Shown: piece by piece, positions 1 to 42,130 of the stretch
Layout of the letters: the number at the start of each line of letters is the position of its first letter
Position numbering within the stretch: the first letter of the stretch is position 1
Notes under the pieces: generated by a model
What the model was told of the DNA's origin: nothing
The model's database searches: none
The model's input: only the letters and a program-made list of their open reading frames with translations
NCBI GenBank assembly: GCA_025463365.1
Contig: JAOBWM010000157.1
Coordinates: forward strand, 1 to 42,130
Length of the DNA: 42,130 nucleotides
Direction of reading: 5' to 3'
Source of the DNA: Acidimicrobiales bacterium
GTDB taxonomy: Bacteria; Actinomycetota; Acidimicrobiia; Acidimicrobiales; Iamiaceae
Made by a program: the position numbers and the translations under genes

Positions 1-270
1 CTACCCGGTGCCGCCACCACGCTCGAGGGCTTTCCGAGCCGCAAGGAACTGGTGGCGTCCTACGAGGCCGCGGGCGGGCGGCCCGTTGGCAACCTCGACT
101 ACTACGTGGCCTTCGGGTATTGGAAGCTCGCGTGCATCCTCGAAGGCGTGTACGCGCGGTACAAGGGGGGCTCCATGGGCGACGACGGCGCCGACGCCGA
201 CGTCTTCGCTGACACGGTCCGCCTCCTCGGCCAAGCCTCGCTCGCCGCCCTCGACCGAGTGGGCAGCTGA
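1..270 (+). CDS. Phosphotransferase family (APH-like) protein, C-terminal fragment
   Basis: Only the last 89 codons are inside the window; the reading frame is open from base 1 and stops at TGA 268-270. The end of the protein has the pattern seen in ACAD10/11-like and aminoglycoside-phosphotransferase-fold kinases: a segment FPSRxELV followed by LDYYVAFGYWKLACILEGVYARY, here split by short gaps in conservation. The catalytic loop lies upstream, outside the window, so activity cannot be judged. The PAC2 gene starts one base after the stop, which suggests co-transcription. In other actinomycetes such kinases often sit by acyl-CoA dehydrogenases; that cannot be checked here. The substrate is unknown. 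Confidence 0.72.
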   Translation, partial: LPGAATTLEGFPSRKELVASYEAAGGRPVGNLDYYVAFGYWKLACILEGVYARYKGGSMGDDGADADVFADTVRLLGQASLAALDRVGS

Positions 271-271
271 G

Positions 272-1147
272 ATGGCCCTGTACGAGCTGCACGACCGCCC
301 GGCGCTCGACCGTCCCGTGCTGGTGATGGTCCTGGAAGGTTGGATCGACGCCGGCTACGCCGCGACCACGGCCGCGCAGACGCTGCTCAAGGGCCTCGAC
401 ACCTTTCCGGTCGCCACCTTCGACTCCGATTCGCTGCTCGACCACCGGGCCCGGCGTCCGATCATGCACCTGGTCGACGGCGTGAACACGGGCCTGTCCT
501 GGCCAGGCCTCGAGATGCGGGCCGGAACCGACCTCGAGGGCAACGACGTGCTGTTGCTCCTCGGCTCCGAGCCCGATCACTCCTGGCGGGCCTTCACCGA
601 TGCCGCCCTCGGCCTGGCCCAGGACTTCGGCACCCGGTTGGTCGTCGGGCTCGGCGCCTACCCGGCCACGGTGCCCCACACGCGACCGGTCACCCTGTCG
701 GTGACCGCCACCACCGCCGAGCTGGCCTCCGTCTCGGGCCTCCTGCGCGGCACCCTCGACGTGCCGGCCGGCGTCCAGGCCGCGATCGAGCGTCGCTGTG
801 ATGAGCTCGACCTGCCTGCTCTCGGCCTGTGGGCTCAGGTCCCGCACTACGTCGGCGGTGACGCCACGCCGTACCCGGCAGCGAGCCTCGCCCTCATCCG
901 CCAGCTCGAGTCGGCCGCCGGGCTCTCGCTACCCACGGGCGACCTGGCCGACGACGCCGAGGAGAACCGCTCGCGGATCGATGCGGCCCTCGCGGCCAAC
1001 CCCGAGCACCTCGCCATGCTCCACAACCTCGAGGCCCGCCACGACGAGATCACCCAGGCCGGTCCCGGCGGCGCCCCGCTTCCCTCGGCCGACGAGCTGG
1101 CCGCCGAGGTCGAACGCTTCCTGCGCGACCAGGGCCCCGCCGAGTAG
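272..1147 (+). CDS. PAC2 family protein
   Basis: A 291-residue protein of the PAC2 family, named after proteasome assembly chaperone 2. Actinomycete members are usually close to 300 residues and their role is poorly known. The N-terminal half carries the family's alternating strands and glycines (VLVMVLEGWIDAG near residues 16-28, LLLLGSEPDHSW near residue 95, VVGLGAYPATVPHTRP near residues 126-141). The C-terminal third is charged and helical, as expected. The ATG at 272 directly follows the previous stop at 270, giving translational coupling with the phosphotransferase gene. A stem-loop at 1171-1187 follows the stop. Family membership is fairly sure; a chaperone role is not. Confidence 0.85.
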   Translation: MALYELHDRPALDRPVLVMVLEGWIDAGYAATTAAQTLLKGLDTFPVATFDSDSLLDHRARRPIMHLVDGVNTGLSWPGLEMRAGTDLEGNDVLLLLGSEPDHSWRAFTDAALGLAQDFGTRLVVGLGAYPATVPHTRPVTLSVTATTAELASVSGLLRGTLDVPAGVQAAIERRCDELDLPALGLWAQVPHYVGGDATPYPAASLALIRQLESAAGLSLPTGDLADDAEENRSRIDAALAANPEHLAMLHNLEARHDEITQAGPGGAPLPSADELAAEVERFLRDQGPAE

Positions 1148-1170
1148 CACTCGTCGAGATCGGGCACCGC

Positions 1171-1187
1171 GCCGTCCGACCGACGGC
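1171..1187 (+). terminator. Stem-loop after the PAC2 gene
   Basis: GCCGTC and GACGGC pair around a 5-base loop, 24 bases after the PAC2 stop and before the next promoter. There is no T-run, so this would be an atypical terminator or only an RNA 3' end. Confidence 0.4.
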
Positions 1188-1220
1188 TCGGCGCTGCCGG
1201 ATCGATCGCGCCGTCGCCGC

Positions 1221-1226
1221 TAGGTT
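1221..1226 (+). promoter_or_regulatory. -10 box TAGGTT for a leaderless LLM gene
   Basis: TAGGTT ends 6 bases before the ATG at 1233, the spacing at which transcription would begin on the start codon. No Shine-Dalgarno sequence is visible. No clear -35 was found. Confidence 0.55.
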
Positions 1227-1232
1227 CGGCGC

Positions 1233-2243
1233 ATGCTCGTTGACGGAGGCATCGGTTCGGATCTGGCGAAGGCGGCGGAGGCTGCCAAGGGGCAGGAGGA
1301 CCTCGGCTTCGACGGGCTCTGGGCCGCCGAGACGAACCACGATCCGTTCCTCGCGCTCACACTCGCGGCCGAGCACACCCAGCGGATCCAGCTCGGCACG
1401 GGCATCGCCGTGGCCTTCGCCCGCAGCCCGATGACGCTGGCCCAGACGGCGTACAACCTGAACGCCTTCTCGGAAGGCCGCTTCCTGCTCGGGCTCGGCT
1501 CGCAGATCAAGCCGCACATCACCCGGCGCTTCTCGATGCCCTGGTCACATCCGGCGGCGCGCATGCGGGAGTTCATCCTCGCCATGCGCGCCATCTGGAC
1601 GTCGTGGGAGGAGGGCTCGAAGCTCGACTTCCGGGGCGATTTCTACGAGCACACCCTCATGACGCCCTTCTTCAACCCGGGCCCCAACCCCTTCGGCGCG
1701 CCCAAGGTGTTCCTTGCCGCCGTCGGCGAGCTCATGACCAAGGTCGCGGGCGAGGTCGCCGACGGCATGCTCTGCCACGGCTTCACGACCGAGTCGTACC
1801 TGCGGGAGATCACCTTGCCGGCACTCGGTAGCGGGCTCGACGCCAGCGGCCGCACCCGTTCCGACATCCAGCTCTCGTTGCCTTCCTTCGTCGTCACCGG
1901 CACCACCGACGAGGAGCGCGCCGCCGCCGCCAAGGGCGTGCGCGAACAGATCGCGTTCTACGGCTCCACCCCCGCGTACCGCGGCGTGCTCGAACACCAC
2001 GGTTGGGGCGATCTGCAAGGCGAGCTCAACGCGCTCTCGAAGGACGGACGCTGGGTCGACATGGGCGAGCGGATCACCGACGAGATGGTCGACACGTTTG
2101 CCGTCGTGGCCGAGCCCGAAGCCGTGGCCGCCGGCCTCCTGGGCCGGTTCGGGGACCTGGTCGATCGGGTCAGCTTCTACCTGCCCTACCGGGCCGACCC
2201 GGCCATGCTCACCACGGCCGTCGAGCAGCTGCGCGCCGGCTGA
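1233..2243 (+). CDS. LLM class F420-dependent oxidoreductase (TIGR03617-like)
   Basis: A 336-residue bacterial luciferase-like monooxygenase fold protein; the TIM barrel is expected to bind coenzyme F420 or FMN in the cytoplasm. The order of motifs fits: GFDGLWAAETNHDPF near residues 26-40, an IQLGTGIAVAFARSP strand near 51-65, and GRFLLGLGSQIKPHI near 83-97, the usual cofactor-binding LGLGSQ turn. The middle NPFGAPKVFLAAVGELM is typical of the TIGR03617 F420 subgroup. The substrate cannot be read from sequence. The ATG at 1233 is chosen because a -10 box lies 6 bases upstream. The gene converges on the helicase gene and the two stops share a stem-loop. A second LLM gene at 21242 belongs to a different subgroup. 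Confidence 0.88.
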   Translation: MLVDGGIGSDLAKAAEAAKGQEDLGFDGLWAAETNHDPFLALTLAAEHTQRIQLGTGIAVAFARSPMTLAQTAYNLNAFSEGRFLLGLGSQIKPHITRRFSMPWSHPAARMREFILAMRAIWTSWEEGSKLDFRGDFYEHTLMTPFFNPGPNPFGAPKVFLAAVGELMTKVAGEVADGMLCHGFTTESYLREITLPALGSGLDASGRTRSDIQLSLPSFVVTGTTDEERAAAAKGVREQIAFYGSTPAYRGVLEHHGWGDLQGELNALSKDGRWVDMGERITDEMVDTFAVVAEPEAVAAGLLGRFGDLVDRVSFYLPYRADPAMLTTAVEQLRAG

Positions 2244-2270
2244 GCGGCCCCGACGGTCAGGGCCGGCTCA
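2241..2270. terminator. Bidirectional stem-loop spanning two convergent stop codons
   Basis: TGAGC-GGCCC pairs with GGGCC-GCTCA around a 9-base loop with one bulged G. The left arm contains the TGA of the LLM gene and the right arm contains the helicase stop, so both 3' ends lie inside the stem. No T-run on either strand. Confidence 0.5.
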
Positions 2271-5138
2271 GGCTTCCACCTGGTCGAGCCGGGCGAGGAT
2301 GTCGTCGCCGTACCGATCGAGCTTGGTCGGCCCGATCCCGTCGCACGCGTTGAGCTCGGCCGCCGTGCTCGGCCGGGCCAGCGCGATCCCCCGGAGGTGG
2401 GCGTCGCTCAACACGACGTAGGGCGGCACGCCATCGGCCTTGGCCCGCTCGGTGCGCCACGCCCGCAACGCGCCCTCGGCGACGGCGGCACCGCCCCAGA
2501 GGTCAGCGGGCGGCGCCAATGGCGACTTCTTGCCGTCGAACTCCACCCGCTCGCCGAACCGCACGACGAGGCTGCCGCCCGACGACAGGCGGAGCTGCGC
2601 GGAGCGGCCGTCGACCGATTCCACCGTGCCCTCGTAACCGCCGAGCACCTTGAGGACCCGGCCCCGCTCCGCGGCGATCCCGGACACGGGTGCCGCCGGC
2701 TTCGCCTTGGCGCCCTTCTTGAACAGGGGCTCGACCTGGCCGCCCCGGGCCGCGGCCCGCTCGGCTTCGACCTCGCCGGGCCGTGGCGCCGGCCGCTTGG
2801 GCGCGGTGCCGGCCAGCTCGGCCAGGAACGGCGAGCGCCGCGTCCCGTCGGCCAGGACAGCGACGCGGTGGTGGCCGCGGGTGATGGCGACGTGCAGCAC
2901 GCGCCGCTCCTCTTCCCGGTCCTCGCTGAGCCGGTGCGGCATGACGCCATCGGAGACACCGAAGACGACCACGCGATCCCACTCACGCCCCTTCACCCGG
3001 TGGATGGTGGAGAGCACGACGCCATCCTCATCACGCTGACGCCCGAAGAGACCTCGCAACCAGGGCTCGAAGCCGGCCGGATCGGGGTGGAGGTCGGCGA
3101 CGCCGAGGAGGCCCTCGAGATCGTCGAGGTGGCTCGACCCCTGCCCGCCACCGGTCCGGTCGAGCATGCCCATGGCGGAGCCCAGTCCCACGTCGTCGCG
3201 CACGACCTCGAGCACCGATCGGGTGGTGCCGCCACGGGCCGAGGCCACGACAGCAGCGAGGTCGTCGGCCAAGCGCACAACCTTGGCCGCCTCCTTGTCC
3301 CCCACCTGATCCGCCAGGCCGCGCAGGGCCTGCACCGACCACGTTCGACGGCGGCCCAACCGGTCCGGGAACCACTGCGGCAGGCCGCGGGTGGGTCGGC
3401 GCATGATCTCGACGATGTCCGCGGCAGCCATGGCATCGCCCGACGCCGCGATCCGCAGGTAGGCCAGGGCGGCGCGCATGCCCGTGCGCTCGAGGACCTC
3501 GGGCCGCAGCACCGAGGCGAGGGGCACGCCCGCGTCAGCCAACGCCACCTGCGGCGCGAGCAGGAGCGAATTGACCCGTGCCAACACGGCCACGGATCGC
3601 GGATCGACCCCTGGCTCGGCCAGCCACTCCTGCACGAGCTGCGACGCGGTGACCGCGCCATCGTCAGGACCGTGGACGACGACCCGCAGGGCACCGGCTG
3701 CAGGATCCGCCTCCGGCCCGGCGTGGATCTCCTTGGGGACGCGACGGTGGTTGTACCCCAGCAAGGTACGGGCGCCATCCACCACCTCGACCGGGCAGCG
3801 ATAGTTGATCGAAAGCGGGTGCGAGGCCGCGCCGGGGAACAGGGCGGCGTAGTCGATCAGGAAGGCCGGATCGGCTCCCGCGTGGCCGTAGATCACCTGG
3901 TCGTCGTCACCGACGCCGAACACGTCGAGCCCGGGCAGGGCGAGCAGGCGGAGCAGGAGCACATGGGCCGGGGTGAGGTCCTGGAACTCGTCGACCAGGA
4001 GGTGACGGCACCGCTGCTGCAGCTTCCGCCGGAACGGCCCATCTGCGAGCAGGGCCTCGATGGCGCCATAGATCTGGTCGTCGAAGTCGACGCACCCCCG
4101 GTCGGCGAGGTGGCGACGATACGGATCGAACAGCTGGGCCAGACCGTCGACGTCGTCGCGCGATGCCTCGACGTCCGACGGATCCTCGAGGCCGAGCCGT
4201 ATCGAACCGAGGGCCTCGAGGTAGGGGCCGATGGGATCGGTGTTGGCCCGATGGCGACGGTTCCCGGGGAGGAGCGAGTCCACCAGGCGGCGACAGTCCC
4301 GCTCGTCGAGCAGCCCCGGCGAGCTGCCCCGGTGCTGGGCCAGGACCCACAGGCCCAGGGAGTTGAGCGTGCGCACGCGAGGGCGGAACGCTGCGGTTCG
4401 CCGCTCCAGCTCGAGCTGGGCCTCCTTGTTGTACGCGACGGCGAGGACCGAGCCGGGATCCCACCCTCGCGGGCCGAGCAGGTGGCGAAGCCGTTCCGTG
4501 AGCACACGCGTCTTCCCCGACCCGGCCGGCGCGATGACCCGAGCCGGCCCACTCAGGTGGGCGACCGCCGCCAGCTGGTCGGCGGCGAGGTCCGCCACCG
4601 GATCGGTCGGGTCGGCTTCGACCGCCAGGCCACCTTCCTCGACGGCCTCGTGGTGCACCACTGCCGCGCCGTCGAGCACCGCAGGGTCCCACGGCCGGCG
4701 CGGTCCGCCGTCGACCCACGCGCCACGCCCGTCGGCCAGCTCGACATCGCCCGGCCCGGTCGCCGTCTCGGCGGCACCCAGGCGGGACGCCTTGCGGGCC
4801 CACCACCAGACCGCCTGGCCCAATCGGGCGTCGTAGGTGTTGTTCCAGACCAGGAAGTGCAGCCGGTCGAACCACGGTTCTGACTCGGGGCGCAGGCGCC
4901 ACGGCTCGACCTTGATCGACGACGCATCGCGGAAGAGCGCCGGGTCGACCGCCAACTCGACCACCACCGCCTCCCGGCCTGCCCACGCGGCATGCAGCCG
5001 CCCCACCACCGCGGCTGGAGCGTTCAGCGCGGCATCGTCGATCGTGATGACGGGCGCGCTGATCCACGGGGCCGGAATGGCATCTCCAGCGTTGATGACG
5101 ACGCCGCGCCCCAGCGCGGCCGGTCCGGGAACAGGCAC
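2268..5138 (-). CDS. UvrD/Rep-type superfamily 1 DNA helicase with C-terminal HRDC domain
   Basis: A 956-residue ATP-dependent 3'-5' DNA helicase, likely in repair or replication restart. Walker A is APAGSGKT with Lys209, motif II is LLVDEFQDL, motif III is GDDDQVIYG, motif IV has INYRCP, and motifs V-VI are STIHRVKGREWD and HVAITRGHHR. The last ~65 residues look like an HRDC fold (LNACDGIGPTKLDRYGDDIL). UvrD2 of mycobacteria also has an HRDC domain. The unusual part is about 190 residues before motif I, Trp-rich (FLVWNNTYDARLGQAVWWWA) and not matching a domain I know. The GTG start at 5136-5138 is supported by TAGGTT 6 bases upstream. A palindrome covers the likely -35. It could be called UvrD-like; exact orthology is uncertain. 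Confidence 0.9.
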   Translation of the reverse strand: MPVPGPAALGRGVVINAGDAIPAPWISAPVITIDDAALNAPAAVVGRLHAAWAGREAVVVELAVDPALFRDASSIKVEPWRLRPESEPWFDRLHFLVWNNTYDARLGQAVWWWARKASRLGAAETATGPGDVELADGRGAWVDGGPRRPWDPAVLDGAAVVHHEAVEEGGLAVEADPTDPVADLAADQLAAVAHLSGPARVIAPAGSGKTRVLTERLRHLLGPRGWDPGSVLAVAYNKEAQLELERRTAAFRPRVRTLNSLGLWVLAQHRGSSPGLLDERDCRRLVDSLLPGNRRHRANTDPIGPYLEALGSIRLGLEDPSDVEASRDDVDGLAQLFDPYRRHLADRGCVDFDDQIYGAIEALLADGPFRRKLQQRCRHLLVDEFQDLTPAHVLLLRLLALPGLDVFGVGDDDQVIYGHAGADPAFLIDYAALFPGAASHPLSINYRCPVEVVDGARTLLGYNHRRVPKEIHAGPEADPAAGALRVVVHGPDDGAVTASQLVQEWLAEPGVDPRSVAVLARVNSLLLAPQVALADAGVPLASVLRPEVLERTGMRAALAYLRIAASGDAMAAADIVEIMRRPTRGLPQWFPDRLGRRRTWSVQALRGLADQVGDKEAAKVVRLADDLAAVVASARGGTTRSVLEVVRDDVGLGSAMGMLDRTGGGQGSSHLDDLEGLLGVADLHPDPAGFEPWLRGLFGRQRDEDGVVLSTIHRVKGREWDRVVVFGVSDGVMPHRLSEDREEERRVLHVAITRGHHRVAVLADGTRRSPFLAELAGTAPKRPAPRPGEVEAERAAARGGQVEPLFKKGAKAKPAAPVSGIAAERGRVLKVLGGYEGTVESVDGRSAQLRLSSGGSLVVRFGERVEFDGKKSPLAPPADLWGGAAVAEGALRAWRTERAKADGVPPYVVLSDAHLRGIALARPSTAAELNACDGIGPTKLDRYGDDILARLDQVEA

Positions 5139-5144
5139 CCCGCC

Positions 5145-5150
5145 AACCTA
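5145..5150 (-). promoter_or_regulatory. -10 box TAGGTT for the helicase gene
   Basis: On the minus strand TAGGTT ends 6 bases before the GTG start. A possible -35, TTGAGT, lies 15 bases upstream, inside the palindrome at 5163-5182. This favours leaderless transcription. Confidence 0.55.
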
Positions 5151-5162
5151 CGCACCCCCACT

Positions 5163-5182
5163 GACACTCAAGATGGAGTGTC
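5163..5182. promoter_or_regulatory. Palindrome over the helicase -35 region, possible operator
   Basis: GACACTC and GAGTGTC form perfect 7-bp arms around 6 bases. On the minus strand its right arm overlaps the putative -35 TTGAGT. The position suits a repressor site. It does not match the classical actinomycete LexA box (TCGAAC-N4-GTTCGA). Confidence 0.42.
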
Positions 5183-5269
5183 CTCGGTCGGGGCCAGGTC
5201 TGACCCTCCCCACTGACTGGCAACGAACGCTGGCCCACCCGGGCGCCAGTCGACCCCACCACCACCACC

Positions 5270-5709
5270 TGTGCGCGCACCAGCGCGCCCAACACAACCC
5301 AGCGCACACACCCCGCGCCCACCCCCGACCCCCGACCGACCATGTGTGCGCGCACCAGCGCGCCCCACGCGGCGCGGCGCACACACCCACCCCACCCCAA
5401 CCCCACCACGTGTGCGCGCCGAAGCGCGCCCGGCGCGTCCCAACGCACACACCCCCACCCCGACCGCTGCATGTGTGCGCGCACCAGCGCGCCCCACGCG
5501 GCGCGCCGCACACGCCCCCACCCCGACCCCTGCACGTGTGCGCGCCGAAGTGCGCCCCACGCGGCGCGGCGCACACACCCCACCCACCCCCGACCCCACC
5601 ACGTGTGCGCGCCGAAGCGCGCCCGGCGCGTCCCAGCGCACACACCCCCACCCGAACCCCACCACGTGTGCGCGCCGAAGCGCGCCCCACGCCGCCTGGC
5701 GCACACACC
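5270..5709. repeat. Tandem array of seven 63-75 bp hairpin units
   Basis: Seven units begin with TGTGCGC at 5270, 5345, 5411, 5474, 5537, 5604 and 5667, and each closes with (G)CGCACAC about 30-35 bases later, so the ends pair. In most units an inner stem (GCGCGCC with GGCGCG) forms inside the outer one. Two inner versions occur: one with CGAAG and a 1-base inner loop (copies 3 and 6), one with ACCAG and a longer loop (copies 2 and 4), and copies 5 and 7 mix them. Units are separated by C-rich, G-poor linkers of about 22-34 bases, often ending CCACCACG. The array fills most of the 571-bp gap 5139-5709 between ctaG and the helicase gene. No convincing gene lies in this gap. Confidence 0.85.
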
Positions 5710-6561
5710 TCAGCCCGAGGCGGTGCTGGCGTCGGCGGCGGCAGAGGCGGCGTCGGCGCGACGGTCGGCGCGAGCGGCCTCGCGCTGGTCGGCGACGTAC
5801 CAGCGCCGGACGACGACGGCGGCGACGGCGAGCGTGAAGAGCTCGCCCATGCCCCACAGGAGGCCGGCCGCGGTCCGCTGGTCGCCGAGCGAGGGATAGG
5901 CGTCGGGGGCGAGGGGGGTGGTGGCCGAGTACATGGCCAGTCCGAGGAACGCGTGGAAGGGCACGGCGGTGAGCACGGCGAGCAGGCGCGCCGGGTGCGG
6001 GATCGGCCGGGGTGATGGATCGGCGCCGACGAGCCCGGCGAGGAACAACGTCCCGAACACCACCAGGTGGGCATGGACCGCGAGGTGCGCCCAGGGGTTG
6101 CGCGCCGCCAACCCGAGCAGCGGCGTGAGGTAGAGCACGACCATCCCGCCGCCGAACAAGACCCACGTCACGACGGGGTGGGTCAGCACCCGGGCGACGG
6201 GATGGCGCAGGGCGGCCCGGATCGTGCGCCCGGTCGCCGGCCCGCCGCTCTGCATGGCGAGGGTGAGCGGTGCAGCACAGACCGTCGCGAACGGCACGAC
6301 CATCCCGAGCAACAGGTGCTGGATCATGTGGACGGTGAGCCGCTGATCGTCGTAGCGACCGATGCCCGACTGGGTGGCCACCACGCCGGCGCCGACCGCC
6401 AGCGCCCACCACGTCGACCGCACCCGCGGCCACGCCCGGCCTCGTGCCGCCAGGCGCCGAACGCCGCGTCCGTAGGCGAGCGCCGCCGCGGCCAGCAGCA
6501 GCGCGGCAGCGGGATCGAGGCGCCAACGGGTCAGCACGTCGACCGAGGTGACCGGACCCAT
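5710..6561 (-). CDS. ctaG: Cytochrome c oxidase assembly protein, CtaG (caa3_CtaG family)
   Basis: A 283-residue integral membrane protein of the caa3_CtaG family, which helps assemble haem-copper oxidases, probably by copper delivery to the CuB site. About seven hydrophobic helices are visible, with the family's conserved histidines in LTVHMIQHLLLGM (near residues 75-88), HAHLVVFGTLFLAG (near 162) and VPFHAFLGL (near 195-203). The C-terminal tail is Ala/Asp-rich and likely disordered. The ATG at 6561 is supported by TAGCGT 6 bases upstream. It is divergent from ctaE with a 191-bp shared promoter region, so both may be set by the same respiratory signals. The hairpin array begins immediately beyond its 3' end. 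Confidence 0.9.
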   Translation of the reverse strand: MGPVTSVDVLTRWRLDPAAALLLAAAALAYGRGVRRLAARGRAWPRVRSTWWALAVGAGVVATQSGIGRYDDQRLTVHMIQHLLLGMVVPFATVCAAPLTLAMQSGGPATGRTIRAALRHPVARVLTHPVVTWVLFGGGMVVLYLTPLLGLAARNPWAHLAVHAHLVVFGTLFLAGLVGADPSPRPIPHPARLLAVLTAVPFHAFLGLAMYSATTPLAPDAYPSLGDQRTAAGLLWGMGELFTLAVAAVVVRRWYVADQREAARADRRADAASAAADASTASG

Positions 6562-6567
6562 GGGGCA

Positions 6568-6573
6568 ACGCTA
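6568..6573 (-). promoter_or_regulatory. -10 box TAGCGT for leaderless ctaG
   Basis: Minus-strand TAGCGT ends 6 bases before the ctaG ATG; no Shine-Dalgarno is visible. Confidence 0.5.
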
Positions 6574-6739
6574 CGGCAGCTCGTCCCGTGCGGCGCCGTG
6601 CGGCGCCGGCCGCCGACGGGCATCGACGGGCGTCGCCCTGGGCACTCCACGAGCGCAGGGTCACCCGCGGCGGCCTCCTCGATCGTCGACCGATCGTGCC
6701 ACCAGGACCAACGGCGACGATCCAGAGCAACCGCTCTGG

Positions 6740-6745
6740 TAGAAC
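6740..6745 (+). promoter_or_regulatory. Weak -10 box TAGAAC before ctaE
   Basis: TAGAAC ends 7 bases before the GTG at 6753. The last T of the consensus is missing, so support is weaker than at the other leaderless starts. Confidence 0.35.
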
Positions 6746-6752
6746 GGCTGCG

Positions 6753-7331
6753 GTGGTCGACAGCGCGACGCTCGACGGGCACGGCACCGCCCGTACCCCC
6801 GACCCACTCGTGGTCGGCATGGTCGTCTGGCTCGCCTCGGAACTGATGTTCTTCTCCGGGCTGTTCGCGGCCTGGTTCACGCTCCGGGCCAACGCCACGA
6901 AGTGGCCGCCGGCGGGCGTCGAGCTGGCCACCGCCCGGACGGCCGTCGCCACCGCTGTCCTGCTGTCGTCGAGCTTCACGATGCACCTCGCCGTCGCCGC
7001 TGCGAACCGGGACGATCGGGCCCGCTCGGTCCGGTGGCTGGTGGTCACGGTGGCCATGGGTGCCGTGTTCTTGGGCAACCAGGCGTGGGAGTACGCCGTG
7101 GCGCCGTTCCACATCGGCTCCCACGCGTACGGCTCGATCTTCTACCTGATGACCGGGTTCCACGGCCTCCACGTCCTGGGTGGCCTGGTGTTCCTGCTGA
7201 CCATCGCCGGCGTCGTCGGTGGTCGCTCGAAGGCCCCGGCTGCCCGCACCGTGGAGATGGCCGCGGCCTACTGGCACTTCGTCGACGCCGTCTGGGTCGC
7301 CATGTTCACCGTGGTGTACCTGATCTCATGA
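6753..7331 (+). CDS. ctaE: Cytochrome c oxidase subunit III
   Basis: A 192-residue subunit III of the aa3-type haem-copper oxidase. Five helices are expected and can be traced: VGMVVWLASELMFFSGLF near residues 20-37, a second near 57-75, VTVAMGAVFLGNQAWEY near 89-105, FYLMTGFHGLHVLGGLVF near 119-136, and the final YWHFVDAVWVAMFTVVYL near 168-188. The glutamate in ASELMFFSGLFAAWF and the HFVDAVW ending are hallmarks of the family. An upstream frame stays open to 6588, but that part is Arg/Pro-rich with no family likeness, so GTG 6753 is chosen. The stop overlaps the qcrC ATG by four bases, coupling the oxidase subunit to the bc1 complex genes. Confidence 0.92.
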   Translation: MVDSATLDGHGTARTPDPLVVGMVVWLASELMFFSGLFAAWFTLRANATKWPPAGVELATARTAVATAVLLSSSFTMHLAVAAANRDDRARSVRWLVVTVAMGAVFLGNQAWEYAVAPFHIGSHAYGSIFYLMTGFHGLHVLGGLVFLLTIAGVVGGRSKAPAARTVEMAAAYWHFVDAVWVAMFTVVYLIS

Positions 7332-8218
7332 ACCACGCCGACCAGCCCGAGCGGCGGCACCGCCGGCATCGGCGGTTGGCGCTCGTCTCCGTGCTGGGCG
7401 GGGTCGTCGGGCTCACGTTCCTGGTCGTCGGCCGGGCCCCGGCCGGGGCGGACAGCGACCTCGAGGCCCACGGCCGCAGCCTCTACCTCGAGGGCTGCGT
7501 GAGCTGCCACGGGACCAAGGGCCAGGGCGTCGGAGGCTCCGGCGGCGACAACGAGCGCGGCCCGCGGATCACCGATGCCGGTGCCGCCGGCGCCTACTAC
7601 ATGCTCTCGACCGGCCGCATGCCCCTGAACGATCCCAACGAGCAGCCGCACCGCAAGGATCCCGCCTACGGACCCAAGGACATCGACGCCCTCGTGGCCT
7701 TCGTCGCCAGCCTCGGCCACGGTCCTGCGCTGACGAAGGTCGACCTTGCCGATGCCAGCCTGGCCAACGGTGGCCTGGTGTTCCGGGCCGACTGCCAGGC
7801 CTGCCACTCGGCCTCGGGCAGCGGTGGAGCCCTCTCGTACGGAAGGGCGGCACCGAGCCTCCGCGAGGCGACCCCCGAGCAGGTGGCGGCGGCCGTGCGC
7901 TCGGGACCGGGACAGATGCCGGTGTTCGGCCAAGGCGACGTGGATCGCAAGCAGCTCCGCGACCTGGTGGCCTACGTGCAGTACCTCCGCCACCCGTCCG
8001 ACCGCGGCGGCCTGGCCATCGGCCGCGTGGGACCGGTCCCCGAGGGGTTCGTCGCCTGGTCCGTCGGCGTCGTGCTGCTCCTCGCGTGCGTGTTCTGGAT
8101 CGGCACCCGCAGCCCGATCCGCTCCCGCCCGGGCGCCAACGCTGATGCCGACGCTGATGCCGACGCAGACGCCCACACCAACGCCGACTCCGATGCCGAC
8201 GTGGGGAGCGAGCCGTGA
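7328..8218 (+). CDS. qcrC: Diheme cytochrome c subunit of menaquinol-cytochrome c reductase
   Basis: A 296-residue membrane-bound cytochrome cc that passes electrons from the Rieske protein to the CuA site of the oxidase, replacing soluble cytochrome c in actinomycetes. An N-terminal helix lies near residues 17-36. Two c-type haem motifs follow: CVSCH at 57-61 and CQACH at 156-160, with likely Met ligands in GRMPLND and GQMPVFG. A C-terminal anchor helix spans about 242-262. After it comes an acidic tail of Ala-Asp repeats encoded by a tandem GCCGACGCTGAT unit at 8141-8200; this tail is unusual and probably cytoplasmic. The start and stop overlap ctaE and qcrA by four bases each, so ctaE-qcrCAB is one operon. 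Confidence 0.93.
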   Translation: MNHADQPERRHRRHRRLALVSVLGGVVGLTFLVVGRAPAGADSDLEAHGRSLYLEGCVSCHGTKGQGVGGSGGDNERGPRITDAGAAGAYYMLSTGRMPLNDPNEQPHRKDPAYGPKDIDALVAFVASLGHGPALTKVDLADASLANGGLVFRADCQACHSASGSGGALSYGRAAPSLREATPEQVAAAVRSGPGQMPVFGQGDVDRKQLRDLVAYVQYLRHPSDRGGLAIGRVGPVPEGFVAWSVGVVLLLACVFWIGTRSPIRSRPGANADADADADADAHTNADSDADVGSEP

Positions 8219-8282
8219 CCGACCCAACCGAGCCTCCCGACCCAACCGAGCCACCCGAGCCAACCGAGCCACCCGAGCCACC
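8141..8282 (+). repeat. Low-complexity coding repeats at the qcrC/qcrA junction
   Basis: A 12-bp unit GCCGACGCTGAT (with variants) runs over 8141-8200 in the qcrC tail, and an 18-bp CCAACCGAGCCACCCGAG unit over about 8223-8282 in the qcrA head. Both code acidic stretches (Ala-Asp and Pro-Thr-Glu). Confidence 0.7.
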
Positions 8283-9228
8283 GCAAGATCGGCCCTGGGA
8301 GGACGAACCGCTCGAGCAACCCGCCGGCCCCGAGGATCCCGCCAGCGGTGCTCACGGCGCGCCCCGATCCGCCGCGACCGCCGAGGCGCTCGCCGCGACC
8401 TGCTTCCTCGCCGCCGCGCTCGCCGCCATCGGCCTCGGGGTCGTCTACTGGCAGGGCGGCCAGACCCAGCTCGAGGGCCTGCTCCTCGCGGTGGCGACCG
8501 GCGGCATCGGCGTGGGCATCGTCGTGTGGGCCAAGCGCTTCATGCCCGACGAGGAGGTGATCGAGGAGCGCGAGCCGCTGGCCTCGAGCGAGGAGGAGAT
8601 CGCCGAGTTCAACGCCGACTTCGTCCATGGTGAGCAGAGCCTCGTGGGGCGCCGCATCCTCGTTGGCTCGCTGGGCGCCGCGCTCGCCGCGCTCGGCGCC
8701 GCCCTCTTGTTCCCGATCCGCTCGCTCGGCCCTCGCCCCGGGCGGGGCCTGAAGGAGACGGCCTACGCCAAGGCCAAGGGCCGCCGTCGAGGGATCCGCC
8801 TGGTGCGCGCCGACGGCGGCCCGATCAAGCCCGCCGAGCTCCCGGTCGACGGAGTCCTCACGGCCTTCCCCGAAGACCACACGCACGACGGGGACGCCCC
8901 CACCCTCCTCATCCGGACCCGCGCCTCGCAGAAGCTCGAACTGCAGCACGGTCGCGCCGCCTGGGTCGTCGACGGGATCGTGGCCTACTCCAAGCTGTGC
9001 ACCCACGTCGGCTGTCCGGTCGGGCTCTACCAGGCCGGCGAAGGGCTCCTGCTGTGCCCGTGCCACCAGAGCACCTTCAACGTCTTGAAGGGGGCCGAGC
9101 CCATCTTCGGCCCAGCGACGCGGCCCCTCCCCCAGCTCCCCCTCGCGGTGGACGACGAGGGCTACCTGATCGCCACCGCCGACTTCTCCGCGCCCGTCGG
9201 CCCGGGCTTCTGGGACCGGGACCGGTAG
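8215..9228 (+). CDS. qcrA: Rieske iron-sulfur subunit of menaquinol-cytochrome c reductase
   Basis: A 337-residue actinomycete-type Rieske protein, longer than the mitochondrial form because it has three N-terminal helices (near residues 55-80, 84-104 and 143-163). The [2Fe-2S] site is complete: box I CTHVGC at 262-267 and box II CPCH at 281-284, giving ligands Cys262, His264, Cys281, His284 and a disulfide pair Cys267/Cys283. The first ~25 residues are a Pro-Thr-Glu repeat (PTEPPE) coded by 18-bp tandem copies, which is odd and abuts the acidic repeat at the end of qcrC. The GTG at 8215 overlaps the qcrC stop by four bases. It oxidises menaquinol at the QcrB Qo site and hands the electron to QcrC. 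Confidence 0.94.
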   Translation: MTDPTEPPDPTEPPEPTEPPEPPQDRPWEDEPLEQPAGPEDPASGAHGAPRSAATAEALAATCFLAAALAAIGLGVVYWQGGQTQLEGLLLAVATGGIGVGIVVWAKRFMPDEEVIEEREPLASSEEEIAEFNADFVHGEQSLVGRRILVGSLGAALAALGAALLFPIRSLGPRPGRGLKETAYAKAKGRRRGIRLVRADGGPIKPAELPVDGVLTAFPEDHTHDGDAPTLLIRTRASQKLELQHGRAAWVVDGIVAYSKLCTHVGCPVGLYQAGEGLLLCPCHQSTFNVLKGAEPIFGPATRPLPQLPLAVDDEGYLIATADFSAPVGPGFWDRDR

Positions 9229-9231
9229 GCG

Positions 9232-10728
9232 ATGAGCGCGCAGAGCCCGCCCCGTGGCCCGACCGTCCCGCGCACGCGCGCCAAGAAGGCGGCCGGCCGT
9301 ACGGCGACCTTCCGGGGCGCCCGGTGGGTCGATGAGCGCATCGGTGGAGCGAAGTTCGCCCGGACCGCGCTCAACAAGGTGTTCCCCGATCACTGGTCGT
9401 TCATGATCGGCGAGCTCGCGCTCTATTGCTTCGTCACCCTGCTGCTCACCGGCACGTACCTCACGTTCTTCTTCGATCCGAGCACCGAGACCACCACGTA
9501 CCACGGTTCGTACGCACCGCTGCGAGGGGTCGAGATGACGAGGGCGTACCGGTCGGCCCTCGAACTTTCCTTCGACGTGCGCGCTGGGCTCGTCATGCGC
9601 CAGATCCACCACTGGGCCGCGCTGCTCTTCTTGGCCACGATCGTCGTCCACCTCGCCCGCGTCTTCTTCACCGGCGCGTTCCGCAAGCCGCGCGAGCTCA
9701 ACTGGATCATCGGCGTCACCTTGCTGACGCTTGCCATCTTCAACGGCTTCGCCGGCTACTCCCTGCTCGACGACCAGCTCTCGGGCACCGGCCTCCGCAT
9801 CGCCTACTCGATCGCCCTCTCGATCCCGCTGGTGGGCACGTGGGTGACATCGCTGCTCTTCGGCGGTGAGTTCCCGGGCGCAGACATCATCGAGCGGCTG
9901 TACGTCATCCACATCCTGCTGATCCCGGCGGCCATCACCGTGCTGCTCGCCGGTCACCTCTACCTGGTGGTGCGCCAGAAGCACACCCAGTTCCCGGGGC
10001 CGGGCCGCCGCGAGGACAACGTGGTCGGCGAACGGATGTGGCCGACGTACGCAGCCAAGGCGGTGGGCCTGCTGTTCCTCACCGTGTCGGTGCTGAGCAT
10101 GCTGGGGGGCCTGGTGCAGATCAACCCGATCTGGGTCTTCGGCCCGTTCGATCCCGCGCAAGTGTCGTCGGCGAGCCAGCCCGACTGGTACATGGGTTGG
10201 CTCGACGGTGCGCTGCGGATCATGCCGGGGTGGGAGATCCGCGCCTTCGGGTTCTCGATCCCGAACCCGTTCTTCCCCGCGGTGCTGCTCGCCGGGCTCA
10301 CGTTCGGCCTGCTGTACGCGTGGCCGTTCCTGGAGGCCCGCGTCACGGGCGATCACGACCTCCACCACCTCGACGACCGGCCTCGGCAGCGGCCGGTCCG
10401 CACCGCGTTGGGCGTCGCCACGATCAGCTTCTACGCGATCTGCTTCCTCGGCGGCGCTTCGGACGTGTTGTCCACCACCTTCGGCCTTTCGGTCAACGCG
10501 GTGCTGTGGACCATGCGGTTCGCCCTCTTCATCGTCCCCCCGATCATGGCGTGGGCGACCTACCGGCTGTGCAAGGAGCTGTCGGCGCGCGACGGCGTGC
10601 CCACCGCCAGCCAGGTCGACTGGCGGGAGATCCCCCACCGGCTCCGCCATGGCTCCGGGCCCGATGACGGCGACGCGGACGAGAACGAAGACGACGACGA
10701 CCCGGCTGCTGCACCTGCAGCCAGCTGA
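9232..10728 (+). CDS. qcrB: Cytochrome b subunit of menaquinol-cytochrome c reductase
   Basis: A 498-residue cytochrome b with fused N- and C-terminal parts, the quinol-oxidising core of complex III. Two haem b ligand pairs are visible: His126 and His140 (14 apart) in HHWAALLFLATIVVHLARVF, and His227 and His242 (15 apart) in YVIHILLIPAAITVLLAGHL. The 15-residue spacing of the second pair resembles cytochrome b6 and other actinomycete QcrB rather than mitochondrial cytochrome b. The Qo-site region follows as PDWYMGW near residue 321. The hydrophilic tail ends in Asp/Glu-rich sequence. The ATG at 9232 comes three bases after the qcrA stop. It is the target family of QcrB inhibitors known from mycobacteria. 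Confidence 0.95.
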   Translation: MSAQSPPRGPTVPRTRAKKAAGRTATFRGARWVDERIGGAKFARTALNKVFPDHWSFMIGELALYCFVTLLLTGTYLTFFFDPSTETTTYHGSYAPLRGVEMTRAYRSALELSFDVRAGLVMRQIHHWAALLFLATIVVHLARVFFTGAFRKPRELNWIIGVTLLTLAIFNGFAGYSLLDDQLSGTGLRIAYSIALSIPLVGTWVTSLLFGGEFPGADIIERLYVIHILLIPAAITVLLAGHLYLVVRQKHTQFPGPGRREDNVVGERMWPTYAAKAVGLLFLTVSVLSMLGGLVQINPIWVFGPFDPAQVSSASQPDWYMGWLDGALRIMPGWEIRAFGFSIPNPFFPAVLLAGLTFGLLYAWPFLEARVTGDHDLHHLDDRPRQRPVRTALGVATISFYAICFLGGASDVLSTTFGLSVNAVLWTMRFALFIVPPIMAWATYRLCKELSARDGVPTASQVDWREIPHRLRHGSGPDDGDADENEDDDDPAAAPAAS

Positions 10729-10790
10729 GCGCTCCGCACCCGCAGCCACAAGCGCAGCCGCAGCCGCAGCCGCAACCCAGCCGGAAGGCC

Positions 10791-11240
10791 TCAGCGGCGG
10801 TGGCGGGACTGGCGGGCGAAGCCGGCGACCGACACGGCCAGCACCGTCGCGCCAGGGACGAGGAACCACGTGCCGATCAGCAAGCCGTTGAGGGCGAGGG
10901 CGAGGCCGAGTCCGATGCCGACGGGCCACGGACTGGCCTCGGGCAGGTACATCGCCGCCTCGCCGTGCTCGGTGTCGTCGGGCCCGGCCCGCTCGAACCG
11001 CCGGGCGTTGCGCCAGAGGAACACCCCGCACCACAGCGCCAGGATCGACGCGGTCACGAGCATGACCGTGCCGGCGTGCTCCTTCGACGTCGCCCCATAG
11101 ATGATCGCCGCGGCGCCGATGAAGAGCCCGACGGCCACGAACAGGCGCCAGGGCACCTGGCCGTCCACCAGGATCTGACCGCGGTCGTCGACCTCGGTCA
11201 CGTCGGGACCCGGCTCGGTCTCGTCGGCCTCGGATGCCAC
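10791..11240 (-). CDS. ctaF: Cytochrome c oxidase subunit IV, actinobacterial type
   Basis: A 149-residue protein with four predicted helices: VPWRLFVAVGLFIGAAAIIYG near residues 29-49, TVMLVTASILALWCGVFLW near 58-76, then VGIGLGLALALNGLLIG and a last helix near 127-143. This order and the conserved SPWPVG turn fit the actinobacterial subunit IV (CtaF), a structural part of the bc1-aa3 supercomplex with no redox centre. The GTG start at 11240 lies one base after the ctaD stop, so it is translated as the last gene of ctaC-ctaD-ctaF. It converges on qcrB across a 62-bp gap rich in CGCAGC hexamers with no clear terminator. Confidence 0.88.
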   Translation of the reverse strand: MASEADETEPGPDVTEVDDRGQILVDGQVPWRLFVAVGLFIGAAAIIYGATSKEHAGTVMLVTASILALWCGVFLWRNARRFERAGPDDTEHGEAAMYLPEASPWPVGIGLGLALALNGLLIGTWFLVPGATVLAVSVAGFARQSRHRR

Positions 11241-11241
11241 G

Positions 11242-12924
11242 TCAGTGTCCCCGCGACGTGTGCTCGGGGTGCATCTGGTCCCACAGCGGCCGGTTGGAGC
11301 GGATGGGTGGGAGCTCGCCGTCGAAGTTGTGGGGGGACGGCGGCGAGGCCGTGGCCCATTCGAGGGTGTGGCCTTCCCACGGGTTGTCGCCGGCGATCGC
11401 GCCCCGACCCTGCTTGAGGGTCCGCCACACGTTCCACAGGAACGGGAACGTCGACAGCCCGAGGATCGCGGCTCCGATCGTGGACACCCGGTTCAGCGTG
11501 GTGAAGCCGTCCGACGCGCGGTAGTCGGCCACCCGCCGTGGCATCCCCTCCAATCCGAGGATGTGCTGCACGAAGAAGGTGAGGTGGAACCCCACGAGGG
11601 TCAGCCAGAAGTGCAGCTTCCCGAGGCCCTCGTGCAACAGGCGACCGGTGACCTTCGGGAACCAGTAGTAGATGCCGCCGTAGAGCGCGAACACCGAACC
11701 GCCGAACAGCACGTAGTGCATGTGGGCAACGACGAAGTAGCTGTCGGTGACGTGGAAGTCGATCGGGGCGGCGGCCAGCATCACCCCGGTGACTCCGCCC
11801 AACACGAACGTGCCGATGAAGCCGACGCAGAACAACAGCGCGGTGTCGAAGGTGATGCGGCCGCCCCACATCGTGCCGATCCAGTTGAAGATCTTCACGC
11901 CCGTCGGCACCGCTATCAGCATCGAGAAACCGGTGAAGAAGGGCAGCAGCACGGCGCCCGTGGCGAACATGTGGTGGGCCCAGACGCCGACAGAAAGCGC
12001 GGCGATCGAGATGGTCGCGAAGACGAGCCCCGCGTAGCCGAACACCGGTCGGCGCGAGAACACCGGGAGGATCTCGGTGACGACGCCGAAGTACGGCAGG
12101 ACGAGGATGTACACCTCGGGATGCCCGAAGAACCAGAACAGGTGCTGCCACAGCACGGGCACGCCGCCGTTGGCGTGGTCGAAGATGTGGGCGCCGAGGT
12201 GACGATCAGCGAACAACATCGCGCCGGCCGAGGTGAGCACCGGGAAGGCGATCAGGACGAGCAGGCTGGTGACGAGCATGTTCCAGGTGAAGATGGGCAT
12301 CCGGAACATCGTCATCCCAGGCGCCCGCATCGAGATCACCGTCGCCACGATGTTCACGCCGGTGAGCACGCCCGACAAGCCGGTGAGGACGATGGCCAGC
12401 AGCCACAGGTCGGCCCCGGGCGAGGGCGATCGCACCACCGACGAGAGCGGCGTGTAGCCGGTCCAGCCGAAGTCGGCCGGGCCGTCCGAGGTGAGGAAGC
12501 CGGCCAGCATCGTGAGCCCACCGAACAGGTAGAACCAGTAGCTCAAGGCGTTGAGCCGGGGGAACGCCATGTCCCTGGCCCCGATCTGGAGGGGCACGAA
12601 GTAGTTGGCCAGGCCGAAGGCGAACGGGCCGAGGAACAGGAACAACATGATGCTGCCGTGCATCGTGAACAGCTCGTTGTAGCGACCTTCGCCGACGACC
12701 TGGGTGCCCGGGGCCCACAGCTCGGCCCGGATCAGCTCGGCGAGGGCGCCGCCAACCAGGAAGAAGGCGTACGCGGTCACCATGTACGCGATGCCGATGC
12801 GCTTGTGGTCCGTGGTGGTCAAGAAGCCGAGCAGTCCACGCGCCGGGCGCGACCCGGTGTCCTCTTCGAAGATGGCGGCTCGGTCGAGCGGCTCCGGCGA
12901 CGCCCGCGGGGCGACGACGGTCAT
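11242..12924 (-). CDS. ctaD: Cytochrome c oxidase subunit I
   Basis: A 560-residue haem-copper oxidase subunit I, the site of oxygen reduction and proton pumping. Twelve helices are expected. Key motifs are present: [11 protein letters not shown] with the low-spin haem a ligand (near residues 86-96), HPEVYIL at 268-274 with the CuB histidine cross-linked to Tyr272, WAHHMFATG near 315, and [11 protein letters not shown] near 405 carrying the haem a and a3 histidines. The His-Pro-Glu-Val-Tyr motif marks an A-type oxidase. The ATG at 12924 overlaps the ctaC stop by four bases. An in-frame upstream extension to 13527 only shadows ctaC and was not used. Confidence 0.96.
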
Positions 12925-13667
12925 GATCCGGTGCCCTTGTGGTCGGCGAGCCATGTCTTGAACTCCGCCATGGGCACGACCTTCACGGCGAACCACATCT
13001 TCCAGTGGTCGAGGCCGCAGAACTCCGCACAGCGCCCGACGTAGGTCCCGGCGCGGTTCGGGGTGACGGTGATCTCGTTGCGCACGCCGGGGATGAGGTC
13101 CCGCTTGGACAAGAAGTCGGGCACCCAGAACGAGTGGTCCACGTCCTTGGCGACGAGCCGCAGGTTCGAGGGAGCACCCACCGGGAGCACGAGCTCGGGC
13201 TTGCCGCCCGGGTCGGCGTCGACCGTGAACCCCTGGCCGACGTAGCGGAACCGCCACCCCCACTGGAACCCGATGACCTCGACGCGCACGGCTGGCCGGG
13301 CCGACACCTTGGTGACCTCCTCCTGGGTCCGCACGCTGAAGAAGAACAGGACCGCGACGATCAGCACCGGGACGGCGGTGTAGGCGATCTCCATCGGGAT
13401 GTTGTACGGCCGCTGGTTCGGGATGTCGTCGTCGCCGGGACGCCGGCGATAGCGGATGACGACGATCCCGAGGAGGATCCACACGAGCGCCGCCACCGCG
13501 ACCGCCGCGACGAAGAAGCCGCTCCACAGGTGGCCGATGCGGGACCCTTCGTCGCTCGCCGGGTCCGGGGCGCCGAACCGAGGCAGATCACACCCGGTCA
13601 GGACCGACGCCGCGAGGAGCGATCCGGCGGTCCAGCTCACCAGCGATCGCATGCGGCGCGTAGCCAT
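12921..13667 (-). CDS. ctaC: Cytochrome c oxidase subunit II
   Basis: A 248-residue subunit II that takes electrons from QcrC at a binuclear CuA centre outside the membrane. A lipoprotein-like signal is visible ([10 protein letters not shown], the Cys about 25 residues in), followed by two helices near 45-70 and 92-110 and a cupredoxin domain. The CuA site is complete: Cys213, Cys217, His221 and Met224 in [12 protein letters not shown], with the earlier His in VDHSFWVP. The aromatic stretch [10 protein letters not shown] is also diagnostic. The start is ATG 13667 because TACGGT lies 6 bases upstream; an in-frame GTG at 13694 would place that box inside the gene. It heads the ctaC-ctaD-ctaF operon. 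Confidence 0.94.
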
Positions 13668-13673
13668 GCGCCG

Positions 13674-13679
13674 ACCGTA
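13674..13679 (-). promoter_or_regulatory. -10 box TACGGT that sets the ctaC start
   Basis: Minus-strand TACGGT ends 6 bases before the ATG at 13667. This decides between ATG 13667 and GTG 13694. Confidence 0.55.
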
Positions 13680-13798
13680 CCCGCGGGATTGCACCGGGCG
13701 AAGACCTTCCGGATGATCGCCGACCTGGTGATCCTGCGCGCCTCACCCGTTCTCGTGAACTCTCGTCTTGAATTCAGACATCGGGCCGCCGACGTCGG

Positions 13799-13804
13799 TA
13801 GATT
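13799..13804 (+). promoter_or_regulatory. -10 box TAGATT for a leaderless STAS gene
   Basis: TAGATT ends 7 bases before the GTG at 13812; no Shine-Dalgarno sequence is present. Confidence 0.52.
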
Positions 13805-13811
13805 CGCCTTC

Positions 13812-14144
13812 GTGTCAGATGACGTAGCCCGCACGGCCCTTCTCGACCTCGTCGTCGATCCCGGTCCGATCACCACGATCAGCTTGACGGGAGATCTGGA
13901 CCCGGCAACGGCGCCGTTGCTCGACGACGCGCTGGGCACGATCGTCGCCGATGAGGCGGTCGGTCGGGTCGTCCTCGACCTCGCCGGACTGTCGTTCCTC
14001 GACTCGTCGGGCCTGCGTTCGTTCGTGACCGCCCGCGAGGCCCTGTCGGGACGCGGGGCGGACCTCGCCCTGCGGCGCCCCTCGGCCAACATCCGCCGCT
14101 TGCTCGACATCACGGGCCTCGGCGAGGTCATCGACGTCGAGTAG
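13812..14144 (+). CDS. STAS-domain anti-sigma factor antagonist (SpoIIAA/RsbV-like)
   Basis: A 110-residue single STAS domain. It begins with the strand ITTISLTGDLDPATAPLL near residues 20-37 and carries the phosphorylation loop LSFLDSSGLRSF with Asp64-Ser65-Ser66-Gly67. In RsbV/SpoIIAA proteins the serine of this DSSG loop is phosphorylated by an RsbW kinase, and the unphosphorylated form frees the sigma factor. It converges on a SigB/SigF-type sigma gene whose partner anti-sigma lies beyond, so the three are the parts of a partner switch. The GTG start fits a -10 box 7 bases upstream. It differs from the second STAS gene at 40765, which has lost the serines. Confidence 0.87.
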   Translation: MSDDVARTALLDLVVDPGPITTISLTGDLDPATAPLLDDALGTIVADEAVGRVVLDLAGLSFLDSSGLRSFVTAREALSGRGADLALRRPSANIRRLLDITGLGEVIDVE

Positions 14145-14146
14145 CC

Positions 14147-14186
14147 CCGACGCTGGTTGTGCGTCGGCCGGGCCCTCGTCGGCCCG
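14147..14186. terminator. Two stem-loops between convergent STAS and sigma genes
   Basis: CCGACGC pairs with GCGTCGG (14147-14167), then CGGGCC with GGCCCG (14169-14186). They fill the gap between two converging genes and could end transcripts from both sides. No T-run. Confidence 0.5.
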
Positions 14187-14193
14187 CCCGGGA

Positions 14194-14997
14194 TCAGGGA
14201 GCCGCGGTTGAGCGGTCGTCGCCCGGTTCCACGTCGTCATCTCCGACGATGCCGTCGAGCTCGCCGATCCGACTGCGTAGGTCGACGAGGATCTTGCGCA
14301 GCAGCCGGGAGAGGTACGACTGGCTCACGCCGATGCGCTGGGCGATCTCGTCCTGGCCGAGCCGTTCGAAGAACCGCAGGCGGATGACCTCACGGGAGCG
14401 CTCGTCGAGCTGATCGAGGAGCTGGGCCACCAGCAAGCGGTCGTCCGTGCGGCCGAACCCGATGTCCGACACGCTCAACAGGTCGTCGGCATCGACCACC
14501 GAGCCGTCGTCGTTGGTGCGGGTGATGCCGCCGGCGGTCCTCGCCCCGCCCGCCTCGACGGCTTCGAGCACCTCGTCGACGGTGGCGTCGAGGGCGCCGG
14601 CCAGCTCTGCGATCGATGGGGCGCGGCCGAGGCGGTGCGTCAGCTCCTCCTCCCGCTTCCGCAACGCGAGGTGGCGCTCCTGCGCGGCGCGTGGCGGCCG
14701 GACCGCCCACGCCTTGTCGCGCAGCGTGCGCTTGAGCTCACCGTCCATCGTGCGGCTGGCGAAGGTGGCGAAGGTGACGCCCTGCTCGGGGTCGAAGCGG
14801 TCGACGGCTCGCACCATCGCGAGGAGCGCGGTCTGGCGGAGGTCGTCGACCGGGATGCCCCGCGATCGATACCGGCGGGCGAACCGGTCGGCGAGGTGAC
14901 GGTGATCCTCGACGATGTCGTTGCGCAGCCGACGGTCTCCGGTGGCCCGGTAGTCACGGAAGATCTGGAGCGGATCGACCGTGTCGCCGCCGCTCAC
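14194..14997 (-). CDS. RNA polymerase sigma factor, SigB/SigF/WhiG-like group
   Basis: A 267-residue sigma-70 family factor with regions 2, 3 and 4 but no region 1.1, the form of stress and development sigma factors. Region 2 has GIPVDDLRQTALLAMVRAVDRFDPEQGVTFATFA near residues 41-74. Region 3 contains HRLGRAPSIAELAGAL. Region 4 has LDERSREVIRLRFFERLGQDEIAQRIGVSQSYLSRLLRKIL near 208-248, with an intact helix-turn-helix. The GTG start overlaps the RsbW-like stop by four bases, so the sigma factor and its likely inhibitor are translated together. The promoter it reads is unknown; SigB/SigF factors often use GTTT...GGGTA. Confidence 0.9.
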   Translation of the reverse strand: MSGGDTVDPLQIFRDYRATGDRRLRNDIVEDHRHLADRFARRYRSRGIPVDDLRQTALLAMVRAVDRFDPEQGVTFATFASRTMDGELKRTLRDKAWAVRPPRAAQERHLALRKREEELTHRLGRAPSIAELAGALDATVDEVLEAVEAGGARTAGGITRTNDDGSVVDADDLLSVSDIGFGRTDDRLLVAQLLDQLDERSREVIRLRFFERLGQDEIAQRIGVSQSYLSRLLRKILVDLRSRIGELDGIVGDDDVEPGDDRSTAAP

Positions 14998-15377
14998 GAC
15001 CCTGTGGTGGGGGGTCGCTTCGTGAACCGGAACACCCGGTCGTCGCCGTCGATGCCGATCTCGTGACCCGCGGCGACGAGACCGAGCAGATCGATCGCGA
15101 CCGGGTGCATCGGTGGTGGCTCGCCGGCCCCTTCCACCCGTCCGGTGACGACGAGCTCCTGCCCGTCGACCTCGAAGCGCAGATCGAGCGTCGAGTCGGG
15201 ACCGCAGCCGTCGATCGCCGCGGCGGCGAGCTCGTCCACCGCGATCCGAAGGTCCTCGATGTCTTGGAGCGTGAAGGGCAACTCGGCCGCCAACGAGGCC
15301 ACGGCCACGCGCGCGACCCGAAGCAGGCGGGGGTCGGCGGGCAGGCGGAGCTCGGCATGGCGATGATCGGTGCGCAT
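14994..15377 (-). CDS. RsbW-like anti-sigma factor with degenerate ATP site
   Basis: A 127-residue protein with the HATPase (GHKL) fold of the RsbW/SpoIIAB group, coupled to the sigma gene by a four-base overlap. The N box reads AVDELAAAAIDG: Glu49 is kept but the magnesium-binding asparagine expected four residues later is Ala53. The glycine-rich G1 and G2 boxes seen in the two other RsbW-like proteins of this window (GRGLLIV and GRGLVIV) are also missing. It may therefore bind the sigma factor but not phosphorylate STAS proteins. The ATG at 15377 has a strong Shine-Dalgarno, GAAGGGA, 6 bases upstream; a TTG at 15380 is possible but less likely. Confidence 0.75.
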   Translation of the reverse strand: MRTDHRHAELRLPADPRLLRVARVAVASLAAELPFTLQDIEDLRIAVDELAAAAIDGCGPDSTLDLRFEVDGQELVVTGRVEGAGEPPPMHPVAIDLLGLVAAGHEIGIDGDDRVFRFTKRPPTTGS

Positions 15378-15407
15378 CAACGGTCCCTTCGGCGCGGTCG
15401 GAGGGCG

Positions 15408-15413
15408 ACCCTA
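15408..15413 (-). promoter_or_regulatory. -10 box TAGGGT for the anti-sigma/sigma operon
   Basis: Minus-strand TAGGGT with a predicted start near 15401 gives a ~24-base leader holding GAAGGGA (15384-15390). This is one of the few clearly leadered genes here. Confidence 0.42.
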
Positions 15414-15521
15414 GGGCAGCCCCGCGTTCGGCCCTTCCTGCCCCCGATCCCGGCGCATCAGACCAGATCGGCCATGCGTTCGGGTGACGAAGCAGGCGCG
15501 TCACCTGGGCCCGGACGCGCC

Positions 15522-15551
15522 ACCGCCCCCGACGTCGTTGTCGGAGGCGGT
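15522..15551. terminator. Strong stem-loop after the fatty-acyl-AMP ligase gene
   Basis: Twelve-base arms (ACCGCCCCCGAC and GTCGGAGGCGGT) pair with one mismatch around GTCGTT. It lies 57-86 bases beyond the ligase stop on the minus strand. No T-run. Confidence 0.5.
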
Positions 15552-15607
15552 GCGGGGCGAGCGCCAACGGGGCGCCACCGAAGCGGGCCGGAGCAGGCGG
15601 CGGGGGG

Positions 15608-17239
15608 TCACACCGGCTGCAGCTCTTGTCCCAGGTATCGGTCGCGACACAGCGAACGTTGAAGCTTTCCGCTCGAGGTCTTCGGGAGCGAGCCCGGTTC
15701 CACGAGGACGATCTCGTCGGCCGACACCCCGATCACCTCGCGCACGCGCGCCGCGACCAGGGAGCGAACCGAGACCATGTCGCACTCCTTGGCCTCGGCC
15801 ACGACCACGATGCCCTCACGGCGGTTGCCGGGCACGCCGAAGGCGATCACGTTGCCGGCGCGGACCCCGTCGATCTGGGCCACGCTGCGCTCGACGTCCT
15901 CGGGGAAGACGTTGCGGCCGGCGACGATGATCATGTCCTTGATCCGGCCGCACAGGACCAGCTCGCCATCCACCAGGTAGCCGAGGTCGCCGGTGCGCAA
16001 CCACTCACCGTCGAACGCGGCGGCGGTGAGGTCCGGTCGCTCGAAGTAGCCGCTCGTGACGGAGGTCCCGCGGATCTGGAGCTCGCCCACCTCGCGTTCG
16101 ACGCGGATCGCACCCGTCTCGGGATCGACGATCCGGATCTCGAGGCCGGGGATCGGCCGGCCGAGCAGCGCGAGGTGCTTGACGCCGTCCGCGGATGGGT
16201 CCGCCGGCGCCGCGTAGCGCTCGACCTCGAGCACCCGCTGGTCGACCGGGTCGGTCCGCAGGCCGGACATCGCGGGCGGGAACGTGCCGGCGATGGCGAC
16301 CTCGGCCATCCCGAACGCCGGGAACACCGCGCCGGCGCGCAGGCCGTGACGCTCCCCCGCCGCGACGAGGTTCTCCACGGTGGAGGGGTCCACCGGCTCG
16401 GCGCCGTTCAGGCCGATGCGCAAGCTCGACAGGTCGAGCCCGTCGAGCCGCTTCAAGGCCCGCGCCGCGAGCACCCAGGCGAAGTTGGGGCCAGCGGTGA
16501 TGGTGCCGCGGTACTCCGAGAGCCACCGCATCCAGCGCGACGGGCTCGCCATGAAGGTTTGCGGGCCGGCGAGCACGAGGTCCGCGCCGGTGAACATGGC
16601 CGAGCTCAAGATCCCCACCAGCCCCATGTCGTGGTAGAGCGGCAGCCACGACACGAGCACGTCGACGTCGGGGTCGAAGCCGATCGCTTCGATCATGCCG
16701 TCGATGTTCGCCAGGAGCGCTCGCTGCGGGAGCATCACGCCCTTCGGGTCCGAGGTGGAGCCGCTGGTGAACTGGAGGATCGCGAGCGAATCGGGCTCGA
16801 CCGCCACCTCCTCCCACGCCGCCGGGTCGCCACGGAGGTCGTCGAAGCCCACCATCGGCGGATCGCCCGGCGCGGGTTCCATGAACGCCGCCAGCTGCGG
16901 GTCGATCACCAGCATCGCGCTGCGGGCACCGTGCACCCGCACGCGGGTCTGGCTCACGAACTCCTCGATGGACGACATGCGCATCGGCAGCGGCAGCACG
17001 ACGATCGTGGCGCCGGCCAGCCACGTGGCCTGGATGGTGGTGACCAGATCGCGCGTGGTCGGTCCCAGGATCGCGACCTTGTCGCCGGGCCGGACTCCCT
17101 TCGCGGCGAGGCCGACGGCCATGCCGCGGGCGTCGTGGTGGATCTCGGCCCAGGTCACGGGATGGGCGTCGTCGCCTTCGATGAAGGTCACGACACCGCC
17201 CCGACCGATGGCCGACAAAATGCGCGGGGGAATTGTCAC
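15608..17239 (-). CDS. Fatty-acyl-AMP ligase / long-chain acyl-activating enzyme
   Basis: A 543-residue ANL-superfamily adenylating enzyme. The P-loop-like motif is LQFTSGSTSDPKGVML, followed by LPLYHDMGLVG, a turn typical of fatty-acyl-AMP ligases, then GAEPV, AFGMAEVAIA, the ATP-binding RTGDLGYL near residue 415, and GRIKDMIIVAGRNVFPEDVE. The end PKTSSGKLQRS contains the catalytic lysine. These features favour an AMP ligase (FadD32-like, loading acyl chains on a polyketide synthase or carrier) over an acyl-CoA ligase, but no carrier or synthase gene is nearby. The GTG at 17239 is used because upstream sequence has no family likeness. It diverges from leuS. Confidence 0.82.
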   Translation of the reverse strand: MTIPPRILSAIGRGGVVTFIEGDDAHPVTWAEIHHDARGMAVGLAAKGVRPGDKVAILGPTTRDLVTTIQATWLAGATIVVLPLPMRMSSIEEFVSQTRVRVHGARSAMLVIDPQLAAFMEPAPGDPPMVGFDDLRGDPAAWEEVAVEPDSLAILQFTSGSTSDPKGVMLPQRALLANIDGMIEAIGFDPDVDVLVSWLPLYHDMGLVGILSSAMFTGADLVLAGPQTFMASPSRWMRWLSEYRGTITAGPNFAWVLAARALKRLDGLDLSSLRIGLNGAEPVDPSTVENLVAAGERHGLRAGAVFPAFGMAEVAIAGTFPPAMSGLRTDPVDQRVLEVERYAAPADPSADGVKHLALLGRPIPGLEIRIVDPETGAIRVEREVGELQIRGTSVTSGYFERPDLTAAAFDGEWLRTGDLGYLVDGELVLCGRIKDMIIVAGRNVFPEDVERSVAQIDGVRAGNVIAFGVPGNRREGIVVVAEAKECDMVSVRSLVAARVREVIGVSADEIVLVEPGSLPKTSSGKLQRSLCRDRYLGQELQPV

Positions 17240-17255
17240 AACATGTCGGACCCAA

Positions 17256-17268
17256 GCCGGTGACCGGC
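17256..17268. promoter_or_regulatory. GCCGGT-G-ACCGGC palindrome upstream of the ligase gene
   Basis: Perfect 6-bp arms with one central base, 17 bases upstream of the ligase start in a 156-bp divergent region. It could be a small operator, but chance is not excluded in such GC-rich DNA. Confidence 0.28.
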
Positions 17269-17383
17269 GGTTACGGGCCTGGAGTCGATCTGCACCACAT
17301 CCCCACAAACCGGACGTTCTCTCCGACAGTCGCTCCGGGCGCAGCTCGCGCATTCGGGCTTCGGGGCTGTCAGGGGGGCGAAG

Positions 17384-17389
17384 TACCGT
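17384..17389 (+). promoter_or_regulatory. -10 box TACCGT for leaderless leuS
   Basis: TACCGT ends 6 bases before the ATG at 17396. An AGGGGGG run at 17372-17378 is too far upstream to serve as Shine-Dalgarno. Confidence 0.5.
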
Positions 17390-17395
17390 GCCGCC

Positions 17396-20311
<2,916 letters not shown>

Positions 20312-20329
20312 CCCAGACGCGCAACCTGC

Positions 20330-20361
20330 AAGTACGGTCCACCACCCTGGAAGTACGGTCC
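20330..20361 (+). promoter_or_regulatory. Direct repeats AAGTACGGTCC before the DUF5655 gene
   Basis: Two identical 11-mers at 20330-20340 and 20351-20361 are 21 bp apart, two helical turns. The second includes a TACGGT -10 box (20354-20359) ending 7 bases before the ATG at 20367. They may be paired activator or repressor sites or a duplicated promoter. Confidence 0.45.
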
Positions 20362-20366
20362 GCGCC

Positions 20367-20786
20367 ATGGCTGCGTGGGACTGCCCGGCGTGCGGGCGAC
20401 GGTTCGCCCGGAAGGGCCAGGGGCACGAGTGCTCGCCGGCGATGTCGGTCGAGGAGTACTTCTCCACCGGGCCGCCCTTCGAGCGCCCGATCTTCGACGC
20501 GGTGATGGCTGGCCTCGCGGCCGCCGGGCCGGTCCACATCGAACCGGTCTCGGTGGGCATCTTCTTGAAGCGGGCGCAGTCCTTCGCCGAGCTCCGGCCC
20601 ATGACGCGGTGGGTCGCGGTGTCGTTCTCGCTGCGTCGCCGGGCCACCCACCCGCTCATCGTCCGCAAGGTCGAGCCCTACGGCGAGCGCTACCACCACG
20701 TCGCCAACGTGCGGAACGCCGACGCGGTCGACGATCGCCTGATCGAGCTGCTCACCGAGGCGTACCTCGAAGCTCCGCCGGCCTAG
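20367..20786 (+). CDS. DUF5655 domain protein with N-terminal zinc-ribbon-like motif
   Basis: A 139-residue protein. Cys6, Cys9, His20 and Cys22 (WDCPACGRRF ... GHEC) form a short possible zinc site. The remaining ~110 residues match the DUF5655 pattern: EEYFSTGPPFERPIFDAV near residues 28-45, HIEPVSVGIFLKRAQSFAELRP near 57-78, then WVAVSFSLRR and a YHHVANVRNADAVDDRLIELLTEAY end. Members often sit near DNA-related or unknown genes; no activity is established. It lies 55 bp after leuS with its own promoter elements, so independent expression is likely. The assignment rests on my recollection of the family pattern. Confidence 0.7.
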   Translation: MAAWDCPACGRRFARKGQGHECSPAMSVEEYFSTGPPFERPIFDAVMAGLAAAGPVHIEPVSVGIFLKRAQSFAELRPMTRWVAVSFSLRRRATHPLIVRKVEPYGERYHHVANVRNADAVDDRLIELLTEAYLEAPPA

Positions 20787-20789
20787 GCA

Positions 20790-21245
20790 TCAGCTCGGCG
20801 CGGGCGTGAAGCGCAGCTTGTCGAACTCCCAGAAGGCGCGGAGGCTCGTGATCTTGCCGTCGTCGTCCACGCGGTAGCAGGCCACCATCTCGGTGGCCGC
20901 TGTCGAGCCGTCGGGGAGGGTCGTGGTGATGGCGATGACGTTGGCGACCTCGCGGCCGTCCGACGCAGTGTTCGACAGGAGGATGTCGAGCCGCACCGGG
21001 TTGGGCGCGATGACCGTGTCCCAGAACGTCCGGATGGCCGCGTGGCCGCGATGGCCCTCACCGGTCTCGTCGAAGGGGGACGGCCCGACCGGGTCGCACA
21101 CCACCCCTTCCTCGGCGAACAACGCCACCCAGGCGTCGCCGTCGCGGCCATGGGTGTGGCGGCGCGAGCGGAGCGATGCCGCACGAGCCGTGCGATCGTC
21201 GTCGGCCGGCTCGGCCAGGTCCAACGGGCTGAGGATCTCGGTCAT
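20790..21245 (-). CDS. SnoaL-like / NTF2-fold protein
   Basis: A 151-residue protein of the nuclear transport factor 2 fold (SnoaL-like). The usual order is present: a helix with RHTHGRDGDAWVALFAEEGVVCDPVG near residues 29-54, GHRGHAAIRTFWDTV near 64-78, and strands with VACYRVDDDGKITSLRAFWEFDKL near 121-144. Members include polyketide cyclases, ketosteroid isomerases and many unassigned proteins, so no reaction is claimed. The ATG at 21245 overlaps the stop of the LLM gene by four bases, making a two-gene unit. A role together with the F420 oxidoreductase on one substrate is plausible but is inference. Confidence 0.82.
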   Translation of the reverse strand: MTEILSPLDLAEPADDDRTARAASLRSRRHTHGRDGDAWVALFAEEGVVCDPVGPSPFDETGEGHRGHAAIRTFWDTVIAPNPVRLDILLSNTASDGREVANVIAITTTLPDGSTAATEMVACYRVDDDGKITSLRAFWEFDKLRFTPAPS

Positions 21246-22135
21246 GGGGTGGTCTCCAGGTCTCGGAGGGGCAGGATCACGGTTTCGGCGAACCAGCGGA
21301 CGGACTCCTCTTGGTGCGCCGGATCGTTGGGGTCACCGCCGCTGAAGTACCAGGGCACGGTGATGACGTCGGTGAGGCCGGCCACAGCGAGCGAGGCCAT
21401 GGCGTCGACGGTGGCCGGCACCATCGGCGTGGCCTTGATCTCGAAGGGGTCCTCGGCCCGGCCGGCGGCATCGAGCTCGACGCGCAGGCGCCCGATCAGC
21501 CCGGCCAGGTCGTCGGCCGAGCACTGGGCGCCGATCCACCCATCGCCGACGCGAGCGGCCCGACGGAGCCCGGCGTCGCTGTGGCCGCCGACGTAGATGG
21601 GCACGGGCTCCCCCGCCGGGGCCGGCGGCTCCATCCGGAGGCGGTCGAAGTCGTAGTGGTCGCCGTGGAACTCCACCCAGCCTCCGGCCAGGACCGCCCG
21701 GATGATCGCGATCTGCTCGTCGAGGCGCTTGCCGCGAGTCTTCATCTCCTGGCCCAACCAGGCGAACTCCTCGGGGATCCAGCTGAGTCCCACGCCCAGG
21801 CCGATGCGACCGGGGAACATGGCCGCCGCGGACCCGATCGTCTTGGCCACGAGCAGCGGCTCGCGCAGCGAGGTCTTGAGCACGTTGGTGTAGAGGTCGA
21901 TCCGCTCGGTGACCGCGGCGATGGCCGGGATGGCGACGTACGGATCGACGAACGGTGACTCCGCCGACCAGAACCGCTTGCCGTCGGGAGTGAAGGGGTA
22001 CGAGCCCGTCACCTGCTCCGGGTAGAAGACCGAGTCGGGCAGGCAGACCGCATCCCAGCCCGCCTCCTCGGCGATCCGGGCGAGCGGCAGGATTCGCTGG
22101 GGTGGCGTCATGGCGAGGGCGAGGGTGAACCGCAC
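21242..22135 (-). CDS. LLM class F420-dependent oxidoreductase
   Basis: A 297-residue luciferase-like TIM-barrel protein, likely F420-dependent. It begins RFTLALAM, then EEAGWDAVCLPDSVF near residues 20-34, ERIDLYTNVLKTSLREPLLVAKTIGSAAAMFPGR (the cofactor-binding region), and GLGVGLSWIPEEFAWLG near 108-124. The later WVEFHGDHYDFDRLRMEP and PIYVGGHSDAGLRRAARVGDGWIG are typical of this group. The GTG at 22135 is chosen because CAGAAT lies 6 bases upstream; the longer upstream frame overlaps the PfkB gene and has no likeness to the family. It is translationally coupled to the SnoaL-like gene. Confidence 0.88.
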   Translation of the reverse strand: MRFTLALAMTPPQRILPLARIAEEAGWDAVCLPDSVFYPEQVTGSYPFTPDGKRFWSAESPFVDPYVAIPAIAAVTERIDLYTNVLKTSLREPLLVAKTIGSAAAMFPGRIGLGVGLSWIPEEFAWLGQEMKTRGKRLDEQIAIIRAVLAGGWVEFHGDHYDFDRLRMEPPAPAGEPVPIYVGGHSDAGLRRAARVGDGWIGAQCSADDLAGLIGRLRVELDAAGRAEDPFEIKATPMVPATVDAMASLAVAGLTDVITVPWYFSGGDPNDPAHQEESVRWFAETVILPLRDLETTP

Positions 22136-22141
22136 GCCGCG

Positions 22142-22147
22142 ATTCTG
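22142..22147 (-). promoter_or_regulatory. -10 box CAGAAT for the LLM/SnoaL pair
   Basis: Minus-strand CAGAAT ends 6 bases before GTG 22135. The first base deviates from TANNNT. Confidence 0.38.
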
Positions 22148-22155
22148 ACGCACCG

Positions 22156-22998
22156 TCAGTTCGGTCGGCGCATCTCCGGATCGGGCTTCGGCCCGCTCGC
22201 CTCCGGTCGCGAGGCGAAGTCGCCGCGACCGACGTGGCCAGCAGCCGTCTCGTTCGCGGCCATGAGAGCCGCGGCGAAGTCCAGTCCTTCTGCCAGCGCC
22301 ACGAAGAAGGCGGCACCGAACACGTCGCCCGCGCCGATGGTGCCCACGGGCGAGACGTCCCCCACGTCGACGCCCGGAACCTCCAGCACCTCGTCGCCCA
22401 GCCGCCCGACGCACCCGCGCTCGCCACGCGTGACCGCGGTGGGGATCGACCGCAGGGCATCGGGCTGGGCCAGCCGGGCGTACTCGTCCTCGCTCAGCAC
22501 GACGGCCCCGACGTGTTCCACCCACCATGCGTCGAGCCGCTCGTGGCGGAGCAGGGCGCCGGTCGTCGGATCAGCCGCTCGCAGGAACCCCTGCGGGGTG
22601 ATGCCGACGAACCCGGCTCTGGCCGTGGCTCCGAACGAGCCGTGTGCGATCTCGTCCATGATCGGCGCGAGGTGCAACACGTCGGCATCGCCGAACGCAT
22701 GGCGCGACAGGTCGATCTGGTCAGCCCGGCTGACCAACCGCTGCGGGCCCAGCTCCGCATGGACGGAGAAGCCGAAGATCGTGTCGGTCGCGCTCCGCTC
22801 GACGTGCACCTCGACATCGGGCAGGGCGGCCACCAGGGCCGCTTCCAACTGAGCGGTGCCGGAGGTGACGATCCGCGCATCCCAACCCCGTGCCAGGGCG
22901 ACTCGGCTCGAGAACAGGACGCTGCCGCCGAGCCGGGCGTCATCGGAGCCTTCGACCACGTCCCAGCACACCGAGCCCACCGCGACGTAGGTGCTCAT
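22156..22998 (-). CDS. PfkB-family carbohydrate kinase
   Basis: A 280-residue ribokinase-fold (PfkB) kinase. The early YVAVGSVCWDVVEG and LGGSVLFSSRVALARGWDA (residues 23-41) bind the sugar, and the signature GTIGAGDVFGAAFF has the catalytic base Asp225 in GAGD. A mid-protein SEDEY (170-173) is the usual adenine-side turn. The substrate cannot be named; members phosphorylate ribose, fructose, adenosine, inositol and similar compounds. It is rather short for a ribokinase (~300 residues). The ATG at 22998 overlaps the BadF-type kinase stop by four bases, so two kinases of unrelated folds are made together, which hints at a salvage or signalling role for a sugar derivative. Confidence 0.86.
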   Translation of the reverse strand: MSTYVAVGSVCWDVVEGSDDARLGGSVLFSSRVALARGWDARIVTSGTAQLEAALVAALPDVEVHVERSATDTIFGFSVHAELGPQRLVSRADQIDLSRHAFGDADVLHLAPIMDEIAHGSFGATARAGFVGITPQGFLRAADPTTGALLRHERLDAWWVEHVGAVVLSEDEYARLAQPDALRSIPTAVTRGERGCVGRLGDEVLEVPGVDVGDVSPVGTIGAGDVFGAAFFVALAEGLDFAAALMAANETAAGHVGRGDFASRPEASGPKPDPEMRRPN

Positions 22999-24083
22999 CG
23001 GTTGCCGGCCCCGTTCCCGGCGCTCGCCGCCGCCATCGCCTTGGCCTCCTCCTTCGCCGCGGACAGCTCGCCGGCGAAGCGGTCGACGGCGGCGTCCTCG
23101 GTGGGACCGGCTGCGCCTCCCGTGTGGTGGCGCAGGACGATCCGGAACGTTCCCACCATCGCCGTGTCCCCCGGATGGACCAGCGTGGGTGGGTGGTCGA
23201 CCCGGGCGGCGAGGGCGGCGGCGAAGGCCTCCCGGTAGACCTGTGCGTTCCAGATGCCGCCGAAGCAACCGAGCGTGCCGAGATCCCCGAAGTCCCGCAG
23301 GGCCGCGGCGACCGTGTCGGCCAACAACCCGGCTTGTTCGGCCACGATCCGGCGGGCATCCGGGTCGTCCTTGGCCGCGAGGTCGAGCACGTCCGTCGCG
23401 AACGACGCGACCCGGGCCTTGTCGACCTCCGGCTTGTACACCTCGTCGAACAGCTCGTCGGTCTCGTCGATGCCGAGGCGTTGCTTCACCGCTTCGGCGA
23501 TGGCCGTGGCACCCGAGGACCCCTCGGCCACGAACAGGGTCTCCCGCAAGCCGGCCCGGCCCAGCGCGTACCCGGAGCCCTCGTCGCCGAGCACGTAGTC
23601 CCAGCCCCCGTACCGCCGGCTCCCCTGTTCGAGGGTGCCCGCGAGTACGGCGCTGCCCGTGCCGGCGATCACCGCCACCGCCGGCGCCAGGTCGGCGGTG
23701 GCCGCCCAGCACCCGAGCGTGTCGGCCACGACGGCGATGGTCGCCGAACCGGGGACCACGCGTCGCACCCCCGCGGCGAGCACCTCGGCGTGCGCCGGCG
23801 TGTCCACGGACGCGCTCGTGACCAGGACCGCGGTCACCTCCGGGGGCTGGTCGGCGGGGGCCGAACCATGGGAGGAGTGCAGTGCAGCATCGATGACGGC
23901 GCCGACGTTCGTGGCCGCCTCCGCGTCGCCGCTCGAACGGCTGTTGGTCGGCCCGCCTTCGGCGTACCCCAGCAGCTCCCCGTCGCCGCGAGCCACCGCG
24001 GCGCGGCTGCGGGTGCCGCCGCCGTCCACCACGACGACCGTCGACACGTCGAGGTACTCGGGCACCGCGTGCAGCCAGTCCAC
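22995..24083 (-). CDS. BadF/BadG/BcrA/BcrD-type ATPase, probable N-acetylglucosamine kinase
   Basis: A 362-residue actin-fold (ASKHA) sugar kinase of the family containing N-acetylglucosamine kinase. Motifs: phosphate-1 VVDGGGTRSRAAVA near residues 18-31, phosphate-2 VIAGTGSAVLAG near 137-148, GGWDYVLGDEGSGYALGR near 158-175, and an adenosine turn FGGIWNAQVY near 274-284. The actual sugar is not proven; glucosamine, N-acetylglucosamine or an anhydro-muramyl sugar from wall recycling are all possible. The last ~40 residues are Ala/Glu-rich and extend past the fold. The GTG start follows a TAGGCT box by 8 bases. It is the first gene of a pair with the PfkB kinase. Confidence 0.8.
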   Translation of the reverse strand: MDWLHAVPEYLDVSTVVVVDGGGTRSRAAVARGDGELLGYAEGGPTNSRSSGDAEAATNVGAVIDAALHSSHGSAPADQPPEVTAVLVTSASVDTPAHAEVLAAGVRRVVPGSATIAVVADTLGCWAATADLAPAVAVIAGTGSAVLAGTLEQGSRRYGGWDYVLGDEGSGYALGRAGLRETLFVAEGSSGATAIAEAVKQRLGIDETDELFDEVYKPEVDKARVASFATDVLDLAAKDDPDARRIVAEQAGLLADTVAAALRDFGDLGTLGCFGGIWNAQVYREAFAAALAARVDHPPTLVHPGDTAMVGTFRIVLRHHTGGAAGPTEDAAVDRFAGELSAAKEEAKAMAAASAGNGAGNR

Positions 24084-24091
24084 GGCGGGCG

Positions 24092-24097
24092 AGCCTA
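24092..24097 (-). promoter_or_regulatory. -10 box TAGGCT for the kinase pair
   Basis: Minus-strand TAGGCT ends 8 bases before GTG 24083, so the transcript would have at most a two-base leader. Confidence 0.4.
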
Positions 24098-24179
24098 CCC
24101 AGCCCCCGACGCAGGACCGGCCCGCGGCCGCCTCAGTTGCGATCGGCCACCGATCGCCGATCGGGCGGCCTCTGAACGG

Positions 24180-24629
24180 CTACGGCCTGCCGTCCGGGGT
24201 CTGGTTGAGGAGGAGCCAGTACATGCCGATCTTGGCGACGGCATCGCTGAACTGGTTGAAGTCGACGGGCTTCTGCACGTAGCTGTTCGCGCCGAGCTCG
24301 TAGGCGGTGTCGAGGTCGCGTTCCTCGATGGACGACGTGAGCACGACCACCGGGACCTGACGGTTGGCGTCGTCCTCGGCCAACCACCGCAGGACGTCGA
24401 GGCCGCTCCGTCGGGGGAGCTTGAGGTCGAGCAGGATCAACTCGGGGACGTCGCTGCGATCGCGGCCCTCGTACGGACCGGTCGCGGCCAGGTAGTCGAG
24501 GGCTGCCACCCCGTCGACGAGGCGGACCACCTCGTTGGCGACGCTGTTTCGACGGAGCGCTCGCAAGGTGAGATCCGCGTCGTCGTCGCTGTCCTCGATG
24601 AGGAGGATGACCGCCTTGCCCTTCACCAT
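24180..24629 (-). CDS. CheY-like response regulator (Rcp1-type)
   Basis: A 149-residue single-domain receiver without an output domain. Acidic residues are near 12-17 (IEDSDDDAD), the phospho-acceptor is Asp68 in ELILLDLKLP, and the conserved Lys120 is in YVQKPVD. The form with a long loop around residue 55 resembles the Rcp1 group that partners phytochrome-like kinases. Its ATG overlaps the stop of the kinase gene by one base (TGATG), so it is surely the kinase's partner. With no DNA-binding part, its output must be through another protein, possibly the hybrid kinase encoded divergently. Confidence 0.93.
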   Translation of the reverse strand: MVKGKAVILLIEDSDDDADLTLRALRRNSVANEVVRLVDGVAALDYLAATGPYEGRDRSDVPELILLDLKLPRRSGLDVLRWLAEDDANRQVPVVVLTSSIEERDLDTAYELGANSYVQKPVDFNQFSDAVAKIGMYWLLLNQTPDGRP

Positions 24630-26149
24630 CAGTTCGACTCCTGTGCTGGCTTCATGGTCGTGTCTCCTGAGAGCGTGAAGGTGATCGTGGCCCCGTGGCC
24701 GATCGTGCCGGTCGCCGCGACCTCACCGCCGTGGCGGTGGACGATCCGAGCGACAGTGGCGAGCCCGATCCCGGTACCGGGGAACTCGCGGTCGGTGTGC
24801 AGCCGCTGGAACGGCTTGAACAGCTTGTCGGCATAGGCCTGGTCGAAGCCGGCGCCATTGTCGCTGACGGTGAAGACGGTGTGGGGAGATGAGCCGGTGC
24901 CGGCCACCCACACCTTCGGTTGGGCCTGTTCCACCGTGAACTTCCAGGCATTGCCCAGCAGGTTCTCCAGGACGGCCTGGACGAGGGACGGGTCCGCCAA
25001 CGCGCGGAGTCCGGGCTGGACCGTCACGTCGACCGCCCGGTCCGCGTTGGCGGCGCAGAGGTCGTCGATGACGTGGAGGGCCGTGGCCGTCACGTCGACC
25101 TCGACCGGAACCGGGGTGATCCGCGAGACGCGCGACAGCTTCAAGAGATCGTCGATCAGCTCCGCCATGCGCTGGGTCGCTGCCCGGATCCTCGCGAAGT
25201 GGCCGCGGGACACCTCGTCGAGTTCGTCCCCGGCATCCTCCAGCACGGCTTGGCTGAAGCCGTCGATCGACCGGAGTGGCGCTCGCAGGTCGTGGGAGAC
25301 CGAGTAGCTGAACGCCTCGAGCTCGGCGTTCGCCACGGCCAGCTCCCTCGCGCTTGCCTCGGCCCTCGCGATCTCCTGTGCCAGCCGGGTCCGCATGTTC
25401 TCGACCGCGGTGCCGATCTTGATGAGCTCCGACGGTCCCGAGACCACGAGCTCGTGATCGGGGTTCCCCGCGCCGACCTCCTCCACCGAGCGGGCCAGCT
25501 GCTCGACCGGGCGGGTGATCCACCGGGCGAGCAGGACGGCCTGGCCCACGGCCATGACCAGCACCGCACCCAGCGTGACGAACACCAGCGCCACGAAGCG
25601 GTCGTAGGCCCGCTGGGACCGGGCCCGGGCTGCGTCGACCTGCGCGGTCACCTTGTCGGCCAACGCGGCCGTCTGGGACCGCAGGTCGTCGAAGAGCGCC
25701 TTGCCCCGCCCGGTCGCGACGGCCGCGGCTGCGGCCGCAGCGCCCTGATCCCTCGCCGCGATCTCGACCCCATCGGCATGGTGCTGCCATGCCGCCAGCG
25801 CGGCGTTCACCTTCACCAAGGTTCGGCGCAGCCCCGGATCAGAGGCCGTGGACCGAGCCAGGTCGCGCTGGGCCGAAGCCGCCCGGGCGGAAGCGGCGCG
25901 ATACGCGGGCAGGTACTCCTGGGCATCTCCGGTGATGAGGTAACCCCGCTGCTGGGTCTCCTGGTCGATGGAGGCCTGCGCCAGTTCGCTGACCGCCGCG
26001 CCCGTGCCGCGGAGGGCAGTCGAGGTGGTCCGGGCCCGGTTGCGCTCGCGGGCCGCGCCGACCGCAAGGACCGCGTTGACGGCCACCAACACGACGATGA
26101 TGCCCAGCACGAGGTTGATCCGTGCCGTAAGTCGACTCTGGCCGCGCAT
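24629..26149 (-). CDS. Membrane sensor histidine kinase, CHASE3-HAMP-HisKA-HATPase
   Basis: A 506-residue sensor kinase. A first helix lies near residues 12-33 and a second near 187-208; between them is an all-helical extracellular part with SIDQETQQRGYLITGD, the CHASE3 signature. HAMP follows, then the phospho-acceptor His286 in SVSHDLRAPLRS, an N box NLLGNAWKFT, and DNGAGFD and GTGIGLATV glycine boxes. It resembles the kinase class of cyanobacterial phytochrome-type proteins but has no GAF or chromophore domain. The ATG at 26149 is chosen for the GGAGAAGG 5 bases upstream; GTG 26155 is inside that site. The ligand is unknown. It shares a promoter region with the hybrid kinase. Confidence 0.92.
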   Translation of the reverse strand: MRGQSRLTARINLVLGIIVVLVAVNAVLAVGAARERNRARTTSTALRGTGAAVSELAQASIDQETQQRGYLITGDAQEYLPAYRAASARAASAQRDLARSTASDPGLRRTLVKVNAALAAWQHHADGVEIAARDQGAAAAAAAVATGRGKALFDDLRSQTAALADKVTAQVDAARARSQRAYDRFVALVFVTLGAVLVMAVGQAVLLARWITRPVEQLARSVEEVGAGNPDHELVVSGPSELIKIGTAVENMRTRLAQEIARAEASARELAVANAELEAFSYSVSHDLRAPLRSIDGFSQAVLEDAGDELDEVSRGHFARIRAATQRMAELIDDLLKLSRVSRITPVPVEVDVTATALHVIDDLCAANADRAVDVTVQPGLRALADPSLVQAVLENLLGNAWKFTVEQAQPKVWVAGTGSSPHTVFTVSDNGAGFDQAYADKLFKPFQRLHTDREFPGTGIGLATVARIVHRHGGEVAATGTIGHGATITFTLSGDTTMKPAQESN

Positions 26150-26154
26150 TACCA

Positions 26155-26162
26155 CCTTCTCC
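26155..26162 (-). promoter_or_regulatory. Shine-Dalgarno GGAGAAGG deciding the kinase start
   Basis: GGAGAAGG ends 5 bases before ATG 26149 and overlaps the alternative GTG 26155, so ATG is the likely start. Confidence 0.6.
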
Positions 26163-26200
26163 CCTGGAGGGACCCCCCATGCACGTTCCTGCCGCGGACC

Positions 26201-26209
26201 TAGAGTGTA
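26201..26209. promoter_or_regulatory. Overlapping divergent -10 boxes for the two kinase genes
   Basis: TAGAGT (26201-26206, plus) and TACACT (26204-26209, minus) share bases, so only one direction could be bound by polymerase at a time. Confidence 0.38.
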
Positions 26210-26244
26210 CTCCGGTCTGACATCCCCGGCCCTGAGGGAGGCGA

Positions 26245-28230
26245 GTGGTTGATGTGCAGAAGCCAGCAGTCGCAGTGATCGCCAGCCACACCAGCGGGCT
26301 GTCGATCCTCCTCATCGAGGACTCCGAGGACGACGCGGAGCTGGCCCTCCGGGCACTCGGACGAGGCCTCGGCGAGTTGTCCTCCAAGCGCGTCGAGTCC
26401 GGCGCGGAACTTCGCGCCGCGCTGGACGAGCGCCGATGGGACCTCGTGCTCTGCGACCACGGCCTGCCGTCGTTCGGGGTGCTCGATGCACTCGAGATCG
26501 TGCAGGCGACAGCCAACGACGTCCCCTTCGTGGTCTTGTCGGGGACCATCGGCGAGGAGGCCGCCGTCAAGGCACTGAAGGCGGGCGCGGCCGACGTCGT
26601 GCTCAAGTCGAACCTGTCGCGCCTCGCGTCGGTCGCCGAGCGCGAGCTTCGCGCCGCCGCAGACCGCCGCACCCGCCGAGGTGCAGAGGTGGCCCTGCGC
26701 GAGAGCGAGGCCCGCAAGGCCGCGGTCCTCGAATCGGTCCTCGACGCGATCGTCACCATCGATGCCGAGGGCCGAATCGTCGAGTTCAACCGCGCCGCCG
26801 AGCGCATGTTCGTCCGGGCACGCGTCGACGTGGTCGGCCAGGTGATGGGTGACCTCATCGTCCCGCCGTTGCTGCGCGAGCGGCATCGAGCCGGTCTGGC
26901 CGCCTACCTCGCCACCGGCGAGCCGACGATCCTCAACCAGCGGCTGACGATGACCGCGATGCGCTCCGACGGCCACGAGTTCCCGGTGGAGCTCGCCGTC
27001 GTCCCGATCGACATGCCTGGGCAGGTGATGTTCACCGCCTCGATCCGCGACATCACCGGCCAGGAACGGCTCCAGCGCGAGCTTCAGCAGGCACAGCGGT
27101 TGGAGAGCCTCGGACTGTTGGCCGGCGGCGTCGCGCACGACTTCAACAACCTCCTCGGCGTGATCATGAACTACGCCCACTTCGTGAACCAGCGGGTGAC
27201 CGACGACCCCCAGGCCACCGCCGACCTGGAGGCGATCGTCGAGGCAGCCGAACGCGCCGCCCAGCTCACCCGCCAGCTGCTCGCCTTCGGCCGCCGGGAG
27301 ATCGTCAACCCTCGCGTGATCGACCTCAACAGCGTGCTCGCGCAGATCGAACGGCTGTTGCGGCGGACCATGGGCGAGCACCTCGAGCTGACCGCGGTGT
27401 TGCACCCCGACCTCTGGCCGGTCTGGGCCGATCCCGGCCAGGTGGAGCAGGTGCTGGTCAACCTGGCGGTCAATGCCCGCGATGCCATGACCGATGGCGG
27501 CTCCATCACGCTCCGCACCCTCAACATCGACATCGACCCGATCTCGGCCGGCCAGTTCCGCACGCTGACGCCCGGCCGCTACGTGTGCCTCCGCGTGACC
27601 GACACCGGTTCGGGCATGGATGCCGATACGGCCGCTCGCGCCTTCGAGCCGTTCTTCACCACCAAGCCGAAGGGCGAGGGCACGGGGCTGGGACTGGCCA
27701 CGGTCTACGGCATCGTCCACCAGGCCGGCGGCGACGTCCACCTGTACTCCGAACCGGGTCGTGGCACCACCGTCTCGGTGTACCTGCCGGCCAGCGGCAC
27801 GCCCGTTCCCGCCCAGAAGAGCACCGTGGCCGCCCCCGCGGTGCAAGGCGGTCACGAGACGGTGCTGGTCGTCGAGGACGAGGATGCGTTCCGGGAGATG
27901 GCCCGCCGCATCCTGGTCGACCGCGGCTACACCGTGCTCGTCGCGGCCCACGCCGGGGAGGCGATCGCCCACTTCGACGTTCCCGACGTCCACATCGACC
28001 TCGTGCTCACCGATGTGGTCATGCCCGGTCGGTCGGGCATCGACCTCGCCGCCGACCTCTTGGCCACCCACCCCCGCCTGCCGGTGCTCTTCATGTCCGG
28101 GTACGCCGAGAGCATCGTGGCCGGAGACACCGAGATCACTGCGGCCGAGCTCATCGCCAAGCCGTTCACCGAGGCCACCTTGCTCGGGCGCATCCGGTCG
28201 GTGCTCGACCGCCCGATACCAGCCCCATGA
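26245..28230 (+). CDS. Hybrid histidine kinase: receiver-PAS-HisKA-HATPase-receiver
   Basis: A 661-residue soluble hybrid kinase. An N-terminal receiver has Asp71 in LVLCDHGLP; PAS follows (AVLESVLDAIVTIDAEGRIVEFNRAAERMF, near residues 154-195). The phospho-acceptor His298 is in GGVAHDFNNLL, then NARDAM, DTGSGM and GTGLGLATVYGI for ATP binding. A C-terminal receiver has Asp590 in LVLTDVVMPG. There is no membrane helix. Acidic and Lys residues of both receivers appear intact. It could receive phosphate from, or pass it to, the neighbouring kinase and receiver, though no HPt domain is seen. GTG 26245 follows GGGAGG; an in-frame GTG at 26254 is an alternative start. Confidence 0.92.
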   Translation: MVDVQKPAVAVIASHTSGLSILLIEDSEDDAELALRALGRGLGELSSKRVESGAELRAALDERRWDLVLCDHGLPSFGVLDALEIVQATANDVPFVVLSGTIGEEAAVKALKAGAADVVLKSNLSRLASVAERELRAAADRRTRRGAEVALRESEARKAAVLESVLDAIVTIDAEGRIVEFNRAAERMFVRARVDVVGQVMGDLIVPPLLRERHRAGLAAYLATGEPTILNQRLTMTAMRSDGHEFPVELAVVPIDMPGQVMFTASIRDITGQERLQRELQQAQRLESLGLLAGGVAHDFNNLLGVIMNYAHFVNQRVTDDPQATADLEAIVEAAERAAQLTRQLLAFGRREIVNPRVIDLNSVLAQIERLLRRTMGEHLELTAVLHPDLWPVWADPGQVEQVLVNLAVNARDAMTDGGSITLRTLNIDIDPISAGQFRTLTPGRYVCLRVTDTGSGMDADTAARAFEPFFTTKPKGEGTGLGLATVYGIVHQAGGDVHLYSEPGRGTTVSVYLPASGTPVPAQKSTVAAPAVQGGHETVLVVEDEDAFREMARRILVDRGYTVLVAAHAGEAIAHFDVPDVHIDLVLTDVVMPGRSGIDLAADLLATHPRLPVLFMSGYAESIVAGDTEITAAELIAKPFTEATLLGRIRSVLDRPIPAP

Positions 28231-28275
28231 GGCGAGGATCCGACTCAGGCCGGACTCGACCCGGGCGGGCGACCT

Positions 28276-28692
28276 TCAGCGACCGAGCAGCACGGTGAAC
28301 CACACCCGCTTGCCATGAGGCGGCATGGGCTCGACACCCCATCGGTGGGCGAGCCCGGCGACGATGAGCAACCCGCGACCGCTCGTGGACTCACCGTCGG
28401 CGGGCCTGGGCTCGGGCAGGACGGCATCGTCGTCGTGGACCGAGACCGTCACACGCGTCCGGGCGATGCTGAGATGCAGCACCGCCTCCGACGTCGTGTG
28501 GACGATGACGTTGGTCACCAACTCCGACGCCATCAACGAGACCGCCTCGAAGCGGTCGTCTCCCAAGCGTTGCCGCACCCCGGCGGCGTCGAGCTGGGAC
28601 TCCAGCCAGCGCCGGGCGACGCGACCGGCGGTCACCTCCCGACCGAGCTCGATCGTCCGCGCCACGTCCACGTCGGCTCCTTCGGGTGACAT
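28276..28692 (-). CDS. RsbW-like serine kinase/anti-sigma ATPase
   Basis: A 138-residue HATPase-fold protein. The N box SELVTNVIVHT has Glu57 and Asn61, and the glycine box is GRGLLIVAG, so ATP binding is likely, unlike the degenerate homologue at 14994. Such stand-alone domains phosphorylate STAS proteins or bind sigma factors. No sigma or STAS gene is adjacent. An in-frame ATG at 28767 would add 25 residues without likeness to the family; a TAGTTC box sits four bases before it, so the longer form is possible. It ends 46 bases from the hybrid kinase stop, in the convergent direction. The nearest partner in the window is the STAS protein at 40765. Confidence 0.82.
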   Translation of the reverse strand: MSPEGADVDVARTIELGREVTAGRVARRWLESQLDAAGVRQRLGDDRFEAVSLMASELVTNVIVHTTSEAVLHLSIARTRVTVSVHDDDAVLPEPRPADGESTSGRGLLIVAGLAHRWGVEPMPPHGKRVWFTVLLGR

Positions 28693-28823
28693 CCCGATGA
28701 GGTGGGCCGATGTCCGGTGGTCGCACGGTCCCGAAGGGGACGTGGTGTCGGTTCCGTGCGTTTGCATGGAGGAACTACACCAAAGTTCCTGGTCAGATGG
28801 ATGACCGAGATGCACGGTTGTCG

Positions 28824-28857
28824 CTGGTGCATCTGCACCAGATCCACCAGGTGCACC
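28824..28857. promoter_or_regulatory. Palindromes CTGGTGCATCTGCACCAG and GGTGCACC
   Basis: An 8-2-8 perfect palindrome (28824-28841) is followed 8 bases later by GGTGCACC (28850-28857), which repeats the same half-site GGTGCA. Two related sites in one divergent region suggest binding of a dimeric regulator. Confidence 0.5.
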
Positions 28858-28958
28858 GCGGCGACGCTCCCTCGAGCGTGGAGCCGGCGCGTGCATCTCC
28901 TCGTCGCTCGACGTGCCGGCCACATCGCCGGCCACCCAGCCCTCGACAGGACCGCTGG

Positions 28959-28964
28959 TAGCGT
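28959..28964 (+). promoter_or_regulatory. -10 box TAGCGT for the radical-SAM gene
   Basis: TAGCGT predicts a start near 28971 and a ~35-base leader. A GAGGAAGG at 28985-28992 is 13 bases before the ATG, longer than usual. Confidence 0.42.
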
Positions 28965-29005
28965 CGCCGGCAGGCTCCGGGCCCGAGGAAGGTTCGTGAT
29001 CGACC

Positions 29006-31312
29006 ATGGGTGAGGCGCGAGAGGATGCGGTACCGACCGCCCCCGAACGCACCGTCCAGCCCGGTCCGAGCGGCGCCCGCGTGCTCGTCGTCGAGGCCCA
29101 TGGCACGTTCTGCCTCGATCTGCACGTGGGGATGGCCGCACCGCTCGCCGAGGACCAGTGGGAAGACCTCGAGGCCTGCCCGCCGATGGGAGCGGGCTCG
29201 GCCCGGAGGCTCCGCGAGCTGCCGGGGCGCCAGCCGGTGTTCCTGCGGTGGCCTGGGCGGTGGCCCGAGTGGTTCGACCACGTCGACGGCACGTGGGTCC
29301 TCGCGGATGCTGCGTCGCTCCGCGCCGTGGAGGGCTCGCGGAGCCGGTTGGATTCAGAACCGAAGGCGGGCCAACCGACCGCCGCACCTGTTGCGACGCT
29401 TCGTCGCCGGCGCGTCGACGACGGGCGCTGGCCGGTCTGGCCCGTCGAGTACCACGAGCGCCCCCAACCGAACCTCGCCCTCGGCCTCGTCCTGTCGGCC
29501 GCCCAGGTCGAATCGGCCGTCGTCGATCGCTTCGCCATCCAGCCGCTCGGTTCGGCCCGTCCGTCGGCCATGGCCGACATCGCCTCCGAGCCGACGGGCG
29601 TCCTGCTGTTCTCGCACTACGTCTGGTCGACGCGGGGCAACCTGCGCATCAGCGCCGCCGCCAAGGCCACCAACCCGTGCCTGATCTCGGTGCACGGCGG
29701 CCCGAACGCACCGGGCTACGCCGACGACGTCGACGCCTTCTTCCACCAGAACCCGCACGTCGACGTGGTCGTGCACGGCGAGGGGGAGGCCACGCTCACC
29801 GAAGTACTCGTCCGCCTCGGAGCGACCGGCGCGCCCGCGTCTGACGATCCCGGTCGGCTGGCTTGTCTCCAAGGCGTCGGTGGCCTGTCGTTCCGGTCCG
29901 AGTCGGGCGCCGTCGTACGGGGGCCCAAGCGCAGCCGCATCGCCGACCTCGACCACGCGCCGAGCCCGTACCTGAGCGGCCAGTTCGACGAGCTCGAGCT
30001 CGCCGGCACGCTCGCCGTGGTCGAGACGAACCGCGGGTGCCCGTTCGGCTGCACGTTCTGCGACTGGGGCTCGGCCACCCGGAGTCGGGTGCGGACCTTC
30101 GACCTCGACCGGGTGATCGCCGAGATCGACTGGCTCGCTCAGCGCGACGTCGAAGGGATCTTCGTCGCCGACGCCAACTTCGGCGCCCTCGATCGAGACC
30201 TGCCCATCGCCGAGGCCATCGCCGCCGCCCGGCGCCGCACCGGCTCACCGCGCCAGGTGGTCTTCACGTTCGCCAAGGACACCGCCAAGCTGCTCATCCC
30301 GATCGTCGACCTCTTCTGGGAGGCCGGCGTGGAGGTCGACGGCAACCTCGCCCTCCAGACCGTCGACGAGCACACCCTCAAGATCGTGCGGCGCAAGAAC
30401 CTGCCGCGGCCGGAGTACGAGCGGGTCCGCAGCCAGTTCCGCGACCGGGGGCTCCCGCTCACCTCCGACATCATGCTCGGCCTTCCTGGTGCCACCTTCG
30501 AGTCCATGCGGGCCGACATCCAGTTCTGCCTCGACCACGAGATCACGCCTCGGGCGCACCGGACCGTGCTGCTGCCCAACGCCCCCATGAGCGCCCCGCA
30601 GCACCGCGAGGAGCACGGGATCGTGGCCGACCGCCTCCAGCGCACGGTGTCGGGCCGCACGTTCAGCGCCGAGGACGTGGCCCAGGTCGGCAACCTCCAT
30701 CGCCTGGCGGATGCCTGGGACTACTACGGCATCGCCCGCCTCCCGCTGCGGTTCGTGGCGCGCGACCACGGCCTGGCCGAGATCGACGTCCTGGAACGGG
30801 TCGACGAGCTGTCGCGGCGGCATGCCGACCGGTACCCCGCCATCGCGTGGGCCGCGGTCGGCTTCACCGCGTGGCTCGTCCCGCCGGGTTCCTGGGAGGC
30901 GTTCCTTGCCGAGCTGGGTGCCTGGCTCGTCGCGGAGTGCGGCATCCCCGACGATGCCGCCCTGCGGTCCGTGCTCGCGGCCCAGGCGGCCATGCTGCCG
31001 TCACCCGGGGCCAGCTTCCCCCGCCTCGTGGAGCTGGACCACGACGTGGTCGCCTGGATGTCTCGACATCCCGAGGACCCGGGCGGGCGCAGCCTCCCGA
31101 AGCTGGCCTCCTACGGCCCGGCGGTATTGGAGGTGCACGACGACGGCCGCAACGACCACCTCCTGGTGGCCAACCGCCAGTCCCGGGCTCACAGCGGTCG
31201 CCGCCTCCGCGAGGTTCGCCGGATCTACGCCCCCTCGTGGGAGCTGACCCATCCGCTCGCCCGCCCCCGCATGCTCGACGTCGAGCAACACGCCTTCCGC
31301 TTCGCGCAGTAG
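29006..31312 (+). CDS. B12-binding-like radical SAM enzyme, product unknown
   Basis: A 768-residue protein. Residues ~1-145 have no domain I recognise (VEAHGTFCLDLHVGMAAP, then WPGRWPEWFDHVDGTW). Residues ~145-275 look like a cobalamin-binding Rossmann part (PNLALGLVLSAA, FSHYVWSTRGN, LISVHGGPNAP, VVVHGEGEATL), though the DxHxxG motif of base-off B12 binding is absent. The radical SAM core follows with Cys345, Cys349 and Cys352 in GCPFGCTFCDWG, and LGLPGATFESM. The last ~200 residues are helical and family-specific. B12/radical-SAM enzymes typically methylate or rearrange unactivated carbons or make tetrapyrroles. No precursor peptide, synthase or transporter is adjacent, so the substrate is unknown. 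Confidence 0.85.
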   Translation: MGEAREDAVPTAPERTVQPGPSGARVLVVEAHGTFCLDLHVGMAAPLAEDQWEDLEACPPMGAGSARRLRELPGRQPVFLRWPGRWPEWFDHVDGTWVLADAASLRAVEGSRSRLDSEPKAGQPTAAPVATLRRRRVDDGRWPVWPVEYHERPQPNLALGLVLSAAQVESAVVDRFAIQPLGSARPSAMADIASEPTGVLLFSHYVWSTRGNLRISAAAKATNPCLISVHGGPNAPGYADDVDAFFHQNPHVDVVVHGEGEATLTEVLVRLGATGAPASDDPGRLACLQGVGGLSFRSESGAVVRGPKRSRIADLDHAPSPYLSGQFDELELAGTLAVVETNRGCPFGCTFCDWGSATRSRVRTFDLDRVIAEIDWLAQRDVEGIFVADANFGALDRDLPIAEAIAAARRRTGSPRQVVFTFAKDTAKLLIPIVDLFWEAGVEVDGNLALQTVDEHTLKIVRRKNLPRPEYERVRSQFRDRGLPLTSDIMLGLPGATFESMRADIQFCLDHEITPRAHRTVLLPNAPMSAPQHREEHGIVADRLQRTVSGRTFSAEDVAQVGNLHRLADAWDYYGIARLPLRFVARDHGLAEIDVLERVDELSRRHADRYPAIAWAAVGFTAWLVPPGSWEAFLAELGAWLVAECGIPDDAALRSVLAAQAAMLPSPGASFPRLVELDHDVVAWMSRHPEDPGGRSLPKLASYGPAVLEVHDDGRNDHLLVANRQSRAHSGRRLREVRRIYAPSWELTHPLARPRMLDVEQHAFRFAQ

Positions 31313-31327
31313 CCGCGACGACGTCGA

Positions 31328-32185
31328 TCAGGAGCCGGTCGTGGGCCGGCGCAACCAGTGGTCCGTCGAGGCATCGGGGATCTCGTGGACCGGGTGGACC
31401 GGCGCGCCGGGCGAGACGTGGGACGTGATGTCCTGGGTAGCGAGGGCCGGGTCGATGTCCGGGGGCCAGGCCTCGGCGATGCCGACCAACGTCGTGAGGG
31501 CCGCCCAGCCGGCCTCGACCGCGCCCTGGTCGCTGTCGGGCGGCGGCCGATAGCCGGTGGGCGTGAGCTCGAAGTGCACCTCCTCGTCGGAGCGACTCGA
31601 CATGGCCGCCCGCACGGCACCGAACGGCGCGATGCGCGTCCACCGCACGCCGTGCACCTCGTCACGGGGACATCCGGGCACGTTGAGGTTCACCACAGAT
31701 CGAGCGGGTCCACGAGCCACCTGTTCGAGCACCTCGGTGGCGATGGCGGCGGCCGTGTCCCAGTGCCACGGATCGGACTGCTCGATGCTGACCGCCAGCC
31801 CCGACAGGCCGAAGTTCTGGGCCGTCAACGCCGCGCCGACCGTGCCCGAGTGCAGGATCGATCGGCCCGTGTTGAGCCCGGCATTGATGCCGGAGACGAC
31901 CAGGTCGGGCATGGGCCCAAAGGCCTCGAGCCGAGCCGCGACGACGGTGAGCGCCGGCGGTCCCGCCAACGCCCATGCCTCGACGGCGGGCAGGCCGTCG
32001 AGCGCGACGCGCCGGACCGCGAGCGGAACGTCGGGCCGAAGGTCCCCGAGGGCGGCGCCGCTCCCGCTGTAGTTCCGATCAGGCGCGACCACCACCACCT
32101 CGTGGCCCGCCTCTGCGAGGTGCCGAGCGAGCACCTGGATGCCCTCGGACTCGATCCCGTCGTCGTTGGTCACCAGCAGGCGCAT
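31328..32185 (-). CDS. surE: 5'/3'-nucleotidase SurE
   Basis: A 285-residue SurE-type metal-dependent nucleotidase that removes phosphate from nucleoside monophosphates. The start MRLLVTNDDGIESEG contains the metal-binding Asn7-Asp8-Asp9 triad; APDRNYSGSG near residues 34-43 and VVSGINAGLNTG near 95-106 complete the site, with HSGTVGAAL after it. The C-terminal half is longer and more variable than in Escherichia coli (253 residues) and carries YRPPPDSDQGAVEAG. The ATG has GGAGAGG 8 bases upstream. It converges on the radical-SAM gene with only 15 bases between the stops, and follows guaA in the same direction, a loose link to purine nucleotide handling. Confidence 0.93.
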   Translation of the reverse strand: MRLLVTNDDGIESEGIQVLARHLAEAGHEVVVVAPDRNYSGSGAALGDLRPDVPLAVRRVALDGLPAVEAWALAGPPALTVVAARLEAFGPMPDLVVSGINAGLNTGRSILHSGTVGAALTAQNFGLSGLAVSIEQSDPWHWDTAAAIATEVLEQVARGPARSVVNLNVPGCPRDEVHGVRWTRIAPFGAVRAAMSSRSDEEVHFELTPTGYRPPPDSDQGAVEAGWAALTTLVGIAEAWPPDIDPALATQDITSHVSPGAPVHPVHEIPDASTDHWLRRPTTGS

Positions 32186-32337
32186 GTCGTCGTCCTCTCC
32201 ACGTCGGACCGGGGCGGTCGGCCGTTCACGTCCGCCCGACCGTCAGCCAGGCTGGCCGCACTCGATGACGGCATGCTCGCGCCGACCTCTCGTGGAGGTG
32301 AACATCGAGCGACGATCACCATCCTCGGCCGGTCGCG

Positions 32338-33948
32338 CTACTCCCACTCGATCGTGCCCGGGGGCTTGCTGGTGATGTCGAGGGTCACGCGGTTGACCTC
32401 GTCGACCTCGTTGGTGATCCGCGTGGAGATGAGCTCGAGGAGCTCGTAGGGAAGCCGGGACCAGTCGGCGGTCATGGCGTCCTCGCTGCTCACGGGACGG
32501 AGCACGACGGGGTGGCCGTAGGTCCGCTCGTCGCCCTGGACGCCGACGGAGCGCACGTTCGCCAGCAGCACGACCGGGAACTGCCAGACGGTCTTCGAGA
32601 GGCCGGACCTGGTCAGCTCCTCCTGGGCGATGGCGTCGGCCTCGCGGAGGATCGCGAGCCGCTCCTCGGTGACCTCGCCCATGATGCGGATGGCCAGGCC
32701 GGGACCGGGGAACGGGTGGCGGTTGACGATCTCCTCGGGCAACCCGAGCTCGAAGCCCACCGCCCGAACCTCGTCCTTGAAGAGCAGGCGCAGGGGCTCG
32801 ATGAGGCGGAACTCGATGTCGTCGGGCAGGCCACCGACGTTGTGGTGGCTCTTGATGTTGGCCGTCCCGGCCCCGCCGCCCGACTCGACGACGTCGGGAT
32901 ACAACGTCCCCTGCACGAGGAACTCGATGTCGTCGGCGTGGCCTTCGGCGGCGATGACCTTCTTGGCCGTCTCCTCGAAGACGCGGATGAACTGCTCGCC
33001 GATGATCTTGCGCTTCTCCTCAGGGTCCGTCCTGCCCTCGAGCGCGGCGAGGAAGCGCTCCCTGGCCGGCTCGACCCAGAGCTTGACCCCGGTCGACGCG
33101 ACGTAGTCCCGCTGAACCTGCTCGCGCTCCCCCTTGCGGAGCAGGCCGTGGTCCACGAACACGCACGTGAGCTGGTCGCCCACCGCCTTGTGGACCAAGG
33201 CCGCGGCGACCGCGGAATCCACGCCACCGGACAGGCCGCACAGCACGTGGCGATCGCCGACCTGGGCACGGATGTCGGCCACGAGGTCGTCGATGATGTT
33301 GGACGTCGTCCACGCCGGCTCGATGCCGGCGCCTTCGTAGAGGAACCGCTCGAGCACCTGCTGGCCGAAGCTCGAGTGGAGGACCTCCGGGTGCCACTGC
33401 ACCCCGAACATCCGCCGCTCGTGGTCCTCGAAGCCCGCGACGACGGCGCCACCAGTCGACGCGGTGACGGTGAAGCCGGCCGGAGCCTCCACCACCGAAT
33501 CGCGGTGCGACATCCACACCGGTTGGCGTTCCGGCTGACCCGCGAACAGCAGGCTGTCGGTCTCGACCGATGCCTCCGTCCGCCCGAACTCCGCCAGGTC
33601 GGTGCGCTTGACCGTCCCGCCGAGGGCGAGGGCCATGGCCTGGAAGCCGTAACAGATGCCGAAGATGGGGATGCCGGCTTGGAACAGCTTGGGATCCACG
33701 TGCGGGGCACCTTCGGCGTACACGCTCGCCGGCCCGCCCGAGAGGATGATCGCCGACGGCTTCTTGGCCAGCAGTTCGGCGAGCGGCATCGAGTGCGGGA
33801 CGACCTCGCTGAATATCTTGGCCTCGCGGACCCGCCGAGCGATCAGCTGCGCGTACTGCGCCCCGAAATCGACGACCAGCACCAGCGCCGAGCGGTGATC
33901 GGCGTCCGGACCCGACCCGGATGCACCGCGATCGAGCAGATCGCTCAT
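32338..33948 (-). CDS. guaA: GMP synthase (glutamine-hydrolysing)
   Basis: A 536-residue two-part enzyme making GMP from XMP, glutamine and ATP. The N-terminal glutaminase has the nucleophile Cys in GICYGFQ near residue 106 and HPE (VQWHPEVLH) near 195. The PP-loop [15 protein letters not shown] near 245-259 begins the synthetase, and the C-terminal dimer domain ends [12 protein letters not shown], as is usual. The length matches the family. The ATG at 33948 has GAGGAAA five bases upstream; a TAGCCT -10 (33993-33998) predicts a ~40-base leader. An in-frame extension to 34086 has no likeness to GuaA. No xanthine or guanine riboswitch was seen in the short leader. Confidence 0.97.
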
Positions 33949-33992
33949 CGGTTTTCCTCGGAACGCAAACCCTCTGGCCGACTCATCCGGAG

Positions 33993-33998
33993 AGGCTA
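33993..33998 (-). promoter_or_regulatory. -10 box TAGCCT for guaA
   Basis: Minus-strand TAGCCT gives a leader of roughly 40 bases containing GAGGAAA (33953-33959) before ATG 33948. Confidence 0.4.
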
Positions 33999-34045
33999 GC
34001 ACCGGTGTAATTCGACCCGACGACGCCCAGGTGAAGCCGCGGAGG

Positions 34046-35140
34046 TCAGCCGGCGAAGGACGGTGTCGCAGCGATCGGGGTGGCACCGGGGGCGATGTCG
34101 CGGCCCGCCACCGCCGGCTCGGAGGTGGCGGCCGGCGCGGTCGTGGAGGTGCTGGTGCTGGTGGTGGCCGTCGTCGTCGTCGAGTAGTCGACCGTCGGCA
34201 CGTCGAAGGTGTCGCAGGCCGACAACTCGTCGATGCCGTGGGCGGCCAGCCAGTTGACGGAGGTCTGGTACGTCGCCGGATCCCCGTACGTGTGCCCCTC
34301 GCCGGGAAGGGAGATGAGGTCGCACTCCGAGCCGGTCAACACCGTGCCCTTGCAGGTCGCACGAGCGGCACCGATCGGCACGATCGAATCCTCCTCGCCG
34401 TTGAACATGAGCACCGGCGGATCGTCGGGCCGCGAGGGCGGCACGCCATGCAGGTCGAGTCCGCTGAAGGAGACCGCGGCGGCGATCAGCGACGGCCCAC
34501 CGGGTGGGGTGATCGCCGTCGGCTTGTGCGCCAGGCCGAGCGCGGTGATCGCCCCCGCCGAGTAGCCCGACGCGATGACCGACGCAGGATCGATGCGTAG
34601 GGTCGCGGCGTTGGCGTGGATCCACTCGACCGCGGCCACGGCGTCATCGAGCGTGTCCTGCACCGCCCCCGGAGTCGGAACGGAGATGACGCCGGTGTCC
34701 GGTGGCAGGTCCTGGACCCGGTAGTCGATCGACACCACGACGAACCCCCGGCTCGCGAAGTCCTCGAACACCTGCCCGTCGTCGGTGCGGTCGCCGTACT
34801 CGAAGAAGCCGCCGTGCATCCACAACAAGACGGGCCGCAACGAGCCCGGTGGATCGCCGATCGGCTCGTAGACGTCGAGCGCCAGGTTCTCCAGGTCGCC
34901 CGCGTGGTTGACGGCCGTCCGGTAGACCGTGCCGTCCTGGGTCTGCTGCCAGTCGTAGGGGTGGTCGCAGAACGGCTGGACCGCCTGCGCCGACCGGGTC
35001 GCCGAGGTGCAGGGACTCGCGGTGGCAGCCGACCCGAAGGCCACCGGAGCGACGAGCCCGGCGACCGCGCACAGGACCAGCGCGCGCATCGACCTGCGAC
35101 GCCGATCCGAGCCGGATCGATGGTTCCGTCGAGCGTCCAT
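34046..35140 (-). CDS. Secreted alpha/beta hydrolase (carboxylesterase-like)
   Basis: A 364-residue exported hydrolase. An Arg-rich start ([16 protein letters not shown]) precedes a hydrophobic stretch ([17 protein letters not shown]) ending near ATASP, consistent with a signal peptide. The oxyanion motif HGGFF is at 109-113, the nucleophile Ser194 is in GYSAG, Asp250 is in NGEEDS, and His282 is in GEGHTYG, completing the triad of the BD-FAE/esterase-lipase group. The last ~45 residues are Thr/Ser-rich ([14 protein letters not shown]), likely an extracellular linker. Disulfide-prone cysteines fit secretion. ATG 35140 follows AGGGGA; an in-frame start at 35272 would bury the signal peptide. 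Its ester substrate is unknown. Confidence 0.86.
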
Positions 35141-35340
35141 GATGTCCCCTGTCGAGAAGGCCTCTGCCACCGGCAGGCGTTCCGCCGACTCCTCCTCGTG
35201 CGGACGATAGGAGACGGGATCGTCTCTCGCTCGGACGAGCGATTCCTGCATCCCAGCCCACGACCGAACCATCGCATTCGTGAACCCATGGCTCGGTGCG
35301 GGTGATCTTGGCCTACCGGCCAGATCGACGGGTCACGGTC

Positions 35341-36279
35341 TCATGCGTCGAGGGCGGCCCAGCCTGCTTCGAGGACCGCGAGGTCGTGCGGCTCGATGAA
35401 TTCGGTGGGGAGGTTGGGCCCCCAGGTGTTGATGGTGTGCTCCAAGCTCATCGGGGTGCGGCCGTGTTGTTCCCACGCCATGTCGTCGGTGATGCGGTCG
35501 AGATCCGAGTACAGCTCGAGGAAGGACCCGGCCGGGTCCCGCAGGTACCAATAGAAGTTCGAGCCGGCGAAGTGGCGGCCGATCCCCCACGCGTCACGGC
35601 TGGGGTCGCGCCGGTACAGCGCCGTTGCCGCGTAGCCGACATGGTCGAGGTCATCGCACTCCCATGAGTAGTGCTGCAGGAGCGGAACGGGCGAGTGCAC
35701 GAGACCGATGTTGTGGTGTTCGGTGGAGCAGCGCAGGAAGTGGATGACGCCGTCCATCTCGTCGCTCACCTTGCAGCCGATGCCGTCGACGAGCAGATCG
35801 CGGGTCGCTCGCAGATCCGGGGTTCCGATCACGAGATGGCCGAGCCGGCGTGGAGGGCGCGGAGCTCCGAACACCGCGGGGGAACGCTCGTTGGTCCGCA
35901 CGATCGCACCCGAGGTGTTCGGCGTGATCAGATCGACGGACGACGAAGCAGCCGCCTCGGGCTCGGCGATCCGGACCGTCACCAGCACCCGTGACGCGGC
36001 ATCGAGGACCGAGACCGACTCCGACGTTCGGGTGGGCACCGCACCGCCCGCTTCGAGTCGTTGCTGGACGGCGTCGAGGTCGCGGTCGTCTTCGCAACCG
36101 ATGTCGACCGCGAGGAGCCGCCGGAACGGTGCCTCCTCGATGACGACGCCGGCGCCGCCATCGGAGCCGGTGTAGCCCGAGTCGGCATCGCCCGACAGGC
36201 CGAGCTCGGCGTAGTACTCGCCGACGGCGGCCGGGTCGGCGACCGCGCAGCGGAATCCCAAGAGCCGATGGAGGCTCAC
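35341..36279 (-). CDS. VOC family extradiol-dioxygenase-like protein
   Basis: A 312-residue protein with two vicinal-oxygen-chelate modules (~1-105 and ~145-270), the layout of type I extradiol dioxygenases such as BphC. The first module lacks metal ligands. In the second, His148 (GHLVIGTPDL), His203 (QHYSWEC) and Glu255 (FLELYSD) align with the 2-His-1-carboxylate iron site, and His188/His189 (EHHNIGLV) match the catalytic histidine. Ring cleavage of a catechol-type substrate is therefore possible; a glyoxalase-type role is less likely. It is the last gene of the operon led by TetR; GTG 36279 overlaps the FAH-family stop by four bases. Confidence 0.87.
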   Translation of the reverse strand: MSLHRLLGFRCAVADPAAVGEYYAELGLSGDADSGYTGSDGGAGVVIEEAPFRRLLAVDIGCEDDRDLDAVQQRLEAGGAVPTRTSESVSVLDAASRVLVTVRIAEPEAAASSSVDLITPNTSGAIVRTNERSPAVFGAPRPPRRLGHLVIGTPDLRATRDLLVDGIGCKVSDEMDGVIHFLRCSTEHHNIGLVHSPVPLLQHYSWECDDLDHVGYAATALYRRDPSRDAWGIGRHFAGSNFYWYLRDPAGSFLELYSDLDRITDDMAWEQHGRTPMSLEHTINTWGPNLPTEFIEPHDLAVLEAGWAALDA

Positions 36280-37133
36280 GGGACGACCGGTCCCGTGCCG
36301 GCGACGCACGTGTTGTGCAGCTCGCCGATGACGTCCGCGCCCGACACGATGGTCTCACCCGCCGCGAGGTAGCGGCCGCGAGCCATGCCGACACCCGACG
36401 GGGTCCCCGTGAAGATGAGGTCACCGGGGTACAGCCGGCAGATCGATGACAAGTAGGCGACGAGCGTCGGGATCGAGAAGATCAGTTCGCTGCTGCGGGC
36501 CTCCTGCATGCGCTCGCCCGCCACGTCGCACCACAGCGCGAGATCGTCTGCGTCGGCGAACGTGTCGATCGACACGAGCGCCGGCCCGATCGGCCCGTAG
36601 TTCGCGAAGCTCTTGCCGAGGCAGAACTGCGGCGGCACGCCGGTCAACTGCACGCCGCGATCGGAGATGTCCTGTCCGAGCGTGAGCCCGGCGACGACAT
36701 CCCACGCGTCGTCGACGGCAACGTGCGAGACCTCCTCGCCGATCACGGCGACGATCTCGACCTCCCAGTCGACCATGTCGCCTGAGAGCGGAACGTCGGC
36801 GGTCGGGCCGGCGATGCACGAGGGGAACTTGGTGAAGGTGAGCGGAGCGGGCGGAAGCGCGGCCCCGGACTCACCGGCATGGTCTCGGTAGTTGAGCCCG
36901 ATCCCGAACACCTGGCGGGGCTGCACGATCGGCGGGCCGAGCGTGGCCTCGGCGACGAGGCCACCGCTGGGTGCCGACGCGCAGCGGTCGTAGAGCGCGT
37001 GGAGCTCGCGGTGACGTCCGACCGCCGCGAGCGGATCGGCGAGTGTTGCGTCACCGGAGAGCTCGGCGAGGTCGTACCAGGAGCCCTCGTGGTCGAAGGC
37101 CGATCGCTGGTTGATGCTGACGAGTCGAAACAT
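36276..37133 (-). CDS. Fumarylacetoacetate hydrolase family protein
   Basis: A 285-residue FAH-family protein: the mixed-roll fold acts on beta-diketo or enol acids produced after ring cleavage. The N-terminal domain ends with PIVQPRQVFGIGLNYRDHAGE near residues 68-89, a family signature. Metal-binding carboxylates are in VDWEVEIVAVIGEE near 121-134, and the active-site region QDISDRGVQ, GKSFANYGPIGPALV and FTGTPSGVGM is complete. Members include 2-oxopent-4-enoate hydratases, oxalocrotonate decarboxylases and acylpyruvases; which one cannot be settled. The overlap with the dioxygenase-like gene suggests consecutive steps of one pathway. Confidence 0.9.
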   Translation of the reverse strand: MFRLVSINQRSAFDHEGSWYDLAELSGDATLADPLAAVGRHRELHALYDRCASAPSGGLVAEATLGPPIVQPRQVFGIGLNYRDHAGESGAALPPAPLTFTKFPSCIAGPTADVPLSGDMVDWEVEIVAVIGEEVSHVAVDDAWDVVAGLTLGQDISDRGVQLTGVPPQFCLGKSFANYGPIGPALVSIDTFADADDLALWCDVAGERMQEARSSELIFSIPTLVAYLSSICRLYPGDLIFTGTPSGVGMARGRYLAAGETIVSGADVIGELHNTCVAGTGPVVP

Positions 37134-37144
37134 GGATCAGGTCC

Positions 37145-37654
37145 TCAGGCGGTGTGGGTGTCATCGGCCCACGGCAGCGACGAGCTGGTCCAGTGGGTGA
37201 GCGACGGGTTGATGTCAGATTCGGCGTGCACGTGGCGGGGCGGGGTCTCGAAGGTCGCATAGGGGCGCAGCTTCAGCACGACTCGATCCTCGGCCTTCGC
37301 TCCCTGTGCGACGAGCCCCCGAACCGATGGATCGAGCGGTTCACCGGCCATCACCCCGGCGATCGCCATCATGAGATCGACCGTGCGCTCCTCGTCCCTG
37401 TCGATCTCCGCGTGGCAATAGACCTGCAGGTACGTCGGAGGCCACTTCTCGTCGAGCACGCACATCGAAACGTTCGGGTTGCGGGTGACTGCTCGGGCCT
37501 TGGACCGTGCGCCCATCGTCGAGACCAAGATCGAGTCGTCGGCGTCGAGCACGTAGTACACGATCGACATGGCGGGGCCGTCCGCCACGCGGTTGTACCC
37601 GAAGATCGCGGTGCGATGGTCACGTACGAAGGCTCGGCGTTCTGCGGGTGTCAT
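37145..37654 (-). CDS. Pyridoxamine 5'-phosphate oxidase-like (flavin/F420-binding) protein
   Basis: A 169-residue split-beta-barrel protein similar to the Rv1155/F420-binding PNPOx-like group. It has TPAERRAFVRDHRTAIFGYN near residues 2-21, AMSIVYYVLDADDSILVSTMG near 28-48, and the cofactor-side KARAVTRNPNVSMCVLDEK near 52-70. Members reduce or oxidise small molecules with F420 or FMN. The C-terminal ~50 residues are polar and family-variable. ATG 37654 overlaps the TetR stop by four bases, so it is co-translated with the regulator, and the FAH gene starts 11 bases after its stop. It may prepare the ring substrate for cleavage. Confidence 0.83.
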   Translation of the reverse strand: MTPAERRAFVRDHRTAIFGYNRVADGPAMSIVYYVLDADDSILVSTMGARSKARAVTRNPNVSMCVLDEKWPPTYLQVYCHAEIDRDEERTVDLMMAIAGVMAGEPLDPSVRGLVAQGAKAEDRVVLKLRPYATFETPPRHVHAESDINPSLTHWTSSSLPWADDTHTA

Positions 37655-38286
37655 GGCGACTCCTTGGTCGTTGCGCGGATCAACAGGTCGACGACGAGGT
37701 CGGCGTGGGCTGCGACGAACTCGGGAGCGAACGGATCCACGCCCGTCAGCCGCTGGCATTCGGGCGCCATCACGAACACCGAGGCGCCGGCCCCGGTCAC
37801 CAGGTAGTAGAGGTGTGCGGGAGGGATCGGCGCGAGGTCCCCGCTTGTTGCGAGACGGTCGAACATGGCGATCGCGTTCTCGTACAGCGGCCTGACATGG
37901 GTCTCGACCAACCAATCGAGGCGGCTGCTGGCGCGCTTGCTCTCTTGCATGAGGATCCGGTGCAGCTGCGGGTTGGCCGCGGAGAACTCGACGAAGTGGC
38001 GCACCATCAGCTTCGCGATCGTGACGTCGTCGACCCCGCGCAGGCCGGAGAACCGAGCCTGCATCGAGGAGCGGAACCGCTCGAACAGGTCGTCGACCGT
38101 GGCGCGCCACAGCTCCTCCTTGCCGGCGAAGTGGTAGTTCAGCAGCGGCTGGGTGACGCCCGCGAGCTCGGCGATGGCCCGGGTCGACGCCCCATCGAAG
38201 CTGCGTTCGGAGAAGAGCTCCAACGCCGCGTCGAGGATGGTTCGGCGGGTGTCGACGCTGACCTGGCGGGGCGCGAGTGCGGGCAC
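37651..38286 (-). CDS. TetR family transcriptional regulator
   Basis: A 211-residue TetR-type repressor. The DNA-binding part fits: TRRTILDAALELFSERSFDGASTRAIAELAGVTQPLLNYHF near residues 13-53, with the HTH centred on AIAELAGVTQPLLNYHFAGKEELW. The remainder is a helical ligand-binding domain resembling C-terminal TetR_C types. It is the first gene of the operon with PNPOx, FAH and VOC. Its GTG at 38286 is 6 bases from a TAAACT -10 box that overlaps one arm of a large inverted repeat (38296-38340), so autorepression is strongly suggested. The ligand is probably the aromatic substrate or an intermediate; this is inference. Confidence 0.92.
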   Translation of the reverse strand: MPALAPRQVSVDTRRTILDAALELFSERSFDGASTRAIAELAGVTQPLLNYHFAGKEELWRATVDDLFERFRSSMQARFSGLRGVDDVTIAKLMVRHFVEFSAANPQLHRILMQESKRASSRLDWLVETHVRPLYENAIAMFDRLATSGDLAPIPPAHLYYLVTGAGASVFVMAPECQRLTGVDPFAPEFVAAHADLVVDLLIRATTKESP

Positions 38287-38292
38287 CCTGCC

Positions 38293-38320
38293 AGTTTATC
38301 GAACGATCAGGAGAATGCAA
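38293..38320 (-). promoter_or_regulatory. Promoter of the TetR operon (-10 TAAACT, -35 TTGCAT)
   Basis: On the minus strand TTGCAT (38315-38320), a 16-base spacer and TAAACT (38293-38298) precede the GTG by 6 bases. The spacer and part of the -10 lie in an operator arm. Confidence 0.62.
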
Positions 38321-38340
38321 TGGACCTGATCGTTCGATAA
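38296..38340. promoter_or_regulatory. TetR operator: 16-bp perfect inverted repeat with 13-bp spacer
   Basis: TTATCGAACGATCAGG (38296-38311) and its reverse complement (38325-38340) match without error. Each arm itself contains ATCG-NN-CGAT, a small palindrome, so each could bind one TetR dimer. Confidence 0.8.
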
Positions 38341-38360
38341 GTTTCTACTAACGGAGCAGC

Positions 38361-38393
38361 GCATGCCGACGCGTGCCGACGCGTGCCGACGCG
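38361..38393 (+). repeat. Tandem GCGTGCCGAC repeat, about 3 copies
   Basis: A 10-bp unit repeats three times (the first copy differs at one base) in the 208-bp gap beyond the operator. No gene in this gap is convincing. Confidence 0.55.
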
Positions 38394-38494
38394 GGTCCGG
38401 GACCGCGACACCGACCGCTCGCCGACATGATGCCCATCGGCGCGGCGATCCCTTCGAGGGCATTCGGGTGGAAGGAGGCCCTCGTCGGAGCGAT

Positions 38495-39196
38495 CTACGA
38501 ACGGCGGTCGACGATCCGAGCAGCGATCTCTCGCAACTTCGTGTTCTCCCGCTGCGATGCCGCCTTGAGGGTCTCGAAGGCGCCCTCGGCGCCGAGCCCA
38601 GGGGTCTCGGCCATCAAGATGCCCTTCGCCTGTTCGATGACCGACCGCGAATGGAGCGCCGCTTGGAGGTGCTCGGTGGTCTCGAACGCACCCCAGTAGG
38701 CCAGCGAGTTCGCGATGAGTGCGCCTGCCACAGCCGCCAGTTCCTCAGCGATCTCGCGGTCCTGGCCGCGAAACGCTTCTTTCCTCGTGGCGTACAGGTT
38801 CAGCGCGCCCACGCTGCCGGACTCGATCAGCAGCGGTAGCGACAGCGTGCTGCGGATGCCATGTGCGAACGCTGCCGCTCGGAACTCGACGTACGGGGCG
38901 TCGGGATCTGCGATGTCGTGGATGACGACCTGCTCGCCGCGATGCCAGGCGTCGAGGCAGGGCCCTGATCCCGCGGCGTATTGGGCCGCGTCGATCTCGG
39001 GAGATTCCGGATCGGTGAAGATCGCCGTCGTCGGCCGACCGTCGTCATCGAAGAGGCTCATGCCCGCGAACGCCACCGGCGCCATGGATTCGGTGACGAT
39101 CTTCGCGATCTCGGTCAACGTGGCGTCCAACGGCATTTCTGTCACCACGAAGCAGCTGAGCGCCCGCAGTGCGCGCGACCTCGGATCAACGTCCAC
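38495..39196 (-). CDS. GAF and ANTAR domain protein
   Basis: A 233-residue regulator with an N-terminal GAF domain and a C-terminal ANTAR domain. The GAF part has AGMSLFDDDGRPTTAIFTDPESPEIDAAQYAAGSGPCLDAWHRGEQVVIHDIA, and an IRSTLSLPLLIESGSVGALNLYA core near residues 113-136. ANTAR is near 180-230: SRSVIEQAKGILMAETPGLGAEGAFETLKAASQRENTKLREIAARIV, with the RNA-binding three-helix pattern. ANTAR proteins bind two-hexaloop RNA to prevent termination. The start is uncertain: GTG 39196 is chosen because the longer form to 39304 begins upstream of a TAGCTT/TACGTT box near 39257-39268. It diverges from a second GAF-ANTAR gene. Confidence 0.85.
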   Translation of the reverse strand: MDVDPRSRALRALSCFVVTEMPLDATLTEIAKIVTESMAPVAFAGMSLFDDDGRPTTAIFTDPESPEIDAAQYAAGSGPCLDAWHRGEQVVIHDIADPDAPYVEFRAAAFAHGIRSTLSLPLLIESGSVGALNLYATRKEAFRGQDREIAEELAAVAGALIANSLAYWGAFETTEHLQAALHSRSVIEQAKGILMAETPGLGAEGAFETLKAASQRENTKLREIAARIVDRRS

Positions 39197-39365
39197 GGTG
39201 AATCGGCTTTCCGATGGGGGGAGCAGCCGGCCCTGTGGACTCAAGGCAGCGGCCTGACAACGTAAGCTAGCCAAACCGGACGTTTCTCTCATCACCCCGG
39301 GCACATGTCATCAGCCTGGGCGACCGTGGAGTGGGACGGCGCCCCGACGGGTAGCCAGGAGCCCG

Positions 39366-40118
39366 ATGAACCTCCCCGAGGAGCTCCTGAACCGCATCGA
39401 GGTGGTGAACCGGGTCCTTGCCACGCAGCGCACGCTGCCCGCCAAGCTCGAGGCCGTCGTCGAAGTCTTGGAGCGCACCGTCCCGCGGTGCGATTCGGTC
39501 AGCGTGGCCTTGACGCTCGAGAGCGATGCCGCGATGACCGCCGCCGCGACCGGCCAGCTCGCCCTGGAGGCCGACCTGGTGCAGTACCGGCACCGCGACG
39601 GACCGTGTCTCTGGGCGGTGACGCACGCCAAGGTCGTGCGAATCGACATGCTCGATCAGGATGAACGCTTCGAGCACTTCGCGCCGGGCGCCATCGAAGC
39701 CGGCGTCCGGAGCAGCCTTTCCATCCCACTGCTCTGGAACGGCCGCGTGGTCGGTTCGTTCAACCTCTACTCCACGACTGCCAACGCATTCTCAGACGAC
39801 ATCGTGAGGAGCCTCACGCCCATCGCCGATTACGCCGGTCTGCTCATCGGCCGCTCTCCGTTGTTCACCTATTCGCTCGACCTACTCGAACAGCTCGCCT
39901 TCACCGTGAACGAGCGAGATCGCATCGCGACGGCGATCGGGGTTCTGAGCGTCCGCGAGAACACCGACGACCAAGCCGCGTGGGTCTCGCTGCAGCGCCG
40001 AGCCATCGAGGAGGAGATCTCCGTCGGCGACATGGCGCGACGGATCGTCGAATCGCTCAAGCCTCGAGGATCGGCGTCCGCAGAGACGAGTGAGGACGGC
40101 GAGTCAGGCGCCGGCTAG
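39366..40118 (+). CDS. GAF and ANTAR domain protein
   Basis: A 250-residue protein. The GAF domain spans about residues 15-165 (CDSVSVALTLESDAAMTAAA, DLVQYRHRDGPCLWAVTHAKVVRI, GVRSSLSIPLLWNGRVVGSFNLYS). The ANTAR domain follows near 180-235, LLEQLAFTVNERDRIATAIGVLSVRENTDDQAAWVSLQRRAIEEEISVGDMARRIVESL; its first helix is less canonical than in the neighbours, lacking AKGILM. The Ser/Glu/Gly tail is disordered. A CAGGAGC Shine-Dalgarno lies just before the ATG. It and the minus-strand GAF-ANTAR gene share a 169-bp divergent region, so a common signal may set both. Confidence 0.84.
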   Translation: MNLPEELLNRIEVVNRVLATQRTLPAKLEAVVEVLERTVPRCDSVSVALTLESDAAMTAAATGQLALEADLVQYRHRDGPCLWAVTHAKVVRIDMLDQDERFEHFAPGAIEAGVRSSLSIPLLWNGRVVGSFNLYSTTANAFSDDIVRSLTPIADYAGLLIGRSPLFTYSLDLLEQLAFTVNERDRIATAIGVLSVRENTDDQAAWVSLQRRAIEEEISVGDMARRIVESLKPRGSASAETSEDGESGAG

Positions 40119-40167
40119 CCGGAGCTTGGCGGCCGGAGTCCAGGCCGCGGCACCATCGACGACCGAC

Positions 40168-40428
40168 TCAGCGGTTCGGCGAAGCTTCCGCGCCCGACGC
40201 AGCGAGCACGAGCCGCTCGGCGATCTGGATCACCTTCACGTTCTCGCGCATCGAGGCGCTTCGGAGGACCTCGAACGCCGCATCGGGCGTGGACCTGGAC
40301 CGCGACATGATGAGGCCCTTCGCAATGCCGATCACGTCACGGTGCTCAGCGGCAGTCGCCAAGTCGCGCATCGCGCGAGCGCACCGCACGGATCCGCACG
40401 GAGGGTCGGGAACGACGATCGAGCCCAT
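40168..40428 (-). CDS. Stand-alone ANTAR domain protein
   Basis: An 86-residue protein that is nearly all ANTAR: MRDLATAAEHRDVIGIAKGLIMSRSRSTPDAAFEVLRSASMRENVKVIQIAERLV, residues 20-74. It has no sensor domain, which is less common, though short ANTAR proteins are known. The ATG at 40428 has AAGGAG six bases upstream, the best Shine-Dalgarno in this area. It converges on the previous GAF-ANTAR gene. It may compete with the GAF-linked ANTAR proteins for the same RNA target, or form mixed dimers with them; this is inference. Confidence 0.82.
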   Translation of the reverse strand: MGSIVVPDPPCGSVRCARAMRDLATAAEHRDVIGIAKGLIMSRSRSTPDAAFEVLRSASMRENVKVIQIAERLVLAASGAEASPNR

Positions 40429-40764
40429 GGCGGACTCCTTCCGGTCGAGTCACGGAAGGTGTCGGGGCCAAATGGCTGGAGCCGGGATCGCCCACCGAAC
40501 GTGATCAGCCTACGTGGTCCACCGAGGCGGTGTCGGGTGAACCCGGTCGATCGAAGAGATCGCAGGGTGGCTCCCAATCGGCTCCCTCGGTGTGGCGGAC
40601 CAGATCGGAGCGAGGCGAGTTCTCCGAGACGCCAGATCGCTGCGGCCCCTTCGGACGGGGCGCGCCCTGCAGCTCCACCCGGTCGCGCTAGCAAGGAAGC
40701 CCATCGGCTCGGCTCGGTCGTTGAGCAGCCGCGCCGAGCCCACGCTCCGAGGTAGGAGGCCAAG
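40429..40764. other. Gene-free divergent region, 336 bp
   Basis: Between ANTAR (minus) and STAS (plus) genes. It holds the Shine-Dalgarno sites of both and a possible -10 TAGCAA near 40690. Short frames here show no family likeness. I see no RNA hairpin pair matching an ANTAR target with certainty. Confidence 0.5.
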
Positions 40765-41094
40765 ATGCCCGCCCACATCGACCCTGACCACCACGGCCTG
40801 GCCGCCGTCCTCGCGATGGGGCTGGCGACCATCGCCCTCAGCGGCACCGTCGATCAGGCGTCAGGACAGGCCCTCCTCAACATGGCCCAGGTACTCATCG
40901 ACGCCGGTGCGACGTCCTTCACGCTCGACATGTCCAACGTGACCCTCCTGGACTGCGCCGGGATCGCGGTCATCTTGCAGCTGTACAGCCGCGCGGCCCG
41001 GCACGGCGGCGAGGTCATCCTCCACAACCCGAATAGGCCGATCCGAAGGCTGCTCAACGCGACCGGCCTCGGAACCCTCGTCGCGACCCCCTAG
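40765..41094 (+). CDS. STAS-domain protein without the phospho-serine
   Basis: A 109-residue single STAS domain: MGLATIALSGTVDQASGQALL near residues 18-38 and the loop LLDCAGIAVILQLYSRA near 61-77. Where RsbV-type proteins have Asp-Ser-Ser-Gly, this one has Asp63-Cys64-Ala65-Gly66, so canonical phosphorylation by RsbW is not possible at this place. It may be a constitutive binding partner. The ATG follows AGGAGG by five bases. Downstream, an RsbW-like ATPase with an intact ATP site converges on it; the pairing of a serine-free STAS with an intact kinase is odd. Confidence 0.85.
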   Translation: MPAHIDPDHHGLAAVLAMGLATIALSGTVDQASGQALLNMAQVLIDAGATSFTLDMSNVTLLDCAGIAVILQLYSRAARHGGEVILHNPNRPIRRLLNATGLGTLVATP

Positions 41095-41143
41095 ATCGCG
41101 CCGTTGGAGCAGGTCAGACGAGACCGTTCTCCGCCGCCTCGGC

Positions 41144-41539
41144 TCACCGGTCGAAGGCGACCACGAACCAGACCTGCTTGCCATCTGTCACGGTGGATTC
41201 GAAGCCCCAGTCCTCGGACATCTGGTCGACGATGACGAGCCCCCGGCCTCCGTCGGCAAGCCGCCCAGCCTTCGCCAGGCGAGGCGAACGGGCATCTTGG
41301 TCGTGCACCTCGACGCGCAGCCGCTTGTCGCCAAGCCTGACCCGGACGACGACGACCGAGTGGGTGTGCACGATCACGTTGGTCACGAGCTCGGAGGTCA
41401 TGACCCGGAGACTCTCCGCGGCGCTTCCCGAGAAGTGGGACAGCACACCCAGGTCCTCGAGCTCGCTGGTGAGCCAAACCCTCGCCAGGCGGGGAGCCGT
41501 CGGCGCGCGACCAAGCGTGACCTCTCGCACGACGCTCAC
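41144..41539 (-). CDS. RsbW-like ATPase / anti-sigma serine kinase
   Basis: A 131-residue HATPase-fold protein of the RsbW/SpoIIAB type. The N box MTSELVTNVIVHT has Glu50 and Asn54, and GRGLVIVDQ forms the glycine box, so ATP binding is expected. It resembles the protein at 28276 throughout, including the WxxExxV ending, and the two may be paralogues. The GTG at 41539 has GGGGGAGA about 7 bases upstream. An in-frame open stretch to 41701 has no likeness to the family. No sigma factor gene is near; the only sigma gene in the window, at 14194, has its own degenerate RsbW. Confidence 0.82.
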   Translation of the reverse strand: MSVVREVTLGRAPTAPRLARVWLTSELEDLGVLSHFSGSAAESLRVMTSELVTNVIVHTHSVVVVRVRLGDKRLRVEVHDQDARSPRLAKAGRLADGGRGLVIVDQMSEDWGFESTVTDGKQVWFVVAFDR

Positions 41540-41752
41540 TGACCGATCTCCCCCGCTGACGGCACCGGGATCGCCCGCCAACTGCGGATCAGTCTGGCCC
41601 CATCCGGGTGACCTGGCAATGCACAGGGCCCGACCCGCCCCCACACCGGTCGATCGCTCCTCCCGAGCCGTGCTCCGGCAGTTGACCAGCAACGGGATCA
41701 CCTGACGGATGACTCGGCGAGGAAAGCCGGCCGTGGCGCCATGAGATCGTCG

Positions 41753-42097
41753 CTAGACCGTCTGCGGGTCGAGCAGCAGCGAAGAAATCGCGCCGATGAC
41801 GCAGATGGTGGCGGTGATGAGAATCGTCGCTCGGAGCTGCTTCGGTCGTGGCACAACGGCCGACGCCGCGATGCCGGTCATGACGGCGAGCAGTGCACCG
41901 ACGGCCAGGAGTCCCACGCCGAGGATGCCCAGCATGCCCGCGTCGCCCGGTCCGGCAAGCAGCGGAAGGAAGCGAATCGCCAGGGCGATGTTGAACGAGC
42001 CCGCCGCGCCAAACGCTGCGATCAAGATGCCTCGGCCCACCTCGACCACCCATTTGGCTCCGGACGTGCGGTCACGCTGATGCACCGCGTTTGCCAC
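41753..42097 (-). CDS. Small integral membrane protein
   Basis: A 114-residue protein, mostly hydrophobic, with three to four predicted helices: RGILIAAFGAAGSFNIALAI near residues 22-41, LPLLAGPG then MLGILGVGLLAVGALLAVMTGIAA near 55-78, and ATILITATICVIGAISSLLL near 90-109. The N-terminus is polar (HQRDRTSGAKW), which would face the cytoplasm. I do not recognise a family. The GTG at 42097 has a TAGGGT box 6 bases upstream, the same arrangement as at the other leaderless starts, which supports it as a real gene. The 213-bp gap before the RsbW-like gene holds nothing clear. Confidence 0.65.
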   Translation of the reverse strand: MANAVHQRDRTSGAKWVVEVGRGILIAAFGAAGSFNIALAIRFLPLLAGPGDAGMLGILGVGLLAVGALLAVMTGIAASAVVPRPKQLRATILITATICVIGAISSLLLDPQTV

Positions 42098-42103
42098 GGG
42101 GAG

Positions 42104-42109
42104 ACCCTA
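42104..42109 (-). promoter_or_regulatory. -10 box TAGGGT for the membrane protein gene
   Basis: Minus-strand TAGGGT ends 6 bases before GTG 42097. No Shine-Dalgarno is present. Confidence 0.5.
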
Positions 42110-42130
42110 CGGCCCTCGACGATCAAGCGA

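Follow-up and report, generated by a model that had tools for sequence, protein, structure and literature searches.

The seven tandem palindromes between ctaG and a helicase gene in this Acidimicrobiales genome are one locus of a dispersed family of intergenic palindromes. We consider it the best explanation, at a probability of roughly 0.6, that they belong to a genome-wide, untagged REP-like palindrome that has also grown locally in tandem. The family comprises at least 116 units at 26 or more intergenic places in its own genome, a 4.31-Mb assembly of 219 contigs that is 98% complete and related to Aquihabitans. The window, by which we mean the whole stretch of 42,130 nucleotides analysed here, is contig C50 of that assembly.

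Seven near-palindromes of about 41 bp each are arranged head to tail at the locus (Table 1), with start-to-start steps of 75, 66, 63, 63, 67 and 63 bp and linkers of 22–34 bp, and all seven share one orientation. The array occupies most of the 571-bp gap between ctaG and the helicase gene, beginning 3 bp past the ctaG stop codon and leaving about 130 bp between its other end and the helicase start. The first-pass annotation had read this stretch as a seven-unit tandem array of double-stem hairpins in an intergenic gap. The array and its placement hold up: the unit count, Tandem Repeats Finder (5320–5709, period 63, 6.1 copies, score 454) and shuffle controls agree, with five exact matches to TGTGCGC-N18–40-GCGCACA in the window against a mean of 0.03 and a maximum of 1 in 100 dinucleotide shuffles. 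The double stem survives only in part. Both outer arms, TGTGCGC and GCGCACA, are exact in five of the seven units and carry one mismatch in the other two, whereas the inner stem changes register between units and the unit at 5270 has diverged. Rfam gave no match in the window at the gathering threshold, and the phage and plasmid collections gave no match to the array. Elsewhere in the window, hexamer and 9/18-bp tandem repeats at 8134–8282 span the junction of two genes, cytochrome c and Rieske by motif, and yield repetitive protein ends.

Table 1. Features at the array locus, in window coordinates.
Feature	Positions	Strand	Basis or remark
Array of seven units	5270..5705	.	G-rich strand minus
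Unit 1, most diverged	5270..5308	-	Covariance model R1, 35.6 bits
Unit 2	5345..5383	-	Covariance model R1, 57.2 bits
Unit 3, one arm mismatch	5411..5449	-	Covariance model R1, 54.0 bits
Unit 4, one arm mismatch	5474..5512	-	Covariance model R1, 54.0 bits
Unit 5	5537..5575	-	Covariance model R1, 51.9 bits
Unit 6	5604..5642	-	Covariance model R1, 54.7 bits
Unit 7; 8-letter arm stops 3 bp from ctaG stop codon	5667..5705	-	Covariance model R1, 52.1 bits
CtaG gene (caa3 cytochrome oxidase assembly factor), 3' end toward array	5710..6561	-	PF09678, E 1.1e-62
UvrD/REP-type helicase gene with HRDC domain, 5' end toward array	2268..5138	-	PF00580, PF00570
Stretch upstream of helicase start, alike in Aquihabitans sp. 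G128	5139..5172	-	By eye

Searching the whole genome for TGTGCGC...GCGCACA units, as the first-pass annotation had proposed, revealed that the array is not a local feature. Exact arm pairs occur 46 times, against once for the reversed pattern. Reading out the loci around these matches yielded 111 units, distributed over 23 arrays or single copies, and a search with covariance model R1 added five units at three more places. The resulting totals are a lower bound, because 150 of 12,544 model candidates were scored; weak matches with three arm mismatches in loci L105 and L051 were left out of the count. Arrays hold between 1 and 12 copies, with single copies at C25b, C59, C84, C54.1 and position 6245 of C161. 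All 26 places lie outside called genes, the calls being those of a home-made codon-usage caller seeded with five window genes. At four of the 26 places (contigs C108, C185, C177 and C110; loci L036, L037, L042 and L050) the array ends no more than about 60 bp from a contig end, so the repeats probably break draft assemblies and are under-counted. Mobile REP-like palindromes had been one of the options offered in the first-pass annotation, and the dispersed, intergenic and palindromic nature of the family supports this option: it has a palindromic unit in the range of about 20–50 bp, many dispersed copies and an extragenic location.

The units follow a common plan, in which GTGTGCGC is followed by about 25 variable bases with a short inner GCG/CGC dyad and then by GCGCACAC. 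The oriented consensus reads GTGTGCGC(GC), five variable bases, CGCG, a loop, a short inner arm, five variable bases and (GC)GCGCACAC. Copies are homogenised within arrays: unit identity is 0.846 within arrays and 0.738 between them (111 units), linker identity is 0.69 and 0.54 (73 linkers), and none of 300 label shuffles reached the within-array value for either units or linkers. Under model R1, the best-scoring strand is uniform for nearly all units of an array, the exceptions being C83, one unit of C210 and a near-tie in C161. C83, with 12 irregular units, was excluded from the spacing and linker statistics. Because both units and linkers are alike within arrays, it is probable that copies dispersed first and then multiplied locally into arrays; such likeness is probably the trace to be expected of tandem duplication of a unit together with its linker.

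Movement and copy-number change, as we infer them from the copies in this one genome, could have proceeded in two stages. Single copies would reach intergenic sites through a putative trans-acting enzyme that may recognise the conserved arms, or the hairpin that they could form in single-stranded DNA. At each site, the number of copies would then rise by replication slippage or unequal exchange. A stable hairpin with its linker is a good slippage unit, which is why slippage is a plausible route of growth, and either process would account for the copying of linkers with their units and for the homogenisation of arrays. Host effects, such as stopping or protecting ctaG transcripts or altering local supercoiling, would be possible side effects rather than the reason for conservation.

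The first-pass annotation had seen selection on structure rather than on sequence, and its proposal to fold the array as RNA gave results that fit this on their face. The predicted minus-strand fold of each of the seven units is a hairpin (z from −1.8 to −3.5), and the array as a whole is more stably folded than each of 100 shuffles both as minus-strand RNA (z −3.2) and as plus-strand DNA (z −6.7). The substitution patterns argue otherwise. In an alignment of 80 of the 111 units, which left out the 12 units of C83 and 19 that were of odd length, diverged or near-identical, the covariation score of 0.160 fell below the 0.176 of shuffles and was equalled or exceeded by 494 of 500 of them. When 19 pairs were set in one register, 85.6% of cells were pairing, compared with 86.3% after columns were shuffled. 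A register-free half-swap test on 99 units (C83 excluded) gave a mean of −24.8 kcal/mol for units with their own halves and −25.4 for halves exchanged across arrays; the real combination was matched or surpassed in stability by 176 of 200 permutations on the G-rich strand and by 110 of 200 on the opposite strand. Thus neither the covariation test nor the half-swap test supported the compensatory changes expected of selected RNA stems. At the sequence level the outer arms hardly vary, and drift is seen in the five middle bases of either half.

One pattern did point towards pairing. On the G-rich strand of the 80 aligned units, G-U cells outnumber A-C cells by 211 to 33 (columns 1, 2 and 6 excluded), and among variants coexisting within arrays by 39 to 15. 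Differences between half-sites that were mostly G-U on one strand had first made selection on RNA structure plausible, and the excess favours pairing at face value, yet it can also come with an inherited orientation of the element. We rejected such selection because of this single inherited orientation, the low covariation, the negative half-swap result and the independence of strand from the neighbouring genes. A structured regulatory RNA built of repeated hairpins is therefore very improbable: the negative folding z-scores and the G-U excess are what it would predict, whereas the covariation below shuffles, the half-swap result on both strands, a strand that ignores gene direction and the lack of an Rfam match in the window all weigh against it.

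The genes around the arrays share no common theme. Among the 40 of 44 flanking genes scanned with Pfam (two at L040 and one each at L044 and L047 were left unscanned), nine had no match, none matched a Cas family, and the products included Dus, NadA, an F420H2-dependent reductase, LytB, an RNA methyltransferase, FdhD, an ABC ATPase, a sigma factor, BldD-like and Fpg-like proteins, TetR, MMPL and a 4-alpha-glucanotransferase, among others. Gene ends facing arrays were 24 stop sides and 17 start sides, so that 3' ends are not significantly favoured (p = 0.35). At the 17 places where both flanks are known, gene pairs were convergent at seven, co-directional at seven and divergent at three; when every gene pair in these loci with a gap of 40 bp or more is counted, those around arrays among them, the numbers are 22, 48 and 31. 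This context tally omits weak or distant flanks (C54 left, C84 left and both at C119). Convergent pairs look somewhat more frequent at arrays, leaving room for a role at 3' ends. The G-rich strand is the gene strand at 7 of the 12 places scored, a tally that omits convergent and divergent places as well as C54, C84 and C119, and it has no clear orientation preference.

These surroundings bear on whether the units are clustered hairpin terminators, whose copies cooperate in ending or protecting transcripts where a gene ends, in this case ctaG. Clusters of hairpins have been proposed as intrinsic terminators for which poly-U trails are unnecessary (PMC8355165). Consistent with this idea, the last arm ends 3 bp past the ctaG stop codon, stable hairpins are predicted on the ctaG-sense strand, and the arrays in C210, C161, C197 and C25a lie 20–27 bp from a stop codon. 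However, more uniform placement would be expected of a dedicated terminator or promoter element, and the mixture of stop sides, start sides and pair types, including divergent genes, makes one unlikely. Strand shows no preference relative to genes, and arrays of 10–12 units would seem to exceed what termination needs. A terminator consensus scan of the ctaG–helicase array found one site, which starts in a linker rather than in a unit hairpin, and no T tract follows a unit hairpin in this array. Termination as the general function of the family is accordingly improbable in our assessment; at single places such as ctaG, where the first-pass annotation had suggested a transcription barrier, a terminator role is possible as a by-product.

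The spacing of the units raises a different alternative. Of 77 steps (C83 excluded, as above), 63 measure 57–67 bp with a mean of 61.5 bp; the mode is 62 bp (25 of 77), 51 of 77 fall at 60–63 bp, and other steps in the family span 54–136 bp. A step of about 62 bp, or about six helical turns, would set successive copies on one face of the helix, as in a phased array in which a dimeric protein of nucleoid, gyrase-like or partition type binds the dyad arms. This is the main rival to the REP-like explanation, because it accounts for both the six-turn step and the sequence-conserved arms, but we regard it as unlikely. The changes within pairs without covariation agree with it, as does the recurrence of a 61-bp step with other arms in two other genomes (G230 and G098, below), and one array lies in an rsmG–parA gap beside parS-like sites. 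Set against these points are the existence of single copies, the wide range of steps, the 72–74 bp that predominate in genomes G228 and G005, and the lack of a protein candidate; moreover, only 1 of the 26 places is near parA. That place (L045, contig C119) is a region of about 4.2 kb without a called gene, at 2797–7046 between rsmG/gidB and a ParA-type gene whose start an ORF scan puts at 7001. It contains an eight-copy array at 4035–4524 and sequences that we take to be parS-like, GTTCCACGTGAAACGG at 2825 and 5454 and GTTCCACGTGGAACCT at 6904.

A step of 61–63 bp is also as regular as that of short CRISPR arrays, and open reading frames pass through the ctaG–helicase array. A CRISPR-like array, repetitive coding sequence or an assembly artefact is nevertheless barely credible as the source of the arrays. 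The first-pass annotation was right to set CRISPR aside: whole units vary, and linkers are alike within arrays, not unique. All three frame classes are represented among the steps (27, 20 and 16 of 63), contrary to what repetitive coding would require, and an artefact would have to recur at 26 separate places on many contigs, although it may still have affected the number of units in an array.

We then compared the family with other genomes. In the related complete genome of Aquihabitans sp. G128, whose genus belongs to Acidimicrobiales, ctaG and the helicase gene are adjacent and 67 bp apart, as opposed to 571 bp here, a gap too short for an array. This is one locus in one distant genome, and the difference could reflect a deletion. 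By eye, the stretch at 5139–5172 resembles the Aquihabitans sequence over GCGTAGGTTGGCGGGGTG, continuing into the helicase start codon. Genome G003, which appears to be Aquihabitans sp. G128 because the ctaG position matches, has no exact arm pair. Across the 396 other Acidimicrobiales genomes, exact arm pairs occur 74 times versus 16 for the reversed pattern. We considered whether TGTGCGC arms are shared across the order as a recognition site and rejected this, because a composition-matched control arm, TGCGTGC/GCACGCA, gave a similar 71 (38 for its reverse; 397 genomes), with 27 of the 71 belonging to one family in G230. The similar frequency of the control arm indicates lineage-specific families with various arms rather than universal TGTGCGC arms. 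In a phylum sample of 396 genomes, only the present genome stands out, with 45 exact arm pairs; the next highest has 5.

What recurs in the order is a format, an intergenic palindrome of about 40 bp that in several genomes is stepped at 61–62 or 72–75 bp. Small TGTGCGC families of near-constant length with other cores occur in G228 (10 copies), G208 (8), G005 (4), G043 (3) and G286 (3), and the three arm pairs in G122, each of a different length, are probably background. Of the copies read in other genomes, 29 of 32 are not inside a gene called with the caller trained on the present genome, although two of these overlap a gene end by 9–13 bp; the other three (L081, L090 and L102) are inside called genes. 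The palindromes of G228 and G005 are stepped mostly at 72–74 bp (62 bp once). The G230 family, with TGCGTGC arms, is 40 bp long and has three pairs at 61-bp steps (seven copies read), and the G098 family has steps of 61 and 75 bp, once each. In these two genomes (L109–L112), the arms read GAACT-TGCGTGC...GCACGCA-AGTTC, and linkers of 21 nt give the 61-bp step in four of five neighbouring pairs. Model R1 found one marginal match in 12 other genomes (G005, E 0.076), with 150 of thousands of candidates scored per genome, and no match reaching E 0.1 in the loci retrieved from G005, G043, G017 and Aquihabitans sp. G128.

Several other palindromes came to light in these genomes. In G005, different palindromes are clustered side by side at 4600–4860 of L078 and 2700–2950 of L080, the types being GAGGTGGGCGCG...CGCGCCCACCTC, AGAATCTGCGCAGATTC and the TGTGCGC type. 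G208 (L085–L089), G286 (L095–L097) and G204/G180 (L102–L103) carry ten single palindromes, in most of which (not L088 or L096) GTTC/GAAC or a variant lengthens the TGTGCGC...GCGCACA stem; most lie no more than 100 bp from a gene end, and L102 is the one inside a called gene.

Part of the evidence that counts against the REP-like reading concerns mobilisation. A search for a REP-associated transposase gene, suggested in the first-pass annotation, came back empty: RAYT (the Y1 transposase family PF01797) had no match in the genome, in a search that recovered matches in 5 of 14 and 6 of 14 controls in two runs. There is no candidate mobilising enzyme, and GTAG tags are found within 7 nt of none of the 111 units. 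As for the tag of CGTC-REPs, CGTC and GACG each lie within 7 nt of only 6 of the 111 units. Among the nine genomes searched for PF01797, only G286 exceeded the cut-off; this Y1-type match is at G286:C80:24221-24553 (L107), and the same genome has three TGTGCGC palindromes. A different transposase gene, of IS481 type, lies at L049 (contig C84, 4615–6014) with end-like repeats, TGTCACCCAGGTCCCGCGACA and near copies, on both sides. It is 268 bp from the single palindrome copy of that contig, but IS481 ends were rejected as a source of the palindrome, the inverted repeats around the gene (TGTCACCC...) being different.

A more speculative and rather doubtful idea is that Acidimicrobiales share a RAYT-independent way of making arrays at a step of about 61–62 bp, six helical turns, whatever the arms. 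Its basis is the step itself, with a mode of 62 bp here, three pairs at 61 bp in G230 and 61 bp once in G098; the 72–74-bp steps of G228 and G005, perhaps seven turns, count against a fixed value. If the step were set by a protein, either one that binds the array or a copying enzyme that measures it, this would point to new repeat-building or chromosome-organising machinery, and the recognition arms of such machinery would turn over between lineages.

Known repeat systems offer several parallels to the REP-like family described here. MIRU minisatellites of Mycobacterium tuberculosis are likewise tandem repeats scattered between the genes of an actinobacterium, at dozens of sites; their units are longer than the palindromes here and are not palindromic. 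What is known of REPs comes largely from bacteria that have RAYT transposases (PMC3116915). The present family resembles the REPs and REPINs that accompany RAYTs in Pseudomonas and Escherichia in being made of short, imperfect extragenic palindromes with many copies, sometimes in tandem clusters, but differs in that no PF01797 or GTAG was found, the arms are different and the head-to-tail arrays are longer. In Pseudomonas fluorescens SBW25, tandem REPIN clusters include flanking sequence, and the largest cluster named has four REPINs (PMC3116915). CGTC-tagged REPs have no transposase of their own, and REP-like families without a tag are on record as well; CGTC-tagged and untagged stem-loop families occur in M. 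tuberculosis, Deinococcus, Bordetella, Brucella and Cyanobacteria (PMC3733652). These are palindromic families as well, but clusters are rare in the CGTC families and usual here, and stems of 8–9 bp with loops of 4–5 contrast with the longer palindrome here (same source). The BIMEs of Escherichia coli, mosaic clusters of REPs, share palindromes clustered with short spacers (PMC2817692) but alternate in orientation, whereas the arrays of this genome, with the three exceptions given above, do not. A table in the RepRanger paper includes a row for Acidimicrobium ferrooxidans (PMC12306157). No title or abstract opening among the literature matches listed, with subscription papers outside the scope, describes the present palindrome family. 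Because untagged REP-like families and tandem REPIN clusters are already known, the present family is a variant and not a new category. Its distinctive features are long arrays, no RAYT found and several lineage-specific families in one actinobacterial order; an order that has repeatedly amplified its own palindromes into long regular arrays, with no RAYT detectable in the present genome, would be a tractable case in which to look for another mobilising or array-building mechanism.
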